Source: an uncultured Candidatus Poseidoniales archaeon
GTDB taxonomy: Archaea > Thermoplasmatota > Poseidoniia > Poseidoniales > Thalassarchaeaceae
Direction: 5' to 3'
NCBI GenBank assembly: GCA_902511005.1
Contig: CABXDN010000003.1
Location: 1 to 64,000 of the forward strand
Length of the DNA: 64,000 nt
The position numbers and the translations under genes were made by a program. Below are positions 1-64,000 of the stretch, piece by piece (the stretch's first letter is position 1; each line of letters starts with the position of its first letter). The notes under the pieces were generated by a model. That model made no database searches. It saw only the letters and a program-made list of their open reading frames with translations, and was not told the DNA's origin.

Positions 1-582
1 ATCAATATCAATATTCATTTTTTCTTCATCTATTGAAGAAGTTTTAGAGGTCTTTTCTAACTTCTTAGAAATCCAATCATCTACTGGCCCAGGTTTACCG
101 ATTCCTGGCCCGTATCCAAATTTAATCTTGTGAATAAGTGCTAATTTGGTCAGCCAAACATGCCTCATTGTATGCATAAATTCATTTTGAGTTAGCCCAT
201 CAAACCAAATCGGTCTTGAAAGATTGAAGGCTTGGAGGGGGCCTGGTGTTTCATCTTTTTTCCCTATATGGAGAACCCAGTCTAAATCTGCTTGAGTTAG
301 AAGAATTCTAGTATCATGCAACCAAGTTCCCCAACCATGTTGATCTGTAGAATAATGATCTTTCATTTCTGATTGTTGTCCGTCATCTACGCGAGTTATA
401 GAATATATCAATACTAAATTTCTATTTTTAGGTATAACGATATTGAATACATGTGCGGCCTTTGTAGGAGGATAACGAACATGTAAATGAAGGAAGTTTT
501 GAGGGTCTTTTACCTCTCTTGTTTCTAGTTTTTCACTACTGAGCCATTTTCTAATAGCATCAGCGGCCCCCGTCTCATCCAT
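1..582 (-). CDS. Uncharacterised protein, 3' end cut by window edge
   Basis: An open frame of 194 codons runs from an ATG at 582 to the window edge without a stop, so the C-terminus is missing. The visible protein is soluble, with no signal peptide or membrane segment. It starts MDETGAADAIRKWL, has a beta-rich middle (HVFNIVIPKNRNLVLIYS) and an aromatic, acidic second half, and becomes Lys/Ser-rich near the edge. I do not recognise the family; the small alpha/beta layout recalls archaeal DUF2299-type proteins, which is only a guess. It lies 20 bases downstream of the acyltransferase stop on the same strand, so the two may be co-transcribed. Confidence 0.7.
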   Translation of the reverse strand, partial: MDETGAADAIRKWLSSEKLETREVKDPQNFLHLHVRYPPTKAAHVFNIVIPKNRNLVLIYSITRVDDGQQSEMKDHYSTDQHGWGTWLHDTRILLTQADLDWVLHIGKKDETPGPLQAFNLSRPIWFDGLTQNEFMHTMRHVWLTKLALIHKIKFGYGPGIGKPGPVDDWISKKLEKTSKTSSIDEEKMNIDID

Positions 583-602
583 AGTCACTGATTACCGCCA
601 CC

Positions 603-2096
603 CTATATGAGAAGTCCTAATTGTGAATTCAAATTCTTAATCAGTAATTCAAATCTTACACCGGCTTCGGATTTAGATAATTTGGCTCTAATTATTGCCG
701 TACTATAATCCGACCAAAGATCATACCCTCGTAAAAATATTAATGAGGAAAAGTAGAAAGTAAAAATAGTACATATAACTGCAAAGACACCCAGGGTTGA
801 AAGTAAGTTTAGATCGGATATAGCAATTAATAAAATAGACATTAATGGCCAAAAGAATATCGGAGAAAATATTCCAGCTAAAAAGAAATATGTAGTCCTT
901 GCATCTTGGCCTTCATCACTTTTTTCTGCCATATATCGAGCAAGAATTGATTGGATTCCGGAACCCAGTATGCTGGGAATTAGTGTGAGGCTCATCAATA
1001 ATATACCAGTTATTGCCCTAATTCGGGACTTTGGGTTTAATTTTTTCAATTTATAATCTAACCCTATTGAACTGCAATCGAGGTTATGCGAATGAAGGAT
1101 TTCGGCCGCTTCAATTGCTTCGGGAAGAATCTTTTCGAAATCAGAATTTTCTTTATTATCGTCCCTTATATTTCTTGTCGAGAGTACTTCTTCACGAAGT
1201 GTAGTAAAGGGTTGTTGATTATCTATAGCCTTGAGATTAGCAATCAATTTCAACGCTCTGAATGTTTCCCAATCAGGAGAATCAGGAGTTAAGGGAGAAA
1301 TTGCGTTAAACATTTGGTCTTTCAAATCATGAACTGCAGAAGATGGAGGTTCAATCCATTCTCCTGCCGCTAATTTGATTGATTCTTCCTTGTCAAAAAC
1401 TAAATTTATATCAATTGGTTTCGAATACTCTACAAAACAACCGGTTCTAAACCAGTAATGTGTCGTCCAATGAAGCCCCGTCGGTTGGATTACTGGCGGA
1501 GGATTTCCTCTCTCATTGGCTATTGCTGCCGCAACTAAACCTGCGCGAGCTGCCCCGGTCCTCAATGCATGTAATTTTGAATCTTGATGGGATTTCCCTT
1601 CGGGCATTATTACTGCGCCGTGCCCTCCAGCCAGGCAATTAGCAATTGTCAACATACTTCTATCATTGATTTTTCTAGCAAATTCAGGATCTGTTAATCC
1701 AGCCTCTACCTCTGCTTTTCTTAGAACAGGTTGTGCACCATTTCTACGTGACCACCAGCCAATAATTGGTCCTGTGATTAAATCGTGTCGTCCGAGAGAG
1801 ATGATGCGTTTTTTTTGTGTCTTGATCATCACGCCAGCATCAACCAATCCATTGATATGGGTTGCCACTGAAATTCTACCTCCTGGATTTGAAGGAATCT
1901 TATCAGATTCAAAGGTTCGGAATATTATTGAAGTACCTGAGGAAATCATTATTCGAAATATTTGTCCAAAAAAGTAGTTACCAGGGTGAGTGCCATCAAG
2001 ACTGTACGGGGCTTTTTCTAACTTTTTTCGATTAAAGTTGTGTGCTGCTGCTGATAATTCTGGGAGAATCTCAGGGGCGCTGCTAGGGTCTGTCAC
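603..2096 (-). CDS. Glycerolipid-type acyltransferase (PlsC/GPAT superfamily) with C-terminal membrane domain
   Basis: This 497-residue protein carries the acyltransferase signature. A His-x5-Asp block (THINGLVDAGVM, H80 and D86) replaces the usual H-x4-D, and a substrate-binding PEG block (VIMPEGKSHQDSKLHALRTG) sits near residue 165. Both look more like fungal glycerol-3-phosphate acyltransferases of the Gat1/Sct1 type (HANQFVDP, FPEGGSHD, recalled from memory) than bacterial PlsC. The last 140 residues hold about three membrane segments (roughly 361-385, 402-426, 431-456). The family moves acyl chains from acyl-CoA or acyl-ACP to glycerol phosphate or lysophospholipid at the membrane. An archaeal isoprenoid-ether pathway does not need this, which makes the substrate an open question. 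The catalytic call is firm; the exact substrate is not. Confidence 0.8.
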   Translation of the reverse strand: MTDPSSAPEILPELSAAAHNFNRKKLEKAPYSLDGTHPGNYFFGQIFRIMISSGTSIIFRTFESDKIPSNPGGRISVATHINGLVDAGVMIKTQKKRIISLGRHDLITGPIIGWWSRRNGAQPVLRKAEVEAGLTDPEFARKINDRSMLTIANCLAGGHGAVIMPEGKSHQDSKLHALRTGAARAGLVAAAIANERGNPPPVIQPTGLHWTTHYWFRTGCFVEYSKPIDINLVFDKEESIKLAAGEWIEPPSSAVHDLKDQMFNAISPLTPDSPDWETFRALKLIANLKAIDNQQPFTTLREEVLSTRNIRDDNKENSDFEKILPEAIEAAEILHSHNLDCSSIGLDYKLKKLNPKSRIRAITGILLMSLTLIPSILGSGIQSILARYMAEKSDEGQDARTTYFFLAGIFSPIFFWPLMSILLIAISDLNLLSTLGVFAVICTIFTFYFSSLIFLRGYDLWSDYSTAIIRAKLSKSEAGVRFELLIKNLNSQLGLLI

Positions 2097-2148
2097 GTGA
2101 CGTCGAATTAGTATCTAGTTGAGAATACACCGGTTAATTAGTTGATTT

Positions 2149-2442
2149 TTAGGTTATTGAAGGGAGATACTCTTCATTTTGAATTCGTCGCTCTAACCAA
2201 ATAGGGCCCCCAGGTAAAATTGAAAGGAATCCACCTAAAATCACAGCACGGATATTCCATTCTTTTCGAATATATCCGATACCAAGCAAGGCAATATAGA
2301 TTATCCAAAGAAATCCATGGATTGGTCCTATGACCTCGACTAGGATTTCATTTCCACCAATATATTTCAACGGCATAGCAATGAAGAATAAACTAACGGC
2401 CGAACCACTTTCTGCGATACCCGCCATATTGAAAAAACGCAT
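2149..2442 (-). CDS. Small DUF3817-like membrane protein
   Basis: A 97-residue protein with about three hydrophobic segments, the conserved-looking GPIHGFLWIIYIALLG block and a charged C-terminus. The His-Gly pair after a first helix is typical of DUF3817 integral membrane proteins, whose function is unknown. I chose the ATG at 2442 because a purine-rich GAGGG lies a few bases upstream; the longer frame would need a TTG. It starts 20 bases after the stop of the SdhA-like flavoprotein on the same strand, so the pair probably forms an operon. Confidence 0.6.
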   Translation of the reverse strand: MRFFNMAGIAESGSAVSLFFIAMPLKYIGGNEILVEVIGPIHGFLWIIYIALLGIGYIRKEWNIRAVILGGFLSILPGGPIWLERRIQNEEYLPSIT

Positions 2443-2462
2443 TTTTTCCCTCAATTAATGCT

Positions 2463-3878
2463 TTAGGTTATTGCTGCTGATTCTAGGATACTAAATACTG
2501 CATTTATTTGTATTGCTCTAAGGAGTTCGGTATTCATTGCCTTGGAATCATCTGTTAACCCTATCTGAATTTTCTTAAGCTCTTTGATGGAAGATAATGT
2601 AGATTGATTAATACTATCGATATTTTTTGCTATTGCTGAAACTTTCTTTGAAATTTCCCCAACTGACGGGCCGTTTGAAGAATAATATTTATCAATTTTA
2701 TTCGATGTTTTGGCTAATTCTTTGGATATTTTCTCGCTTCCGCCAAACTGTACTGTTTGAGACCATGTTCCGGCATCGCTACCCGCTGCCTCTCCTGTAA
2801 CTAGATCTTCCAATTGTAAATTTCCTGACAAATAACCTTCGCCATGCATTCCAGTGTTTGCAGAACGCCCTGCCGCATAGAGGCCTGTGAACCACATAGT
2901 TTCAGACTTGAAAGTGACTCTGCCTCTCTCATCAACTGGAGCGCCCCCTAATGTAAACGCTACCGTTTCTGTAAGTGGTATAACATCTAATAATGGATTT
3001 AATCCTGTTCTTTCTTCGACCCTACGGATGGTCTGGGCATACCATACTTGGGCATCTGAATCTAGACTTCTTAAATCCAGTACGCAGTCTTCATCTGTCA
3101 TATTTTCGCCAGGTATTATATCTTGCCCAGACTCTGTTCTATATCTCCCCCCTGCACTAAGAATATCGATAGGTAGATGGAGATTCGTGCCTCGAACAGT
3201 TAGTTGATGCTTGGGAATGTTTGACACACCTCGAAGTTTAATGCCAGCTGAGGCAGCCAGTGCTGACCCTGTACCTGGTCCTTCTGATAAATCAGACCAA
3301 AGTCCTTGGTATCCTTCTGTCGCTAAAATTACTGCTTTTGCTTGTATTGCAAAAACCTCTCCAGACTGTGAATTCAATGCTGTGATTCCTCTTACTTGCT
3401 TATTATCCATAACTAAAGATAATGTCTGTAAATCTGTTCTTCTGACTATTCCTCTTTTGATTACTTGTTCCTCGAGAATTCTTGTTACTTCTCGGGAGGT
3501 CGAGTCTCCACATCCTACTAGTCTGGGGCGAGTATGGCCGTTTCCTGTTGAAGCGAATGGTAAACCTCCGTCTCGCCTTTGAAGGACCAGTCCCCAATTT
3601 TCTAATTGCGCTAATACGCCAATTCCTTTTCCGCATATTCTCGCTATAGCTGATTTATCCGATGAGTCTCCTCCTAGCAGAATAGTATCATCTCGATGAG
3701 CTGTTGAGTCTACTTCATCAAAAGAAATAGCAATGCCACTAACTGGTGCTGCTCCTGTTGCAGAACCTATACTTCCACTGTCTATCATAATTGGTTTTGT
3801 ACCTGCATCGGAAGATGCTATCGCTGCGCGAAGAGCCGCTGGGCCACTACCAATAATTACAACATCCCAAGATTCCAT
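2463..3878 (-). CDS. FAD-dependent oxidoreductase, SdhA/FrdA-like, shortened
   Basis: The 471-residue protein opens with a dinucleotide-binding strand (DVVIIGSGPAALRAAIASS). It ends its flavoprotein core with the block GLYAAGRSANTGMHGEGYL followed by GNLQLEDLVTGEAAG, which matches the FAD-binding end of the succinate dehydrogenase/fumarate reductase flavoprotein family. It is about 100 residues shorter than a normal SdhA, and I see no His in the place where SdhA attaches FAD covalently. No iron-sulfur or membrane-anchor subunit gene is adjacent. It may therefore be a soluble reductase or an L-aspartate-oxidase-like enzyme rather than complex II. The final ~90 residues are helical and Lys/Ser-rich, as in the SdhA C-terminal domain. 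Family confident, substrate unknown. Confidence 0.7.
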   Translation of the reverse strand: MESWDVVIIGSGPAALRAAIASSDAGTKPIMIDSGSIGSATGAAPVSGIAISFDEVDSTAHRDDTILLGGDSSDKSAIARICGKGIGVLAQLENWGLVLQRRDGGLPFASTGNGHTRPRLVGCGDSTSREVTRILEEQVIKRGIVRRTDLQTLSLVMDNKQVRGITALNSQSGEVFAIQAKAVILATEGYQGLWSDLSEGPGTGSALAASAGIKLRGVSNIPKHQLTVRGTNLHLPIDILSAGGRYRTESGQDIIPGENMTDEDCVLDLRSLDSDAQVWYAQTIRRVEERTGLNPLLDVIPLTETVAFTLGGAPVDERGRVTFKSETMWFTGLYAAGRSANTGMHGEGYLSGNLQLEDLVTGEAAGSDAGTWSQTVQFGGSEKISKELAKTSNKIDKYYSSNGPSVGEISKKVSAIAKNIDSINQSTLSSIKELKKIQIGLTDDSKAMNTELLRAIQINAVFSILESAAIT

Positions 3879-3947
3879 GTTCTCTCGGACTCTTCGAAAA
3901 GATTCCTTCTCAAGAAGATGACGCCCGTGGCAGTATCCGAAAATTAA

Positions 3948-5378
3948 TTATTCAGATACGGAAAGTGCTAATCTTCGGACTTCTTCTGCTGCATCTGCCA
4001 TTCTAACTCCTGCACTTTCTGGGTGTAGGCTGGATGTCAAAGTTGTTTGTACAATTGTCGAAGAAAGAGTGTTGCCGTCGTCTCCGTTTATTGTGACCTG
4101 CACCGGATGTGGGCCGGACACAGTACTAGGCCATGCCAGCCCTATCCATAGAACTAAGGCTGAATCTAACAATTCATCTAAAGTTACTACTTCTTTAATT
4201 CGAGTTCTTTTACATGGGACTCTGAGAGTCTGAACTTCTGGCTCTCCATGGGCTGTCACTATTTCGACTTCTACGGTCATATCAGAATTACTCCCGTTAT
4301 GGACCATGACAAACAGGTCTGATTGCCCATCGGAAGAACGTGGGGGTAAATCCAAATCAGTCCTCCATTTATTCTCACTCAAAGTTAATTCGCCATTCTT
4401 TGATGAATCATGTAATCGATCTATCAAACGAAATAACCCCGGTTGCCACGCTCTGGTGTGAGCTAAGAGACTTTGAATACTAACGATATTTATTTTCATA
4501 GTAGTGTCTGTCAACTTATCTAGTGCTGATATTTTGTATACTTCTTTAATCGAACTTATCATCTCCTCCGGAGTTAATAATCCTCTATCATTCAGATGTA
4601 AAGCGGTTAACATATGTTCCAGAGCAGCAGATGATGAGTGCCCGCCTCTGACGTTTTCTTCTAATGATATTGTCCAATCGTCCCAACTTCCTGCTGTTTC
4701 AGGATCTAAATGGGCTACTAAAACATCCGTTAATACCCTATTCAAAACACTCTCATGTAAAGTAGGGGCGTGTAAAGAAAGAAGTGGGAACTTATTCGAA
4801 CGCATGGGAATCGAACCTTCTAGATAGAAGGTATTTAACCAAGATATGAAGCCAAGTATTACTGAAAAACTGACTAATATTTGCCCAAGTACATATCCTG
4901 TCTCGATTTCCCATACTGCGAATAAGGATAATACGGATAAAAATGCTGAGAATAGCCTTACTCTCTCTCTTAATACCCTCTCATGAAGAGTATTAAGGAT
5001 CCTTTCAACACCAGGATACGCTTCCTTCGACTTGAATCCTTCGATTCGTAATTGGAGTCGGTGCCTGGCTGACATTTTGGCAAATAAAGATGAGAAATGC
5101 GGAGGTAAAAGAAGAATTGAGAGTATTGAAAAGAATATTATTGCAACTTCAATAGATGAATATTCCCAATTCGTCAATATTACACCGGCCGATGCAGGAG
5201 CGGCGATTGAAAACCAAAACCTAATCGAAGCCATGTATCTAATGGTTGAAACTTTAGTCCAAAATTTTCTTTGTGAATCTATTCTAGAAATTCTTTTCGA
5301 GTAGGCTTTCGATTTATTTGAATTGGTTTCAGGTTCTGCCGCATAAGGAGTTGGTAATGCTACTTGAGAGCCCTTCAC
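3948..5378 (-). CDS. Uncharacterised multi-pass membrane protein with large soluble C-terminal half
   Basis: A 476-residue protein that I do not recognise. It starts at a GTG; the next Met (about residue 49) would cut into the first membrane region. Residues about 49-115 hold two hydrophobic segments, and residues about 140-185 hold two more. After that comes a soluble region with an alpha-helical part (residues ~200-330), a beta-sandwich-like part (DLFVMVHNGSNSDMTVEVEI, near 355) and a Thr/Ser-rich tail. The layout suggests a membrane-anchored protein with an Ig-like or beta-sandwich domain. It lies about 70 bases upstream of the SdhA-like gene on the same strand and could be co-transcribed. 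Confidence 0.7.
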   Translation of the reverse strand: MKGSQVALPTPYAAEPETNSNKSKAYSKRISRIDSQRKFWTKVSTIRYMASIRFWFSIAAPASAGVILTNWEYSSIEVAIIFFSILSILLLPPHFSSLFAKMSARHRLQLRIEGFKSKEAYPGVERILNTLHERVLRERVRLFSAFLSVLSLFAVWEIETGYVLGQILVSFSVILGFISWLNTFYLEGSIPMRSNKFPLLSLHAPTLHESVLNRVLTDVLVAHLDPETAGSWDDWTISLEENVRGGHSSSAALEHMLTALHLNDRGLLTPEEMISSIKEVYKISALDKLTDTTMKINIVSIQSLLAHTRAWQPGLFRLIDRLHDSSKNGELTLSENKWRTDLDLPPRSSDGQSDLFVMVHNGSNSDMTVEVEIVTAHGEPEVQTLRVPCKRTRIKEVVTLDELLDSALVLWIGLAWPSTVSGPHPVQVTINGDDGNTLSSTIVQTTLTSSLHPESAGVRMADAAEEVRRLALSVSE

Positions 5379-5483
5379 GACACTACGAGGCGTTCAATAT
5401 CCTTGATGGCATCGGAAGATAATGTCAAAAAAAGCAGTTTTGGCGACCCTTACATTTCTTGAAGCACATGCTCTCGCATGGCT

Positions 5484-5560
5484 GGGCGATTAGTGTAGTC
5501 TGGATATCACCTTGGCCTCCTAAGCCGAGAACCCGGGTTCAAATCCTGGATCGCCCGCCA
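5484..5560 (+). tRNA. tRNA-Arg (anticodon CCT)
   Basis: A complete cloverleaf can be folded. Acceptor GGGCGAT (5484-5490) pairs with ATCGCCC (5550-5556), the anticodon stem TTGGC/GCCGA flanks loop CTCCTAA, and the T arm carries GGTTCAAATC. Anticodon CCT reads AGG, giving arginine. Discriminator G5557 is followed by an encoded CCA (5558-5560). No intron is seen. The CCA directly abuts the stop codon of the convergent RFC-like gene, leaving no spacer. Confidence 0.96.
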
Positions 5561-6700
5561 TTATGAAAAGGCCAGCCCATGAGTTCTTCCTGCCTTGGCA
5601 ACTCTATGGAGAAAATGTTCGATTGGGATTCGAGCATGCATGGAATTTCTTAAATTCGTATCGCAATCAGCCAATGCATCTAGTATTTCGCAACGGAGTT
5701 CGTCTGTAATAGAGAGCCTTCTTCCCACTACTACTTCGTGTATTTGAGAAATTACATCATCTGAATCTAATCCGTGTTCATTCATTAATTTATCAACTTC
5801 AGCTATCGCCCCTGTTAGAATTTTTCGATTTTTGCCGTTCTGTTTTTCCCATTTCCATTCAACTACTTTACCCCTTAATGCTAATTCTAATAGGTGGCGC
5901 CCCGCCTGAAGTGTCGTTGCTTGGACTAGTTTGTGTACTGCTGCCCTATCAGAAGTTAATCCTCTGGAGTTCAACATTTCTAATGTGAATATGGATTTTC
6001 GAAGATTTCCTGCGCAAACATATACTATATCTCCAATTACTCCTTCATTCGGTGGTATTTTTTCTTCTGCACAAATCGATTCAAGTGTTGCTATCGATTG
6101 AGACTTTGAAGTATAAGGTATTCTAATCATTTGAGTCCTTGACCTTAATGCATCGATTATTCTGCTTGGCGCTCTTGCGACTAAAATAAATCTAGAAGCG
6201 TTGCCCACTGTTTCCATCATTCTACGAAGATAGGCTTGCCTTATATGCCCTAAATGGTCGGCATCTTCTAAAACAATCAATCTACTTACTGGTAATTGGC
6301 CTTCTTTCAATTCTATTTCTTGACCAGCTGGAGCCACATCCGATGGATTTGTTGAGATTATATTTCTATCGAATGCATCTAACGACATTCTTCCTGCTAA
6401 GGTATCTGATGAATCTGTTCCCCCTGGCCTTAAAAAATTCTCAAATTTAGCCATCGCACCACTTGTTCTAGCCAAATCACGGCATTGTAAAACATGAGTG
6501 GTGGAGCGCCAACCAGGCCCTAACATTTGTCTGGCTACTAATTTCCAAGATGCCGTCTTACCAACACCTGCTGGCCCTGTGATTAAAAAGTTGGGAGGAG
6601 TGGCAGAAATACTAGCTGAAGTCAAAGTTTGACGTAATTTTTCGGGTATTGCCAACCCCTCAAATGTTTGAGGAGAATGTTCACTCAACCAACTCGCCAC
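5561..6700 (-). CDS. RFC small-subunit-like clamp-loader AAA+ ATPase, atypical active site
   Basis: The 379-residue protein has the clamp-loader layout: a Walker A box GPAGVGKT (residues 42-49), Walker B LIVLEDAD (141-148), a sensor-1 strand RFILVARAP (170-178), an SRC-like motif SRTQ (187-190), then a helical collar domain. Replication factor C small subunits load the PCNA clamp on DNA. Here the Walker B order is E-D instead of D-E, the sensor-1 Asn is replaced by Arg, and the Cys of the SRC motif is Thr. It may be a non-canonical subunit with altered ATP use. The start is GTG at 6700. It precedes rpoP on the other side by 40 bases and runs in the same direction. Confidence 0.8.
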   Translation of the reverse strand: MASWLSEHSPQTFEGLAIPEKLRQTLTSASISATPPNFLITGPAGVGKTASWKLVARQMLGPGWRSTTHVLQCRDLARTSGAMAKFENFLRPGGTDSSDTLAGRMSLDAFDRNIISTNPSDVAPAGQEIELKEGQLPVSRLIVLEDADHLGHIRQAYLRRMMETVGNASRFILVARAPSRIIDALRSRTQMIRIPYTSKSQSIATLESICAEEKIPPNEGVIGDIVYVCAGNLRKSIFTLEMLNSRGLTSDRAAVHKLVQATTLQAGRHLLELALRGKVVEWKWEKQNGKNRKILTGAIAEVDKLMNEHGLDSDDVISQIHEVVVGRRLSITDELRCEILDALADCDTNLRNSMHARIPIEHFLHRVAKAGRTHGLAFS

Positions 6701-6740
6701 GTCTTAGCGTCGAAGAGGAGGGTCTTGAACTGAACGTTTC

Positions 6741-7010
6741 TTATTCTGCTCTCAAAACCTTGTGTCTACCACCTTTACGTGGTTTAACAAATATACGATA
6801 TCCGCATGATCTGCAGGACTTACCTGTAGAGCCAGCTTCTGACCAAGCTAAGTGGCCGCATCTAAGGCATTTGTATCGAATTTCTAAAGGGTCCATAGTG
6901 GACTCACAATGAGTGCACTTTGGTAAATCGGTTTCGCTCCAAGGTCTTCTATCAGTTCGGTTACACTGACGACATTTGTGAAGTATCAGTTTCTCAGCGC
7001 TCTTAGCCAT
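6741..7010 (-). CDS. rpoP: DNA-directed RNA polymerase subunit P (Rpb12-like) with extra N-terminal zinc ribbon
   Basis: The C-terminal half (IRYKCLRCGH ... CRSCGYRIFVKPR) matches archaeal RpoP/eukaryotic Rpb12, a tiny zinc-binding core subunit of RNA polymerase that helps hold the large subunits together. Its cysteines are spaced C-x2-C-x14-C-x2-C. RpoP is normally about 45-50 residues; this one has 89, and the added N-terminus holds a second Cys quartet (CRQC then CTHC, 15 residues between). It could be a two-ribbon polymerase subunit or a related zinc-ribbon protein. It lies between the RFC-like gene and guaA on the same strand, an information-processing setting. Confidence 0.75.
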   Translation of the reverse strand: MAKSAEKLILHKCRQCNRTDRRPWSETDLPKCTHCESTMDPLEIRYKCLRCGHLAWSEAGSTGKSCRSCGYRIFVKPRKGGRHKVLRAE

Positions 7011-7053
7011 TAAACCGGCCGACCAGCGCTCCCTTCTTCAATCTGTGGTTGGA

Positions 7054-7647
7054 TTATTGAGTATTGCGGGCCCTCAAACATATATTAACAAAGTTTTCAA
7101 AAATCTTATCGCCATACTCGGAGTCATTCACTTCTGGATGAAATTGTAGGCCAAATCTATTCTTTTCTTCGTTCTCCATAGCTTGAATTGCACAATTCTC
7201 ACTTATTGCAGTAATTTTGAATCCTTTGGGGGCAGTTATTACTTCATCGTTATGACTTTCCCAGACGCCTTGTTTCTCGGGGGTATTTGCAAATAATTCC
7301 CCACCTCCATCGATTAATTCGATTGTAGCAGCGCCAAACTCTGGATGGGGTGCTTCTTGTGATTTGCCGCCATAATGTCCTGCCATGAATTGATGGCCCG
7401 CGCATATCCCTAGTATTGGCACCTCTAATGTCAAATATTCAGCGCAATTGCCTAATTCTCCAGTTAACCCTACCCTTGCAGCACCGCCCGAAAGAATTAG
7501 GCCATCCACTTTTCGTAAATCTGAAAGTGGTGTTTTATTTGATAATATCTGGGTTTCAACGCCTAAGTACCTCAGCATTCTCCATTCTCTATGGGTCCAT
7601 TGGCCGCCATTATCGATTACGTCGATTACCAATTTCTCCTCTGACAT
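7054..7647 (-). CDS. guaAA: GMP synthase, glutaminase (amidotransferase) subunit
   Basis: A 197-residue class I glutamine amidotransferase. The nucleophile Cys82 lies in PILGICAGHQ and the His/Glu pair in QFHPEV (H170, E172). An oxyanion-strand Gly-Gly (LILSGGA) is near residue 52. In archaea GMP synthase is split: this subunit frees ammonia from glutamine and passes it to a separate ATP-pyrophosphatase subunit, which turns XMP into GMP. That second subunit is not in this window. Length and motifs fit the archaeal split form well. The gene starts about 110 bases from tRNA-Asp on the opposite strand. Confidence 0.9.
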   Translation of the reverse strand: MSEEKLVIDVIDNGGQWTHREWRMLRYLGVETQILSNKTPLSDLRKVDGLILSGGAARVGLTGELGNCAEYLTLEVPILGICAGHQFMAGHYGGKSQEAPHPEFGAATIELIDGGGELFANTPEKQGVWESHNDEVITAPKGFKITAISENCAIQAMENEEKNRFGLQFHPEVNDSEYGDKIFENFVNICLRARNTQ

Positions 7648-7756
7648 AACCTAATCGAGTAGCGAAAGGGTCATGAATTATCCCCTGAAATGACTTCTAA
7701 TTCGAAACCCTCGATAGAGTGCGATTGAAATACACGACCTTTGTCGTAACGCTACT

Positions 7757-7832
7757 GCCCCGATGGTGTAGTGGCCTATCATGCAGCCCTGTCGAGGCTG
7801 CGACCCGGGTTCAAATCCCGGTCGGGGCGCCA
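7757..7832 (+). tRNA. tRNA-Asp (anticodon GTC)
   Basis: Acceptor GCCCCGA (7757-7763) pairs with TCGGGGC (7822-7828). The anticodon stem CAGCC/GGCTG encloses loop CTGTCGA with anticodon GTC for aspartate. The T arm contains GGTTCAAATC. Discriminator G7829 is followed by an encoded CCA (7830-7832). There is no intron. The gene runs toward the stop of the hydrolase gene on the opposite strand. Confidence 0.96.
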
Positions 7833-7841
7833 CTTAGAATG

Positions 7842-8903
7842 CTAAACTAGGGCGTTAGAGAAGAACTCTGATAATTTGGAGCTATATTCTTCTGAATCGC
7901 CCCATAAAGCATCTACATGCCCTCTTTCGTCTACATACCATGTTGTAACATTGGCCCCATTAGAAATCATTCTTTCCTCAAATGTTTGCGAATGTTCTAT
8001 TGATACTCTTGGGTCCTCTTTTCCATGCGTTAGGAATACTGGGCGCTCTCCAGCATTATCTGCTGCTTCTAATGGCGAACGTTCAGTAAGGCTGACTCCA
8101 GCAAGCCATCCACCAACTCTAACTCCAGGCCCTGCAAAGAATGAGGGGAATCCTAAGCGATCTAATTCATTTTTAATCACTAAAGGAAAATCTAGAACTG
8201 CACTATCTAACCATAGTGCTCCAATCCCTGGCTCATCAGCGAATGCAATAGCCGCACCACCTCCAAGAGAGAATGCAGTCATTCCAACTTGTCCGGGAGA
8301 ATATCCTTTTTCTGTGATTAACCAATCATAAGCTCCCAAGAGATCTTTGTATTCTTTTTGCCCTATGCTAATGTAATCGCTATCTACATCACTATCGCCA
8401 TAATTTCTCAAATCAAAAGAAAGGCTGTTGAGGCCTGCTTCTGCGAGATATCCTTGCATGAGTAACATCTCTGGCTTACATTTACCATTCTGAGGCATTC
8501 CGTGCGTTTGTATAACCACAGGAGCGTTTGGATCTACTTCGATATACCAGCCACGAAGAGTTATTCCAGACTCTCCTCTGGGCTCAAAAGAAGCATTTTC
8601 ATACTGATATTGATAATTCGACACATCAAAATTTTTCCTTATATCAATACGCTCATCAGAATCATTCCACGGTTCGAAACTTTCCCAATCATCGTTAGTG
8701 GTCCAATTATCAGGCGTATTAGAAGCCCACATGCCACAGCCAGGATTTGCCGAAATCCCTTGAGATGCAACGACATACCCTATACTTACATAACCAATCG
8801 AAAAAATAAACGTGGAAATTAAAAACACAGCAATAAATTTCTTATTTTTTTGGGCATTCATAATGCTTGGAATTAAAGAAATGACTGGTTTAATCTTAGA
8901 CAT
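7842..8903 (-). CDS. Membrane-anchored alpha/beta hydrolase
   Basis: A 353-residue protein with one N-terminal membrane segment (about residues 20-48) and an extracytoplasmic alpha/beta-hydrolase domain. The nucleophile elbow reads TAFSLGGGAA, the acid is in THGKEDPRVS and the catalytic His in DERGHVDALW. An oxyanion HGMP block follows the first strand. Members of this fold cleave esters, peptides or lipids; the substrate cannot be read from sequence. The linker after the anchor is Trp/Asp/Asn-rich (NTPDNWTTNDDWESFEPW). The start chosen is the ATG at 8903; a longer frame would begin with TTG. Confidence 0.8.
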   Translation of the reverse strand: MSKIKPVISLIPSIMNAQKNKKFIAVFLISTFIFSIGYVSIGYVVASQGISANPGCGMWASNTPDNWTTNDDWESFEPWNDSDERIDIRKNFDVSNYQYQYENASFEPRGESGITLRGWYIEVDPNAPVVIQTHGMPQNGKCKPEMLLMQGYLAEAGLNSLSFDLRNYGDSDVDSDYISIGQKEYKDLLGAYDWLITEKGYSPGQVGMTAFSLGGGAAIAFADEPGIGALWLDSAVLDFPLVIKNELDRLGFPSFFAGPGVRVGGWLAGVSLTERSPLEAADNAGERPVFLTHGKEDPRVSIEHSQTFEERMISNGANVTTWYVDERGHVDALWGDSEEYSSKLSEFFSNALV

Positions 8904-8944
8904 GTAGTTTCCGGAGATAGACAATGCACATAATAATTTACAAA

Positions 8945-10159
8945 TTAGTTTTCTTTCTCAATCCATGCTTCAAAAGAACATAATCTTAAAGCACTACTAT
9001 AATCTCTTTTAATTTTTAATTCCGGTCGGGGTTTACCTGTGGCAGTAGGGGGGAGGATTTGATTAATTTTTTGATTTATTAAGGGGATTTCAGATTCTGC
9101 AACTATTACTCTACCTCGTATCATTGAAGTGTTAGTTCGATTAAGTAAAGGCACTAACTTGGGAAGAAATTCTACTGTTCTATGTGGTAAATTGACTAAT
9201 AATAAATCCCACTTTCCGGCATACTCAGGATTCAAGGAAATCTTTGTAGCATCGGCCAATCCAACTATTCTATCATCGTAATACCGCTGGAGATTTTCGG
9301 ATTCAATTGGATAATCTCTTTTGTCCCATCTTTGAAGATTCTCGAATAATAATTCTACGGCTGCTGAATTCAAATCGGAAGCAAGTAGGTCACCGACTAA
9401 GTCTTCTTCGGCAATCAATGTAGATAAAGCGGGACCAACTCCACAAAATGGATCACATATTGATAATGGACGATCTAGTTCGGCGCGCAATTCTTTGGCG
9501 AAACTAAGAGTTTCCAGCCTTTCTGTTTGAAGTTTAGTGGAGTAATAGGCAACTTTTGGGTCACAAGAAATATATCTTCCGGATTCTTTAATCAAAACTT
9601 TAGTGCTCTTGATTTCAGAGGGAATCTTTTCAGTATATATTGTCGGTTCTTTTCTACCTCCAATCACCTCTAGTTCTCTAATCCGGAATTCCCCCATTAC
9701 GCCCCCATCAGATAATATCAATCTTATCGACGGGTGGGAGAGGAGTTTGGCTTTCGCGATTTCCGACGTATATGACTTAATGTCATCATTTATCCTAACT
9801 ACCATCATATCTCCTAAAAATTCATGAGAAGATGGCCATGATTCTTGGTATTTTGATACTACTTCTTTACCGAGTAATTCTGTTAAATGGTTCCACCAAT
9901 CAGTATCTACTCTTTCATCCAATTTCCCCTCACAAATTATTATTTCAAAGTCGGATAATGATTTCGGAAGATCAGCATCTGCCGAAGGCGAGAGGGGGAT
10001 TAGTCTAGAAAAACCGTCGTCTGATGAGAAAATTCTCTGCCCTTCAGCTAACCAATTATTCTCCGTAATTAAAGTGAGAACTCCCTCTACTTTTCTATTC
10101 GATACTAACAGGTGCCGCATCATGTTCATCATGTGCAGAAGGCTAGGACGCTTCACCAT
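8945..10159 (-). CDS. trm5: tRNA (guanine37-N1)-methyltransferase, Trm5 family
   Basis: This 404-residue protein resembles archaeal Trm5, which places m1G at tRNA position 37 and prevents frameshifting. The mid-protein block GEFRIRELEVIGG matches the Trm5 hallmark before the methyltransferase domain. The SAM-binding loop reads CDPFCGVGPALS and the catalytic-loop NLP appears in LLLVNLPHRTVE. The N-terminus has a separate D1-like domain. A Taw2/Taw22-type role in wyosine synthesis is a possible alternative. The ATG at 10159 overlaps the dphB start in a shared CATG, so both genes depart from the same four bases on opposite strands. Confidence 0.8.
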   Translation of the reverse strand: MVKRPSLLHMMNMMRHLLVSNRKVEGVLTLITENNWLAEGQRIFSSDDGFSRLIPLSPSADADLPKSLSDFEIIICEGKLDERVDTDWWNHLTELLGKEVVSKYQESWPSSHEFLGDMMVVRINDDIKSYTSEIAKAKLLSHPSIRLILSDGGVMGEFRIRELEVIGGRKEPTIYTEKIPSEIKSTKVLIKESGRYISCDPKVAYYSTKLQTERLETLSFAKELRAELDRPLSICDPFCGVGPALSTLIAEEDLVGDLLASDLNSAAVELLFENLQRWDKRDYPIESENLQRYYDDRIVGLADATKISLNPEYAGKWDLLLVNLPHRTVEFLPKLVPLLNRTNTSMIRGRVIVAESEIPLINQKINQILPPTATGKPRPELKIKRDYSSALRLCSFEAWIEKEN

Positions 10160-10979
10160 GACGGAGACAAGTTTGCCCGCGGGCCTTTGGCTTGTAGGGC
10201 TAGGACCGGGCAATTTAGACTACATGAGTAAATATGCTAATGATATTGCAAAGTCATGTTCTAAGCGTTATTTAGAAGGCTATACTGCAATTTTACCTCC
10301 AAAACAAGAAGAAAAATTAGAGTCTTTGATTGGTAAATGGGAACGAATGATGAGGCCTGATATCGAAAATCCTGAAGAGTTATTAAAAATGGCTAAGGAA
10401 ATTCCTGTTGCTCTCTTAATCGTGGGAGATCCTATGCAAGCAACGACACATATCGATTTAGAAGCGAGATGCGAAGAAATGGGAATTAATTTTAATGTAG
10501 TCCCCGGAATCACTGCAACGGCGCTTGCGGTATCTCTATCTGGGTTGCAATCATATCGGTTTGGAAGACAAGTTACCATTCCTTTTTCTTACGGTGAATA
10601 CTTGCCACATTCGCCTTTGGAGATGATTTGTAAAAATTATGAAAATAATTTACATACACTTGTATTACTAGATTTAGATCCAACGGGGATGGGCGTAAAT
10701 AATCCAAAACCAATGAAACCGTACGAAGCAATATCACTTCTAGCAAGAATGGCGAGTAAAATTCTAGAAGAAACTTCAACATTTGAGATATTAAACAAAC
10801 CAGTAGATGAATGGGATGGAATTTTATTGACTGATATTTCTATGGAAGAGCAAAAAGTTACGGCTGGAAACTTATCTCAACTTTCTAAATTAAAAGACGG
10901 ATGGATCCACTGCATGATTATACCATCGAATATGAATGATAATGAGTTAGAGGCCTTTGAAAGAAGGAAAAATGGTTGA
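10158..10979 (+). CDS. dphB: Diphthine synthase
   Basis: A 273-residue tetrapyrrole-methylase-fold enzyme. It shows GLWLVGLGPGNLDYM at the N-terminus, an IVGDPMQATTHIDL block and VVPGITATALAVSLSGLQ, which match archaeal DphB. DphB uses SAM to methylate the modified histidine of elongation factor 2 on the way to diphthamide, a hallmark of archaea and eukaryotes. The ATG at 10158 was chosen because the protein begins right at the conserved strand and a longer frame would run far into trm5. The stop overlaps the ATG of the next gene by eight bases, so the two are translationally coupled. Confidence 0.9.
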   Translation: MTETSLPAGLWLVGLGPGNLDYMSKYANDIAKSCSKRYLEGYTAILPPKQEEKLESLIGKWERMMRPDIENPEELLKMAKEIPVALLIVGDPMQATTHIDLEARCEEMGINFNVVPGITATALAVSLSGLQSYRFGRQVTIPFSYGEYLPHSPLEMICKNYENNLHTLVLLDLDPTGMGVNNPKPMKPYEAISLLARMASKILEETSTFEILNKPVDEWDGILLTDISMEEQKVTAGNLSQLSKLKDGWIHCMIIPSNMNDNELEAFERRKNG

Positions 10980-12729
10980 ACGTCGAATCGACGAACTCAA
11001 GCGTAGGAATCGTTTCGGTAGTTTGTATAATATGGCTGGTCCCGCCGAAGTTAGTTTTCCTGGCGATAAAAATCGCAGAAAAAAAGTGAGAGTAAGGGGT
11101 ATTAAACAGGCATCGAAACAAATTCAAGAAAGGTTAGAAAAAGATTTAGACTCGTTAATAGAGAATCCTTTGGTGTTTCTACCCGAAATAAAAGTTAGTT
11201 TAGGAAAACCACGAAGAGATATGATGGCTGCTAGTTTGAAAGAAATAGACTATGTTGCAGCAAAGAGACATGATAGGAGATGGTTAGCAAAAAGAATGGT
11301 AAAGAGAAGGGGTTGTGTGATTTCTCGCTCATTGGCTGGAAGTCTGTTAGCTGCGTTAGATGGAGACCATTCTACTGTATCTGTATTCAACAATCCTGTT
11401 TATGGGTCTTCTAGTTTTATTAGAAGAGGTAATGGTAAACAATCACACCAAGCAGGAATTCAAAACTTCAATAATCATAAACTTAGATTATTAGTTTGGG
11501 ACGATCATGCAAAATCGGGGCATTGGTTTTTCTCTTGGAAAAATGGATTTGAGTATACAGGATTATCTCCTTTAGCGCCAGATGATTGGATTGAGTCTGC
11601 TCTAAACAATGCTTCAATAAAATTTTCTGGTGACCAAATAAGGTGGTCTAAAGGCTTGGACGAAGAAACTGTTACTAATGAGGTATTTACTGATTCAGGG
11701 TGGCTTAAAATTACATTTCAAAACGGAGTTGTTGCGGGTTTGTCACAAAATTCTCTCTCAAAACCTGATGAGGCATTTATCCCCTCAATTGCATTAACAA
11801 TGCTTCCACCTAAGATTTCTGAAATTGTTGATGCAGAATGGATTTGGAGGCCGGCAGGATGGCCTGAAGACAAGCCTCTACCTCCAAAAGGATTGGAAAA
11901 ATTAGATGAAATAATTTTAGCCTGGATGTCTATGACTTTAGAAGATTCAATTTTGGCCAGAGAATGTAGAACTAGTATTCTCAATTCTATAGAAGACGGG
12001 TACGTATGTGGAACTAATTGGTTTGATAGTGAAGGGAAAAATAAATTATTAGAATTCTTATCGGGTAGTGAAAATGAAAAAGAAGCTGTTTCTGTGATAC
12101 TTGATAATTTGGATTCAGGGATACATGTCAGACAGGACGGTCAGACTTTCGATCTAGAACATGAAGTTGTGCGATTTGAAGAAAGTTCTTGCCATCCCCT
12201 ACTGGTTTCTTTATGGGAAGAATATGGGATGGTTGTGCTTGAACAAATGTTCAATTTAGATGGAGAAAAGGCAGATTTAATTTACAAAAAACAACTACAG
12301 AGGAAGCAAGGTTTTGGCGCCTTCTTAAGAGAATTAGGGGCGAATCTTTCTACTGCTAAGAAACTCGATTTGTTGCCATGGAAAAAAAATGAGTTGCCAG
12401 TGCCTCTAAACTTTGCAGATAAATTAATTCGAAAGGCGGGAGATCATGGTATTGCTTCTACGGTTTCAATGGCCAGAAAAGGTAATGGTTTGGAATCTGC
12501 TATGGGTTGGGCTTGGCTAGTTGTTCATGATAGGACTGAATCAGATGCATGGAGGTTCGATTCGTCTTCGCGGGACAAAGGGAGTGATTGGGTTCCAGCT
12601 CTAAAGATGCTATGGGATTCTGCAGAAAAAATATTACTGAAGAATCAAAAAGATGCTAGAGAGGATTACATCGTTGCTATGGAGAAACTCGCAGAAATCT
12701 CTGGAGCGGGTAAATTGTCTAAACCATAG
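10972..12729 (+). CDS. Uncharacterised 585-residue protein coupled to dphB
   Basis: I do not recognise this protein. It is soluble, with a strongly basic N-terminal third (ERRIDELKRRNRFGSLYN, then many Arg/Lys to about residue 125), which suggests nucleic acid binding. A middle part is rich in Trp and aromatic residues (VWDDHAKSGHWFFSWKNGF), and a helical acidic C-terminal half follows. No Walker, zinc or SAM motif is apparent. The ATG at 10972 overlaps the dphB stop, so it is probably translated with diphthine synthase. A role linked to translation is an inference from that coupling only. Confidence 0.75.
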   Translation: MVERRIDELKRRNRFGSLYNMAGPAEVSFPGDKNRRKKVRVRGIKQASKQIQERLEKDLDSLIENPLVFLPEIKVSLGKPRRDMMAASLKEIDYVAAKRHDRRWLAKRMVKRRGCVISRSLAGSLLAALDGDHSTVSVFNNPVYGSSSFIRRGNGKQSHQAGIQNFNNHKLRLLVWDDHAKSGHWFFSWKNGFEYTGLSPLAPDDWIESALNNASIKFSGDQIRWSKGLDEETVTNEVFTDSGWLKITFQNGVVAGLSQNSLSKPDEAFIPSIALTMLPPKISEIVDAEWIWRPAGWPEDKPLPPKGLEKLDEIILAWMSMTLEDSILARECRTSILNSIEDGYVCGTNWFDSEGKNKLLEFLSGSENEKEAVSVILDNLDSGIHVRQDGQTFDLEHEVVRFEESSCHPLLVSLWEEYGMVVLEQMFNLDGEKADLIYKKQLQRKQGFGAFLRELGANLSTAKKLDLLPWKKNELPVPLNFADKLIRKAGDHGIASTVSMARKGNGLESAMGWAWLVVHDRTESDAWRFDSSSRDKGSDWVPALKMLWDSAEKILLKNQKDAREDYIVAMEKLAEISGAGKLSKP

Positions 12730-12738
12730 ACCAAAATT

Positions 12739-13335
12739 TCAGGGTAACACTATCCAAATTGCTACTGCTAGTAAAGAAGACCCCATGATTCTGTTAAGTA
12801 ATTTAGCAGATTGAGGTGTAGAAAACAACTTTCTCAACTGTGTGCCAAATGCAGCCCATGACATCACTGCCGGGAGCCCAAAAATCAAATTGAGAAGAAC
12901 AAGCATGGCCTTGGCAGCAAATGTTGCTCCGAATAGATGACCAAATTGAGTCATTAAAACTAAGAAATGTATCCATGCTTTTCCATTGACTATTTGAATT
13001 ACAGAACCTGTTTTTATTCCTAGCCTAGAGCTCTCTTTTTCATCATCTGACAAAGGAGAAGATTTCCAAACTTTGTAACCCAAATAAGCAATATATCCTG
13101 CCCCTACATACGTTAATAAATCAAAAAAAGACTGATTTTTTTCTATGAATACTGTCGCGCCTCCAACAAACAATCCCAATGTAGACCAACCTATTGCCAT
13201 GCCCATAATCAAAGGTAATGTATTTCGAAACCCATATTGTGAACCATGCGCAGCACAAAGGATATTATTTGGTCCCGGAGTAAAACACATTGGTACGATA
13301 AAAACTAACGCCGCAATTAGAAGATCGGAGTCCAT
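12739..13335 (-). CDS. LysE/RhtB-family exporter
   Basis: A 198-residue protein of about six membrane helices. The N-terminal CFTPGPNNILCAAHGSQYGF matches the conserved PGP-x2-N block of LysE/RhtB amino-acid exporters, and a second hallmark (GYIAYLGYKVWKSS) follows the third helix. These pumps release amino acids or their analogues. The gene lies directly behind cystathionine gamma-synthase on the same strand, so efflux of a sulfur-containing amino acid or homoserine is a reasonable inference. The start chosen is the ATG at 13335; a GTG at 13344, one base from the upstream stop, is an alternative. Confidence 0.85.
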   Translation of the reverse strand: MDSDLLIAALVFIVPMCFTPGPNNILCAAHGSQYGFRNTLPLIMGMAIGWSTLGLFVGGATVFIEKNQSFFDLLTYVGAGYIAYLGYKVWKSSPLSDDEKESSRLGIKTGSVIQIVNGKAWIHFLVLMTQFGHLFGATFAAKAMLVLLNLIFGLPAVMSWAAFGTQLRKLFSTPQSAKLLNRIMGSSLLAVAIWIVLP

Positions 13336-13344
13336 TAGAATCAC

Positions 13345-14547
13345 TTAAGCGCGGGACTCTAATAATTCAGATGCTGCAAGTAATGCTTGTTCGATATCAT
13401 TCCAGATATCTTCCACATCTTCAATTCCAACGCTCATTCGAACAAAACCAGGAATTACTCCTGCTTCCATCCTAACATCTTCGGGTACGAACATGTGGCT
13501 TGAATTAAATGGGCACTCAACAAGACTTTCAACACCTCCAAGACTTGTTGCTTCTAATGTCATTTTCAGAGATTTCATGAACTTTAGGGCTGCTGCATCG
13601 CCGCCTTTCACCACATAAGCCAACATGCCATTTCCTTTTGGCATTATTTTCTTTGCTAATTCATAATCATCATAATCTGGTAAAGAAACGTGATTTACGC
13701 TGTGAATCATTTGGTGCTGAGAGAGCCTCTTTGCTAACTCGGCAGCATTTGACGTATGTATTGGCATTCTAGCATGTAAAGTCCTCATTCCCCTTTCTAA
13801 CAGATAGCACATATGGGGGTCGGCCGCGCCACCAAAGTGTACTTTCTTAGGGAATATTTGTGCAACTAAATCTTTCTTACCTACGACAAATCCAGCAATT
13901 AAATCTGAATGCCCTCCTAAGTATTTAGTTCCTGAATGAATTATTAAATCGAAACCATGTTTCACAGGATTACATCCCCAAGGAGATGCGAATGTGTTAT
14001 CTACGACGGAGATAAGATTGTGCTTTTTTGCTATTTTCGCCATTGCATCTAAATCACATACTTTCAGGACAGGATTAGATAATGTTTCGACATATATCAT
14101 TTTGGTATTTTCTTGAATAGCGGCCTCATATGAAGACGGATCGCGCATATCTGCCATTGTAACTTCTATACCAAAACGAGGTAAATCATCTGTTAGTAGA
14201 CCATAAGTCCCACCATATACATCAGAACTAGCAATTACGTGATCTCCGCTTGATAATAATCCGAGCAAGGTGGTAGAAACCGCTGCCATTCCACTAGCGA
14301 AAGTCTCTCCATCTTCTGCTCCTTCCATTGCAACTAATTTTGCAGCGACGGCTTCAGAATTTACACTAGATAATCTGGCATAGAGCATTGCATGTTGGGC
14401 GCCTGCAGCCCAACCAGCATATCTCTCATCTGTTAAGTGATAAGTAGATGAAAGGAAAACTGGGGTATTTACACCTCCACCTATTGGGTTTGTGCCTGAA
14501 TGTACTGCTTTAGTTGCGAACTGTTTGTCGGTTTCATCACTTGCCAT
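13345..14547 (-). CDS. Cystathionine gamma-synthase/lyase, Cys/Met metabolism PLP enzyme
   Basis: A full-length 400-residue PLP enzyme of the MetB/MetC/CGL family. The PLP lysine sits in IHSGTKYLGGHSDL, the cofactor Asp in SVVDNTFASPWGC, and the phosphate-binding region in GETFASGMAAVSTT. C-terminal SLGGVESLVECP is typical of the family. It joins or breaks cystathionine in the exchange between cysteine and homocysteine; synthase and lyase cannot be told apart from sequence alone. It is divergent from an Lrp-type regulator across 135 bases that contain two inverted repeats, which suggests amino-acid-responsive control. Confidence 0.87.
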   Translation of the reverse strand: MASDETDKQFATKAVHSGTNPIGGGVNTPVFLSSTYHLTDERYAGWAAGAQHAMLYARLSSVNSEAVAAKLVAMEGAEDGETFASGMAAVSTTLLGLLSSGDHVIASSDVYGGTYGLLTDDLPRFGIEVTMADMRDPSSYEAAIQENTKMIYVETLSNPVLKVCDLDAMAKIAKKHNLISVVDNTFASPWGCNPVKHGFDLIIHSGTKYLGGHSDLIAGFVVGKKDLVAQIFPKKVHFGGAADPHMCYLLERGMRTLHARMPIHTSNAAELAKRLSQHQMIHSVNHVSLPDYDDYELAKKIMPKGNGMLAYVVKGGDAAALKFMKSLKMTLEATSLGGVESLVECPFNSSHMFVPEDVRMEAGVIPGFVRMSVGIEDVEDIWNDIEQALLAASELLESRA

Positions 14548-14585
14548 ATATGTCGGAAGGGGTATTAATAAATCAACTAAACGGC

Positions 14586-14616
14586 GAATAATATTCCTAG
14601 TTGTCGAAAAAACGAC
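14586..14616. promoter_or_regulatory. Two inverted repeats in the cgs-lrp divergent intergenic region
   Basis: Two dyads lie side by side. GAATA-A-TATTC is at 14586-14596, and GTCG-AAAAAA-CGAC is at 14603-14616. They sit between the start codons of the PLP enzyme and the Lrp-type regulator. Lrp/AsnC proteins bind short palindromes and often control themselves and a neighbour, so these are operator candidates. Function is inferred from position and symmetry only. Confidence 0.4.
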
Positions 14617-14646
14617 GGGTGGATAAAGATTTACCGACTTTTTGAC

Positions 14647-14656
14647 GAAAATATTA
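14647..14656 (+). promoter_or_regulatory. Possible TATA box for the Lrp-type gene
   Basis: The AT-rich element GAAAATATTA lies about 30 bases before the ATG at 14683. This is the distance expected for an archaeal TATA box feeding a leaderless or very short-leader transcript. The match is by eye and no BRE was clear. Confidence 0.3.
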
Positions 14657-14682
14657 ACAAAGTGAATTGATGTCGTCGATTT

Positions 14683-15153
14683 ATGCCTTTTTCGAATTTA
14701 GACGCTAAAGATGCTGGGATTTTGAAAATGCTAAATCAAGATTCGAGAGCGACGACTCAAGCAATTGCTGACGCTTTGGATATGCCAAGGGTTACCGTAC
14801 ATGATCGAATTAGAAGATTACAAGAGAAGAATATAATTGATAAATTTACAGTAGAAGTGAATCGTAAAGAATTAGGGTGGCCGCTTCACGGTTTTATATT
14901 GGCTAATTGGGTTGGGCAGAGAGATGAAATTGATCGGCGTTTTGTCGCGGAAGAAATTTGTAAGATGCCTTTTGTTGTTGGGCTCCATATTGTCACAGGA
15001 CAGTGGGATTTTATTGTCGAAGTAGTGGCAAAAGATATGGCTAATTTAGGAGATTCTATACTTGACCAATTATCAAATATTGAGGGAGTCGGGCATACAC
15101 AAACATTGGTGTCATTTTACAGTTTTTCTGGAGCTGCTAAATCTTTGGGCTGA
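14683..15153 (+). CDS. Lrp/AsnC-family transcription regulator
   Basis: A 156-residue regulator with an N-terminal winged helix-turn-helix (LNQDSRATTQAIADALDMP then VTVHDRIRRLQEKNII) and a C-terminal RAM/ligand-binding domain (VGLHIVTGQWDFIVEVVAKD). The family senses amino acids and binds DNA as dimers to octamers. It faces cystathionine gamma-synthase across a short shared promoter region, its most likely target. Its last 37 bases overlap the 3' end of the convergent YczE-like gene. Confidence 0.92.
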   Translation: MPFSNLDAKDAGILKMLNQDSRATTQAIADALDMPRVTVHDRIRRLQEKNIIDKFTVEVNRKELGWPLHGFILANWVGQRDEIDRRFVAEEICKMPFVVGLHIVTGQWDFIVEVVAKDMANLGDSILDQLSNIEGVGHTQTLVSFYSFSGAAKSLG

Positions 15154-15785
15154 CCTTTCTCAGGAATACTCCAAATAATACTAGTAATTTGCAAACATAA
15201 TGCTACTATCGGCCCTATTAATATTGCAAATATTATCGTACCAATACCAAAAATTCCACCCAATTGCCAACCTATTAGTAGTGCTAAAATTTCTATTATT
15301 GTCCTAACTCTACCTATTGGTACTTTTGTAATTCTTTGAATCCCTGTCATCCAGCCATCTCTTGGACCGGGCCCTAGATTTGCGGTCAGATAAAATCCAC
15401 TACCTATTCCAACTAAAATTGTCCCAATTAATACCTGTGATATCTGGAATATTTGGTCTTCAGGGTGGGGAAGAATAGGTTCCATTACATCTATTGCTAC
15501 AGCAATTAAAATTGCATTTAATATAGTTCCAACACCTGGTTTTTCTTTGAGAGGTATCCATAAAAATAAAACTACAACGCTAACGATAAAGGTTGCTTGG
15601 CCTATTGTACAGCCTAATTGATTAGAAATGCCTTGCGCCAATACTGTCCAAGGCGCGACTCCAAGTCCAGCAGCTATAATTATGGCATCGCCTGTTCCAA
15701 ATATCCACAAACCTATTATCAAAATTACTAAAGTTTTTAATTTTGGACGCGTAGACATTGGGTTGTCGGAACTCCAAGTGGTCAT
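15117..15785 (-). CDS. YczE/YyaS-family membrane protein
   Basis: A 222-residue integral membrane protein with about five hydrophobic helices. GLGVAPWTVLAQGISNQLG near the N-terminus and LGPGPRDGWMTGIQR in the middle match the YczE-like family, whose function is not established. I use the ATG at 15785 rather than the TTG at 15812. It follows cutA on the same strand by about 30 bases and is likely part of the same transcript. The 3' end overlaps the end of the Lrp gene. Confidence 0.75.
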   Translation of the reverse strand: MTTWSSDNPMSTRPKLKTLVILIIGLWIFGTGDAIIIAAGLGVAPWTVLAQGISNQLGCTIGQATFIVSVVVLFLWIPLKEKPGVGTILNAILIAVAIDVMEPILPHPEDQIFQISQVLIGTILVGIGSGFYLTANLGPGPRDGWMTGIQRITKVPIGRVRTIIEILALLIGWQLGGIFGIGTIIFAILIGPIVALCLQITSIIWSIPEKGQPKDLAAPEKL

Positions 15786-15815
15786 TGGAACTTTTTTCGC
15801 AAATTTAAACAAAAA

Positions 15816-16133
15816 TTACTCACCTTTCACCCAATCAGAATACTCTTTTGTAGATTCGGTCGGCCAACACAATATTTTGGGAAGATCATAAGAATGTTCA
15901 GACTTAATTTTCAAAATTGCCTTCTCTTTTGATTCTGCGGTGGTGAATAATTGAATTTTCCATTCTGGGTTACTCTGTATTTTGCCTTCCCATCGATAAA
16001 TTGAGGTTATCCTTTCTATGTTTACACATGATACTAACCCTGTGTCGATTATTGATTGGCTCCAATGGCCGATTTCTGCTTCGTTTAACTCGCCGGATAG
16101 TGTTGTTTCAACAACGTACACTGTATCTATCAT
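15816..16133 (-). CDS. cutA: CutA1-like protein
   Basis: A 105-residue protein with the CutA1 signature: SCVNIERITSIYRWEGKIQ, then a charged strand and a Trp-containing end (CWPTESTKEYSDWV). CutA1 proteins are small, very stable trimers linked to divalent-metal tolerance; their exact action is unsettled. Length agrees with the family. It is divergent from the geranylgeranyl reductase gene, with 81 bases between starts. Confidence 0.88.
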   Translation of the reverse strand: MIDTVYVVETTLSGELNEAEIGHWSQSIIDTGLVSCVNIERITSIYRWEGKIQSNPEWKIQLFTTAESKEKAILKIKSEHSYDLPKILCWPTESTKEYSDWVKGE

Positions 16134-16169
16134 AGTATATCGTAAGCCGCTTTCTAATATAGCCTATAG

Positions 16170-16178
16170 CATATATTC
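16170..16178 (+). promoter_or_regulatory. Possible TATA box for the geranylgeranyl reductase gene
   Basis: CATATATTC lies about 40 bases before the ATG at 16215 in the cutA-ggr divergent spacer. An archaeal TATA box here would give a short leader. Judged by eye only. Confidence 0.3.
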
Positions 16179-16214
16179 AATTCCTGTGTATGCTTCCGAA
16201 GTTACGGCGAGAAG

Positions 16215-17594
16215 ATGGACGAATGGAAAAAACCTATTGATTCGGGGAAAATTCCTGAGTCAGGGGCGCATTTTGACGTGATCGTTGTTGGAGGGGGTCC
16301 CGGCGGGTCTGCTGCTGCTGCTTACAATGCTTTGAATGGTTGTAAGGTTCTTCTAATCGAGAAAGAAATATGGCCAAGAGATAAAATCTGTGGTGACGCA
16401 GTTGGCGGAAAATCTCTTTCTCATGTCAAAGAATTGGGGGTTTTGGATATGATTGAGTCGACCCCTCACTATGTTGTCGATTCTATAGTATTCGGCAGTG
16501 CAAACGGAGCCGAAGTACGTGTCATGCTTCCCGAAGAAGCATATGAAAAAATGGGGTTGCAATCTGGTTATTCTTTACCAAGAATGCAATTTGATTATAT
16601 GATGTTCAAGAGAGCGCAAGAAATCGTCAGAGAAAACGGCGGCGCGGTGATTCAAGGATTTTCTGTCAACGAAATAAAAGTAGAAAAAACCGAAAATAGC
16701 CATAAAATTACTGGAATTACTGGAAACATTGGAGGTGCAAGGTCAGGCAATGAAAACATGTCTTTCACTTCTGCTATTACTATAGGCGCGGGAGGTTATA
16801 ATTGCCCTGTTTCTCGGGTAATTACTGAATTACATGGTGAAGACCATAGAGATGATGATCATTTCTGCGGAGGATATCGCGAATATTGGGACGATGTAGA
16901 AGGTTTAGGTGGAGAAAAAGGAGCTATTGAAATACATTTCATAGACGAAGTTTTACCTGGATACTTTTGGTTATTCCCAGTACAAGGAAATAGAGTTAAT
17001 GTTGGAATTGGCATGTTAATTTCTGAACATAGAAAATTAAAAGGAGACAAAAAGAAATCCTTAAAGAAAATACAAAAATGGGTAATCAATGAACATCCTA
17101 GATTTAAAGAAAGATTTGCTAATTCGACTTTGGTTCCGGGGTCGGAAAAAGGATGGCAGTTACCTTTCGGCTCTCCGAGGAAAAATCCGTCGCCTCTCTA
17201 TCAACCTAGAAGAACTGCTATGGCGGGAGCAATGTGTGTAGGGGATGCTGCGAGTTTAGTGGACCCATTCAGTGGAGAAGGGATCGGGAACGCTTTACTG
17301 TCAGCAAAATTAACTGCATCACATTTTGATAAAGATCTTCATAAAGAGGGTTTTACTGAAGATGCCGGTACCGAATATATGGTCGCATTATGGGCGGCTT
17401 TGGGCTCAGAATTAACAAATTCAAAGACATTGCAAAAAGTTATGAAATGGAAACTTTTGACTAATTGGTTCGTTAAGAAAGCATCGAAGAAAGAGGAGAT
17501 TGGGAAGATGATGTCTGAAATGATTGCTAGTAAAGAAAGTCAGACAAAATTATGGAGCCCGTGGTTTTTGATGAGGACATTATTACTTCCTTAG
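16215..17594 (+). CDS. Geranylgeranyl reductase-family FAD oxidoreductase
   Basis: A 459-residue flavoprotein with an N-terminal FAD fold (FDVIVVGGGPGGSAAAAYNA), the family block RDKICGDAVGGKSL, the GYFWLFPVQGNRVNVGIGM stretch and the FAD-closing motif VGDAASLVDPFSGEGIGNAL. In archaea these enzymes saturate the isoprenoid chains of membrane ether lipids, or reduce related prenyl groups. That fits the GGGP synthase gene elsewhere in the window. It is followed 12 bases later by a HAD phosphatase on the same strand. Confidence 0.88.
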   Translation: MDEWKKPIDSGKIPESGAHFDVIVVGGGPGGSAAAAYNALNGCKVLLIEKEIWPRDKICGDAVGGKSLSHVKELGVLDMIESTPHYVVDSIVFGSANGAEVRVMLPEEAYEKMGLQSGYSLPRMQFDYMMFKRAQEIVRENGGAVIQGFSVNEIKVEKTENSHKITGITGNIGGARSGNENMSFTSAITIGAGGYNCPVSRVITELHGEDHRDDDHFCGGYREYWDDVEGLGGEKGAIEIHFIDEVLPGYFWLFPVQGNRVNVGIGMLISEHRKLKGDKKKSLKKIQKWVINEHPRFKERFANSTLVPGSEKGWQLPFGSPRKNPSPLYQPRRTAMAGAMCVGDAASLVDPFSGEGIGNALLSAKLTASHFDKDLHKEGFTEDAGTEYMVALWAALGSELTNSKTLQKVMKWKLLTNWFVKKASKKEEIGKMMSEMIASKESQTKLWSPWFLMRTLLLP

Positions 17595-17606
17595 GGGTTT
17601 TATTTT

Positions 17607-18389
17607 ATGCGAACTTTAACTTCAGATTTAGAGCATATAGAAGCAATTTTTCTTGATTTAGATGGGACCATATATATGGGAGATAATTTGATAGAGGGCG
17701 CTATTGATTTTTTAAATCGTATAGAAGATAGGGGGATAAAAAGATACTTTTTATCTAATAATTCAAGTAAATCGGTCAATCAATATTTGACAAAATTAGA
17801 AAAAATGGGAATACCGGCCAGTAAGGAGGAGGTATTACTTTCAACACATGATCTATTGTCCTGGCTAAAATCAGAAAATGTCTCAGAAACATACCTCGTT
17901 GGAACAGAAGGAATGAGGATGATGTTGGAAGAGGTCGGAATAAATACGGACTCAGAAGACCCCCAATTTGTAGTATTGGGATATGATACAGAAATAACTT
18001 ATGAAAAGTTAACTAAAGGCTCTATTTTTCTACACAAAGGAGTGCCTTTGGTGGTCAGTCACCCAGATATGGTTTGCCCCTCTCCTGATGGGGGTTTGCC
18101 CGATACTGGGGCTTACATGGCATTGTTCGAAGCAACGACTGGGGTTGTGCCTACGCACATATGTGGAAAGCCTAATCCTGGAATGATTTTACATAAAATC
18201 AATGAATTGGGCTTAGAGGTAGGCGCTTGTGCAATGGTCGGAGATAGATTGTATACCGATATGGAAATGGCAGACCGTGCTGGAGTCCATGGGATCTTGG
18301 TTCTATCCGGAGAAGCAACAAGAGATGATGCTGAAAAGGCACCTCAGCAACCAAGTTTGATTATTGATTCTGTATCGTCTTTATGTTAA
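17607..18389 (+). CDS. HAD superfamily IIA phosphatase (NagD/phosphoglycolate type)
   Basis: A 260-residue hydrolase. Motif I is IFLDLDGTIYMGD, motif II is YFLSNNSSKS, the lysine of motif III is in CGKPNPGMILH, and motif IV is MVGDRLYTDMEMA. The C2-type cap between motifs II and III places it in the NagD/pNPPase subclass, which removes phosphate from small metabolites such as phosphoglycolate or nucleotides. The substrate is unknown. An AGGGG lies 15 bases before the ATG. It is probably co-transcribed with the reductase before it. Confidence 0.85.
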   Translation: MRTLTSDLEHIEAIFLDLDGTIYMGDNLIEGAIDFLNRIEDRGIKRYFLSNNSSKSVNQYLTKLEKMGIPASKEEVLLSTHDLLSWLKSENVSETYLVGTEGMRMMLEEVGINTDSEDPQFVVLGYDTEITYEKLTKGSIFLHKGVPLVVSHPDMVCPSPDGGLPDTGAYMALFEATTGVVPTHICGKPNPGMILHKINELGLEVGACAMVGDRLYTDMEMADRAGVHGILVLSGEATRDDAEKAPQQPSLIIDSVSSLC

Positions 18390-18450
18390 CCGATTGTTGT
18401 TATAATCAGTCATCCCAGTTGTTTTAATATCAAAAGTAATTCGGGCCGCT

Positions 18451-20784
18451 ATGGAAGGAACTACTGATCCCTCTGTTTTACAAGATAGATTATACTACAA
18501 AATTGGTGGTTTTGTTTATGATAATGCTAAAGTTGTACTAATTGCTACTTTACTCTTAGGAGTTGGGCTGGCTGGGTTGATCACTTTGGAGCCTAAATAT
18601 ATCGAAGGGTTCGGGGAAGGCGATCTGGAATCTGTTCATGGATGGGATGCTATTGCAACCGGTTTTTCTGATGAAAATGAAAGCTCTTATGAGGTTTTTT
18701 ATGTTCTCTTCCATCATCCAAGTGGGAACTCTAGTGACGCAGAAGTTAGAACGGCAATGGAAGAAACCGTTAGGGTTTTCCAAACCAATGAAGATGTTAC
18801 AATAGATTACCCGTGGTTCACTAATGAGGCAAATAAATCGAATCTAATTAGTACAGTTGATGAATCTTGGTCTAGAATACGCGTACAAGTTAACTTAGAT
18901 AGAGAAGATTCAAAAGTTTTGCTAAAGGAAACTATTGAGAATTTAGATTTACCAGAAGATGCGCCAGAAGGAATGGAAAAATGGGTTACTGGGAATTTGG
19001 CTATTGATGTTGTATTCGACTTAACCCTCGAAGAAGAATTAATCAAAGCTGAATTGATTTCTGCACCCCTTACCTTACTTATCTTACTACTCGTGTTTGG
19101 CAGTCTTGTTGCGGCTGGTTTACCTGTTCTAACCGGCATCTACACGGTAATTGCGGCTGTGGGAATTGTTACGGGCCTGACATATATTTTCGATGATATC
19201 ACGATTTATGCAAATAATATTGTATCATTATTAGGTATTGGGTTGAGCGTAGATTATTCATTATTCATAGTTAATCGATTCAGGGAGGAGTTACGCAGAG
19301 GAAGAGACCATAGAACGGCAATTGCAATGACTAGTGCAACTGCGGGTAGAGCTATTTTCTTCTCTGCAATGACTGTGATGGTTGGATTAATGGGTATGTT
19401 GTTTTTCGAAAACACTGGTTTACCTTCGCTGGGTTGGGGAGGTATATGTGCCGCACTTGTTGCTTTGGTTTCATCAGTAGTTCTTTTACCGGCGATATTA
19501 TCCTTATTAGGAGATAGAATAAATTCATTGAAAGTTCCTTTCTCAATGACTGATACTAACAAAGATGATGGTTTTTGGTCGTGGATTGCTGAGGGCGTAA
19601 TGAAACGTCCTTTGTCAGTACTGGTCCCTGCAGTAATGATTTTACTAATCGCTGGTTCTCCTTTTCTTCAAGCGGATTGGGGCATAACCACATACAAGGC
19701 TTTGAGTCCGGATGATGAGTCGAGAAATGGTTTAGAACTGACTGATGTTTATTGGCCAGAAAATACTGGGAATACTGCTCAAATTGTTTTTGAAATTGAA
19801 GAAAATGTCGATCCTTTCTCAGAAGAACATATTCGTAACTTATACAATTTTTCAAAAGAAATTATGACTATCGAACATACTAGTTATGTATACACATATG
19901 CGCATTTTGATTCGTCGATGAGTCAGGATGAGGTGATTGCGTTTTGGGATCATTCTGATGACGGAAATTTGTCTTCTGAAGACACATATGTTCTGGATTT
20001 ACAGAGAAAATACCACATTGAAAGTTCTGTAGGAGATAACGTAATTTTGGTAATAGTTGGCATAGAAGGGGAACAATCCAGTGAAGATTCTAGAAATGTT
20101 GTAAACAGTATTCGGGCTCTTGAAAGTAAGAATAACCAATTCGGTAACCAGAGCACTGTTAATGTGGCCGGCATTGCAGCGTATAATCAAGATATTTTGG
20201 ATGCGGTTGCTGAGAATATGCCAATTGCTTTGGCGTTTATTCTGATTTCGAGCTATATCCTTATCTTCTTACAAGTTAGGTCGGTGGTTTTACCACTAAA
20301 GGCGCTAGTAATGAATGTATTATCCGTCAGTGCTTCGTTCGGAGTATTAGTATGGATTTTCCAAGAAGGTAATGGGGCAGAATTACTAAATTTCACACCT
20401 CAACCTATTGATCCCACTACTCCTGTAATGATTTTTGCAATTTTATTTGGATTGAGTATGGATTATGAAGTTTTGATGTTGTCAAGAATCCATGAAGAGT
20501 GGGAGCGAACCAAGGATAATACAAAGGCAGTAGCAGTCGGATTGCAAAAGAGTGGGAGAATAATTACGTCCGCGGCTCTAGTTATGATAACTGTGTTTTC
20601 TGCATTCGGTATTTCTTCAGTTGTCCTGATGAAACAATTCGGTTTTATGCTTGCATTGGGCGTTGCCGTTGATGCTAGTATAGTCAGAGCATTAGTCGTC
20701 CCTTCTACAATGAGATTGATGGGCGACATAAATTGGTGGGCTCCAAGTTGGCTATCAAAAAATGAGTCTGATGAGGAAGAATAA
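18451..20784 (+). CDS. MMPL/RND-superfamily transporter
   Basis: A 777-residue protein with the repeated RND layout. One membrane helix (about residues 27-47) is followed by a large outer loop, then five helices; the pattern then repeats. Both halves carry the conserved GLS-x-DY block in helix 4 (GLSVDYSLFIVNRFREE and GLSMDYEVLMLSRIHEEW), which holds the proton-relay Asp. MMPL proteins export lipids or other hydrophobic molecules. Nothing adjacent names the cargo. It starts about 60 bases after the HAD gene. Confidence 0.88.
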   Translation: MEGTTDPSVLQDRLYYKIGGFVYDNAKVVLIATLLLGVGLAGLITLEPKYIEGFGEGDLESVHGWDAIATGFSDENESSYEVFYVLFHHPSGNSSDAEVRTAMEETVRVFQTNEDVTIDYPWFTNEANKSNLISTVDESWSRIRVQVNLDREDSKVLLKETIENLDLPEDAPEGMEKWVTGNLAIDVVFDLTLEEELIKAELISAPLTLLILLLVFGSLVAAGLPVLTGIYTVIAAVGIVTGLTYIFDDITIYANNIVSLLGIGLSVDYSLFIVNRFREELRRGRDHRTAIAMTSATAGRAIFFSAMTVMVGLMGMLFFENTGLPSLGWGGICAALVALVSSVVLLPAILSLLGDRINSLKVPFSMTDTNKDDGFWSWIAEGVMKRPLSVLVPAVMILLIAGSPFLQADWGITTYKALSPDDESRNGLELTDVYWPENTGNTAQIVFEIEENVDPFSEEHIRNLYNFSKEIMTIEHTSYVYTYAHFDSSMSQDEVIAFWDHSDDGNLSSEDTYVLDLQRKYHIESSVGDNVILVIVGIEGEQSSEDSRNVVNSIRALESKNNQFGNQSTVNVAGIAAYNQDILDAVAENMPIALAFILISSYILIFLQVRSVVLPLKALVMNVLSVSASFGVLVWIFQEGNGAELLNFTPQPIDPTTPVMIFAILFGLSMDYEVLMLSRIHEEWERTKDNTKAVAVGLQKSGRIITSAALVMITVFSAFGISSVVLMKQFGFMLALGVAVDASIVRALVVPSTMRLMGDINWWAPSWLSKNESDEEE

Positions 20785-20822
20785 TTCGTTAAGTCGAAGT
20801 GTGTGGACTTGGGCGGGTTTGT

Positions 20823-21857
20823 ATGAATGACGGGTGTGTTGTTGTAACTGGCGCTAGTGGATACATCGGGAGCCATATTGTAGCAAATCTTTTATTAAAG
20901 GGAAAAAAAGTTAGAGCGACAGTTAGAGATTCGCAAGATAGTGAGCGAGTTGGGCACTTGAAAGAAATGAAAATTTCAGAGAATGGTTCGTTAGAAATAG
21001 TGGAAATGGATCTTTTTGATCGAGATAGTGTGGACTTAGCAATAAGTGGAGCTACAGATGTAATTCATACTGCTGCGGTAGTGATTGTGAGGTCAAGAAA
21101 TCCTCAGGAAAAAATTGTTGATCCAAGTGTAATTGGTACAAGAAATATTATTTCTGCAATTGAAAAGAGTGGCACTGTTGAAAGATTCGTTCACACATCT
21201 TCAACTGCGGCAATTCGTCCAGAAGAATGGAAAAATGGTGAGGTCTTAACTACAGAAACATTTGCCAAAGATGCCACTTTAGAACAGAATCCATACGGAT
21301 TGGCAAAATATAGTGCTGAAATGGTTGTTAGAGATTGGCATAAACAAAAGAATGATTTGAAAAAACCAAGGATGGTTACTATTCATCCTTGTATGGTTTT
21401 TGGTCCGCCTCTTTCACCGAGACATCTGAGAGGATCTCTTTCAATCATTATGATGTTAGTCAACAGAGAGTTGCCAGTATTATTACCTATGCAAATCAGC
21501 ATAGTTGACGTTAGAGATGTTGCTGAAGCTCATGTAAGGGCGTTGACTATGGGAGAAGACGGAGGGAGATATCTGACGGTTGCTGGTGAGATGATGTGGA
21601 GCGATATTTCCAAAATTCTAAAAAGAGAATTTCCTGAAAGAAAATGGCCCTTCAGGCAACTATCTTACTACTTTGCACTGATAGTGTGTGCATTTCATCC
21701 CAGAGTGAGTGTTTCATGGGCAAAAAGACATTTGAAAAATAAATTATATTGGGACGCTACTCCTGCTGAAAAGGATCTGAAAATGGAATGGAAATCTATT
21801 GATGAAACATTGGTTGATACGATTCCAAATATTATAAACAATAATTGGGATAAATAA
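20823..21857 (+). CDS. NAD(P)-dependent extended SDR (epimerase/dehydratase or 3beta-HSD-like)
   Basis: A 344-residue extended short-chain dehydrogenase. The cofactor motif is VVVTGASGYIGSHIVANLL and the catalytic Tyr-x3-Lys is in NPYGLAKYSAEM, with a Ser/Thr pair in FVHTSSTAA. The RDSQDSERV stretch after strand 2 suggests NADP preference. The fold includes dihydroflavonol reductases, 3beta-hydroxysteroid dehydrogenases and sugar epimerases; the substrate is unknown. I chose the ATG at 20823, which lies immediately before the Rossmann strand, over an upstream start at 20799. Confidence 0.85.
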   Translation: MNDGCVVVTGASGYIGSHIVANLLLKGKKVRATVRDSQDSERVGHLKEMKISENGSLEIVEMDLFDRDSVDLAISGATDVIHTAAVVIVRSRNPQEKIVDPSVIGTRNIISAIEKSGTVERFVHTSSTAAIRPEEWKNGEVLTTETFAKDATLEQNPYGLAKYSAEMVVRDWHKQKNDLKKPRMVTIHPCMVFGPPLSPRHLRGSLSIIMMLVNRELPVLLPMQISIVDVRDVAEAHVRALTMGEDGGRYLTVAGEMMWSDISKILKREFPERKWPFRQLSYYFALIVCAFHPRVSVSWAKRHLKNKLYWDATPAEKDLKMEWKSIDETLVDTIPNIINNNWDK

Positions 21858-21907
21858 TTGCACACTAATACTGTTTATGTTTTATGCTATTGTGAAATCG
21901 GGAACAT

Positions 21908-24415
21908 ATGCGCACTCTTACTCAGAAGAGGGGTTTGGTGGGATTGAACCAAAAATCCGTAGTAGGTATGCGACTAAATGCACTACTAATGGTAGTACTA
22001 ATCGCTTCCATGACGGGCTCTATTGCTTATGCTAGCAACAGTATTCAGCCCGATACTTCAAAAATGAGTAATGAATTAGTTTCTGAATTGGAATCGGTGG
22101 ACGAAATAGAGGTAATTATTCAGTTCACTAGTGAGCAAGATAGTTCGGTTTGGCGGTCTCTAGAAACCATGGGTATCGAAATGATTTCCGAAATGTCTGT
22201 CCTAAATGGTGGCCTAATCGTTGGAAAGGCAATAGATATCTCTCGACTTTCTACATTTTCAATAGTACAACATATGGAGCTTAACGTCCCCATTGAACAC
22301 TTTTATCTACCAGGGGACCAAAATGATACTGAAGCCATGATGCACGAAACTGTAAGGTGGGTAAATGCTAGCTTGGCATGGCATCGTGCAATAATTGGAA
22401 CCGATGGAGTCCTCAAAACAGAACCCGACTTATCCCTGAAAGAGTATGATGGCGAAGGCGCCACCGCAGTAGATCTTGATACTGGGATTGATGGTGAACA
22501 TCCAGACTTTGATTGTGGAGAACCATGGACGGGAGAGAAACTAATCTGGTCTGCTAAATGGACTGGACTCGCATGGATAGATGCTCCTAATTGTAATTCA
22601 GACACATCCAGCGGGCATGGGACTCACGTTGGTGGAACTATAGCAGGAAATGGTGACGCATCAGGCGGTAGAAGACTGGGGACCGCAAAAGGTGCAACGA
22701 TAGTTGCGCTTGGGACCGGAGATGGAGCTTCCATCTTTGCAGCGGTGGAAGGGCTTGAATGGACTTACCAACATAGTAGGCCGGGATTGAATGACTTCAA
22801 TATCCGAGTAGTGTCCAATTCTTGGGGTACTAATGGAGATTACAACCCCTCCAATGCAGTAACACTGCTTACAGATATGTTGACTTACGAAAATGATGTT
22901 GCTGTGATTTTCGCTGCTTCGAATAGCGGAGGGAGCGGTGAAGAATCAGAAAGTGATTTGCGAACCAATGTATACGCGAACACGCCTTCTGCAATATCTG
23001 TAGCTGCGCTCACTCACGATGGTAACGCTGTCACTTCTTTTTCAAGTAGAGGTTGGGATACCCAGCAACATACGTGGCCAGACATTGGTGCTCCCGGTAG
23101 AGATATTTGGGCGACCGCGCCAAGGGCGACTGCGATTGACGCCTCGACCAGAACTCAGGGAGATCTGTACTATATGGCAATATCAGGCACTAGCATGGCA
23201 ACGCCACATATCGGAGGGATTGCAACACTCCTCCTAGCGGCCGCACCATCATTGGGTGCTGCTGATTATCAAATCGAAGATCACGATGAAGGCGAAAGCA
23301 TGTATTTTGACCAACCTGCAAAGGGTTTGCAATTCGAAGATTGGGCGACTAGGAATGAATCAAGAGTACATGAAATTGAATTAATTTTAGAACTCACCTC
23401 ACATTATGAAATGTTGAGAAACTCCTGTGAAGAGGGCAATGATGATGACAGTTGTGACAATATTCCAGAGGATTGTTATCTCTCAGAAAATACAGATAGG
23501 TGTCACGATTGGAGGGTCGGGCATGGGCTCGTCGATACAGACAGAGCTTTGGCACTTGCAAGAACTCTTCAGGTTATGCGGGATCCTGATGAAGACGGAT
23601 TCTTAGATTATCCAGAAGCCACAGTTTGGGACGCTTACGAACATTATGAAGGAATCATGGATACAAGAGGCTTGCATCTCAGTACCGATCAACTCAGGCA
23701 TGCTTGGAAAGGAGAGTGGAGTCATTTCAATAACGGCCCTACTAGTACTTTCGGCACATATTCCACCGATGATAGACACTACGTTTGGGTTCCAAACGGA
23801 ACTTACGAAATGCAAATTGCATTCAGTTCTCTTGATTGGGATACCGATACAGCACAAATAGCTCAAATTAGACCAAATGTTGATCTTGCCTCTGATGGAA
23901 ATGATGATGCACAAGGACAGGGGACTCTAGTTGGTGATACGATTTACATCGTATTGGATATCCAACCGGAGCATTGGAATGCATGGACTGAATTCGATGT
24001 GACGGGTACAGCAATATCTCTTCCAGTCACAGGAGTCTTAACGGGTTCAGAATTTATGGAGCCGCGAGTGCCTTACACATTTGACGTTCTTCTGACACTC
24101 GATGTTAGCAAAGAGTGGACGTTTGAAGTACCATTGCGATTCGATGGATACTCAGACTTGGACCCAGCTCCCCCTTCTGATTTCTACGAGGAAGATTCAT
24201 CATTTGACTTGATAATGGTCAGGCCGATTTACGATGAAAGTAAGATTCCTGCATTTAACGCTGATAATTCCCCAATAATTAAAAAATCATCTAACTCAAT
24301 TTTTATGGCTGGATTTTTACTTTCGTCTCTTCTCATTATTGTGGTAGCTGCTACTATATGGCTGCGGAATAAATCTGATGACGTCTTAGACGCTGTAATT
24401 GAAAATGAAGATTGA
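21908..24415 (+). CDS. Secreted, membrane-anchored subtilisin-like serine protease (S8)
   Basis: An 835-residue exported protease. A hydrophobic signal segment (about residues 23-42) is followed by an inhibitor-like prodomain (about 50-130). The triad is Asp191 (AVDLDTGIDGEHPDF), His237 (SGHGTHVGGTIAG) and Ser429 (ISGTSMATPHIGG), with the oxyanion Asn in FAASNSGG. A Cys/Asp-rich insert (about residues 500-530) and a beta-rich C-terminal region come next. A final hydrophobic helix then leads to a charged tail, so the enzyme is probably held at the cell surface. Surface proteolysis fits a protein-degrading marine heterotroph. Confidence 0.93.
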   Translation: MRTLTQKRGLVGLNQKSVVGMRLNALLMVVLIASMTGSIAYASNSIQPDTSKMSNELVSELESVDEIEVIIQFTSEQDSSVWRSLETMGIEMISEMSVLNGGLIVGKAIDISRLSTFSIVQHMELNVPIEHFYLPGDQNDTEAMMHETVRWVNASLAWHRAIIGTDGVLKTEPDLSLKEYDGEGATAVDLDTGIDGEHPDFDCGEPWTGEKLIWSAKWTGLAWIDAPNCNSDTSSGHGTHVGGTIAGNGDASGGRRLGTAKGATIVALGTGDGASIFAAVEGLEWTYQHSRPGLNDFNIRVVSNSWGTNGDYNPSNAVTLLTDMLTYENDVAVIFAASNSGGSGEESESDLRTNVYANTPSAISVAALTHDGNAVTSFSSRGWDTQQHTWPDIGAPGRDIWATAPRATAIDASTRTQGDLYYMAISGTSMATPHIGGIATLLLAAAPSLGAADYQIEDHDEGESMYFDQPAKGLQFEDWATRNESRVHEIELILELTSHYEMLRNSCEEGNDDDSCDNIPEDCYLSENTDRCHDWRVGHGLVDTDRALALARTLQVMRDPDEDGFLDYPEATVWDAYEHYEGIMDTRGLHLSTDQLRHAWKGEWSHFNNGPTSTFGTYSTDDRHYVWVPNGTYEMQIAFSSLDWDTDTAQIAQIRPNVDLASDGNDDAQGQGTLVGDTIYIVLDIQPEHWNAWTEFDVTGTAISLPVTGVLTGSEFMEPRVPYTFDVLLTLDVSKEWTFEVPLRFDGYSDLDPAPPSDFYEEDSSFDLIMVRPIYDESKIPAFNADNSPIIKKSSNSIFMAGFLLSSLLIIVVAATIWLRNKSDDVLDAVIENED

Positions 24416-24493
24416 AAAAAATATCAAATTCCTGTTTCTTACTGATTCTAATATACCGTTATTCTGATGTATGAGGTGTACTGACGGTTGTTC

Positions 24494-25966
24494 ATGCGTG
24501 CTATAGCCGGCTGTATGATATTACTTTTTTTGGCACCGATGATTTCTGGTTGTTTTGCCGGCGATACCGTTGAAGAAATTAAGGAGAACAGTCCTTTTGA
24601 TGATCTCTGCCCAAATGGCATTGCTAACAATACGTGGTATCACTATCCCGGAGCTATCGATGCCTTAACCGCCCCTCATATAGTAAATGGAACTTCAATT
24701 CTACAAGGTGAAAATATTCCTGTATGTACAGAAGGGACATATTATGGAATTGGGTTCTCAACTTTTGAACCTACTATTGGGATTACGTCTCAGGATAACA
24801 TCTACATGACTAGTTGGGGTAATGGAGCCGCTGGCGCGACTGCAATTATTCAGTGTAGCGACCTTTTTGAGATGACTAATGTTTCCGAATATTCATGCCA
24901 AGATGTTTACAGTCCTACTTTAATTCCCGTTGGAAATTCTAATGACCCTTATGTTTACGTAGATCCTTGGACTGATCGAATAATGAAATTCGATATGCAC
25001 GCCCTCATGGGAATGACTGTTGAAACTTCAGACGACGAGGGAGAAACTTGGTCTCCTTTACCAACTGGTGCTTCGGGCACTTCAATTCAAGATCATCAAA
25101 CAATTGCTTCTTCTCCTTATCCTGCACCTTTACATCCAACAACTTGGGTATTTTGTATCAATGGAAACTGGCAGTCGCCACTGTGTTCTTCGAGTTTTGA
25201 CGGGGGATTAACTTGGACGCAGCAGGTTCCTGGTGCTCCGGCGAATTGTAACAGTGGGGGTTTGACTGGTCATATGGTAGGAGCGAATGATGGTAATTTC
25301 TATAGAGGAAATCCTAGTTGTGATGGAGAAGGATATTCGATTTACAGGTCTACTAACGGTGGTCTGACCTGGACTGAGCACGAACTCCCCACTGATGATA
25401 CCGGTACAGCTGCTACTTGGAATGCGGAAGAAGCACAAATCTATCCTGATGAAGAAAATAATCTACATGCCATGTGGATGGGTGTAGACGATTTGCCATA
25501 TTATTCATACTCTTTAGATCAAGGAGATTCTTGGAGCGGGCCGATGATGATAGCTCCTCCGGGCCTGAATGGAACCGGTTTTCCTGCTGTCGCTGCAGGA
25601 GATAGTGGCCGTGTTGCCTTTGCATATCTTGGAGACACCGGAGGAGATACTTGGAATGGCTATATTTCTGTTATGACCGATTCGTTTAGTGACACGCCTC
25701 TAATCACCACCGTTCAAGTGAATAACTTTGGTGACCCTTTGAGTTTAGAGCCCGGTTGTGGATACAATAGATGTGGAGGCTTTGGTGATTTCATAGATAT
25801 TCTAGTCGACAGTTATGGAAGACCCTGGTTCGGCCTTTCTCATAACATTGGAAATGGTATTACCGACGAGGGGATATATGGGACTATGATGCTTGGTCCA
25901 AGCCTCAGGGGTTCGACTGTTCCTCTGAATCCTTTACCAGAAGGTGGATTTCCCACTTTGGCTTGA
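24494..25966 (+). CDS. Exported lipoprotein with Asp-box (BNR) repeats, sialidase-like propeller
   Basis: A 490-residue protein with a lipoprotein signal peptide ending in MISGC (Cys20). At least four Asp-box motifs of the S-x-D-x-G-x-T-W type are visible (TSDDEGETWS, SFDGGLTWTQ, RSTNGGLTWTE, SLDQGDSWSG), spaced along the chain as in a beta-propeller. Such folds occur in sialidases and in many non-enzymatic surface proteins; I cannot confirm the sialidase catalytic arginines. I use the ATG at 24494, just inside a TTG start. It follows the subtilase by 78 bases on the same strand. Confidence 0.8.
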   Translation: MRAIAGCMILLFLAPMISGCFAGDTVEEIKENSPFDDLCPNGIANNTWYHYPGAIDALTAPHIVNGTSILQGENIPVCTEGTYYGIGFSTFEPTIGITSQDNIYMTSWGNGAAGATAIIQCSDLFEMTNVSEYSCQDVYSPTLIPVGNSNDPYVYVDPWTDRIMKFDMHALMGMTVETSDDEGETWSPLPTGASGTSIQDHQTIASSPYPAPLHPTTWVFCINGNWQSPLCSSSFDGGLTWTQQVPGAPANCNSGGLTGHMVGANDGNFYRGNPSCDGEGYSIYRSTNGGLTWTEHELPTDDTGTAATWNAEEAQIYPDEENNLHAMWMGVDDLPYYSYSLDQGDSWSGPMMIAPPGLNGTGFPAVAAGDSGRVAFAYLGDTGGDTWNGYISVMTDSFSDTPLITTVQVNNFGDPLSLEPGCGYNRCGGFGDFIDILVDSYGRPWFGLSHNIGNGITDEGIYGTMMLGPSLRGSTVPLNPLPEGGFPTLA

Positions 25967-25968
25967 GC

Positions 25969-26607
25969 TCAGAACTCCGTGGACCAAATTTCAATACCTT
26001 GTATGATGAATCCTGCTGCAAATATCAGCATCGCAATTCCACATAATGATAATGCATTTTTATACATTTTAACTGAAATATTGCCTCGAGTTTTGTCAAA
26101 AATATACGCTATGAAGGTCTTGACTAATATTATTGAAATTAAGAATGATAGAGCGTATGCAATAGGGGCTAATGGTTCTTCCTTAGCAGCAGTTGCCATC
26201 AAAGGCCCGCCAATCAAAAACCAAAATACATACACGTTCGGGTTCAATAGATTTGTCAGAAGTCCTCTTTGAAATGCCCCTTTAGCGTCTATAAGTAATT
26301 CATCACTAACTGGAGGCTGTATTGAAAAACAGTCTATTCCCATCTTTATCAGGAATATCCCCCCTATTATTGAAATTGTAAAAAGAGCGAATGGTTGAGT
26401 AGCGAACCAACCTGCTGCAAATAGGCTGATGATTACTAATGGACCATCTGTAAAGATTGGTGCTGCTGCCGTCCAAGCACCTGCTCTAAGGCCACCAGAA
26501 AGAGTCTCCTTGATCACCATGGTAAGAAGAGGTCCTGGCTTGATCCCTTCTACGATACCCAAGGTCACACCGGCCAATGTTAATGCCAATATTAAGTCAG
26601 TTTCCAT
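25969..26607 (-). CDS. LysE-family translocator
   Basis: A 212-residue membrane protein of about six helices with the LysE-type opening (GIVEGIKPGPLLTMVIKETL) and NLLNPNVYVFWFLIGG, matching the conserved N-P-x4-F block. It is a predicted exporter of amino acids or similar solutes. It is a different paralogue from the exporter at 12.7 kb. Its start lies seven bases from the stop of the Bax-inhibitor-1-like gene on the same strand, so the two likely form a unit. Confidence 0.83.
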   Translation of the reverse strand: METDLILALTLAGVTLGIVEGIKPGPLLTMVIKETLSGGLRAGAWTAAAPIFTDGPLVIISLFAAGWFATQPFALFTISIIGGIFLIKMGIDCFSIQPPVSDELLIDAKGAFQRGLLTNLLNPNVYVFWFLIGGPLMATAAKEEPLAPIAYALSFLISIILVKTFIAYIFDKTRGNISVKMYKNALSLCGIAMLIFAAGFIIQGIEIWSTEF

Positions 26608-26614
26608 GCTACCC

Positions 26615-27373
26615 TCATCTATTTGATGCTACTAGTTTTGCAAGAAGTTTTAGTATTTCCAAATATAACCAAATTAATGTGACTAATAATCCAAAGGCTG
26701 CTCGCCATTCCAACTGTTTTGGTGCGCCTCTTTCGACGCCTCTTTCGATAAAATCAAAATCTGCAACTAAACATAATGAGGCGATTCCTACGACGAATAC
26801 AGAAAATGCAATACCAACAGCTCCGTTACCGTGTATGAGAGGGACTTCAAAACCTACAAAAGAGCCTATAAATGAAACAAGATATATTAGCAAAATTGCA
26901 ACCATAGAAGAAGTTACTGCGATTTGCATGTTCTTATTCCAAGAAATTAAGCCCGCGCGATATATGGAAAGCATAACGCCTAGAATTAAGAAAGTCAATA
27001 CCGCTGCTACGATTCCTAAACCGGGGGCGTTGTATTGGTACTCGATTATCCAAGTTATGCCTCCAAGAAATAAACCCTGACATGCTGCATACGTACAAAT
27101 TAATATTGGGTTCATTGAACCGGAAAATATTATTATCAGTGCAACTACAAATCCAACTATAGCACCTAATAATGATAAGAATAGAGAGATAGGAACTGTG
27201 AGATAAACTGCAATTGCAGTAAGTGTGACGATTGTTAATAATAAGGCTGTTTTATCCACTACGCCGTTCATTGACATCAAATTTGATTCGCTATCTTCCC
27301 ACCAAGAGACTTCTTTGTAAGCACTTTTTTCAAAAGTTAAGTCATTTAGTGCGGGGTTCCCTGAACGGTACAT
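26615..27373 (-). CDS. Bax inhibitor-1/YccA-like membrane protein
   Basis: A 252-residue protein with about seven membrane helices after a polar N-terminus (RSGNPALNDLTF) and a MNGVVDKTALLLTIV segment. Both features match the bacterial/archaeal YccA/Bax-inhibitor branch (COG4760-like). The last loop carries the FDFIERGVERGAPKQLEWRA segment with its conserved Asp and Gly residues. Family members are implicated in calcium leak in bacteria and in cell-death control in eukaryotes; the archaeal role is unknown. Confidence 0.83.
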   Translation of the reverse strand: MYRSGNPALNDLTFEKSAYKEVSWWEDSESNLMSMNGVVDKTALLLTIVTLTAIAVYLTVPISLFLSLLGAIVGFVVALIIIFSGSMNPILICTYAACQGLFLGGITWIIEYQYNAPGLGIVAAVLTFLILGVMLSIYRAGLISWNKNMQIAVTSSMVAILLIYLVSFIGSFVGFEVPLIHGNGAVGIAFSVFVVGIASLCLVADFDFIERGVERGAPKQLEWRAAFGLLVTLIWLYLEILKLLAKLVASNR

Positions 27374-27421
27374 GATTCAACCTCAAAGGGTAGTCATACT
27401 CAAATCTTAGCCCTACAAATA

Positions 27422-30400
27422 CTAGTTTAGTAGTTCCTTAAGGTGTAATCCCGTGTAACTGCCCTTCACCTTGATTATTTTTTCAGGGGGGCCTTCTGCC
27501 ACTATTAGTCCGCCTAATTCTCCTCCTTCAGGCCCTAAATCAATGACCCAGTCCGCGCATTTAATGACGTCGAGATGATGCTCTATTACTATCACTGTGT
27601 GTCCATTTCGGCGTAGACGAAGGAGGACCTCTGTCAGTTGGTGGACATCGAATAATGAAAGCCCTGTTGTCGGTTCATCTAGAATATAAACAGTGTGGCT
27701 TCTGGTGGGGCGGTGTAATTCTGATGCCAGTTTTACTCGTTGGGCTTCTCCACCTGATAGCGTTGTCGCTGGTTGCCCTAATCGAACATAACCCAAGCCT
27801 ACATCCTTCAAAGTAGTAAGAATTCTATGTAGAGATTTTTGGTTTTCAAAGAACAATACTGCTTCGGCTACTGACATCTCTAAGATTTCTTGGATTGTTT
27901 TTCCCTTCCACTCAACTTCTAGAGTTTCTCTTGTATATCGCTTACCTTTACAAACATCACAAGTCACCCATACATCAGGTAAAAAATTCATCTCTAATTT
28001 TATTGAGCCTGCGCCCTTACAGGATTCACATCGGCCACCTTTTACATTAAAAGAAAATTGACCTGGCATATATCCTCTTTCCTTTGCCATTATTGTTTCA
28101 GCAAATAAATTCCTAATATGTCCGAATGCCCCCGTGTAAGTCGCCGCATTCGAACGCGGGGTACGGCCAATTGGAGATTGATCTATGACAATTGTTTTGT
28201 CTATTTCTTCAAATCCTTCGATACTATCATGCCGCCCAGGAGATGCATCGGTACCATGTATTTCACGAAGTAGAGTAGGGGCCAATGTAGAGGCGATTAA
28301 CGAGGATTTTCCTGAACCTGAAACGCCTGTGATTGCTACTACACAACCAAGAGGAATTGAGACATCTATGTTTTGTAAATTGTTTTCTCTGGCTCCACGG
28401 ATATGTAACCATTTATTTTCTTCGGGTATTTTTCTATCGTCTGGAATTGGTATACTTTTCTTTCCAGACAAATAAGCCCCAGTTATACTTTCATTGTTAG
28501 ATAATAGTTCATCTAATTCACCGCTAACTAATACTTTGCCGCCTTCCTTACCGGCGCCAGGTCCAATGTCTACAAGCCAATCAGCTTGTTTGAGAGTTGC
28601 CTCATCGTGTTCAACTACAAGTAAGGTGTTTCCTAAAGTTGTAAGTTCTCTGAGAGTTGCTAAAAGTCTGTCGTTATCTCTTGGGTGTAAACCTATACTG
28701 GGCTCATCTAAAACATACATTACTCCAGTTAATCTTGTACCAATCTGAGTGGCTAATCTAATCCTCTGAGATTCTCCTCCTGAAAGTGTACTTGCTCGAC
28801 GGTCCAATGTCAAATAATCTAAACCTACTAATGCAAGGAACCTGAGTCGGGCCTCTATTTCTTTGATTATTTCCCTTCCAATAAATATTGAACGTTCAGA
28901 AAGTTGATTTGTCATTGTAATTATTTTGCTACTTGGTTTGTCTCGACCTAATTTTTCCCATGTATCATCTAAATCTCCAGCTCGCCAATATTGAACTACG
29001 GCTAGTGCTTCTAAAACACTGCAAGAAGATATTGCAGGTAATGATACGCCTCCGACTATTACTTTACTAACCGCACTATTTAATTTCTTACCTTTACAAT
29101 CAGGACATGGTTCATCGTTCATAAAAGATGTCATCCTAGACCTTGTTCTATCAGATGAAGTTTCATTGTAAGTTCTGCGGATTCTATTGAATACACCTTC
29201 CCACGGCCTCATCATTTGATACGAGGATCCCTTTTCAGACGTGAATTCAAAGGAAATCATCGTGCCCCCCGAACCATAAAGTAAGATATCTTGTTCGTCA
29301 TCGTTCAAATCTCCAAACTTCACATTAGAAGGGATGCCATAATGCTCGCAAACCTGCCTCATTTGACTCTTATACCACCCCGACATCATCGAAGATCTGA
29401 ATGGACGAATGCATCCTTCTTCTACAGAAGCGGCTCTATCAATGACTAGATCTGGAGAAAATTCTCTTTGTACACCTAGTCCTTGACAATTTGGACACGC
29501 CCCCAGGGGATTATTGAAAGAAAATACTCTTGGCGACATTTCGGGTAAAAAGGCGCCGTGTTCGGGGCAAGCAAATTCTTCGGAATATGGAATTACTTGG
29601 CCTTTTTCTGTTTTTTCAGCCTGTTCGTTCCTACTGTCTTTACTCTTTGGCTTATCTAAACTCTCGATTGCAATGGTCCCACCACCTAAATGTAAGCCTG
29701 ACTCTATTGCTTCTGTCAATCTTTGTCTATTTGCTCGATTAATTTTTAATCTATCAATTCTAACATCAACATCATGCCTTAGATTCTTTTCTAACTCCGG
29801 GGGGTTTTCAAAACTAGCCATACGGCCATTAATTTTACCTTCTAAGTATCCTTGTTCGACTAGTCCTTTAAATAAATCTACATGCGTTCCTTTTCGATTA
29901 CGAATTGTAGGGCTCCAAATAGCGATCGCATGTTCTTCAAAACGCCACATTGCGTCATCCACTATTTCTTGTACGGTTCTTCTTGCTACTTCACGGCCGC
30001 AATCAGGGCAATGTGGAATTCCCACTCTTGCCCAAAGTAATCTCATATAATCCATAATTTCAGTTACTGTCGCAACGGTGGATCTAGGATTATGGCTACC
30101 TTGTTTCTGATCTATACTTATAGCGGGTGAAAGACCCTCTATCGAGTCGCAATCTGGTTTTTTCATCTGACCTAAAAATTGTCGAGCATATGAACTCAAA
30201 CTTTCTACATATCTCCGTTGACCTTCCGCATACAGAGTATCGAATGCGAGGCTGGATTTACCCGAGCCTGAAACTCCTGAAATAACTACAAATTTTCCCC
30301 TAGGTATTTCTACGTCGATATCTTGAAGATTATGGGTCCTAGCTCCTTTGACTTCAATCCAGCCATGATTGGATGCTGATTTTTTCTTGTTGGAAACCAT
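27422..30400 (-). CDS. uvrA: Excinuclease ABC subunit A
   Basis: A 992-residue UvrA, slightly longer than bacterial forms. It has two ABC ATPase modules: Walker A GVSGSGKSSLAFDTL and GVSGSGKSSLIASTL, signatures LSGGESQRIRLATQIG and LSGGEAQRVKLASEL, and Walker B VLDEPSIGLH and ILDEPTTGLS. Zinc modules appear as CPDCGREV, CPNCQGLG and CESCKGAGS ... CDVCKGK. UvrA finds helix-distorting DNA damage and hands it to UvrB. UvrB and UvrC are not in this window. In archaea this nucleotide-excision system is of bacterial origin, so the gene was probably acquired. Confidence 0.97.
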   Translation of the reverse strand: MVSNKKKSASNHGWIEVKGARTHNLQDIDVEIPRGKFVVISGVSGSGKSSLAFDTLYAEGQRRYVESLSSYARQFLGQMKKPDCDSIEGLSPAISIDQKQGSHNPRSTVATVTEIMDYMRLLWARVGIPHCPDCGREVARRTVQEIVDDAMWRFEEHAIAIWSPTIRNRKGTHVDLFKGLVEQGYLEGKINGRMASFENPPELEKNLRHDVDVRIDRLKINRANRQRLTEAIESGLHLGGGTIAIESLDKPKSKDSRNEQAEKTEKGQVIPYSEEFACPEHGAFLPEMSPRVFSFNNPLGACPNCQGLGVQREFSPDLVIDRAASVEEGCIRPFRSSMMSGWYKSQMRQVCEHYGIPSNVKFGDLNDDEQDILLYGSGGTMISFEFTSEKGSSYQMMRPWEGVFNRIRRTYNETSSDRTRSRMTSFMNDEPCPDCKGKKLNSAVSKVIVGGVSLPAISSCSVLEALAVVQYWRAGDLDDTWEKLGRDKPSSKIITMTNQLSERSIFIGREIIKEIEARLRFLALVGLDYLTLDRRASTLSGGESQRIRLATQIGTRLTGVMYVLDEPSIGLHPRDNDRLLATLRELTTLGNTLLVVEHDEATLKQADWLVDIGPGAGKEGGKVLVSGELDELLSNNESITGAYLSGKKSIPIPDDRKIPEENKWLHIRGARENNLQNIDVSIPLGCVVAITGVSGSGKSSLIASTLAPTLLREIHGTDASPGRHDSIEGFEEIDKTIVIDQSPIGRTPRSNAATYTGAFGHIRNLFAETIMAKERGYMPGQFSFNVKGGRCESCKGAGSIKLEMNFLPDVWVTCDVCKGKRYTRETLEVEWKGKTIQEILEMSVAEAVLFFENQKSLHRILTTLKDVGLGYVRLGQPATTLSGGEAQRVKLASELHRPTRSHTVYILDEPTTGLSLFDVHQLTEVLLRLRRNGHTVIVIEHHLDVIKCADWVIDLGPEGGELGGLIVAEGPPEKIIKVKGSYTGLHLKELLN

Positions 30401-30467
30401 CTTCTACGCACCTCGGTATAGTATTCGAAATATTGACCACCCTTGAAGACATGTATTCTTTTTTCTT

Positions 30468-31706
30468 TCAATCAAACCAAAATGCTTCTATTATTTCGCC
30501 GATATTGGCATCGGAATCGGGGGGCAATAAAGTAACACCGTTATGCGCTACCATGCTGTGAATGTTCCCACTGCCTTGGTGAGTGAGTGTGGTTGCAATT
30601 AGGCCTTTTTCACTGTTAGAAATTTTTATCCTGCGCAGACAAAGTTTCTCTGGGGCACCTTTCACTTTATCCAACATTTTTACATGGACTTTTCTGCCCA
30701 AAGAGGGCTTTGAATTTTCATCTGCTTGAAAAGATGCCCTGAACCATGGGCAGACAATCATCAAGAATACTAAATGACTACTTACAGGATTCCCAGGTAA
30801 GCCGAATATTGGTGTTTTTTTCCAATTTCCAAAAATAGGAGGGCCCCCCGGCCTCATTTTTATACGCCAAAAATTAATTTCCCCTTCTAGTTCCATTATT
30901 TTTCTGACAATGTCAAAATCGCCCATTGAAACTCCTCCGCTGGTTATTATCAAATCGCAATTTTCTGCCGCTTGGTTTAATGATTCTCTTAATAAATCCA
31001 GAGAATCCACAACTGTGGGGTACCGGATTGGGATTCCTCCCATTTTTCTAACTAAATCGGCTATTCCAAAAGAATTAGATTCGTATATCTGCCAATCATT
31101 TATTTCGGACCCTGGTGGAATTAGTTCGTCTCCGGTACTAATTATTCCTACAACCGGTTTACGAAATACTGGAATACAATCATGTCCCATTGTAGCTGCA
31201 AGTGAAATCGAAAACGCATCCATAAAATGGCCCTTTGAAAGAATGAGTGCTCCTTCAGAAATATTTTCTCCTTTTGTACGAATATAATTTTCTCGCGCAA
31301 AGCCGGAAATTATTACTTCTTTACCATGTACTTCAGTGTCTTCAACCATAACTATTGCATTGGCTCCTTGAGGTATTGGTGCTCCTGTCATTATTTTACA
31401 GGCTTCTCCGGAACTAATTGGGGGCGGAGTATTTCCCCCTGCTTTACTAATACCTACGATAGATAAACTGATTTTTTTACCATCAGGAATATCTTCTTTC
31501 CTGACTGCCCAACCATCCATTGCTGAATTATCGAAGCGCGGATCATTAACTTTCGATACCAGAGGCGCGGCCAAAATTCTCCCATGAGAATCGTCTAAAT
31601 GAATTGTCTCGGCGGATAGTTCTTTTTTCCTCTTTTGAACTAAAGAAATTGCTCTTTCAAGACTTATTCCTCTCTCCATAGGTATATCCAGAATGTCTAA
31701 GCACAT
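30468..31706 (-). CDS. moeA: Molybdopterin molybdenumtransferase
   Basis: A 412-residue MoeA, which inserts molybdate (or tungstate) into adenylated molybdopterin. Recognisable blocks are DPRFDNSAMDGWAVR, KIMTGAPIPQGANAIVMVED, STGDELIPPGSEI, TSGGVSMGDFDIV and FGLPGNPVSSHLVF. Length and order agree with the family. I use the ATG at 31706 rather than the TTG at 31742. It is divergent from the TauE-type permease and upstream of uvrA on the same strand. No other molybdopterin gene is in the window. Confidence 0.93.
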   Translation of the reverse strand: MCLDILDIPMERGISLERAISLVQKRKKELSAETIHLDDSHGRILAAPLVSKVNDPRFDNSAMDGWAVRKEDIPDGKKISLSIVGISKAGGNTPPPISSGEACKIMTGAPIPQGANAIVMVEDTEVHGKEVIISGFARENYIRTKGENISEGALILSKGHFMDAFSISLAATMGHDCIPVFRKPVVGIISTGDELIPPGSEINDWQIYESNSFGIADLVRKMGGIPIRYPTVVDSLDLLRESLNQAAENCDLIITSGGVSMGDFDIVRKIMELEGEINFWRIKMRPGGPPIFGNWKKTPIFGLPGNPVSSHLVFLMIVCPWFRASFQADENSKPSLGRKVHVKMLDKVKGAPEKLCLRRIKISNSEKGLIATTLTHQGSGNIHSMVAHNGVTLLPPDSDANIGEIIEAFWFD

Positions 31707-31767
31707 GAATAATGTGTTTGAATCATTAATGGTGTTGTTCAAATATTATTATTAATTAGGACACATT

Positions 31768-32532
31768 GTGTTTACGGAATCCGATTTTTTGATTCTTCTA
31801 GCATTATTTCTTGTTGCATTACTATACTCGAGCGTTGGGCATGGCGGGGCTTCTGGGTATTTGGCAGTATTATCCTTAACTATTTATGGAGAATATGATA
31901 GTAGTTGGCTGAAACAACATGCTTGGTGCCTAAATTTAGTGGTTGCTAGTATAGCCTTTTATCACTACAGAAAAGCTGGTTTTCATGTTCCAAAACTCAC
32001 ACTACCATTTGTTATAGCAAGTATTCCATTTGCGATTATTGGAGGTTATATGAAGGTGGACGGAGCAATTTATGATACTCTCCTTTCTATTACCCTGATA
32101 TTAGCGGCATACAAATTATTCCAAACTAAAGAAAATAACGATGAAGAAGGTATTGTCACTCCTAATTATTCAACAGCCATTCCAGTAGGTGGAGGGATCG
32201 GCCTAATGAGTGGTTTCATTGGAGTGGGTGGTGGAATTTTTCTCTCGCCTATAATTTTACTAAAGAAATGGGCGACGCCGAAAACTGCTGCTGCAACATC
32301 TGCTCTTTTTATATTACTAAATTCTATTTCCGGACTATTTGGTGCGAGTATTTCTGGTCAATTAAAAATTGATATTGAGGTCCTCTTACCATTTGTTTTT
32401 GCAGTATTAATTGGTGGTTATTTGGGTTCAAAATACGGCTCGGAAGTGGCTCGTCAACGTGGAATCAGATATTTACTAATATCTGTATTAGTTATAGCTT
32501 CAATGAGAAGAATTACTATGCTTCTTGCTTAA
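31768..32532 (+). CDS. TauE/SafE-family anion permease
   Basis: A 254-residue membrane protein of about eight helices. LYSSVGHGGASGYLAVLSL near the start and GLMSGFIGVGGGIFLSPIIL near the middle are the duplicated Gly-rich blocks of TauE/SafE permeases, which move sulfite, sulfoacetate or related organic sulfur anions. The start is a GTG. Its 3' end meets the stop of the zinc-ribbon gene with one base between. Sulfate-activation genes exist 13 kb away, but no direct link is shown. Confidence 0.82.
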   Translation: MFTESDFLILLALFLVALLYSSVGHGGASGYLAVLSLTIYGEYDSSWLKQHAWCLNLVVASIAFYHYRKAGFHVPKLTLPFVIASIPFAIIGGYMKVDGAIYDTLLSITLILAAYKLFQTKENNDEEGIVTPNYSTAIPVGGGIGLMSGFIGVGGGIFLSPIILLKKWATPKTAAATSALFILLNSISGLFGASISGQLKIDIEVLLPFVFAVLIGGYLGSKYGSEVARQRGIRYLLISVLVIASMRRITMLLA

Positions 32533-32533
32533 A

Positions 32534-33058
32534 CTATATGCCAACCATATCAGAATGACCGCATTCAGGGTAAGCACAGATGACTTTGTAACGTTCTCTT
32601 TTAGGACGAGGAATTCTCATTGTCGAACCGCACATTGAACATTGATGAGTAACTATTTCCGGCTCGGTAGGAGTTGGGTCTTCGTAGTCTTCGAATGATT
32701 CTGCCATTGCTGTCCAGCCTATTTGATCAGTGTAAGTGTCTTCTTGATCTGTTATTTTCTTCTGTCTCAGTCCGAGTTTTGTGTTTATTTTTATTCTTCG
32801 GCGTTTCTTCTTCTTAGGGGCCGGTTTACCCTTCGGTTTTCCTTTGGGTTTACCCTTGGGTTTACCTTTTGCGGGAGCTGGTTTTTTCTTTTGAGGTTGG
32901 GGGGGTTTTGAAGGAGGTGGTGGGGCCTTTGTTGGAGGTGGTGGAGCCTTTGTTGGAGGTGGTGGAGCCTTTGTTGGAGGCATTTTGGGCTTTGCCGGAG
33001 GCGATCTAGGGGGCCTTTGTGGAGGCTTTGGTGGTGGTGGTGGAGCCTTATCTGCCAT
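32534..33058 (-). CDS. Pro/Lys-rich low-complexity protein with C-terminal zinc ribbon
   Basis: A 174-residue protein in three parts. The first 55 residues are proline-rich, with tandem TKAPPPP units. Next is a basic stretch with four GKPK units and KKKKRRR. The end is an acidic linker and a zinc ribbon (CSMCGSTM ... CAYPECGH). The low-complexity part is encoded by tandem DNA repeats of 21 and 12 bases. The basic block and ribbon suggest binding to nucleic acid or ribosomes; that is inference. No homologue is recognised. It has its own ATG at 33058. Confidence 0.8.
   Translation of the reverse strand: MADKAPPPPPKPPQRPPRSPPAKPKMPPTKAPPPPTKAPPPPTKAPPPPSKPPQPQKKKPAPAKGKPKGKPKGKPKGKPAPKKKKRRRIKINTKLGLRQKKITDQEDTYTDQIGWTAMAESFEDYEDPTPTEPEIVTHQCSMCGSTMRIPRPKRERYKVICAYPECGHSDMVGI
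32823..32870. repeat. 12-base tandem repeat, four copies
   Basis: Four near-identical units of the type GGTTTACCCTTG run from 32823 to 32870. On the minus strand they encode the repeated Gly-Lys-Pro-Lys unit of the zinc-ribbon protein. Copy number is likely to vary between strains. Confidence 0.85.
32913..32980. repeat. 21-base tandem repeat, about 3.2 copies
   Basis: Units beginning GGAGGTGGTGG occupy 32913-32933, 32934-32954 and 32955-32975, with a partial copy after. They encode the repeated Thr-Lys-Ala-Pro4 (with one Ser variant) of the zinc-ribbon protein. The first unit differs from the others by one base. Confidence 0.85.
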
Positions 33059-33127
33059 GACTATCCTCTATTGGCAAAGCGGGGGACTCTTTCAAAGAAT
33101 CGGGGGCATGATATCCTTTTTGCAGTT

Positions 33128-33670
33128 CTATGCGGGGTATTTAATTAATGAAATACAGGGTATTGGATGTAATTTTTCTCTAGCACTCAATCCTTCCAGC
33201 TCTATAACAAACAAATTAGAAATGACTTCCCCCTCTAATTGTTCACATAATTTAGTACAGGCTTCAACCGTCCCTCCTGTTGCAAGAAGATCGTCAATAA
33301 TTATTATTTTTTGGCCTTTTGAAATCGCATCATCATGCATTTCTAAAATATTAGAACCGTATTCCAGAGAATATTCTATTTGTATTTTAGACGATGGAAG
33401 CTTTCCTGGTTTTCTAACTGGAATAAATCCAATACCTAATTTAGCAGCTAATAATGAGCCGAAAATAAATCCACGAGATTCTGGCCCTAATATTAAATCG
33501 GGACTCCAATTATTGTCTTTTATAATCTCTGAAAACCTATCTGTAATATCTTTCAATAATTTTCCGTCTGAAAGAATTGGCGATATGTCTCGAAACATAA
33601 TTCCATCTATTGGGAAATCTGGAATCGTTCTAATAGTGGATTTGAGTGTATGCTCTATTTTATTCGACAT
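33128..33670 (-). CDS. apt: Adenine phosphoribosyltransferase
   Basis: A 180-residue type I phosphoribosyltransferase. The PRPP-binding block reads IIIIDDLLATGGTVEA, and GPESRGFIFGSLLAAKLG with PVRKPGKLP are the adenine-binding and hood segments of Apt. It makes AMP from adenine and PRPP. I use the ATG at 33670; the longer frame begins with TTG inside a hairpin. A purine permease gene precedes it on the same strand by about 70 bases, so uptake and salvage are paired. Confidence 0.93.
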   Translation of the reverse strand: MSNKIEHTLKSTIRTIPDFPIDGIMFRDISPILSDGKLLKDITDRFSEIIKDNNWSPDLILGPESRGFIFGSLLAAKLGIGFIPVRKPGKLPSSKIQIEYSLEYGSNILEMHDDAISKGQKIIIIDDLLATGGTVEACTKLCEQLEGEVISNLFVIELEGLSAREKLHPIPCISLIKYPA

Positions 33671-33683
33671 GCTAATCGCTCGG

Positions 33684-33723
33684 AAAAAAGAGAGGGGTCC
33701 CCGGATCAAAAGACCCGGGGCCC
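33684..33723 (-). terminator. GC-rich hairpin plus U-tract between permease and apt
   Basis: CCCCGG (33699-33704) and CCGGGG (33715-33720) form a six-pair stem, extended by GG/CC after one mismatch. On the minus-strand transcript a run of six U (33684-33689) follows after six bases. This looks like a terminator for the permease gene, but it ends only 14 bases before the apt ATG. It may instead be an attenuator that limits read-through into apt. Confidence 0.5.
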
Positions 33724-33738
33724 TTTTCGTTTTCAGAC

Positions 33739-35241
33739 TCAGAGTCCGCCAATGAGCATTTCAAAGGTTGTCTCATCACCTGGGCCAAGGTAGAACATTA
33801 TCATCAATAATGCAATCCCGCCTACTATCTTGTTGATTTCAGAGAAGCGTCCTGTTCCTGCCATCAGTGCACAGTATGAGATAAGACCCCATGCTATACC
33901 GTCTGCGATAGAGTATGTGAATGGCATCATTACCATTGTTATGAACGCAGGCAATGCCATTGTCTTGTCGTGCCAGTCGATATCTGCAGCTTGGCGCATC
34001 ATCATTGCACCAACTACTACAAGCGCGCATCCCATTGCATATTGCGGGATTGCTTGGAATAATCCTGAAAGGAATAATCCTGAAAGCATTAGTACACCAA
34101 CAGTTGCAGCCGTTAAACCTGTACGGCCACCCTCTTCAATTCCTGCTGCTGATTCGATATATGTCGTAGTAGTGCTCGTTCCGAACATTGCTCCAACAAT
34201 TGTTGCTGCAGCGTCTGACATGAATGCTTCATCAGAGTTCATCAATTCGTCGTTCTCATCTACATATCCTGCTTGTCTACCAACTGAGTAAAGTGTTCCC
34301 GCGGTATCAAAAATATCAACGAATAAGAAAGTAATCATCACAAGAAGGAATTCCCCGAGAGGGACTCCGTCTCCGCCAACGTCTCCTATTGCCCCTGCAG
34401 CAGCACCGAATGTTTCAGATGGCCACTCTGGCATAGAGAATATATCAGCCATGGCTGGTGCTTCTGCTGTTCCATAACCCACTACTCCTGCTACGAAATC
34501 TCCATCAACCACACAATCATTTGCTGCTGCATCTATACAAAATTCAATGACGGGGTAGCTTTCGTTGTAAGGATCGCTTACACCAAGGCCCCAGCCGATA
34601 ATTGAAACTCCTAGAATTCCGAAAATAATAGCTCCCTTGATTTCTCTAGCCATCATTACTGCAATAGCTAGTAATCCAATCATGGCCCAGAATGCGCCGT
34701 TTGTCATTGGATCCATTGCCGCTGTATCTGCTAAATTTACAAGCGTTGCATTATCGTGTGCTATCCAACCCATTTCACGGAGACCGATTATTGCGAGGAA
34801 CATTCCTATTCCTGCACCGGTTGCTATCTTTAGATCGGTAGGGATTGCATTAATCATTGCAGTTCTTGCGCCGACTTGAGGTAGTGATAATATCATGAAT
34901 ATTACTCCTTCAACAAGTACTGCAGCCAGAGCTACTTCCCATGGGACTGCCATAGCCCAAGGCGCTGCGACAGTGAATGCAAAGTATGCATTTAATCCCA
35001 TACCGGGCGCCATAGCGAAGGGCAATTTAGCCCAGAAAGCCATAGCCATACAACCTACAAATGCCGCTATTGCTGTAGCAAACAAGGCGTCCTCGAACGG
35101 GATTCCTGTCACTGATAGCATTGACGGGTTGACTAACAGGATGTAAGCCATTGTCAGGAAGGTGGATGCACCTGCCTTAATTTCAGTCTCGACAGTGCTT
35201 CCAGCCTCTGTCACTCCAAACATTTTATCTAATTGTTCCAT
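33739..35241 (-). CDS. NCS2-family purine permease (AzgA/PbuG-like)
   Basis: A 500-residue transporter with about 12-13 helices. The opening TFLTMAYILLVNPSML, the substrate-helix block APGMGLNAYFAFTVA, and FVDIFDTAGTLYSVGRQAG with GTSTTTTYIESAAGIEEGGRTG are typical of the AzgA subfamily, which imports adenine, guanine or hypoxanthine. A hydrophilic loop (about residues 225-290) is longer than in bacterial relatives. It sits directly upstream of apt, which supports adenine as a substrate. Confidence 0.9.
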   Translation of the reverse strand: MEQLDKMFGVTEAGSTVETEIKAGASTFLTMAYILLVNPSMLSVTGIPFEDALFATAIAAFVGCMAMAFWAKLPFAMAPGMGLNAYFAFTVAAPWAMAVPWEVALAAVLVEGVIFMILSLPQVGARTAMINAIPTDLKIATGAGIGMFLAIIGLREMGWIAHDNATLVNLADTAAMDPMTNGAFWAMIGLLAIAVMMAREIKGAIIFGILGVSIIGWGLGVSDPYNESYPVIEFCIDAAANDCVVDGDFVAGVVGYGTAEAPAMADIFSMPEWPSETFGAAAGAIGDVGGDGVPLGEFLLVMITFLFVDIFDTAGTLYSVGRQAGYVDENDELMNSDEAFMSDAAATIVGAMFGTSTTTTYIESAAGIEEGGRTGLTAATVGVLMLSGLFLSGLFQAIPQYAMGCALVVVGAMMMRQAADIDWHDKTMALPAFITMVMMPFTYSIADGIAWGLISYCALMAGTGRFSEINKIVGGIALLMIMFYLGPGDETTFEMLIGGL

Positions 35242-35333
35242 TTTTCATTTCATCTCCTTTTCATTTCCCAGACACGGGGTCTAGATACTCTTCGATTATG
35301 CATAAGGCCTATGAATAGTTCGGAACCCTTGAT

Positions 35334-36644
35334 TCAAGAATTAATATGGATTGGGGTGCCATTAACCGGTAAATGAATTTTAATTTCTTTCCCCATTTCG
35401 GAAAAAATAACATTTCTGCTATCTTCAGGTGCATGGAATAAAATCATGTCTTGGGGAGCGCATTGATTGGCAAAATTGCATAATTCACTATGTCCTGCGT
35501 GATTAGATAATTGAAATTGAGATATCTCTAAATCTATTTGAGTAACGTTACCAAATATACTTATTTTACCTTCATCGAGTAGTTTTCTCCCACCAGAATT
35601 TTCTGCCTGATAGCCCGTTATTAAAATTCCATTTGCTTGATCGGTTCTAAGGCGGTTCAGATACCAAAGAGCTGGCCCTCCATCCAACATTCCACTTGTA
35701 GTTACTATTACATCTGCTTGAAGGGCTTTTTTCCGATCTGATTTACTGGATACTTTTTTCGTCCATTTCCATACTTCTTCTAAGGTACTCGGATCACGAA
35801 TATGTTGAGGGTTATCGAACCATTTTCTTGTCAACCTAGTTCCCATTCCGTCGTAATGTACATTCAATTCGGGCGCCTCCCGATGGAGAATTCTGAGAAT
35901 GTCTTGACCTCTTCCTGATGCAAATGCAGGTACTAATGCTACTCCTCCTCTTCTGACTATATTCTTAACTGCAGTTACAAATTTACTTTCTTCTTCTTCT
36001 CTATTTGGATGGTTTTTGCCACCATATGTGGCTTCTAAACAAAGAATATCACATTCGATCGGTTTCGCCCCAATTGTGTTGGGACTATCTCTTGTATCAA
36101 GATCCCCCGACCATAATATTCTATGCGTTGGTGTTTCAATTTCAATCATACACGCCCCTGGCATATGTCCCGCACGATGAAGTCTACATTTCCATTTTCC
36201 AACATCAAACCATTCTTCATATTCATGAGTTACCCACGACTCCAATGCATACTCTAGATCTCTTTTATCCCAGGAAAGTGGGTATCCTTCAATCTTTGAT
36301 ACTTTGTAAGTATCTCTCCACATTATTTCTGAAACATCTGCTGTCAAGCTAGTCCCATGAAATCTAATATTATTGAATCGAGTTAACCAAGGGACCATGC
36401 CAATATGATCAATGTGGCTATGAGTGATTATAGCATCAGTCACAGGAGGACTTTGATCGGGGTATTTTGGAGGCCTTGTAGGAGCTAACCCATAATCTAT
36501 CAGAAGTCTTGTTCCTGTATTATCTTCAATGATACATCCGACGTTACCAACTTCATTTCCTCCTCCAAGAAAATGGAAACGTATACCGTTATCTACAGGT
36601 TCTGATGGATATTTAGTAAATTGTCCAGGATTATACAGCACCAT
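35334..36644 (-). CDS. Beta-CASP metallo-beta-lactamase RNase, aCPSF2-like
   Basis: A 436-residue enzyme with the metal ligands HSHIDH (residues 75-80), a second His in RAGHMPGACMIE, the motif 4 Asp in LWSGDLDTRD, and beta-CASP motif A LEATYGG. PAFASGRGQDILR and TSGMLDGGPALWYL are further family blocks. The motif B region reads LSNHAGHSEL; the usual Asp two after the first His is Gly. It lacks the N-terminal KH domains of aCPSF1/FttA, so aCPSF2 is the better match. The family processes RNA 3' ends or degrades RNA. Confidence 0.85.
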   Translation of the reverse strand: MVLYNPGQFTKYPSEPVDNGIRFHFLGGGNEVGNVGCIIEDNTGTRLLIDYGLAPTRPPKYPDQSPPVTDAIITHSHIDHIGMVPWLTRFNNIRFHGTSLTADVSEIMWRDTYKVSKIEGYPLSWDKRDLEYALESWVTHEYEEWFDVGKWKCRLHRAGHMPGACMIEIETPTHRILWSGDLDTRDSPNTIGAKPIECDILCLEATYGGKNHPNREEEESKFVTAVKNIVRRGGVALVPAFASGRGQDILRILHREAPELNVHYDGMGTRLTRKWFDNPQHIRDPSTLEEVWKWTKKVSSKSDRKKALQADVIVTTSGMLDGGPALWYLNRLRTDQANGILITGYQAENSGGRKLLDEGKISIFGNVTQIDLEISQFQLSNHAGHSELCNFANQCAPQDMILFHAPEDSRNVIFSEMGKEIKIHLPVNGTPIHINS

Positions 36645-36786
36645 GACTCGGCGAACAGTACTATGATGATGAGTGTTTGGCGTCCAACCCCACTATTTCC
36701 ATTGCAAACATATTCTATTCACCGCATAATTAAAAAATCAATCCCAATGTTTATTGTCTGCCTGTTGTATACTTAGATTGTCTATC

Positions 36787-36829
36787 AAAATCTATTACAA
36801 ATTTAGTATTTTATTAAAATCTATTACAA
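36787..36829. repeat. 14-base direct repeat in the longest intergenic gap
   Basis: AAAATCTATTACAA occurs at 36787-36800 and again at 36816-36829, 29 bases apart. It lies in an AT-rich 224-base gap between the end of the surface lipoprotein region and the aCPSF2 start. Nothing else recognisable is in this gap. It could be a regulator site, or a slippage duplication. Confidence 0.6.
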
Positions 36830-36868
36830 TATTCATCTTCCAGTGGAAACAAAGGGGTTGGCCTGTAT

Positions 36869-37300
36869 CTAAAGACCACCAATTACTTCTGCTTCTGCCC
36901 AATCATCCCATATTAGAAATGAAATCCTTGTGTGATCTTGATTTGTTTCAATAACTAAAGTATCTCCTAGTGAAAGTAAACCATTATCATCATTATCATT
37001 AAAAGTTACAGACCCCATAGATGAGTCATCAAATTCAAAATATCCGAAACTCATTACTGCACTACCTAATTCCACACCATCAAAATAAACTTCTATAGAT
37101 AAATCACTTAACATAACTTCATGACAAGAGCTTAACTCCATCAGAATACTGTAACCGAACTGATCAGAATTATCAGACCAATGACCCTCCGGTCTAACAA
37201 ATGTCAGCGATTCAGAATCAATAACACCTCCCCAATCTGTCCCATCACCTGCAGGTGAAATTATTGAATTATAGAAAGACATCTCCCCCCCCCTCATCAT
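36869..37300 (-). pseudogene. Out-of-frame 3' part of the large surface lipoprotein
   Basis: An open frame continues the lipoprotein gene after its premature stop, but in the other frame. It overlaps the upstream part by 32 bases and has no good start of its own. From MSFYNSIISP onward it encodes about 137 residues of a beta-rich extracellular domain: VIDSESLTFVRPEG, a Cys-containing strand, VYFDGVELG, an FNDNDDNGLLSLGDTLVI calcium-loop-like stretch, and SFLIWDDWAEAEVIGG. Losing one G (or gaining two) in the nine-G tract at 37285-37293 would fuse it to the upstream part. Confidence 0.75.
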
Positions 37301-39545
37301 AAGTAGTTGTTACTATGATGTAGGTATTACCAGAAACTAAATCCCAATGAATCGAAGACCCCCAATCATCACTACCATCTACTTCCCAATCATCTTGAGC
37401 AGCAATCACATTTTGTAGAGGCGCATCTGGATCAAAGACTTCCTCGTACAAATATAAGTAACCATCTTCTGTTTGTGAAGAATTAATGATGTATTTTCCA
37501 CTCTCAGAAGCAACAAACTCATACGCATTATATCCTGTTGCACCCACATCACCTGCATTGAATGTATTCTCCATGTCAGGAGCATCACCGCCAGCAGCAG
37601 CTTCACCAGGGAATGCTAGTACGATGCCATCGTCAACAAACTCGTAACGAACTCTCTCAAACAGACCCCAACCAAAATCAATTTCAACCAGAGTTTCATT
37701 TGCAATCCATTCACCGTTAGGAAACTCACATGCATTTTCTACAGAATTCCAAGAACCTCCATATTCACTACATTCTTCTTGTGTGCTATCACGGTCGCCC
37801 ATGTTCAAGAGCCCGGCACTCGTAAAATCTATGTAGAAACCTTCAGGACTATTCCAATTATTCTCAGATAGGGAAGCTTCTGAAGTAGGAACCGATTCAA
37901 AAGTTCCGTTCCACTCTATTAATTCCCCACACCAAACAGGTTTGGCCATTGCGTCCACTTCTTCTTGGACATCGTCATCGTTGTCTGGACCCAAGGGAGT
38001 ACTGTCCTTAGCGAAGAAAGAATCTTGACAATCCCAGATAGCCTCTTCCTCTTCACCTTCTTCACCTTCTTCACCTTCTTCATCAGAATCTACGACCGAA
38101 TATGCCACGAAAAGATGGCCATCAGAGTTTAATCCATATCTATTACAAATAGTTTCACCCCAGTCTTCATATTCTGAACACATGTATATGTTCGAAGCAG
38201 TGTTTTCAGAATTTTCGACGAACCATTCGCAAGTTTGTGTTAGTAAATCATAAGTTCCTCCATTATGCGAACATTCCTCTGAAGTAACATCTAGGAGATA
38301 GTAAGTCAATGATGAAGCCTGGTAATCTATCTCGATTACAACCTCCTTCAAATTACCATCTGTATCTTCAATATAAGTCACGATCCCCCATCGGGTGTCG
38401 AATAATGGTCCCGTGCTGGAAAAACTCTCATTATCCGGATCATCATCTACCAATTGTCCACAAAAGTAAGGAGAAACCATGTCTCCATACAGAGCCTCAT
38501 TGACAGACTCCACACTATCGTCGTCGAGAGAGTCTAGATTGACAAATTGAACACGACATTCCCATATTTGAACATACACTGGTCCAATTTCTGTAACAAC
38601 AGGGGGCTCCCAAAATATTTCTGCAGGGATTCTAAAATCTTCGGCCTCATCATCTGGAATATCTTTTGAAAAATCAGCACCCAAAGATAAATCGAAACAA
38701 TAATCGAGACCCCATACCTCTTGACAAATAGTTAACGAAATCAATTCTGCAGAACCGGAAGAAAGTATGGCCGTAAGAAAACCGGAACTACTGGTAGTAG
38801 TAGCGGTTTGATAGATTGAAGGCCCACCATCCATTTGCACATTCCAATCGGACCCTTGAGGTATTTCAAGATTCAGAACGTTTTCATACAGACCAGTTAA
38901 TGAATCTGCTTCTGCACCTGAAGGCATCTCGTCCGATGAAGGCTCAGCTAAATAATTAAAATCCCTCATGTATGTCATCGCCGATAGAAGTAATGAAAAA
39001 TCGTCTGCATAATTTCTTTGCACAAAACACTCATCTTTCGTGACGGAGCAGATTTCGATTACGCCATCACCTTCTATAGATGCGTAAATCAATTCTTCGT
39101 TGAGAATATTGAGTACTGTAATCTCTCCATCCTTAGAGAATAATTCTATTTTAACATTCAAGTTAATTCCTTCGATGGCATGGTCCTTCTTCGCAATCAA
39201 GTGAAAATCCATATTCTCCCCATTTTTAAACGAATTCAGAGCATTCGAAATACCATCTAATGCTGAGTCTATTTGTTCTCCTGTTGCGGTAAATATACAA
39301 GTACCGTCGTTAATTTCTGCCAATGCATCATAATTTACGGCAGAGGGAGACGTACATCCTTCCCATACTTCAATCACAGCATATTCGCAGGAACGATCAT
39401 TGGAGGTGGCATTTTCATCATAGTTCGAAGCCTCTTCATCTGTACATCCTTCAATAATTTCACTTTCCAGGCCAGTCAGTGAAAGACATCCTGGCAAAAG
39501 TAGTATTGAAAATATCAATAATGCGATAAACTTAGTTTCTTTCAT
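37269..39545 (-). CDS. Large surface lipoprotein, 5' part, prematurely ended after a G9 tract
   Basis: A 758-residue exported lipoprotein. The signal peptide ends in LLPGC (Cys20), and the ATG at 39545 was chosen because it opens this signal. Two surface-protein repeats follow (GCTDEEASNYDENAT... and GCTSPSAVNYDALAE...), each ending in Cys. Then come beta-rich domains with paired cysteines, an EEGEEGEEGEEEE linker, and near the end a pre-peptidase C-terminal-like domain (SGKYIINSSQTEDGYLYLY). The frame stops at DEGGGDVFL right after a run of nine G on the coding strand. The remainder of the last domain is encoded in the next frame. This is either an assembly error or a slippage switch. Confidence 0.8.
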   Translation of the reverse strand: MKETKFIALLIFSILLLPGCLSLTGLESEIIEGCTDEEASNYDENATSNDRSCEYAVIEVWEGCTSPSAVNYDALAEINDGTCIFTATGEQIDSALDGISNALNSFKNGENMDFHLIAKKDHAIEGINLNVKIELFSKDGEITVLNILNEELIYASIEGDGVIEICSVTKDECFVQRNYADDFSLLLSAMTYMRDFNYLAEPSSDEMPSGAEADSLTGLYENVLNLEIPQGSDWNVQMDGGPSIYQTATTTSSSGFLTAILSSGSAELISLTICQEVWGLDYCFDLSLGADFSKDIPDDEAEDFRIPAEIFWEPPVVTEIGPVYVQIWECRVQFVNLDSLDDDSVESVNEALYGDMVSPYFCGQLVDDDPDNESFSSTGPLFDTRWGIVTYIEDTDGNLKEVVIEIDYQASSLTYYLLDVTSEECSHNGGTYDLLTQTCEWFVENSENTASNIYMCSEYEDWGETICNRYGLNSDGHLFVAYSVVDSDEEGEEGEEGEEEEAIWDCQDSFFAKDSTPLGPDNDDDVQEEVDAMAKPVWCGELIEWNGTFESVPTSEASLSENNWNSPEGFYIDFTSAGLLNMGDRDSTQEECSEYGGSWNSVENACEFPNGEWIANETLVEIDFGWGLFERVRYEFVDDGIVLAFPGEAAAGGDAPDMENTFNAGDVGATGYNAYEFVASESGKYIINSSQTEDGYLYLYEEVFDPDAPLQNVIAAQDDWEVDGSDDWGSSIHWDLVSGNTYIIVTTTYDEGGGDVFL
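37285..37293 (-). repeat. Nine-base homopolymer (C on plus, G on coding strand) at a frameshift
   Basis: Nine identical bases fall exactly where the lipoprotein reading frame breaks. With eight or eleven bases the two frames join as DEGGEMSFYNS or DEGGGEMSFYNS. This is the kind of tract that slips in replication, and also the kind that assemblers miscount. Confidence 0.85.
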
Positions 39546-39635
39546 GATTCTTAAGGCGCGGCACTGCCAATAAGTGTATTGCCTACATTCATCTTTAGGG
39601 GTAATGTTGAGAACTAAAGCCCCTTCTTCGAAAGT

Positions 39636-39839
39636 ATGGCAAGACAGCCAGACGCGCTCTTTGTAGTGGACAATGATCGTTGTTTTGGCTGTGCCGCCTG
39701 TGTTTCTTTGTGTCCAGTAGACGCATTGATTCTTGATGATATTTTGGCTATAGTCGATGAACCTTCTTGCACCCATTGTAATTTTTGTATACCTCATTGT
39801 CCTGTACATGCTCTTTCAATAACTAAAATAAATCCTTGA
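39636..39839 (+). CDS. Two-[4Fe-4S] ferredoxin
   Basis: A 67-residue ferredoxin with two complete cluster motifs, CFGCAACVSLCP and CTHCNFCIPHCP. It carries low-potential electrons in the cytoplasm. The partner enzyme is unknown. Electron transfer to a reductase such as the geranylgeranyl reductase family is possible but not shown. The stop overlaps a TTG of the next frame, and the ATG of the next gene is eight bases further on, so the two genes are probably coupled. Confidence 0.93.
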   Translation: MARQPDALFVVDNDRCFGCAACVSLCPVDALILDDILAIVDEPSCTHCNFCIPHCPVHALSITKINP

Positions 39840-39847
39840 GGCTCAAT

Positions 39848-40630
39848 ATGAAATTTCCAATAACTAGATCTATAGATTTAGAGGATAATAAAATTACTTG
39901 GGCGATAAATCCTGAGATATTAAGAATATACTCGTATTTATTTTTCTGGATAATTATAGGGTGTGGTTGGTATTTTACAAAACATCACTCAGATGTAGAT
40001 TTTCATAATAACATATTAATCGATACATTTGGTTCAAATAGCATTTGCCTACTCTTTGACCACCCTCCCGGAAACTATGTTTTACCCTCCTTGTGGGCCA
40101 TAAACTATCTTTTATTGATCTCTTATTCTCTTTCATGTTGGTTACGAGTCTATCATGAAAAGGCCTTGAACCACGTTGAAAACAATCGTTATATTTTTTT
40201 CACAACATGCACCATAATTGAAATATTTTCCTTCACCGTTTTTAGTACAATATTTGCCATAACTCCCGAAGAGAACGTAGCAATACACACCCTTCCGTTT
40301 ACCTTCTTAATCATTGGATTATCCATATTGAGTGCAAAGAATTACATTTATTATCAGTTTGTCACACAGTTAACAGAAAAAGAAAAATTCCAATCAAAAA
40401 TTATCACAAGCATTCATATTATAGCGAGTGTATTCAAAATCATATTCCAAATTTCTGCAATATTCCAACCTAATATAATCGATAACGAACTTATCTTATC
40501 TACAAATGAAATATTAAGTGTTGTATGGATATTAACTGCAGCTGTAATCCCAATTTATACTTCATGGAAATTAAAAGATCGCGCAGGGGATTTAGAATTT
40601 ACAATATCTCCTAAGTTAACATCATTCTAA
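39848..40630 (+). CDS. Uncharacterised seven-helix membrane protein
   Basis: A 260-residue protein with about six or seven hydrophobic helices, rich in Ile, Phe and Tyr, and no recognised family. The first segment (LRIYSYLFFWIIIGCGWYF) starts near residue 25, after a short cytoplasmic tail. The layout loosely recalls heptahelical proteins, but no retinal-binding Lys motif is evident. It follows the ferredoxin gene almost directly, so a membrane-redox link is an inference. The ATG at 39848 was preferred to the TTG at 39836. Confidence 0.7.
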   Translation: MKFPITRSIDLEDNKITWAINPEILRIYSYLFFWIIIGCGWYFTKHHSDVDFHNNILIDTFGSNSICLLFDHPPGNYVLPSLWAINYLLLISYSLSCWLRVYHEKALNHVENNRYIFFTTCTIIEIFSFTVFSTIFAITPEENVAIHTLPFTFLIIGLSILSAKNYIYYQFVTQLTEKEKFQSKIITSIHIIASVFKIIFQISAIFQPNIIDNELILSTNEILSVVWILTAAVIPIYTSWKLKDRAGDLEFTISPKLTSF

Positions 40631-40656
40631 TAAAATATTACAGCCACCCACACTTT

Positions 40657-41850
40657 GTGCAACCTACTGACATAGTAAATCAATCGAGAGAAATTCATGA
40701 TTGGATAGTGGATAAAAGACGAATTATTCATCGTAATCCTGAATTAATGTATGAAGAATTTGAAACGAGTAAATTGGTACAAAAAACTCTCTCAGAATTA
40801 GATATCAAATTCCAGAAAGATATTGCAATAACGGGTGTAGTTGCCACATTAGGAGATGGCGACGGCCCTTGTGTTGCTTTGAGAGCAGATATGGACGCTT
40901 TACCAATTCATGAGGAAACAGATATTGATTTTAAGAGCGAAATAGACGGAAAAATGCATGCATGTGGTCACGATTGTCACACCGCTATGTTGTTAGGAGC
41001 AGCCCGTTTATTGAAACAAAATGAAGATAAAATAAAAGGGACGATAAAGTTAGTTTTCCAACCTGCTGAAGAAGGTGGTGCAGGAGGAAAAATGATGAGA
41101 GATGAAGGAATTTTAGAAAATCCGAAAGTTCAACAAATTTACGCATTGCATGTTGCAGGAACGATGCCCATGGGCACCTTAGCATCACGTGAAGGGACCC
41201 TCTTGGCAGCCACATCAACAGTCAAGATAGTTGTAAAAGGAAACGGAGGGCACGCCGCTGCACCGCATGAAACAATTGATCCTGTAGTTACGGGTTCGAA
41301 GATAGTAGTTGAACTTCAAACAATTATTTCTCGAGAACTAAACCCTTTAGACTCAGGAGTAATTAGTATTACAATGACTAAAGCAGGAAATGCTTCGAAC
41401 GTCATTCCATCTACAATGGAACTTCAGGGAACGATACGTTCACTAACTCTTGAAGGCATAAATAAACTTCAAAAAAGAGTTAAAGAAGTAGCAGAAGCTA
41501 TAGCAATTGCAAACCGCTGTGAGGCAGAAGTGATATTTCTAGGGAACGACTATCCTCCAACAATAAATGATGGAGATTGTTGGAAATTAGGAAAGACATC
41601 GGCAATGGAAATCCTTGGAGACGACAAAGTATCAGAAATGTCGCCTATTATGGGGGGCGAAGATTTCGCATATTATACTCAACAAATACCCGGCTGCTTC
41701 TCTTTCATTGGAGTAGGTAATCCCGAAATAAATGCCGTATATGATGTTCACCACCCTATGTTCAAAGTTGACGAAGAAGCCCTCTCATTAGGTACCGCAA
41801 TACATGTGAATAATGCTCTAAAAGCTTTAGATTCATTAAGAGACGATTGA
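40657..41850 (+). CDS. M20 family metallopeptidase/amidohydrolase (hippurate or IAA-amino-acid hydrolase type)
   Basis: A 397-residue enzyme. Metal ligands appear in RADMDALPIHEE, MHACGHDCHTAMLLGAA, FQPAEEGGAGGKMMRDEG and near the end in MGGEDFAYYTQQIPGC. A lid/dimer domain lies between (KGNGGHAAAPHETIDPV). These match the M20D subgroup, which removes N-acyl groups from amino acids. The start is a GTG. The stop is one base before the ATG of the following gene, so they are coupled. Confidence 0.9.
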   Translation: MQPTDIVNQSREIHDWIVDKRRIIHRNPELMYEEFETSKLVQKTLSELDIKFQKDIAITGVVATLGDGDGPCVALRADMDALPIHEETDIDFKSEIDGKMHACGHDCHTAMLLGAARLLKQNEDKIKGTIKLVFQPAEEGGAGGKMMRDEGILENPKVQQIYALHVAGTMPMGTLASREGTLLAATSTVKIVVKGNGGHAAAPHETIDPVVTGSKIVVELQTIISRELNPLDSGVISITMTKAGNASNVIPSTMELQGTIRSLTLEGINKLQKRVKEVAEAIAIANRCEAEVIFLGNDYPPTINDGDCWKLGKTSAMEILGDDKVSEMSPIMGGEDFAYYTQQIPGCFSFIGVGNPEINAVYDVHHPMFKVDEEALSLGTAIHVNNALKALDSLRDD

Positions 41851-41851
41851 T

Positions 41852-42463
41852 ATGAAGATAGCGATTATAGGGTCTGGAATAGAAGTTTTTTGTTGTGGCC
41901 ACCGCTTATTAGATTTAGATCCTAAGTTAGAATTACATATATTTGATGAAAAGGCAGAATCAGGTATGTTCGGAGAAGAACCAGGAATTATCAAAACTTG
42001 GCCAATAACCCCTATTACATGGTTTGGTAAAATGTATAGTCAAATGCCAACAGAAAAGTCATCCGCAGTAAGATATTCATGGTTTGTAAAATCTCTTTCT
42101 ATAATGCTGGCCAAAAGAAATGCCACCTTTCATTTAAAATCCCGAGTAACAAAAATTGAAGAAAGTAATGTTCATTTTTCTGGAGCAGGAATTTCTGGAA
42201 CAGGTAAACTAAAATTCACTAAAATCATTGACCTTAGAAATAAAAAAGATGAGAAGAAATGGTTTGGCATGATATCCAACGAAATTATTGAAGGAGCAAT
42301 TCATGGAATCAGGCCAGATAATACTATTGAAACATGGTCAGATAAAGAAGAATTACAAGATAATTTTATTCAAATAATGAATTGGTACGGTAAAAATCCC
42401 AAATCATCAATCTCTGAAAGAGTTCAGTTGGGAATAGAGACTGCCGAATTATCAATAATTTAG
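41852..42463 (+). CDS. Rossmann-fold (FAD/NAD-binding) protein, shortened
   Basis: A 203-residue protein with a dinucleotide-binding opening MKIAIIGSGIEVFCCGHRLL and an acidic residue ending strand 2 (LHIFDEKAESG). After that it resembles a flavin monooxygenase-like or lycopene-cyclase-like core, but it is too short to be a complete enzyme and no FAD-closing motif is visible. It may be a reduced or decayed oxidoreductase. It starts one base after the M20 peptidase stop. Confidence 0.7.
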   Translation: MKIAIIGSGIEVFCCGHRLLDLDPKLELHIFDEKAESGMFGEEPGIIKTWPITPITWFGKMYSQMPTEKSSAVRYSWFVKSLSIMLAKRNATFHLKSRVTKIEESNVHFSGAGISGTGKLKFTKIIDLRNKKDEKKWFGMISNEIIEGAIHGIRPDNTIETWSDKEELQDNFIQIMNWYGKNPKSSISERVQLGIETAELSII

Positions 42464-42510
42464 TATAATTATTGTAAAATATTAGATGCTTAGTGTATTC
42501 ACGATAGAAT

Positions 42511-43323
42511 ATGAGCGGAGTCGACAGTCAGACATTAGAGCATGTTTGTAACCCAAATGAAAACACCCGTCACGCCATACTGATAGACCCTGCAGATCAA
42601 ACACCAGATACGGCGGCTAAAAGAGCAGTAGCAGCCGTAGCTGCTGGGAGTAAAATGATACTCGTAGGCGGCTCCAGTGATACAGACATGAAAAATGTGA
42701 ATGAGACAGTAATTGCCATTCAAGAAGCACTTGAATTGGTTGCTTGGGCATCTTCACAGGATTCCGATTTAGATGAAAAAAATTGGAAAGTACCTGTAGT
42801 TCTTTTTCCACAGGGCGCTGCTGCATTGTCGCCCGCCGCAGATGCGATAACTTTCATGATGCTGATGAATAGCAAATCTCCCCGATTTTTAATTGAAGAA
42901 CAAGTAGCGGGAGCCCTATACATCAAACAAGCGCAAATCGCACCACTTCCCATGGGGTACATTATTTGCGCCCCTGGTGGGAAAGCAGGGGAAGTAGGGA
43001 TGGCAGACTTGATTCAGCCCGAAGATACCGAAAGAGTATCTGCTTATGCAGTAACCGCGGAATATTATGGATTCAAAATAATATATTTAGAGGCAGGTAG
43101 TGGGGCTGAAAACCCAGTATCTCCAGATCTAATAAAAGCAGCAAGAGAATCTTGCAATCTAACGATTGTAGTCGGTGGAGGGATAAGACAGGGAGAAACC
43201 GCCAAAATAGCCGCTGAATCAGGCGCTGATTGGATAATAACTGGTAACTTGACTGAATCATTTGATAATGCCGACGAACTCCAAAAAACTTTGACGGATT
43301 TTATTTCGAAAATGAATAGTTAA
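42511..43323 (+). CDS. Geranylgeranylglyceryl phosphate synthase
   Basis: A 270-residue TIM-barrel prenyltransferase that joins geranylgeranyl diphosphate to glycerol-1-phosphate, the first committed step of archaeal ether lipids. Diagnostic blocks are HAILIDPADQTPD, ILVGGSSDTD, VVLFPQGAAALSPAADAITF, IYLEAGSGAENPV, IVVGGGIRQGETA and WIITGNLTESF. Length suits the archaeal (group II-like) form. The stop overlaps that of the convergent coiled-coil gene by three bases. It shows that the organism makes standard archaeal lipids despite the acyltransferase at 603-2096. Confidence 0.94.
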   Translation: MSGVDSQTLEHVCNPNENTRHAILIDPADQTPDTAAKRAVAAVAAGSKMILVGGSSDTDMKNVNETVIAIQEALELVAWASSQDSDLDEKNWKVPVVLFPQGAAALSPAADAITFMMLMNSKSPRFLIEEQVAGALYIKQAQIAPLPMGYIICAPGGKAGEVGMADLIQPEDTERVSAYAVTAEYYGFKIIYLEAGSGAENPVSPDLIKAARESCNLTIVVGGGIRQGETAKIAAESGADWIITGNLTESFDNADELQKTLTDFISKMNS

Positions 43324-43778
43324 GAGTCCTTTAACGAAGAAATCAATCTATCGATTTGCGACTCCATATCGAGAATTAATATCATATGCTCTTCTTCTAC
43401 CTTCAGAAGTCGCGCATTTTCTTTTTGTAATTCTTCTAGGCGAGAGTCTGAATTATCCGTACCATCAATTCTTCGAATTTTTTCATTTTCTAATTTCGCT
43501 TCCAATTGCCCACAGCGCATCTTCATAACTCTCAATTGTTCTTCAAGATCAGTTATGGAAGGGCCGTCGCCCTTTTCTAAATCCATTGAAGCTAATTCTA
43601 ATTCAAGAGCACGCGTACGCTGCCTAGAATTAGCCAATTCTTGTTCTATACGTATCACTTCGTCCCAAACAGATATTACTTCTTGAACAAGCTTTTCATT
43701 TGGGAATTGCGCTAACCTTTCTTCCAAAGGAGAACCATCTTTCTCCGGTGATGAATCAAGATTTGAAGGGGAACTCAT
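43320..43778 (-). CDS. Coiled-coil protein
   Basis: A 152-residue highly charged protein. Residues about 30-150 are almost wholly alpha-helical with heptad spacing (RTRALELELASMDLE, LEEQLRVMKMRCGQLEAKLE, LEELQKENARLLKVEEEHM). There is no membrane segment. No family is recognised; it could be a structural or adaptor protein. The ATG at 43778 was chosen, one codon inside a TTG start. It is convergent with GGGP synthase. Confidence 0.7.
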   Translation of the reverse strand: MSSPSNLDSSPEKDGSPLEERLAQFPNEKLVQEVISVWDEVIRIEQELANSRQRTRALELELASMDLEKGDGPSITDLEEQLRVMKMRCGQLEAKLENEKIRRIDGTDNSDSRLEELQKENARLLKVEEEHMILILDMESQIDRLISSLKDS

Positions 43779-43915
43779 CAATAATCAACAAACATCGAGG
43801 CTAATACGTTCTTGAACCTTGAGTAAAAATCAACCCATTAGGCGTTGATATTTGTAGATTAACAAGTTTGCCGTTTTTCGTCGCGTTTATATCAAAGTCA
43901 AAGTTCGCCGCCGAT

Positions 43916-44143
43916 ATGAAGGTATATCGCGCAGCAGGATTCTTCCGTCAAGGAAAGACAAATCAAGACTTCACAATGGACTTAGTTGCACCTGATGAAG
44001 ACGGTGCAAGAGAAAAAATAATGTCGAACTTTGGAAGTCGCCACGGAGCTAAGAGGCGTGAAATTACTATCCAATCTCTAGATACAATAGAGCCATCAGA
44101 ATCAAGTGCGCCTGCTGTAGTATCTCATTTCAGAAACAACTGA
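43916..44143 (+). CDS. rpl18a: Ribosomal protein LX (L18a/L20a family)
   Basis: A 75-residue protein. MKVYRAAGFFRQGKTNQDFT, then REKIMSNFGSRHGAKRREIT with its conserved GS-x-H and KR, identifies it as archaeal LX, the counterpart of eukaryotic L18a. It binds the large subunit. I placed the start at the ATG of MKVYRAAG (43916), not the upstream ATG at 43868. In many archaea this gene lies beside pfdA and ftsY; here those are 4.4 kb away, past the sulfate-activation genes. Confidence 0.88.
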   Translation: MKVYRAAGFFRQGKTNQDFTMDLVAPDEDGAREKIMSNFGSRHGAKRREITIQSLDTIEPSESSAPAVVSHFRNN

Positions 44144-44206
44144 TATGGAAATTCGTTTTTTATACGATTTACTCAGATTTACCTAACTTTAGCACGTAAC
44201 TCTGAA

Positions 44207-44785
44207 ATGACATTGGCCTCAGGCCCACTTGTGCTGAAGAAAACTTTCATGCGCCAATACTGGCGTATTCAACAAAGTCAAACTCTTATCTCAATGGGAT
44301 TTTGGATTACCACGCTCACATTACTCATGTGGCCATACGTTAAGTGGCGATTTGATTCAGATACAGAAATGCTAGCCATTCCTATGACTTATTGGGGCCT
44401 TGGAGCAATTGCATTTTCAGTCTTAGCCATTGTCCTAATAATGGGATGGACATATGATGTATTTCTAGGACTGTGGCGAGAACATCTGACTGTAGTCCAG
44501 GAAAGAAACCCATTTACAACATACAAAGTAAACGCACCGTTTGGTATGTTATTGGCCCAAACTAATACAATACTGCGTAAATTATCTGAAGAAGATGAAG
44601 ACATAATCCGTCATTGTGATTTCGTAGATCGATGGCTTGAATGGAATTCCGAACAAGAAATATGGGCGAGAACCATGTCTTCTTGGAAAGAAATCGTCGG
44701 GGAAGAAGACCCATATTTATTCCACCTTAGTGAAGAATCTAGGAACAAATTAGAATCTGCCGCCGAAGAAATGCAAGATTTCTGA
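44207..44785 (+). CDS. Uncharacterised two-helix membrane protein
   Basis: A 192-residue protein with two hydrophobic helices (about residues 26-45 and 62-84) and a soluble, acidic C-terminal half (about 100-192) rich in Trp and Glu. No family is recognised. A cytoplasmic helical domain after a membrane hairpin is the simplest model. It sits between LX and cysQ on the same strand, with 19 bases to the cysQ start, so it may be co-transcribed with cysQ. Confidence 0.7.
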   Translation: MTLASGPLVLKKTFMRQYWRIQQSQTLISMGFWITTLTLLMWPYVKWRFDSDTEMLAIPMTYWGLGAIAFSVLAIVLIMGWTYDVFLGLWREHLTVVQERNPFTTYKVNAPFGMLLAQTNTILRKLSEEDEDIIRHCDFVDRWLEWNSEQEIWARTMSSWKEIVGEEDPYLFHLSEESRNKLESAAEEMQDF

Positions 44786-44804
44786 GTAACAGGGGGTATA
44801 AATT

Positions 44805-45596
44805 TTGGATTTAGAAAATATAGTACATATTGCTGAATTAGCGGGTGACGCAATTTTAGAAATATATAGTAAGCCAGAAACAATGAATATTCAGCATAAA
44901 GGCGACAATTCACCTTTGACTGCGGCCGATTTAGCGGCACATAACATAATTGTTAGAGAACTAAGAAAAATAGACAACACTCCAATTGTTTCAGAAGAAG
45001 GAAATGAAGGAGACCCAATGTCAAGCGATACTTGTTGGCTAGTGGACCCCCTAGACGGGACAAAAGAATTCATCAAAAGGAACGGAATGTTTACTGTGAA
45101 CATTGCCCTAATGCATCGTAGGAAAAACAGATGGAATCCAATTTTTGGAGTCGTTCACGCGCCTGTAACAAAAACAACATGGTTCGGTGGCACCCTAAAA
45201 CCTTCAGAAAGAAGAGGTTCTGATGGTTCTGGTTTAATGATGGTAAATCCATCCTCACCTCCTTCGCCAGTACGTCTTGTAGCCAGCGGAACACATCGAG
45301 GAGAGAAGGACGAAGAATTTGCTAAAACATTAGGGAATTACGATCTAGTAAGGATGGGTTCATCGTTGAAAGCGTGTATAGTTGCAGAAGGCTCAGCGGA
45401 TCTTTATCCTCGATTTGGGCCTACTTCTTGTTGGGATATCGCCGCAGCTCACGCAGTGGTATCAGGCGCTGGAGGTATTATAGTGGGGCCAACCGGAAAA
45501 ACATTAGATTATGACCTAGTAGAAAACGTCCTTAATCCTTATTTTCTTGTAGCAGCGGATGATAGATGGACTGAAGATTGGATATCTCAGCAATGA
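44805..45596 (+). CDS. cysQ: 3'(2'),5'-bisphosphate nucleotidase (CysQ-like)
   Basis: A 263-residue inositol-monophosphatase-fold enzyme. Metal-binding blocks are DNSPLTAADLAAHN, IVSEEGNEGD, WLVDPLDGTKEFI and TSCWDIAAAHAVVSGAGG. The WLVDPLDGTKEF form is typical of CysQ, which hydrolyses the 3'-phosphoadenosine-5'-phosphate left after PAPS is used. The start is TTG at 44805, supported by AGGGGGT at 44791-44797 just upstream. It precedes cysD-cysNC, and a hairpin lies between. Confidence 0.88.
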   Translation: MDLENIVHIAELAGDAILEIYSKPETMNIQHKGDNSPLTAADLAAHNIIVRELRKIDNTPIVSEEGNEGDPMSSDTCWLVDPLDGTKEFIKRNGMFTVNIALMHRRKNRWNPIFGVVHAPVTKTTWFGGTLKPSERRGSDGSGLMMVNPSSPPSPVRLVASGTHRGEKDEEFAKTLGNYDLVRMGSSLKACIVAEGSADLYPRFGPTSCWDIAAAHAVVSGAGGIIVGPTGKTLDYDLVENVLNPYFLVAADDRWTEDWISQQ

Positions 45597-45624
45597 CATT
45601 ATAGTCATTAATCCTATTCAATGA

Positions 45625-45645
45625 AGGCTTTACAAGCCTCTTTTC
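45625..45645 (+). terminator. Hairpin and T-tract after cysQ
   Basis: AGGCTT (45625-45630) and AAGCCT (45634-45639) form a perfect six-pair stem with loop TAC, followed by CTTTTC. It lies about 28 bases after the cysQ stop and 55 before cysD. It may end the cysQ transcript, making cysD-cysNC a separate unit. Confidence 0.45.
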
Positions 45646-45699
45646 AATAATGGCCTAAAACCCGTCGATGTGAAATAGCCCATATCTCACGCCACAGCC

Positions 45700-46593
45700 A
45701 TGTCTCACCTCGACGCATTAGAGGCGGAAGCAATCCATATCATGAGAGAGGTGGTTGCTGAGGCAGAAAATCCAGTTATGTTATACTCAATTGGTAAGGA
45801 CTCTTCAGTCATGCTTCATTTAGCGCGAAAAGCCTTCTATCCCGGCAAAATTCCATTTCCAATAATGCACATAGATACAATGTGGAAATTCTCAGAAATG
45901 ATTGAATTTAGAGACAAAACTGCTAAAGAATTAGATCTCGATTTAATAGTTCATATCAATCCAATAGGGAAAGAAATGGGGATGAACCCATTCACACATG
46001 GTTCATCTAAGCATACAGATATGATGAAAACACAAGGCCTGAAACAGGCATTAGATAAATATGAATTTGATGTAGCATTTGGTGGTGCCAGAAGAGATGA
46101 AGAAAAATCAAGAGCCAAGGAAAGAATTTTTTCGTTTAGAACATCAAAACACCGATGGGACCCCAAGAATCAACGGCCAGAGTTATGGAATATTTTTAAT
46201 TCGCGGAAGAACAAAGGAGAATCAATCAGAGTATTCCCTTTGTCTAATTGGACAGAGTTAGATATCTGGCAGTACATCCATTTAGAAAAAATACCAATAG
46301 TTCCACTATATCTTTCGAAAAAGAGGCCTGTTGTAGAAAGGGATGGAGTGCTAATACTCGTCGATGACGATAGGCTACCTCTAGAAGAGGGAGAAACTCC
46401 AATGATGAAAAGCGTTAGATTTCGAACATTAGGATGTTACCCTCTTTCGGGAGCAGTAGAATCTGAAGCCACAACATTGCCAAAAATAATTCAAGAAATG
46501 CTTCTCACCACAACGTCTGAAAGGCAAGGCAGAACTATCGATCATGATAGTAATGCATCTATGGAGAAAAAGAAACAAGAGGGGTATTTTTAA
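45700..46593 (+). CDS. cysD: Sulfate adenylyltransferase subunit 2
   Basis: A 297-residue PP-loop protein. The ATP loop is [20 protein letters not shown], followed by [12 protein letters not shown] and [20 protein letters not shown], all hallmarks of CysD. The C-terminus keeps [15 protein letters not shown]. With CysN it makes adenosine 5'-phosphosulfate from ATP and sulfate. This is the bacterial two-subunit type, unlike the single-chain Sat of many archaea. Its stop shares one base with the cysNC ATG. Confidence 0.95.
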
Positions 46594-48485
46594 TGTCTCA
46601 TATCAGTAACTTAATCGCTACAGATATAGATTCTTATCTCAAATCGCACGAAGAAAAAAGTCTTTTGAGATTTATTACATGTGGTTCTGTAGATGATGGG
46701 AAATCAACACTAATTGGCCGAATGTTGTATGAATCTCATATGCTTTTTGATGATCAATTATCGTCTTTGAAAACAGATTCAAAGAAAATTGGAACACAAG
46801 GAGAAGAGATAGATTTCGCCTTACTAGTAGACGGTCTAGCAGCAGAAAGAGAGCAGGGCATAACAATAGATGTAGCATACAGATTCTTTTCAACAGATAA
46901 AAGAAAATACATTGTTGCAGATACACCCGGACACGAGGAATACACGCGCAATATGGCAACAGGAGCATCAACAGCCGATGTAGCAATTATATTGGTAGAT
47001 GCCGAGCAAGGAGTTTTGACTCAAACACGCAGACATTCATTCATTGTCTCTATGGTCGGTGTCAAGAATGTATTATTAGCAATCAATAAATTAGATTTAG
47101 TTGAATATTCTCAACAAGTTTATGATGACATTGTCTCCGAATATCGAGAGTTTGCAGATAGTGCATTGAACTTAGAATCTATAACTCCAGTTCCAATATC
47201 CGCATTGATGGGAGATAATGTAGTAAACAAGAGTGAAAACACCCCTTGGTTTAACGGACAAACAATAATGCAATATCTTGAAACGGTAGAAGTATCTAAT
47301 CAAAAAGCACTCCAATCATTTAGAATGCCAGTGCAATGGGTCAACAGGCCAAATTCAAAATTTAGAGGTTTTTCTGGATTAATTGCCAGTGGAGAGATAA
47401 ATACAGGAGATGAAGTCAGAATACTTCCTGGAGGCAATACCTCACACATCAAGAGCATAGTCACATGGGAAGGAGAACTTCCTAAAGCAAAAGTAGGAAA
47501 GTCTGTGACAATAACTCTTGAAGACGAAATAGATGTGTCAAGAGGGGATATAATAGCTCTATCTAGTGATCCTTGCGGAGAGGCCGATCAGTTTCAAGCA
47601 CGCATATTATGGATGAATAACGATGCAATGATGCCAGGTAGACAATATCTGTTAAAATCAAGTACACAATCTGCTACATTGACTTTAGGGAAATTAAAAC
47701 ATCGAATTGATGTAAATACTCTTGACCATCTACCTGCTAAAACATTAGAGCTTAATGAAATTGGAGTTTGTAATATATCTCTCGATAAGAGAATTGCTTT
47801 CGATTCTTATGATGATAACCAAACGATGGGGGGCTTCATTATCGTTGATCGACTATCAAATAATACAGTTGGCATGGGATTAATTGATTTCGCACTCCGT
47901 CGTTCAGAAAATATTCATTGGCAGAAAATGGATGTTTCACAAGATTCTCGCGCAGAACAAAAATCCCAGACTCCTCGGATAATATGGTTTACTGGATTAT
48001 CAGGTTCAGGTAAATCATCTATTGCAAATATTTTAGAAAAGAAATTACAATCGTTAGGTAAGCACACAATAACTCTTGATGGAGATAACATACGTCATGG
48101 TTTGAATCGAGATTTAGGGTTTACTGAAGCAGATCGAGTCGAAAATATTAGAAGAGTCGGAGAAGTTGCAAAATTAATGCTCAATAGTGGATTAATTTGC
48201 ATCACTTCCTTCATATCACCATTCGAATCTGAGCGTGCTATGGCGCGCTCATTAGTTTCTGAAAATGAATTTGTAGAAGTTTTTGTAGACACCCCTTTGT
48301 CTGTTTGTGAGGAAAGAGATGTCAAAGGATTGTATGCCAAGGCACGTTCCGGAGAAATACCAAATTTTACAGGAATATCATCTCCTTTTGAAGATCCAAA
48401 GAATCCTGAAATTAGAATAGACACTACAAAAATTTCTGCCGAAGAAGCGGCAAATCAGATTATTGAATTTATTACAAAGCAATAA
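46593..48485 (+). CDS. cysNC: Bifunctional sulfate adenylyltransferase subunit 1/adenylylsulfate kinase
   Basis: A 630-residue fusion (NodQ type). Residues about 20-440 are the GTPase CysN: P-loop [17 protein letters not shown], switch [21 protein letters not shown] and AINKLDLVE. Residues about 465-630 are the APS kinase Cys[49 protein letters not shown] and [16 protein letters not shown]. It drives APS formation by GTP hydrolysis and then phosphorylates APS to PAPS. Both active sites look intact. The ATG overlaps the cysD stop (TAATG). PAPS reductase and sulfite reductase are not in the window. Confidence 0.95.
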
Positions 48486-48554
48486 TATCTCTGCAAAACA
48501 ACCTAATCGGAGATTCCGACGACTTCTTGACAGACGACAAACCCGCAAAGTCTG

Positions 48555-49085
48555 ATGAGTGCAGTCGACCAAGCGGAGTTACAGCGTATTGCACAACAAG
48601 TTGACCTCAATCGTAAAAGAATGGAATCTATTGAACAACAAATGAAACGCCTCGAACAAATAAGATTGGAACAGATGCAAACAATAGAAACATTGTCTGC
48701 AATACCTTCTACCGGAGCCAAAGGCGCTATGATACCACTTGGCGCAGGTGTACAAATTGTAGCCGATATTCCCGCTGAAGCAGGTGCAGTAATTGACATC
48801 GGGAGCAGAGTTCAAGCTGAAAAGCCTAGAGAGGAAGCGATAACAATACTCCAAAAAAGAACAGAAGAAGTATTAGGAATAATGAATAAGATGAAATCTG
48901 AATTCGATTCAATAGAAGAAACAACAATTTCTTTAGCCAATATTTTCAACAATCAGATAGCAACTCTACAGGCAGATACTACCCCTGTTGAAACGGAGCC
49001 AATAATCTCTCAGAAAACACCTGAACCAGTCAAAACCCCACGTAAGAAAAGGAAACGTGGCACAGAATTAACTCTTGATGATTAG
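48555..49085 (+). CDS. pfdA: Prefoldin alpha subunit
   Basis: A 176-residue chaperone subunit. An N-terminal coiled coil (about residues 5-48) and a C-terminal one (about 92-135) flank a beta-hairpin core (MIPLGAGVQIVADIPAEAG, VIDIGSRVQAEK). The tail of about 40 residues ends in a basic patch (RKKRKRG) and is longer than usual. Prefoldin holds unfolded proteins for the thermosome. It is eight bases upstream of ftsY on the same strand, the usual archaeal pairing. Confidence 0.88.
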   Translation: MSAVDQAELQRIAQQVDLNRKRMESIEQQMKRLEQIRLEQMQTIETLSAIPSTGAKGAMIPLGAGVQIVADIPAEAGAVIDIGSRVQAEKPREEAITILQKRTEEVLGIMNKMKSEFDSIEETTISLANIFNNQIATLQADTTPVETEPIISQKTPEPVKTPRKKRKRGTELTLDD

Positions 49086-49093
49086 GTGGTATC

Positions 49094-50368
49094 ATGGGAT
49101 TATTTGATAGATTTAAGAGACAGGCCAAAGAAGCAGTCGATACAAATAAAATAACCATTCAAGAAGGAACGCCTGAAGCAGATAGAATCATTCAGCAAAG
49201 AGAAGAGTTACTCGCATCAATTCAAAAATCTAAAGATGAGAAAATACAAAACTTTGACAGTGAAGAATCAGAACCAGAAAAAGAGCAGTGGGACGATTTT
49301 TCAGAAGAAACCCCCACAAATCCATTTTCGAAAGAAAAAGATAAAAAATCTAGAAAAATAGCCCAAAAAGCAGAGAAAAAAGAACGTTTAAATTCAATAA
49401 AAACACCAGAAAATAAGCCAATAGATAGAATGAAAACAACTACTGGGAGGACATTAGTAGCTACCGTTAAAAATTTTGAAATGGATGTTTCAGTTGCAAC
49501 CGTTAACAAAGGTGGCCAAATAATTCGAGGCGGCCCGGTTTTAGATGAAATTATATCTCAACTTGAAGAAGAGTTATTGCAATCAGATATGGGGCATTCT
49601 GCAGTTATGGAAGTAATCAATAGCCTCAAAATTAACCTAATAGGTTCGAGAATAGATACTCGTAAGGGTCTAGATAAAATTGTAGAAATGGTAGTCCGAA
49701 AATCTCTCCAAGATCTTCTTGAGGCAGGTTATTGGGACTTTGATAGAACAATTCAATCATTCGCAGTAGCGGATACGCCGGTTTCTATTATGATAGTCGG
49801 AGTAAACGGCACAGGAAAGACGACAACTACTGCAAAGATAGCTCACAGACTAACGGAGCAAGGTTACTCTGTAGTCTTAGCTGCCGCCGATACTTTCCGC
49901 GCCGGAGCAATAGATCAGCTCGCCGCTCATGCTGAAAGAATAGGAGTTAGATGTATCAAAAGTCAAAGAGGCGGAGATTCCGCAGCAATATCTAGAGATG
50001 CTATTGAAAGCGCCAAGGCCAAAGGTGATGATATAGTAATAATTGATACTGCAGGTCGGATGCAGAATAAAACTAATTTAATGGAAGAATTACGTAAAGT
50101 TCACAGAATAACTAAGCCAGACTTAGTAATATTTGTTGCAGATGCATTAGCTGGAAATGATGCAGTAACTCAAGCAAAAGAATTCCAGAGGATTTTAAAT
50201 TTTGACGGGGTTGCTCTATGTAAACTCGATACAGATGCCAAAGGCGGCGCTGCACTTTCTATAGCACATGCAACGGGCAGACCAATCGTTCTAGCAGGAG
50301 TCGGGCAAGAATATGTTGACTTGATGGATTTCGACCCGGAATGGTTCTTAGATTCTATCTTAGATTGA
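49094..50368 (+). CDS. ftsY: Signal recognition particle receptor FtsY
   Basis: A 424-residue SRP GTPase. The first 110 residues are acidic and lysine-rich, as expected of the membrane-binding A region. The NG domain follows: P-loop VGVNGTGKTTTTAKIAHRL, AADTFRAGAIDQLAAHAE, DTAGRMQNKTNLMEELRK, and LCKLDTDAKGGAALSIAHA. It docks ribosome-SRP complexes at the membrane so that exported proteins are inserted. It is coupled to pfdA. Confidence 0.96.
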   Translation: MGLFDRFKRQAKEAVDTNKITIQEGTPEADRIIQQREELLASIQKSKDEKIQNFDSEESEPEKEQWDDFSEETPTNPFSKEKDKKSRKIAQKAEKKERLNSIKTPENKPIDRMKTTTGRTLVATVKNFEMDVSVATVNKGGQIIRGGPVLDEIISQLEEELLQSDMGHSAVMEVINSLKINLIGSRIDTRKGLDKIVEMVVRKSLQDLLEAGYWDFDRTIQSFAVADTPVSIMIVGVNGTGKTTTTAKIAHRLTEQGYSVVLAAADTFRAGAIDQLAAHAERIGVRCIKSQRGGDSAAISRDAIESAKAKGDDIVIIDTAGRMQNKTNLMEELRKVHRITKPDLVIFVADALAGNDAVTQAKEFQRILNFDGVALCKLDTDAKGGAALSIAHATGRPIVLAGVGQEYVDLMDFDPEWFLDSILD

Positions 50369-50418
50369 ACCTTATGACCGCGTCGTTCATGTATAATGCC
50401 CCTTGTGTGCGGTTTGAA

Positions 50419-51057
50419 ATGTCCCGAGTTGCCCTAATCGTAGTGGCCAATTCTATCAACGAAGGAAGAATTCGAGACATAATGTCTCGTCGAGGTTGGG
50501 ACGTCGAAATTTGTCATGATGGCGATAAAGCAGTAGATGAGTATGTCCGAATAGAACCCGATCTAGTTTTTCTTAGCTTAGATTTACCGACTATGAACGG
50601 ACATGTCGTGGCCCTTGAAATGAGAGAGACGGACCCTTCGTCAAGAGTAGTTTTCGTTTCTAGTAAAGCGAGATTGTCCATGACTATGGATGCTGCATAT
50701 TCTTCCGGTGCAGTTGCAACACTTGTAACTCCTATAACATTCGATAGTATTGAAAGAAAATGGGAAGAAATCAATTCCGACATACCAGAAGCCCCGGGAC
50801 TTTCTGACTTAGACGCATTGTACCCAGATATAGAGGAACCAGAGCCAGAACTACCTCCATTACCCCCTCTTCCTTCATTGCCTCCTCCTTTAGTTATCGA
50901 TCCAATAGTAGTAAAGCCCAAGGCAAAGAAAAGAAGTAAATTGAAGATATTAATACTCACAATATTGGTTATTAGTGGCGCTCTTGGCATTGCAAATTAT
51001 CTAGATTATATTGATATTCAGGTATATCTAGATGAAGTTTCAAGACTCTTCGATTAA
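50419..51057 (+). CDS. Membrane-tethered pseudo-receiver domain protein
   Basis: A 212-residue protein with a CheY-like fold at residues 1-115. Alignment by eye of EPDLVFLSLDLPTMNG to the usual DLVLLDxxLPxMDG block puts Ser53 where the phosphate-accepting Asp belongs. The N-terminal acidic pair is replaced by Ala-Asn (LIVVANS), and the conserved Lys before Pro (TLVTPI) is Thr. It should not be phosphorylated. A proline-rich linker (PELPPLPPLPSLPPP) and a basic patch lead to a C-terminal membrane helix (about 175-193). The ATG at 50419 was chosen at the start of the first strand. It lies 51 bases after ftsY. Confidence 0.8.
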   Translation: MSRVALIVVANSINEGRIRDIMSRRGWDVEICHDGDKAVDEYVRIEPDLVFLSLDLPTMNGHVVALEMRETDPSSRVVFVSSKARLSMTMDAAYSSGAVATLVTPITFDSIERKWEEINSDIPEAPGLSDLDALYPDIEEPEPELPPLPPLPSLPPPLVIDPIVVKPKAKKRSKLKILILTILVISGALGIANYLDYIDIQVYLDEVSRLFD

Positions 51058-51273
51058 TAGCGCCGGCACCGAATCAACAAACACACTCCCTTCAGGTGCG
51101 CTTGTTAAGACTTCAACTTTAACAGAAGAATCTTCCAATAGAGACTCATCATTGTTCTCTAGCCGGTAATTTAACCGCCACCTTTTCAAAATTTCTCTAG
51201 CAATTATTATTAGAGTAAGTAAAGAAATACATGCTGCTACAAACCAATAAATGACATCCAGAATTAATGACAT
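51040..51273 (-). CDS. Small single-helix membrane protein
   Basis: A 77-residue protein with one N-terminal membrane helix (LDVIYWFVAACISLLTLIII), a basic stretch, and an acidic soluble tail. No family is recognised. Its 3' end overlaps the end of the pseudo-receiver gene by 18 bases, and its start abuts the pyrF stop on the same strand, so it is probably translated with pyrF. Confidence 0.6.
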   Translation of the reverse strand: MSLILDVIYWFVAACISLLTLIIIAREILKRWRLNYRLENNDESLLEDSSVKVEVLTSAPEGSVFVDSVPALLIEES

Positions 51274-52074
51274 TTATTGTCCTCGTTGAATTAAAGCATC
51301 CCAAGATGCTTCAGCATAGAGTTTTGCCGCAGCGCTCCTGTTTTCCGCCCTATGTATTCCCGAACCTACGATTATAATATCCGAACCAGACATAATACTA
51401 TCATGTGGATTACCATATCGTTGCCCCATTTTTCCTGCGCCACTATCTAAATTAATTCCAGGTGTCCAAATCATTTGTGCATCTCCTACTAAGTTCCTAA
51501 GTTTGGCGACATCATCCGCGGAACTTCCGTTTCCAATATATCCCAAAACATGTGGAGACGCTTTACCGGTTGCAATCGTTTCGAGAGTGTATTCATTGTG
51601 TAGTAAATTTCCACGACTCGACATCTGAGCTAATAGTAGGATACCTCCAATTCTTTCAACATCCGCCCACCCTGCAGCGATTCCATCGACAATATCGGGC
51701 CCTGAAATTCTATGCGCCGTTACAATATGTGCCCAAGATCGAATGTCATGAATTCCAGCCATTTGCTGCTGAGAAATGTTTCCAATATCTGCAAATTTTC
51801 GATCTTCAAATAACAATAAATCATGTTCTTCTGCTAATTTTGTCAAAACTGACCATTCTTCAGGATTGAAGTCCTGTATTAAATCTACATGAGTCTTCAA
51901 AACAGTAACATAAGGCCCAACTTCTTTGATTAAATTAATTAATTCTGAAATAGATGCCATATCTGCTGCCAAACAAACTAAAGATTTCTTTTTGACTGCA
52001 ATTTCCATTATCCGATGAGAGAGAGGATTTGCACAATTTTTCCAACGCATACCCCAGACTGCCTCAGGCTCCAT
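51274..52074 (-). CDS. pyrF: Orotidine 5'-phosphate decarboxylase
   Basis: A 266-residue TIM-barrel enzyme that forms UMP. The block LLLFEDRKFADIGN carries the catalytic Lys/Asp set and is characteristic of the eukaryote-like branch (URA3 type). TVLKTHVDLIQDF and WTPGINLDSGAGKMGQRYG, with IIIVGSGIH, are further matches. I chose the ATG at 52074; a GTG at 52086 is also possible. It is divergent from purL, and a short hairpin (52129-52141) lies between. Confidence 0.92.
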   Translation of the reverse strand: MEPEAVWGMRWKNCANPLSHRIMEIAVKKKSLVCLAADMASISELINLIKEVGPYVTVLKTHVDLIQDFNPEEWSVLTKLAEEHDLLLFEDRKFADIGNISQQQMAGIHDIRSWAHIVTAHRISGPDIVDGIAAGWADVERIGGILLLAQMSSRGNLLHNEYTLETIATGKASPHVLGYIGNGSSADDVAKLRNLVGDAQMIWTPGINLDSGAGKMGQRYGNPHDSIMSGSDIIIVGSGIHRAENRSAAAKLYAEASWDALIQRGQ

Positions 52075-52128
52075 CAGGCTAATCACACACTAGGGGTTTG
52101 TCAAGTCTTCGCCTAAAATGTTCTTTAC

Positions 52129-52141
52129 AGGCCTACGGCCT
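52129..52141. promoter_or_regulatory. Small inverted repeat between pyrF and purL
   Basis: AGGCC-TAC-GGCCT forms a five-pair dyad in the spacer between the divergent pyrimidine and purine genes. It could be an operator site or chance. Confidence 0.25.
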
Positions 52142-52197
52142 ACACCGCTTTGTTCATTGACGAGTTGCTACGGGGACAGTCTATAGGGTGCCGGAAT

Positions 52198-55100
52198 ATG
52201 GGGAGTCAGATGGAGATATATAATTTCGAAGTTACTACTCGTGACATAGAAGGATTGACTGATGCAAGGGGAGATTCAGTCAAATCGATGTTAGAGTCAG
52301 ACTATGGAGTACAAGTAAATAATGTGAGAGTTATTTTAGGCTATCAAGTCAAATCAGATATGTCTTTAGAGCAAGCAACTAGGTCTATTTATGATTTATT
52401 TGCAGATCCTATTATTGAAGTTGGAAATTTAGAAAACTCTCTTCTTGACAACAAGAACTTATTTTCTGAGGCGCCACAAATTGCAATAAAAGTGGGATTT
52501 AAACCAGGAGTTACAGATAATGCGGGCCAAGCCGGATTAGATGGTCTAAGAACAATTTTTCCAGAAATATCATCTGCTTCACAAGTAGCTACAGCAATGA
52601 CATACTTGTTCTGGGGAGTTCCCAGCGACATTTCTCCTAATTGGCTTTCTAGTAAACTACACAATCAAATGATTGAAAGATCTAGTATATCTGATAGCAA
52701 AGATTGTCAAAAATCAGTTTGGCCATCTTTGGATTTCCCTGAAAGGCCAAAGTTGACGCAAAAACCATCTGCAACAGTAAATCTTGAAGTCAGTGATGAG
52801 GAATTGATACAGATTAGTGAGAAAGGATTGTTGGCATTAAATCTCGAAGAAATGAAAGCAATTCAAGAGAATTATCGCGATCCAAAAGTACGTGCTGCGC
52901 GGGTTGAATTGGGATTGCCCGAGAAGGCACCTACAGATGCCGAATTAGAATGTCTTGCACAAACATGGTCTGAACATTGTTGTCACAAAATATTCGCATC
53001 AAAAATACATCATGTTGATTTTGAGACAGGTGAAGACGCGTACATAGATTCATTGTTCAAAACCCATATTATGAAACCGACATTAGACATTCAATCAGAA
53101 GTAAATTGGTTGCTTAGCATTTTTCACGATAATTCAGGAGTTATCGCTTGGAATGATGATTGGAGCCTTTGCATAAAAGCAGAGACACATAATTCACCCA
53201 GTGCATTAGATCCATTTGGTGGTGCAATGACTGGTATCGTAGGAGTTAACCGAGATATTCTAGGTACAGGACTGGGTGCAAGACCTATCGCTAATACAGA
53301 CGTCTTTTGTTTCGGCCCACCAGATTATTCGGGTCATATTCCTGAGGGACTATTCCACCCCTCTCGTGTATTCAGGGGCGTACATGCTGGCGTTAGAGCA
53401 GGAGGAAACGAATCAGGTATTCCTACCGTCAATGGCTCAATCGTATTCGATGAAAGATATCTTGGGAAGCCTTTGGTATATTGTGGAACGGTTGGTATTA
53501 TGCCGAGATTGTTACCTGATGGCCGAGAAAGTCACGAAAAAACTCCCCAGCCAGGTAATATAATTTACATGGTTGGAGGAAGAGTGGGTAGCGACGGGAT
53601 TCATGGAGCAACCTTTTCTAGTCTTGAATTAACTGAAGACAGCCCTTCTTCAGCAGTCCAAATAGGTGATCCAATTACTCAGAAGAAAATGATTGACATG
53701 GTTCTCGAAGCGAGGGATTTAGGATTAATCCAGGTCATTACAGATAATGGAGCAGGGGGCTTGTCTAGTAGTGTAGGCGAATTGGCAGAACTCACAGGAG
53801 GTGCAGATTTAGATCTCGCAGCGGTACCTTTGAAACAGCCCGGATTAAGTAAGTGGGAAATCTTAGTATCAGAATCCCAAGAAAGAATGACAATCGGAGT
53901 AAACCCGGAAGATTGTGAAAAATTTGAGAAACTAGCTCAATTACATGAAGTCGAAGCAACAGCAGTTGGAACATTTACTGATTCAGGCGCATTCGTAGTT
54001 CGTTTTGGAGACGAAACAGTAGCACATCTTCCAATTTCATTCTTGCATGACGGCTGTCCACAATTGCAGTTAGAATCTGAATGGCGAACGCCTGAACACG
54101 ATCCAATATTATTCCCAGATGTAAATCATATTGAAATGGGAGAGATTCTTTCGCGATTAATGGCTAGACCCAATGTAGCAAGTAAAGAATGGTGGGTTCG
54201 ATCTTATGATCACGAAGTTATAGCACAATCTGTAATCAAACCATTTTGTGGTGTTAATCATGATGCGCCTGGAGACGCAGCGGTAATTGCACCCATACAA
54301 GGAGGAACTCAAGGCGCAGTAATCTCCAATGGAATAGTGCCTCGATATTCAGATATTGATGCCTATGCCATGGCAGCAGCTAGCATAGACGAGGCTCTAC
54401 GTAATGCAGTATGCGTAGGGGTAGATTTAGAATTAATCGCTGGACTTGATAATTTTTGTTGGCCCGATCCAGTAGAATCAGCAAAAACTCCAGATGGAAG
54501 ATATAAATTAGCACAATTAGTTAGAGCAAATAGGGCATTAGATGAAGTATGTAGAGCATATAATTTACCATGTATAAGTGGCAAAGATTCTATGAAAAAT
54601 GATGCTACATTAGATGGTGAAAAAATCAGCGTACCTCCTACGCTTTTGTTCAGTTTAATTGGCAATCATTCAGATGTAAGAAAGGCAGTATCTAGTGACT
54701 TCAAACAAGTTGGAGACATGATATATCTTGTAGGAGAAACTCACCAAGAGTTAGGCGCTAGCGAATTAGCTTTCATGCTACGTGACGAATCAAATGGAGA
54801 GAGTGGAATCGGAGGCCGAGTTCCACAGATTGACACATCTAGGAATTTATCACTCTATCACAGTCTGACGAAAGCTATGTCAAATGAACTAGTTTCTAGT
54901 GCTCATGATTGTAGTGATGCCGGACTTGCGGCTGCAGTAGCAGAATGTTGTTTTGGTTGTGATTCAGGTGCCGATTTAGATATTTCAGATATATTCCATG
55001 CAGATATTAATTTGAATGACTGGGGTGCTCTATTCGGGGAGAGCCTTGGTAGGATTTTAGTTAGTGTAAAACCAGAAAACTCCGAAATTTTTGAGGCTTC

Positions 55101-55248
55101 TATGGAAGGACATGAATGTAATTACTTAGGTAAAGTGAACTCAGGTGACAACATAACAATTTCAGACCAAGGTATCCCTATATTGATCGCTTCAATGTCT
55201 GAACTGAGAGACTCTTGGAAAAATACCTTGAACGGAGGTATAAATTAA
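52198..55248 (+). CDS. purL: Phosphoribosylformylglycinamidine synthase, PurL with PurS-like N-terminus
   Basis: A 1016-residue synthetase, much longer than the usual small PurL (about 720-760) but without the glutaminase domain, which is the separate purQ. The N-terminal ~190 residues (TTRDIEGLTDARGDSVKSML, VNNVRVILGYQV) look like a fused PurS-type region. The PurL core follows: LAQTWSEHCCHKIF, KAETHNSPSALDPFGGAMTG, DNGAGGLSSSVGELAELTGG, GVNHDAPGDAAVI and SGKDSMKND. The complex converts FGAR to FGAM in purine synthesis. Start 52198 was chosen; 52210 with a nearby GGGGAG is an alternative. Its stop overlaps the purQ ATG. Confidence 0.93.
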   Translation: MGSQMEIYNFEVTTRDIEGLTDARGDSVKSMLESDYGVQVNNVRVILGYQVKSDMSLEQATRSIYDLFADPIIEVGNLENSLLDNKNLFSEAPQIAIKVGFKPGVTDNAGQAGLDGLRTIFPEISSASQVATAMTYLFWGVPSDISPNWLSSKLHNQMIERSSISDSKDCQKSVWPSLDFPERPKLTQKPSATVNLEVSDEELIQISEKGLLALNLEEMKAIQENYRDPKVRAARVELGLPEKAPTDAELECLAQTWSEHCCHKIFASKIHHVDFETGEDAYIDSLFKTHIMKPTLDIQSEVNWLLSIFHDNSGVIAWNDDWSLCIKAETHNSPSALDPFGGAMTGIVGVNRDILGTGLGARPIANTDVFCFGPPDYSGHIPEGLFHPSRVFRGVHAGVRAGGNESGIPTVNGSIVFDERYLGKPLVYCGTVGIMPRLLPDGRESHEKTPQPGNIIYMVGGRVGSDGIHGATFSSLELTEDSPSSAVQIGDPITQKKMIDMVLEARDLGLIQVITDNGAGGLSSSVGELAELTGGADLDLAAVPLKQPGLSKWEILVSESQERMTIGVNPEDCEKFEKLAQLHEVEATAVGTFTDSGAFVVRFGDETVAHLPISFLHDGCPQLQLESEWRTPEHDPILFPDVNHIEMGEILSRLMARPNVASKEWWVRSYDHEVIAQSVIKPFCGVNHDAPGDAAVIAPIQGGTQGAVISNGIVPRYSDIDAYAMAAASIDEALRNAVCVGVDLELIAGLDNFCWPDPVESAKTPDGRYKLAQLVRANRALDEVCRAYNLPCISGKDSMKNDATLDGEKISVPPTLLFSLIGNHSDVRKAVSSDFKQVGDMIYLVGETHQELGASELAFMLRDESNGESGIGGRVPQIDTSRNLSLYHSLTKAMSNELVSSAHDCSDAGLAAAVAECCFGCDSGADLDISDIFHADINLNDWGALFGESLGRILVSVKPENSEIFEASMEGHECNYLGKVNSGDNITISDQGIPILIASMSELRDSWKNTLNGGIN

Positions 55249-56063
55249 TGATACCTAGGGTGGCGGTTCTTTCCGGTTTTGGAATTAATTGTGAAACGGA
55301 AACAATGGCAGTTTTCGAAATGGCTGGAGCCAAAGCAGACAGAGTACATGTGAATAGGTTAGTCAACGGAGAATTGGATCTAGAAGATTACCATATTATG
55401 GCTGTACCAGGGGGCTTTTCCTTTGGTGACCATTTGGGAAGTGGTAGATTGATGGGTAACAGGCTACGCTTTGGTTTGCGTGAACAAGTAAGAAAATTTG
55501 TCAAATCCGGTAAACCAGTAATTGGAATATGCAACGGCTTCCAAGTACTTGTGAAAATGGGATTATTGCCTGGTGACGACGATGTTAGTTTAACTCAAAC
55601 AGCATCTTTAGCACTGAATGATTCAGGCCATTATGAAAACAGATGGGCGACTTTAGAATTTGATTCAGAAAGTCATTGTATCTGGACAAAAGGAATGACA
55701 AGAATCAGAGTTCCGGTTCGGCATGGTGAAGGAAAATTCGTTACAGCCGATAAAAATCTCCTTGACGATTGGGGTGAAGGCGGCCAATTAGTAGTAAAGT
55801 ATGTAGATCCTTCAACCGAATACCCATCATCAACTGATGAAGTATTGCCTTATCCGATCTCCCCGAATCAAAGTTGGAGAAATATTGCGGGCGTTTGTGA
55901 CCCATCAGGTCTAGTATTCGGTTTAATGCCACACCCTGAAGCCAATCATTCGACTTGGTTAGGGGCAACATGGACTAGAGAAAATATAGAGCATGGCGAA
56001 GGAGAAGGCATGAAGATTTTCAGAAATGCTGTAAATTATGTTTCAGAAAATTTTGATAATTAA
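55248..56063 (+). CDS. purQ: Phosphoribosylformylglycinamidine synthase, glutaminase subunit
   Basis: A 271-residue class I amidotransferase. The nucleophile Cys lies in VIGICNGFQVLVKMG, with AVPGGFSFGDHLGSGR as the oxyanion strand and His/Glu in GLMPHPEANHS. It supplies ammonia to PurL. The ATG at 55248 shares one base with the purL stop (TAATG), so the two are made together. Confidence 0.95.
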   Translation: MIPRVAVLSGFGINCETETMAVFEMAGAKADRVHVNRLVNGELDLEDYHIMAVPGGFSFGDHLGSGRLMGNRLRFGLREQVRKFVKSGKPVIGICNGFQVLVKMGLLPGDDDVSLTQTASLALNDSGHYENRWATLEFDSESHCIWTKGMTRIRVPVRHGEGKFVTADKNLLDDWGEGGQLVVKYVDPSTEYPSSTDEVLPYPISPNQSWRNIAGVCDPSGLVFGLMPHPEANHSTWLGATWTRENIEHGEGEGMKIFRNAVNYVSENFDN

Positions 56064-56103
56064 AATAAAAATATTCTTGCAATAGAGATCTATAGGAATT
56101 ACT

Positions 56104-56718
56104 ATGTCGACCCGTAATGCAACTGATGTTTTCTCAGAATGGGCACTTATAGATAGAGACGAAGGCATGGAAAGTGGGCACGCCAAATCAGTTAACGAAA
56201 TGCTAAATATTGTAATTCCAATGCTAAAAAAACCATTCTCAGCAATAGATGTAGGTTGTGGAAATGGTTGGGTGTGCCGAAAATTACAGGCATATGAAAA
56301 TTGTAGTAAAGTAGTCGGGATCGACGGGTCATCCGAAATGATTGCTAAGGCCAAACAAAAGGGCACTGGAGAATTTCATCTGTCAACACTACCCGGATGG
56401 AAACCTTCTCAAAAGTTCGATTTAATTCACTCTATGGAATTTTTATATTATTTGAAAGAACCATTGGAAATGCTTAAGATATTGTTTAATGAATGGTTAG
56501 AAGACCGAGGAGTTCTTATTGCAGGCGTTGATCATTATTTAGAAAATATTGCAAGTCATGATTGGCCAAAATCTCTCAATGTACATATGACTACATTGAG
56601 TGAAGAGCAATGGAAACAGGGCATGATTAATGCAGGTTTCATAGACGTCGAAACACGACGTGTAGGCATAAAATCAGGGTTCGTAGGTACTTTGGCGATT
56701 TTTGGCCGTAAACCTTGA
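56104..56718 (+). CDS. Class I SAM-dependent methyltransferase
   Basis: A 204-residue methyltransferase. Motif I is AIDVGCGNGWVCRKLQ and the strand-2 Asp is in VVGIDGSSEMIAKAKQ. Motif III-like FDLIHSMEFLYYLKEPLEML resembles UbiE/Coq5-type enzymes. The substrate is unknown. It begins 40 bases after purQ, and its stop overlaps the frame of the pseudouridine synthase gene, so these may be co-transcribed. Confidence 0.82.
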   Translation: MSTRNATDVFSEWALIDRDEGMESGHAKSVNEMLNIVIPMLKKPFSAIDVGCGNGWVCRKLQAYENCSKVVGIDGSSEMIAKAKQKGTGEFHLSTLPGWKPSQKFDLIHSMEFLYYLKEPLEMLKILFNEWLEDRGVLIAGVDHYLENIASHDWPKSLNVHMTTLSEEQWKQGMINAGFIDVETRRVGIKSGFVGTLAIFGRKP

Positions 56719-56798
56719 TTTTATTCCCAGCTTCACGATTCAGTTGCAAATATCCTGTAATCAAGAAAGTTGAATGGTTTGAACGATTTCCCAAGGGT

Positions 56799-57695
56799 AT
56801 GTCGGACCCAAACATCACAGTCAAGAAAGACACAACTGTGATTGAAGCATTGTCATTATTACACCCTAATGCCAAGAAGAATTCACTGCGTAGAATGGTT
56901 GATCATGGACGTGTAAGATCAGACGGAATCAAAGTTACACGTGCTAATGCTAAAATTTTAGCAGGAGTCACAATCACAGTTCTTTCAAAGTTTGATGGCG
57001 ATGAAACAGTTGGAAAATACAAGTCCTCCATCCCAGCACCTGAAGTGGTTTATTCAGATAAGTCTGTTATTATCGTAAATAAACCAGCCGGATTGTTATC
57101 TGTTGCTACTGATAGAGGCGAGGCGGACACAATGTTTGACAGAGTATTTGCATGGGCGTGGGAGAATGGTAAAACCCGAGCCCATCTTGTTCATAGATTA
57201 GATCGAGAAACCTCAGGATGTCTTATCTTAGCGCGTTCTTCAGAGATTAGAGACATGCTTCAAGACCAATTCAAAGACAGATCAATAGAACGAATTTACC
57301 ATGCGGTTGTTCATGGAAGGCTTCCTGCAAAATCAGGTATTGAAACAGGACGAATACAAGAAATGAAGGACAAAAGAATGAGGCTTGTACCAGAAGGACG
57401 TCGTGCAGGCAAATCCGCAATTACAAATTGGTCAGTAGAAGATACAGGCCCAGAACACAGCCTAGTTCGTATTAAAATTGACACAGGTAGACGTGCTCAA
57501 ATTCGTTTACATATGGTGAACTTAGGCTGTCCAGTAATTGGCGATACAAGACATGGATTCGGTAAAGCAAGTGTTAACAGATTATGTTTGCACGCATCTT
57601 CTCTCACCTTTGACCACCCTAATGGTAAACGAATGAAAGTTGAAAGTCCTATACCCAGGCAGTTAATTTCTGAACTTAAAAGACGCCTTGGATAA
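56799..57695 (+). CDS. RluA-family pseudouridine synthase
   Basis: A 298-residue enzyme. An S4-like RNA-binding domain (SLRRMVDHGRVRSDGIKVT) is followed by the catalytic core with HLVHRLDRETSGCLILARS, whose Asp is the nucleophile. Later blocks IERIYHAVVHG, DTGRRAQIRLHMVNLGCPVIGD and LCLHASSLTFDHP are standard for RluA. It isomerises U in rRNA or tRNA. The family is bacterial/eukaryotic and uncommon in archaea, so transfer is likely. The ATG at 56799 was chosen because AAGGG precedes it. Confidence 0.9.
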   Translation: MSDPNITVKKDTTVIEALSLLHPNAKKNSLRRMVDHGRVRSDGIKVTRANAKILAGVTITVLSKFDGDETVGKYKSSIPAPEVVYSDKSVIIVNKPAGLLSVATDRGEADTMFDRVFAWAWENGKTRAHLVHRLDRETSGCLILARSSEIRDMLQDQFKDRSIERIYHAVVHGRLPAKSGIETGRIQEMKDKRMRLVPEGRRAGKSAITNWSVEDTGPEHSLVRIKIDTGRRAQIRLHMVNLGCPVIGDTRHGFGKASVNRLCLHASSLTFDHPNGKRMKVESPIPRQLISELKRRLG

Positions 57696-59222
57696 TCATT
57701 CTTCTTCAATAAGGTTAGTAATTATTTTAGAAGGCATATACAATTTTACCAAGATTGCAGCGGCAATCGCCATAACTCCCATCACCGTTGCCGATGCAAT
57801 CATGCCTTCCATAAATGCATGCTGTGCATTTTCAATTAATGTGAGCCCGAGGATATTCCCGCCTTCTATGAGTTCGGCACCGATTTGCATTGCTGCAGGA
57901 AACGATTCTAGAGGGATATTACCCAACTCAAGGCCAACAGGAACTTCCATATTTCTTTGATAATATTCATTCAACACGCTCCCGCCTATCGCAATACCAA
58001 GTGCTCCTCCAACTTCTCTACTGGCGTCATTAGTAGCGCTACCAACCCCTGCTTTATCCGAAGGTATGGAATCCATTACCACTGTTGTGGCAGGCGCTAG
58101 AGTCAAACCCATCCCAAATCCAAGTAACAGGAAAATACAGGCCAGTCGAATATATTCAGAATCAATTTCTACAGTAGTAAATATCGCCATAGCAGCAGTC
58201 ATCAAAACTAATCCCATTGAGATGACATTATTACTTCCAAATTTAGCAGACAATCTGTCACTATTAGCCGCAGCCGGCATGAGGCCCAAAGGAAGGGGGA
58301 GAAATCTCACAGCCGCTTCTAATGCAGTATGGCCCCTTACTAATTGAAAATGTAACATCTGAGTAAACATGAATGAGAACATCACGAAAGAAGCTAACAT
58401 TATTGCAATTAAACCCAAAGAGAAACCATTAAATTTAAAGAATCCAATTGGCAACATTGGGTATTCAGCCTTTCTTTCCCATTTTACAAACATATAAGTT
58501 AAAATTATTCCCAATCCACTAATAAGAATCATTTCTGAACTCGTCCATCCTAGTGATGGAGCTTCAATTATAGCATAAAGAATAGTCCCTAAGGCGGCTA
58601 TCGATAATATCGCTCCAACCGGATCTAAAGGAGTCTTTTTACTATCCTTTGAATTGGGTACAAAAATTAATCCTAATGACAGAGCCAATAATATAATTGG
58701 AATATTAATCAAGAAAACCATCTGCCAATCATAATTTTCTACAGCCCAACCTCCGACCAATAATCCAATAGGTGCGCCAATACCTGCCATCATCGTCCAA
58801 ATCCCAATCGCTTTACCTCTCTCCTCTCTAGGGAAAACAACAATGACAATTGAAAGTGTAGCTGGCATAACTAATGCTGCACCAAACCCCATAGTGGCTC
58901 TAGCCATAATGACATCATTCGAAGAATCCGCATAAAATGCAGCAGCGGCAGAAGCTAATCCAAGTAAAACCAATCCCAACTGTAAAGCTCTCTTTCGACC
59001 AAATCTATCTCCTAATGCACCCATAACTAGGAGCATTCCTCCAAAAATCAAGGCATAGGAATCAACTATCCATTGCAAATCACTATTATTAGCCTGTAAA
59101 TCTTTAGACATTTCAGGTAATGCAACATTCAAAGTCACATTATTCAGCATTACAATTACAAGACTCAGACTCATAATACCGAGGATAATCCAACGATTTT
59201 CATGTGTCTTACTTACTTCCAT
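57696..59222 (-). CDS. MFS transporter, DHA2 (EmrB/QacA) type, about 14 helices
   Basis: A 508-residue drug:H+ antiporter-like protein. Motif A is GALGDRFGRKRALQLG and the DHA2 N-terminal block LNVALPEMSKDLQANNSDLQW is clear. Helix 5 carries PIGLLVGGWAVENYDWQMVF. About 14 helices are present, ending in EEE. It exports small hydrophobic compounds; the substrate is unknown. The stop directly follows the rluA-type stop on the other strand. It is divergent from the S15/CocE-like gene. Confidence 0.9.
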   Translation of the reverse strand: MEVSKTHENRWIILGIMSLSLVIVMLNNVTLNVALPEMSKDLQANNSDLQWIVDSYALIFGGMLLVMGALGDRFGRKRALQLGLVLLGLASAAAAFYADSSNDVIMARATMGFGAALVMPATLSIVIVVFPREERGKAIGIWTMMAGIGAPIGLLVGGWAVENYDWQMVFLINIPIILLALSLGLIFVPNSKDSKKTPLDPVGAILSIAALGTILYAIIEAPSLGWTSSEMILISGLGIILTYMFVKWERKAEYPMLPIGFFKFNGFSLGLIAIMLASFVMFSFMFTQMLHFQLVRGHTALEAAVRFLPLPLGLMPAAANSDRLSAKFGSNNVISMGLVLMTAAMAIFTTVEIDSEYIRLACIFLLLGFGMGLTLAPATTVVMDSIPSDKAGVGSATNDASREVGGALGIAIGGSVLNEYYQRNMEVPVGLELGNIPLESFPAAMQIGAELIEGGNILGLTLIENAQHAFMEGMIASATVMGVMAIAAAILVKLYMPSKIITNLIEEE

Positions 59223-59288
59223 AACATCGCCGTCGAATAGTACTTTTTCAAAACATAGGTTACAATATTAGCACCACCTCCGATAATC

Positions 59289-61103
59289 ATGGCCAACCGG
59301 TTATATGCACTTTCTATGACTTTGATGATCATAGTAGTTAGCATGTCTGGATGTATATTTTCAGAGCCTTCTAAAGTAGGTAATTCTGACCAAGGAGATA
59401 CATACCCATCTATTTTCGATCGCCATACTTTGGATTGGAAAGATAATCACACCTTTTCTTATACTCTTGAACAAGGGCCATATTATGCACTCGATGTTCA
59501 AGAGGCACTAATTGAAGTAGACACGTCAGATGTGTGGGAAACAGGCCCTGAAACCTCAGAAGTCCATCTTTCATATTGGTTACCAAGTAACACTTTAGAG
59601 GGCGAAACAGTTCCTGTAATAGCTGTTATAAGCCCATATTTCTCATATGGCACTCAAGGAGATGAATCAACTCCAACCAATATCGTGAGTGCAGGTCGTG
59701 GTGAATTCATTTTTGAGAATTTTATCCCTCATGGATATGCTTTCGCCCAAGTTGCTGTGTTTGGTACGGAACTTTCCAGTGGATGTTTCGATTATCGTGG
59801 AGCAGGAGAAGGATGGGGAATTCACAATGCTGTTGAATGGCTTGGCCAACAAAACTGGTCAAATGGAAATGTAGGGCTCTATGGCAAGTCATACGAGGGA
59901 GCGACCCAATGGGAAGCGGCCGCTATAGGAAGTGAATATCTTAAGACTATAGTTCCTATCTCTGGAACCACCGCATTGCATCCTTTGCTTTACAAAAATG
60001 GAAGTGCAGAAGCTAGAAGTCAGGTTATGCACATGAACTATTTTTCAAGTACTGTTGACTATAATGAAGATGACTTAGACAATGTATGCCCCGATATTGT
60101 AGAGGGCCTATTTGCAGGCCCTGTAACCTATGGGGCGGGCGAACTAGATCCTTACATGTCAAATTACTATGATGAGAGAAGCCATATCGACAAAGCGTTT
60201 GAAAATTGGAATGGTAGCGTTTACTGGGTGCAAGGATTACAAGATTGGAATGTAGATCCACACCAGGTTTTCGGCGGCCCAATAGGAGTCAATTGGTATC
60301 AGGACTATATTGATTCAGGATATGAAATAAGAGGAATTCTTGGTCAATGGGAGCATAACTATCCAGATCAATGGACTAAACACAATGCTCAGGACAGTGG
60401 CTATGGAGGAGAAGCAATACACAACATGACTCGGTGGGATTGGGCTCAAGATTTATTTGAATGGTATGAATATTATTTGAAAGGGAACGGACCCAAGCCA
60501 GAGGCAATTGCGCAAGTTCAGAGAAATGATGGCCAATGGCGAATAGAACAAACATGGCCTCCAGAAGATTTGGATTGGCATACTCTTCCATTATCTGAAT
60601 GCTCTAGTTCGGGCGCATTCACAGGAGGCGGAGCACCAGTAGTTGGAGGTGGACAAACTGTCACCACTGTTTGTTCAGCCCTCTCTGAAACAGAAGATTT
60701 ACAGATTTCAGGACTTATTAGATTACATTTAGAAGCAGTTGCGACTATGGATGGTGGCCAAATATTTGCTGAATTAAGAGATTCAGAAACAGGTATTAGA
60801 TTGGGGCATGCAACCATGGATATCCGATATCATGCAGGAGGTTATGAGCCTCAAACCGTGCTTCCTTCGCAGCAGGTAACAATGATGATGGAGTTCCAAG
60901 CTATAGACGCGATATTACCAGCAGGGCACGGAATAAATATTGTGTTCACAGATACAGGTGAAGATTACTTAGCACCTGCATGTGGGCCTAGCTGCACAGT
61001 TCATATTTTACCCTCTTTGTCAGAATTACAAATTCCTCGAATATATAGAGATTCAAGTGATGCATTAATCACTCCACAAAGTCTCGACGCAGCAAATAAT
61101 TAA
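59289..61103 (+). CDS. Exported lipoprotein hydrolase, CocE/X-Pro dipeptidyl-peptidase (S15)-like
   Basis: A 604-residue protein with a lipoprotein signal ending in SMSGC (Cys22). The nucleophile Ser201 lies in GLYGKSYEGATQWEA, the acid is in WVQGLQDWNVDPH, and the His is in GQWEHNYPD. A C-terminal beta-sandwich (ISGLIRLHLEAVATM, near residue 475) is typical of the CocE/NonD family. It probably releases dipeptides or cleaves esters at the outer surface, alongside the S8 protease at 22-24 kb. Confidence 0.87.
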   Translation: MANRLYALSMTLMIIVVSMSGCIFSEPSKVGNSDQGDTYPSIFDRHTLDWKDNHTFSYTLEQGPYYALDVQEALIEVDTSDVWETGPETSEVHLSYWLPSNTLEGETVPVIAVISPYFSYGTQGDESTPTNIVSAGRGEFIFENFIPHGYAFAQVAVFGTELSSGCFDYRGAGEGWGIHNAVEWLGQQNWSNGNVGLYGKSYEGATQWEAAAIGSEYLKTIVPISGTTALHPLLYKNGSAEARSQVMHMNYFSSTVDYNEDDLDNVCPDIVEGLFAGPVTYGAGELDPYMSNYYDERSHIDKAFENWNGSVYWVQGLQDWNVDPHQVFGGPIGVNWYQDYIDSGYEIRGILGQWEHNYPDQWTKHNAQDSGYGGEAIHNMTRWDWAQDLFEWYEYYLKGNGPKPEAIAQVQRNDGQWRIEQTWPPEDLDWHTLPLSECSSSGAFTGGGAPVVGGGQTVTTVCSALSETEDLQISGLIRLHLEAVATMDGGQIFAELRDSETGIRLGHATMDIRYHAGGYEPQTVLPSQQVTMMMEFQAIDAILPAGHGINIVFTDTGEDYLAPACGPSCTVHILPSLSELQIPRIYRDSSDALITPQSLDAANN

Positions 61104-61108
61104 TAGAA

Positions 61109-61570
61109 TTATAAATATAAAAAATATTCTTGCCCTCTTTCTTCGGTATAATCGATCATCTCTTTGTCCACGTCCGATAGTGCAGCAGTAGCCAATTCTC
61201 TCATTGCAGAGCTGATCCAGTCAATTGACTCGAAACTATTCAATTCAAACCAACCATAATCTTCGATTTCATCATTGTCAATAGTTACATCTGCCGAATC
61301 ACAATCAACCAAATACACAATAAATATTGCAGGAATATTTCGTATGAGACACTCTCTTACGCCAATCATTTTCTTTATGGTTCCACTAATTCCACATTCT
61401 TCTTCCAATTCTCTCAATGCCGCAAAACTTGGCAACTCTCCTTCGTCAACAGTTCCTTTTGGCATCCCCCAGCGTCCTTTTTGAGGCCCTGAGGCCTCTT
61501 TTACCAGTAGAATCGCTTCATTTTTTATGAGGCAGGCTGCAACACCTAAGTCCGTCAGAATCGCCCTCAT
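61109..61570 (-). CDS. NUDIX hydrolase
   Basis: A 153-residue protein with a complete Nudix box (GTVDEGELPSFAALRELEEE then CGI). It cleaves nucleoside diphosphate-linked compounds. The preceding GRWGMPKGTV is typical of MutT or Ap4A-type members. The substrate is not clear. The ATG at 61570 was chosen over a TTG at 61582. It ends five bases after the S15-like gene stop on the other strand. Confidence 0.88.
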   Translation of the reverse strand: MRAILTDLGVAACLIKNEAILLVKEASGPQKGRWGMPKGTVDEGELPSFAALRELEEECGISGTIKKMIGVRECLIRNIPAIFIVYLVDCDSADVTIDNDEIEDYGWFELNSFESIDWISSAMRELATAALSDVDKEMIDYTEERGQEYFLYL

Positions 61571-61670
61571 ATTATTTGTCAAAGAATAATTTAGTTATCA
61601 AATCCTGTTTTTGTATGTTGATACACGGACATTGGTAGGCTTCATTGCTAGTAAGGGCGTCCTCCAAAAC

Positions 61671-62186
61671 ATGTCATTGCCACGGCGGGCCATGGAACAG
61701 ATGGGATTTTCCATATGTTGCTTGTCTTGTGATGCTCCCGATATTGCAGGAAGTCAAAGATGTAAATCCTGCATATCATCTCATGTAAAAGTGAGAGATA
61801 AGATTTCTTCAGGTCCGGCAACAACAAAGGCAGATAGATTATCGAGAGAATTTGTTACAATGTTAGCCAACCCACTTGATTTTATTGAGAATTCAGAACA
61901 TTCTGTCACGATGACCTATTACAAATCATTAATCGATGCACACCAAGGAACTTCTCAACCGAAAACCGCTAAAGAAGTCAAAGAAAGATTCGAGGCACAA
62001 AGAAAGAAAAAAGAAAGGTCCCTAATACGAGACGTAGCAAGTAACCGTAAAAAAACGCCAGAAACGCTTGCGCCAGAAGAAATTGAAGAATTGTTATCGA
62101 AAATAAGTGACAAAGCGCCCGAAGCACCGGATTCTTTTTGGGAAGAGTTACTTGAAGACGTCAACGACCTATTAGAGGAAGATTGA
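61671..62186 (+). CDS. Uncharacterised protein with N-terminal CxxC pair
   Basis: A 171-residue protein with CLSC and CKSC near the N-terminus (SICCLSCDAPDIAGSQRCKS), which could hold one zinc ion. The rest is a basic helical middle and an acidic tail (LLEDVNDLLEED). No family is recognised. The ATG at 61671 was chosen; a TTG at 61611 would give 20 more residues. Its stop overlaps the start region of the M50-like gene, so they are likely co-expressed. Confidence 0.65.
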   Translation: MSLPRRAMEQMGFSICCLSCDAPDIAGSQRCKSCISSHVKVRDKISSGPATTKADRLSREFVTMLANPLDFIENSEHSVTMTYYKSLIDAHQGTSQPKTAKEVKERFEAQRKKKERSLIRDVASNRKKTPETLAPEEIEELLSKISDKAPEAPDSFWEELLEDVNDLLEED

Positions 62187-62230
62187 AATTACGAGCATTC
62201 AAAGATGATGCTTTCAAGGATGTGAGTAAT

Positions 62231-63067
62231 ATGACAGAAAAACGAGACCCTCGTGCTCGGTGGTTAGACGAAGATCCATTTGAAAATATCAATAATAATT
62301 CTAAGACACATACTCGAGCAAGAGATGATGGAAATTGGCGAAAACCACATATTCGTGTCGTTGCGGCAAATAGTACAGGTCAACCTTTCTTCAGAGTTTT
62401 TGGAACCCAACAATCTCATAAGATACCTATCCATAAAGGCTCAATTTGGCATTTTTCCAAAACTGAAGTTGAACATCTTTCTCAAGCCACGATTGCATTT
62501 ACTTTGGCATTAGCGTTTATGTCCACAGAAGGAATTTTTGGAGCAATCTCAGACCCTTATCAATTTATAATCGGTGGAGCAATATATTTCTTAGCATTAA
62601 CTCCAGCCTTTGTTTTGCATGAAATAGCTCACAAGATTGCCGCAAGAAATTATGGTTGTTGGGCAGAATTCAGAGCTTCTCCGGGAGGGTTGAGATTCGG
62701 AGTAATATTGGCTGCAGTATTTGGAATAGTATTCATGGCCCCGGGGGCTGTTATGGTTGCAGGACATACAACAAAATCACAATTTGGTAAGATAGCCTTA
62801 GCAGGTCCTGTAACAAATGTCCTACTATGGATATTGGGGTTGGGTGCAATATTAATTGGTGCAACTGGAAACTCAATCGTTGCGCTTATTATCGTACCAT
62901 GGATGTGGGGTAATGCAGTTCTAGGTACATTCAACATGATTCCATTGGGGCCTCTAGACGGAAAAAAAATCAAGACTTGGTCTGAGATTATCTTCTATGT
63001 TTGGGGAATTATCTGTGTCAGTTTGATTTGGTTTAATTTCAAATATTTAAATGGTTTAATTGGATAA
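62231..63067 (+). CDS. M50 (site-2 protease-like) membrane metalloprotease
   Basis: A 278-residue protein with a polar N-terminus of about 80 residues and about five membrane helices. The zinc motif is LHEIAHKIAARNYG (HEIAH at 130-134), and the third ligand is in FNMIPLGPLDGKKIKTW. This is the site-2 protease signature, an enzyme that cuts proteins inside the membrane. The substrate is unknown. The ATG at 62231 was chosen over an upstream TTG at 62183. Confidence 0.87.
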   Translation: MTEKRDPRARWLDEDPFENINNNSKTHTRARDDGNWRKPHIRVVAANSTGQPFFRVFGTQQSHKIPIHKGSIWHFSKTEVEHLSQATIAFTLALAFMSTEGIFGAISDPYQFIIGGAIYFLALTPAFVLHEIAHKIAARNYGCWAEFRASPGGLRFGVILAAVFGIVFMAPGAVMVAGHTTKSQFGKIALAGPVTNVLLWILGLGAILIGATGNSIVALIIVPWMWGNAVLGTFNMIPLGPLDGKKIKTWSEIIFYVWGIICVSLIWFNFKYLNGLIG

Positions 63068-63204
63068 TAAAAATAGTCATCAATTGAATAATTGATGTAT
63101 CGTAGCAGATGAAAATAATTGAACTGACAGAGAGTAAACACAGAGATTGCTACGATACAAGAAAAAATAGTTCTTTAAGTGCATTAACTTTAACCCGTCT
63201 TGAG

Positions 63205-63960
63205 TCAGAAATAACTTCTTACAATAGTAAGGAACATTAAGCCGCCGTTGAATCCAAATATTAACTCAGGTAATAATTCAATTTCTGAATTAAGCGCTAA
63301 TATTAGAATCAATATAGATTGAAAGCCATATCCTAATAGTGACGAAACAGTCAATTCAAATGATAAATCTTTACTCCCTTTCCCAACTATGAAATCTACA
63401 ATCTGATCTTGCCAAGAAAACCCGATAAGATATATTTTGTGAAAGAAATCTACATGCTTCTGTTTTTCCCATGGCTGAGCCGTAGGGCAAATTTTTTCAT
63501 TTACTCTACTCGTAGTATCTCCCGAACCAAGAATTCTTGCACGAACAGAGAAATGGTTAAACAAAGAATATTGAAATAAAACAGCTAAGATTAGACTACT
63601 AGTTAGCAAATAATTCCAGTTTAAGAATTGACTAAACGCATACATTACTAGAATCAATCCTATGGTATCGGCAACAGTATCCCAATACCTTCCAACATGC
63701 GAAGGTCTCTTTCTAATTCTCGCTAACTCACCGTCTATAGCATCAATTACTCCTTTTATTACAAGGACAATACATCCTTCTACAATCATTTCTTCGAGAA
63801 TTAACCACGCACAAAAAATAGAAACAAATAGATGAAAATGAGTCACCATTAATACACTTACAGGTGTGTTTTCTAATCTTTTAGCGAAGAATCGGGCAAT
63901 AGGTCGCCCCCAATCAGAAACATCGATAGCACGACTATCCCCATATTTCCCAGTCGCCAT
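63205..63960 (-). CDS. CDP-alcohol phosphatidyltransferase-family protein
   Basis: A 251-residue membrane protein with a perfect CDP-alcohol motif D-G-x2-A-R-x8-G-x3-D-x3-D, beginning at Asp76 (DGELARIRKRPSHVGR then WDTVAD). About six helices are present. The family attaches an alcohol phosphate from a CDP-lipid, for example to make archaeal phosphatidylglycerol- or inositol-type head groups. The alcohol cannot be read from sequence. The ATG at 63960 was chosen; a longer frame begins at 63990. The 137-base gap after the previous gene (63068-63204) shows nothing recognisable. Confidence 0.88.
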   Translation of the reverse strand: MATGKYGDSRAIDVSDWGRPIARFFAKRLENTPVSVLMVTHFHLFVSIFCAWLILEEMIVEGCIVLVIKGVIDAIDGELARIRKRPSHVGRYWDTVADTIGLILVMYAFSQFLNWNYLLTSSLILAVLFQYSLFNHFSVRARILGSGDTTSRVNEKICPTAQPWEKQKHVDFFHKIYLIGFSWQDQIVDFIVGKGSKDLSFELTVSSLLGYGFQSILILILALNSEIELLPELIFGFNGGLMFLTIVRSYF

Positions 63961-64000
63961 ATTTTCACGTCGTTTTGTAAATAAAATCAAACTAATGAAT

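Follow-up and report, generated by a model that had tools for sequence, protein, structure and literature searches.

Does an archaeon that carries genes for isoprenoid ether lipids also encode an enzyme that starts the synthesis of acyl-ester lipids, and on which acceptor would such an enzyme act? This question is raised by a gene near one end of a 64,000-nucleotide stretch of DNA (here, the window) from an uncultured member of the order Poseidoniales, or Marine Group II (MGII), whose genome (1.30 Mb in 35 contigs) is 72% complete. Gene content, a division of the order into two families, and the published record all fit the assignment to MGII. A sequence-only reading of the window had described the product, referred to below as paralog A, as an acyltransferase like the glycerol-3-phosphate acyltransferases (GPATs) of fungi and had suggested that the organism may make both lipid types. 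Several elements of this idea have been published, namely, the absence of glycerol-1-phosphate (G1P) dehydrogenase from MGII, the presence of glycerol-3-phosphate (G3P) dehydrogenase and PlsC, and the idea of a mixed membrane (PMC6962369, PMC7852524, PMC6461757). Mixed membranes were proposed by Villanueva 2017, as cited in PMC6962369, and by Rinke 2018 (PMC6461757); moreover, in waters dominated by MGII, intact archaeal lipids could not be linked to them (PMC6962369). In the open-licence literature, PlsC alone had been named for MGII ester bonds, and we found no report there of an HX5D GPAT candidate or of the megasynthase described below, although the "PlsC" matches of Villanueva 2017, as cited by others, may include the HX5D family. 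The present analysis contributes a candidate enzyme for the first acylation step in MGII, together with a candidate fatty-acid synthase in many genera.

Paralog A is a member of the LPLAT/AGPAT superfamily

The PF01553 match of paralog A, which covers residues 71 to 184 (numbered from the second codon), was just above the curated cut-off (25.3 versus 23 bits). The H-x5-D motif, PEG-SH block, and C-terminal membrane domain of the sequence-only reading were all found (H79/D85, MPEGKSH, and hydrophobic segments in the C-terminal third), as was a GLHW...FR block. Across 62 aligned homologs from archaea and bacteria, H79, D85, R125, P164, E165, G166, G180, R183, and G206 were invariant; the bacterial rows had been retrieved with a DNA pattern for PEGxSHD...TGAA, a choice that biases the conservation seen at the columns concerned. 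Outside this pattern, and nonetheless common to the bacterial rows, were the H-x5-D pair, the motif-II Arg, and the GLxY...FR block. Because most MGII genomes conserve the protein over its entire length, the open reading frame is not a chance one.

The AlphaFold2 (AF2) model (mean pLDDT, 94.1) placed the catalytic His/Asp pair and P164-E165-G166 within a GPAT/PlsC-like predicted fold and showed long C-terminal helices (residues 354 to 391, 397 to 425, and 433 to 473). Fold matches in the PDB at E ≤ 0.001 were confined to human GPAT1 (1e-6), Thermotoga maritima PlsC, squash GPAT, and an algal plastid GPAT, with modest TM-scores to the known GPATs. A family profile search of the PDB matched PlsC (5kym) at 3e-7; GPCR matches in the profile search were discarded as membrane-helix artefacts. 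Searches with paralog A itself gave no match in the PDB (phmmer, single sequence) or in plasmids (tblastn). The profile, fold, and motif evidence thus supported the earlier assignment to acyltransferases of the GPAT/LPAAT type.

Table 1. Features of the window and of one related genome (last line); residues are numbered from the second codon of paralog A
Feature	Position	Strand	Basis or remark
DUF2299-family gene, running off the window start	1..597	-	Kept beside paralog A across MGII; 47% identity to G037 copy
Paralog A, candidate glycerol-3-phosphate acyltransferase (HX5D), 497 aa, GTG start	603..2096	-	ORF, PF01553, homologs, AF2
C-terminal membrane domain, helices about residues 354-473	675..1034	-	Hydropathy; AF2 helices
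Block IV GLHWTTHYWFRT, G206 to T217	1443..1478	-	Alignment of homologs
Motif III PEGKSHQ	1584..1604	-	Alignment of homologs
Motif II QPVLRKA, invariant R125	1713..1733	-	Alignment of homologs
Motif I HINGLVD, H79-x5-D85, predicted catalytic	1839..1859	-	Sequence; H and D invariant in 62 homologs
DUF3817 small membrane protein	2149..2454	-	Occupies place of HIT-domain gene in most relatives
FAD_binding_2 flavoprotein, succinate dehydrogenase/fumarate reductase-like, conserved neighbor	2463..3878	-	Profile; synteny
Geranylgeranyl reductase superfamily protein (archaeal ether-lipid pathway)	16215..17594	+	TIGR02032, 145.6 bits (cut-off 158.8); PF22578 over cut-off
Geranylgeranylglyceryl phosphate (GGGP) synthase	42511..43323	+	TIGR01769, 187 bits, over cut-off
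CDP-alcohol phosphatidyltransferase	63205..63990	-	PF01066, 51.7 bits
PfaA/FAS-like megasynthase, KS-AT-KS-ACPx3-KR-DH	L211:5070-13895 (G037)	-	Also L212, L213

Conservation, gene order, and ancestry in Marine Group II

Either paralog A or a second HX5D acyltransferase, paralog B, was found in 57 of 60 genomes of the order. Orthologs of paralog A ranged from 87% down to about 31 to 35% identity across the order. Paralog B (about 535 aa, with WHPSGLIDP and FPEGxSH motifs) occurs in many MGII genera and is absent from the window's genus; in several genomes it lies about 23 to 32 kb from gpsA. Outside the order, none of the family profile matches in 294 genomes of the phylum reached E < 1e-30, and those obtained (3.4e-25 or weaker) appear to reflect the shared catalytic domain only.

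The gene order DUF2299-paralog A-(HIT)-flavoprotein was preserved across the order in both of its families, including the single-contig genome G037, in which the DUF2299 neighbor matches PF10061 and the genes beyond the flavoprotein (a 512-aa protein and an RFC-like ATPase) likewise match the window. This indicated that paralog A is old and dates back to the ancestor of the order. The same synteny rules out the explanation that a bacterial gene was misassigned to an archaeal genome: the closest relatives found beyond the order come from bacteria, but the MGII sequences form their own clade (100/100), both families show the identical neighborhood, and the contig also carries GGGP synthase and an RFC-type clamp loader. 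The DUF3817 gene stands in the place of the HIT-domain gene of nearly all others only in the window and its closest relative, and the flavoprotein lies near the acyltransferase in many MGII genomes. The genes adjoining paralog A in MGII are not lipid genes, and the neighborhoods of the bacterial homologs (UvrC, a pseudouridine synthase, a diacylglycerol-kinase-like gene, and others) gave no functional hint.

A maximum-likelihood tree was built from archaeal (A and B) and bacterial proteins. Paralogs A and B each formed one clade (100/100) and were deeply split, with MGII A on a long stem branch; together they grouped with one bacterial clade (Myxococcota, Bacteroidota, Rhodothermota, and others) against the remaining bacteria (99/95). 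Neither a single A-plus-B clade (p-AU, 0.27) nor a grouping of B with bacteria (0.36) was rejected. This grouping and the motifs shared outside the search pattern (HX5DP, the motif-II Arg, and GLxY..FRS) place paralog A in a mainly bacterial HX5D acyltransferase family, and a bacterial source would be the simplest reading of a tree that sampled archaea and bacteria only.

Paralog A as a candidate first-step acyltransferase for glycerol-3-phosphate

The presence of GGGP synthase and a CDP-alcohol phosphatidyltransferase in the window, as claimed in the sequence-only reading, was confirmed (TIGR01769 and PF01066); the claimed geranylgeranyl reductase held at the superfamily level (PF22578) but fell slightly under the cut-off of TIGR02032. 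CarS was found in 29 of 30 MGII genomes. A dedicated bacterial CdsA was not evident, as PF01148 matches coincided with CarS genes except for one full-length match; that match, a CTP_transf_1 (CdsA-type) gene in genome G014, sets that genome apart from its relatives and could reflect contamination or transfer.

In the comparison of glycerophosphate dehydrogenases that had been proposed at the outset, G3P dehydrogenase (GpsA) was found in 56 of 60 MGII genomes, with the copy in the window's genome passing the NCBIfam cut-off, and G1P dehydrogenase was over the cut-off in none of the 60, although four archaeal controls were positive. Four weak PF13685 matches (19 to 22 bits), which were under the family cut-off, were not accepted as G1P dehydrogenase. 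PlsY (PF02660) was likewise absent from all 60 MGII genomes, compared to 8 positives, all bacterial, among 14 control genomes. PF01553 proteins were present in all 60, nearly all of which have a short PlsC; the window's genome encodes a separate 255-aa PlsC elsewhere. Directly after this plsC gene come a thymidylate-synthase-like open reading frame and then a dihydrofolate reductase gene (L206:5254-7398, + strand).

Given these counts (PlsY, 0; G1P dehydrogenase, 0; GpsA, 56; A/B, 57; and PF01553, 60, of 60 genomes), the A/B family is the leading candidate for the first acylation of G3P, a step otherwise missing. We consider paralog A to be an HX5D acyltransferase of the LPLAT superfamily that associates with the membrane and whose role is most likely, on a judgment just the better side of even, this first acylation. 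Our confidence goes no higher because we found in the literature no demonstrated function or biochemistry for any prokaryotic member of the HX5D family, and no assayed enzyme.

We infer the substrate, acylated position, acyl donor, and membrane role as follows. G3P would be supplied by the GpsA homolog and held by motif II (R125) and motif III (PEG-x-SH), while the H79/D85 charge-relay pair would activate its sn-1 hydroxyl; block IV would line the acyl site, and the C-terminal helices would anchor the enzyme in the membrane. Phosphatidic acid would result once the 255-aa PlsC had attached a second chain. Paralog A may also accept dihydroxyacetone phosphate (DHAP), which the yeast enzymes Sct1 and Gpt2 also take.

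A different acceptor altogether, such as the precursor of an aminolipid, a glycolipid, or a storage lipid, is an unlikely reading but one that merits some weight, since the SalA protein of roseobacters, which produces a sulfur aminolipid, carries HX5D as well (PMC8319176), the deep split between A and B suggests different substrates, and no lipid genes adjoin paralog A. Against that reading, none of the 60 MGII genomes showed PlsY although G3P dehydrogenase and PF01553 proteins are conserved; moreover, the closest folds are GPATs and PlsC, and the window's genus retains paralog A despite its small genomes. Somewhat less probable still is acylation of the free hydroxyl of GGGP or of another lyso-type ether lipid, giving chimeric ether/ester lipids, an idea that has been published for MGII (PMC6962369) and that accords with the GGGP synthase in the window and the conserved CarS. 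For such a reaction PlsC, also present, would be the more natural sn-2 acyltransferase, and the fold and motif spacing of paralog A resemble those of first-step GPATs at least as much. Members of the HX5D family also abound in bacteria, most of which are not known to make ether lipids of this kind.

Potential acyl donors

An AMP-binding ligase was found in 39 of 40 MGII genomes; the copy in the window's genome is fatty-acid-ligase-like (FadD-like) and under the equivalog cut-offs. A search for acyl-carrier domains led to a single protein of about 2,900 aa (up to 3,058 aa) in many MGII genera. Its domains are KS, AT, a KS-like second domain, two to four ACPs, KR, and a DH-like region, and the profile that it most resembles is TIGR02813 (PfaA; 840 bits versus a cut-off of 1010). 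Genes for a FabI-like enoyl reductase and a phosphopantetheinyl transferase flank it. This megasynthase was present throughout the sampled genera of one family and, in the other, in genera g2, g3, g5, g8, and g11; in the genus-level survey it was absent from the window's genus and five other genera. In the window's own genus, only the FadD-like ligase and no de novo fatty-acid synthase was seen; the window's own genome is only 72% complete. The PfaA-like synthase is a possible acyl source in many MGII genera, but its product could just as well be a special or secondary lipid.

Paralog B was found only in genera with the megasynthase (10 of 12 with and 0 of 6 without; Fisher P value = 0.0015, uncorrected for kinship). 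This distribution suggests that B goes with de novo fatty-acid synthesis and that A may also act in lineages dependent on external fatty acids. Acyl groups would come from the megasynthase where it is present and elsewhere from exogenous fatty acids via the FadD-like ligase.

The search for acyl-carrier genes proposed in the sequence-only reading was thus answered by an acyl-coenzyme A ligase and, in related genera, by a PfaA-like synthase that the window's genus lacks. Its suggestion of two lipid types was partly supported: a candidate GPAT, G3P dehydrogenase, and the ligase are in place, but the acyl synthase is not found in that genus, and the idea had already been published. Whether MGII have a complete G3P ester-phospholipid route of bacterial ancestry (GpsA, HX5D GPAT A and/or B, and PlsC, with the megasynthase, FabI, and phosphopantetheinyl transferase in many genera) beside their ether-lipid genes is a more tentative proposal, and we would rate it as doubtful at present. 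If it is true, the order would live with naturally mixed or largely ester membranes. The HX5D candidate and the putative synthase turn the MGII lipid question into a short list of genes open to expression and assay, with a bearing on the lipid divide that separates archaea from the other domains.

Comparison with known acyltransferases

In a published comparison, HX5D was consistent in fungal GPATs, whereas all other acyltransferases compared had HX4D (PMC4207751). Paralog A shares HX5D, PEG-x-SH, the motif-II Arg, and membrane helices with the yeast-type microsomal GPATs (Sct1/Gat2 and Gpt2/Gat1), but it is shorter, and the window copy begins motif II with Q and motif III with M. The fGPAT-A class (Sct1/Gpt2 proper) has an HxNQF motif I, an FPEGGSHD motif III, and a II-III gap of 97 to 132 residues (PMC4207751, Table 1); paralog A, with HINGLVD lacking QF, MPEGKSHQD, and a gap of 35 residues, falls outside it. 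It lies closer to fGPAT-B, for which the signature is HxN-x-two hydrophobic-D in motif I, P-x-x-R in motif II, and FPEG[TGI]S[HY] in motif III, with spacings of 36 to 40 (I-II), 21 to 104 (II-III), and 29 to 35 (III-IV) residues (PMC4207751). Motif I and the II-III (35) and III-IV (32) spacings fit, the I-II spacing (35) is one residue short, in motif II (QPVLR) the first hydrophobic residue is missing, and motif III is MPEGKSH in the window and FPEGTSH in many orthologs; this likeness is drawn from motif tables. The description of paralog A as fungal-GPAT-like therefore holds for motif spacing but is too narrow: the family occurs widely among bacteria, and the closest relatives that were sampled come from bacteria.

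PlsC (e.g., T. maritima 5KYM) shares the superfamily and the catalytic-domain fold but has HX4D, is about 240 aa long, and lacks the large C-terminal domain. SalA, compared by description only, is an LPAAT-family enzyme that has HX5D, as does paralog A, but its acceptor is a lyso sulfur aminolipid (PMC8319176); motif I alone therefore does not determine the substrate. The bacterial HX5D family (Myxococcota, Acidobacteriota, Verrucomicrobiota, Bacteroidota, Actinomycetota, and others) has all of the motifs in common with paralog A and, at about 20% identity, the same kind of C-terminal extension with hydrophobic helices.
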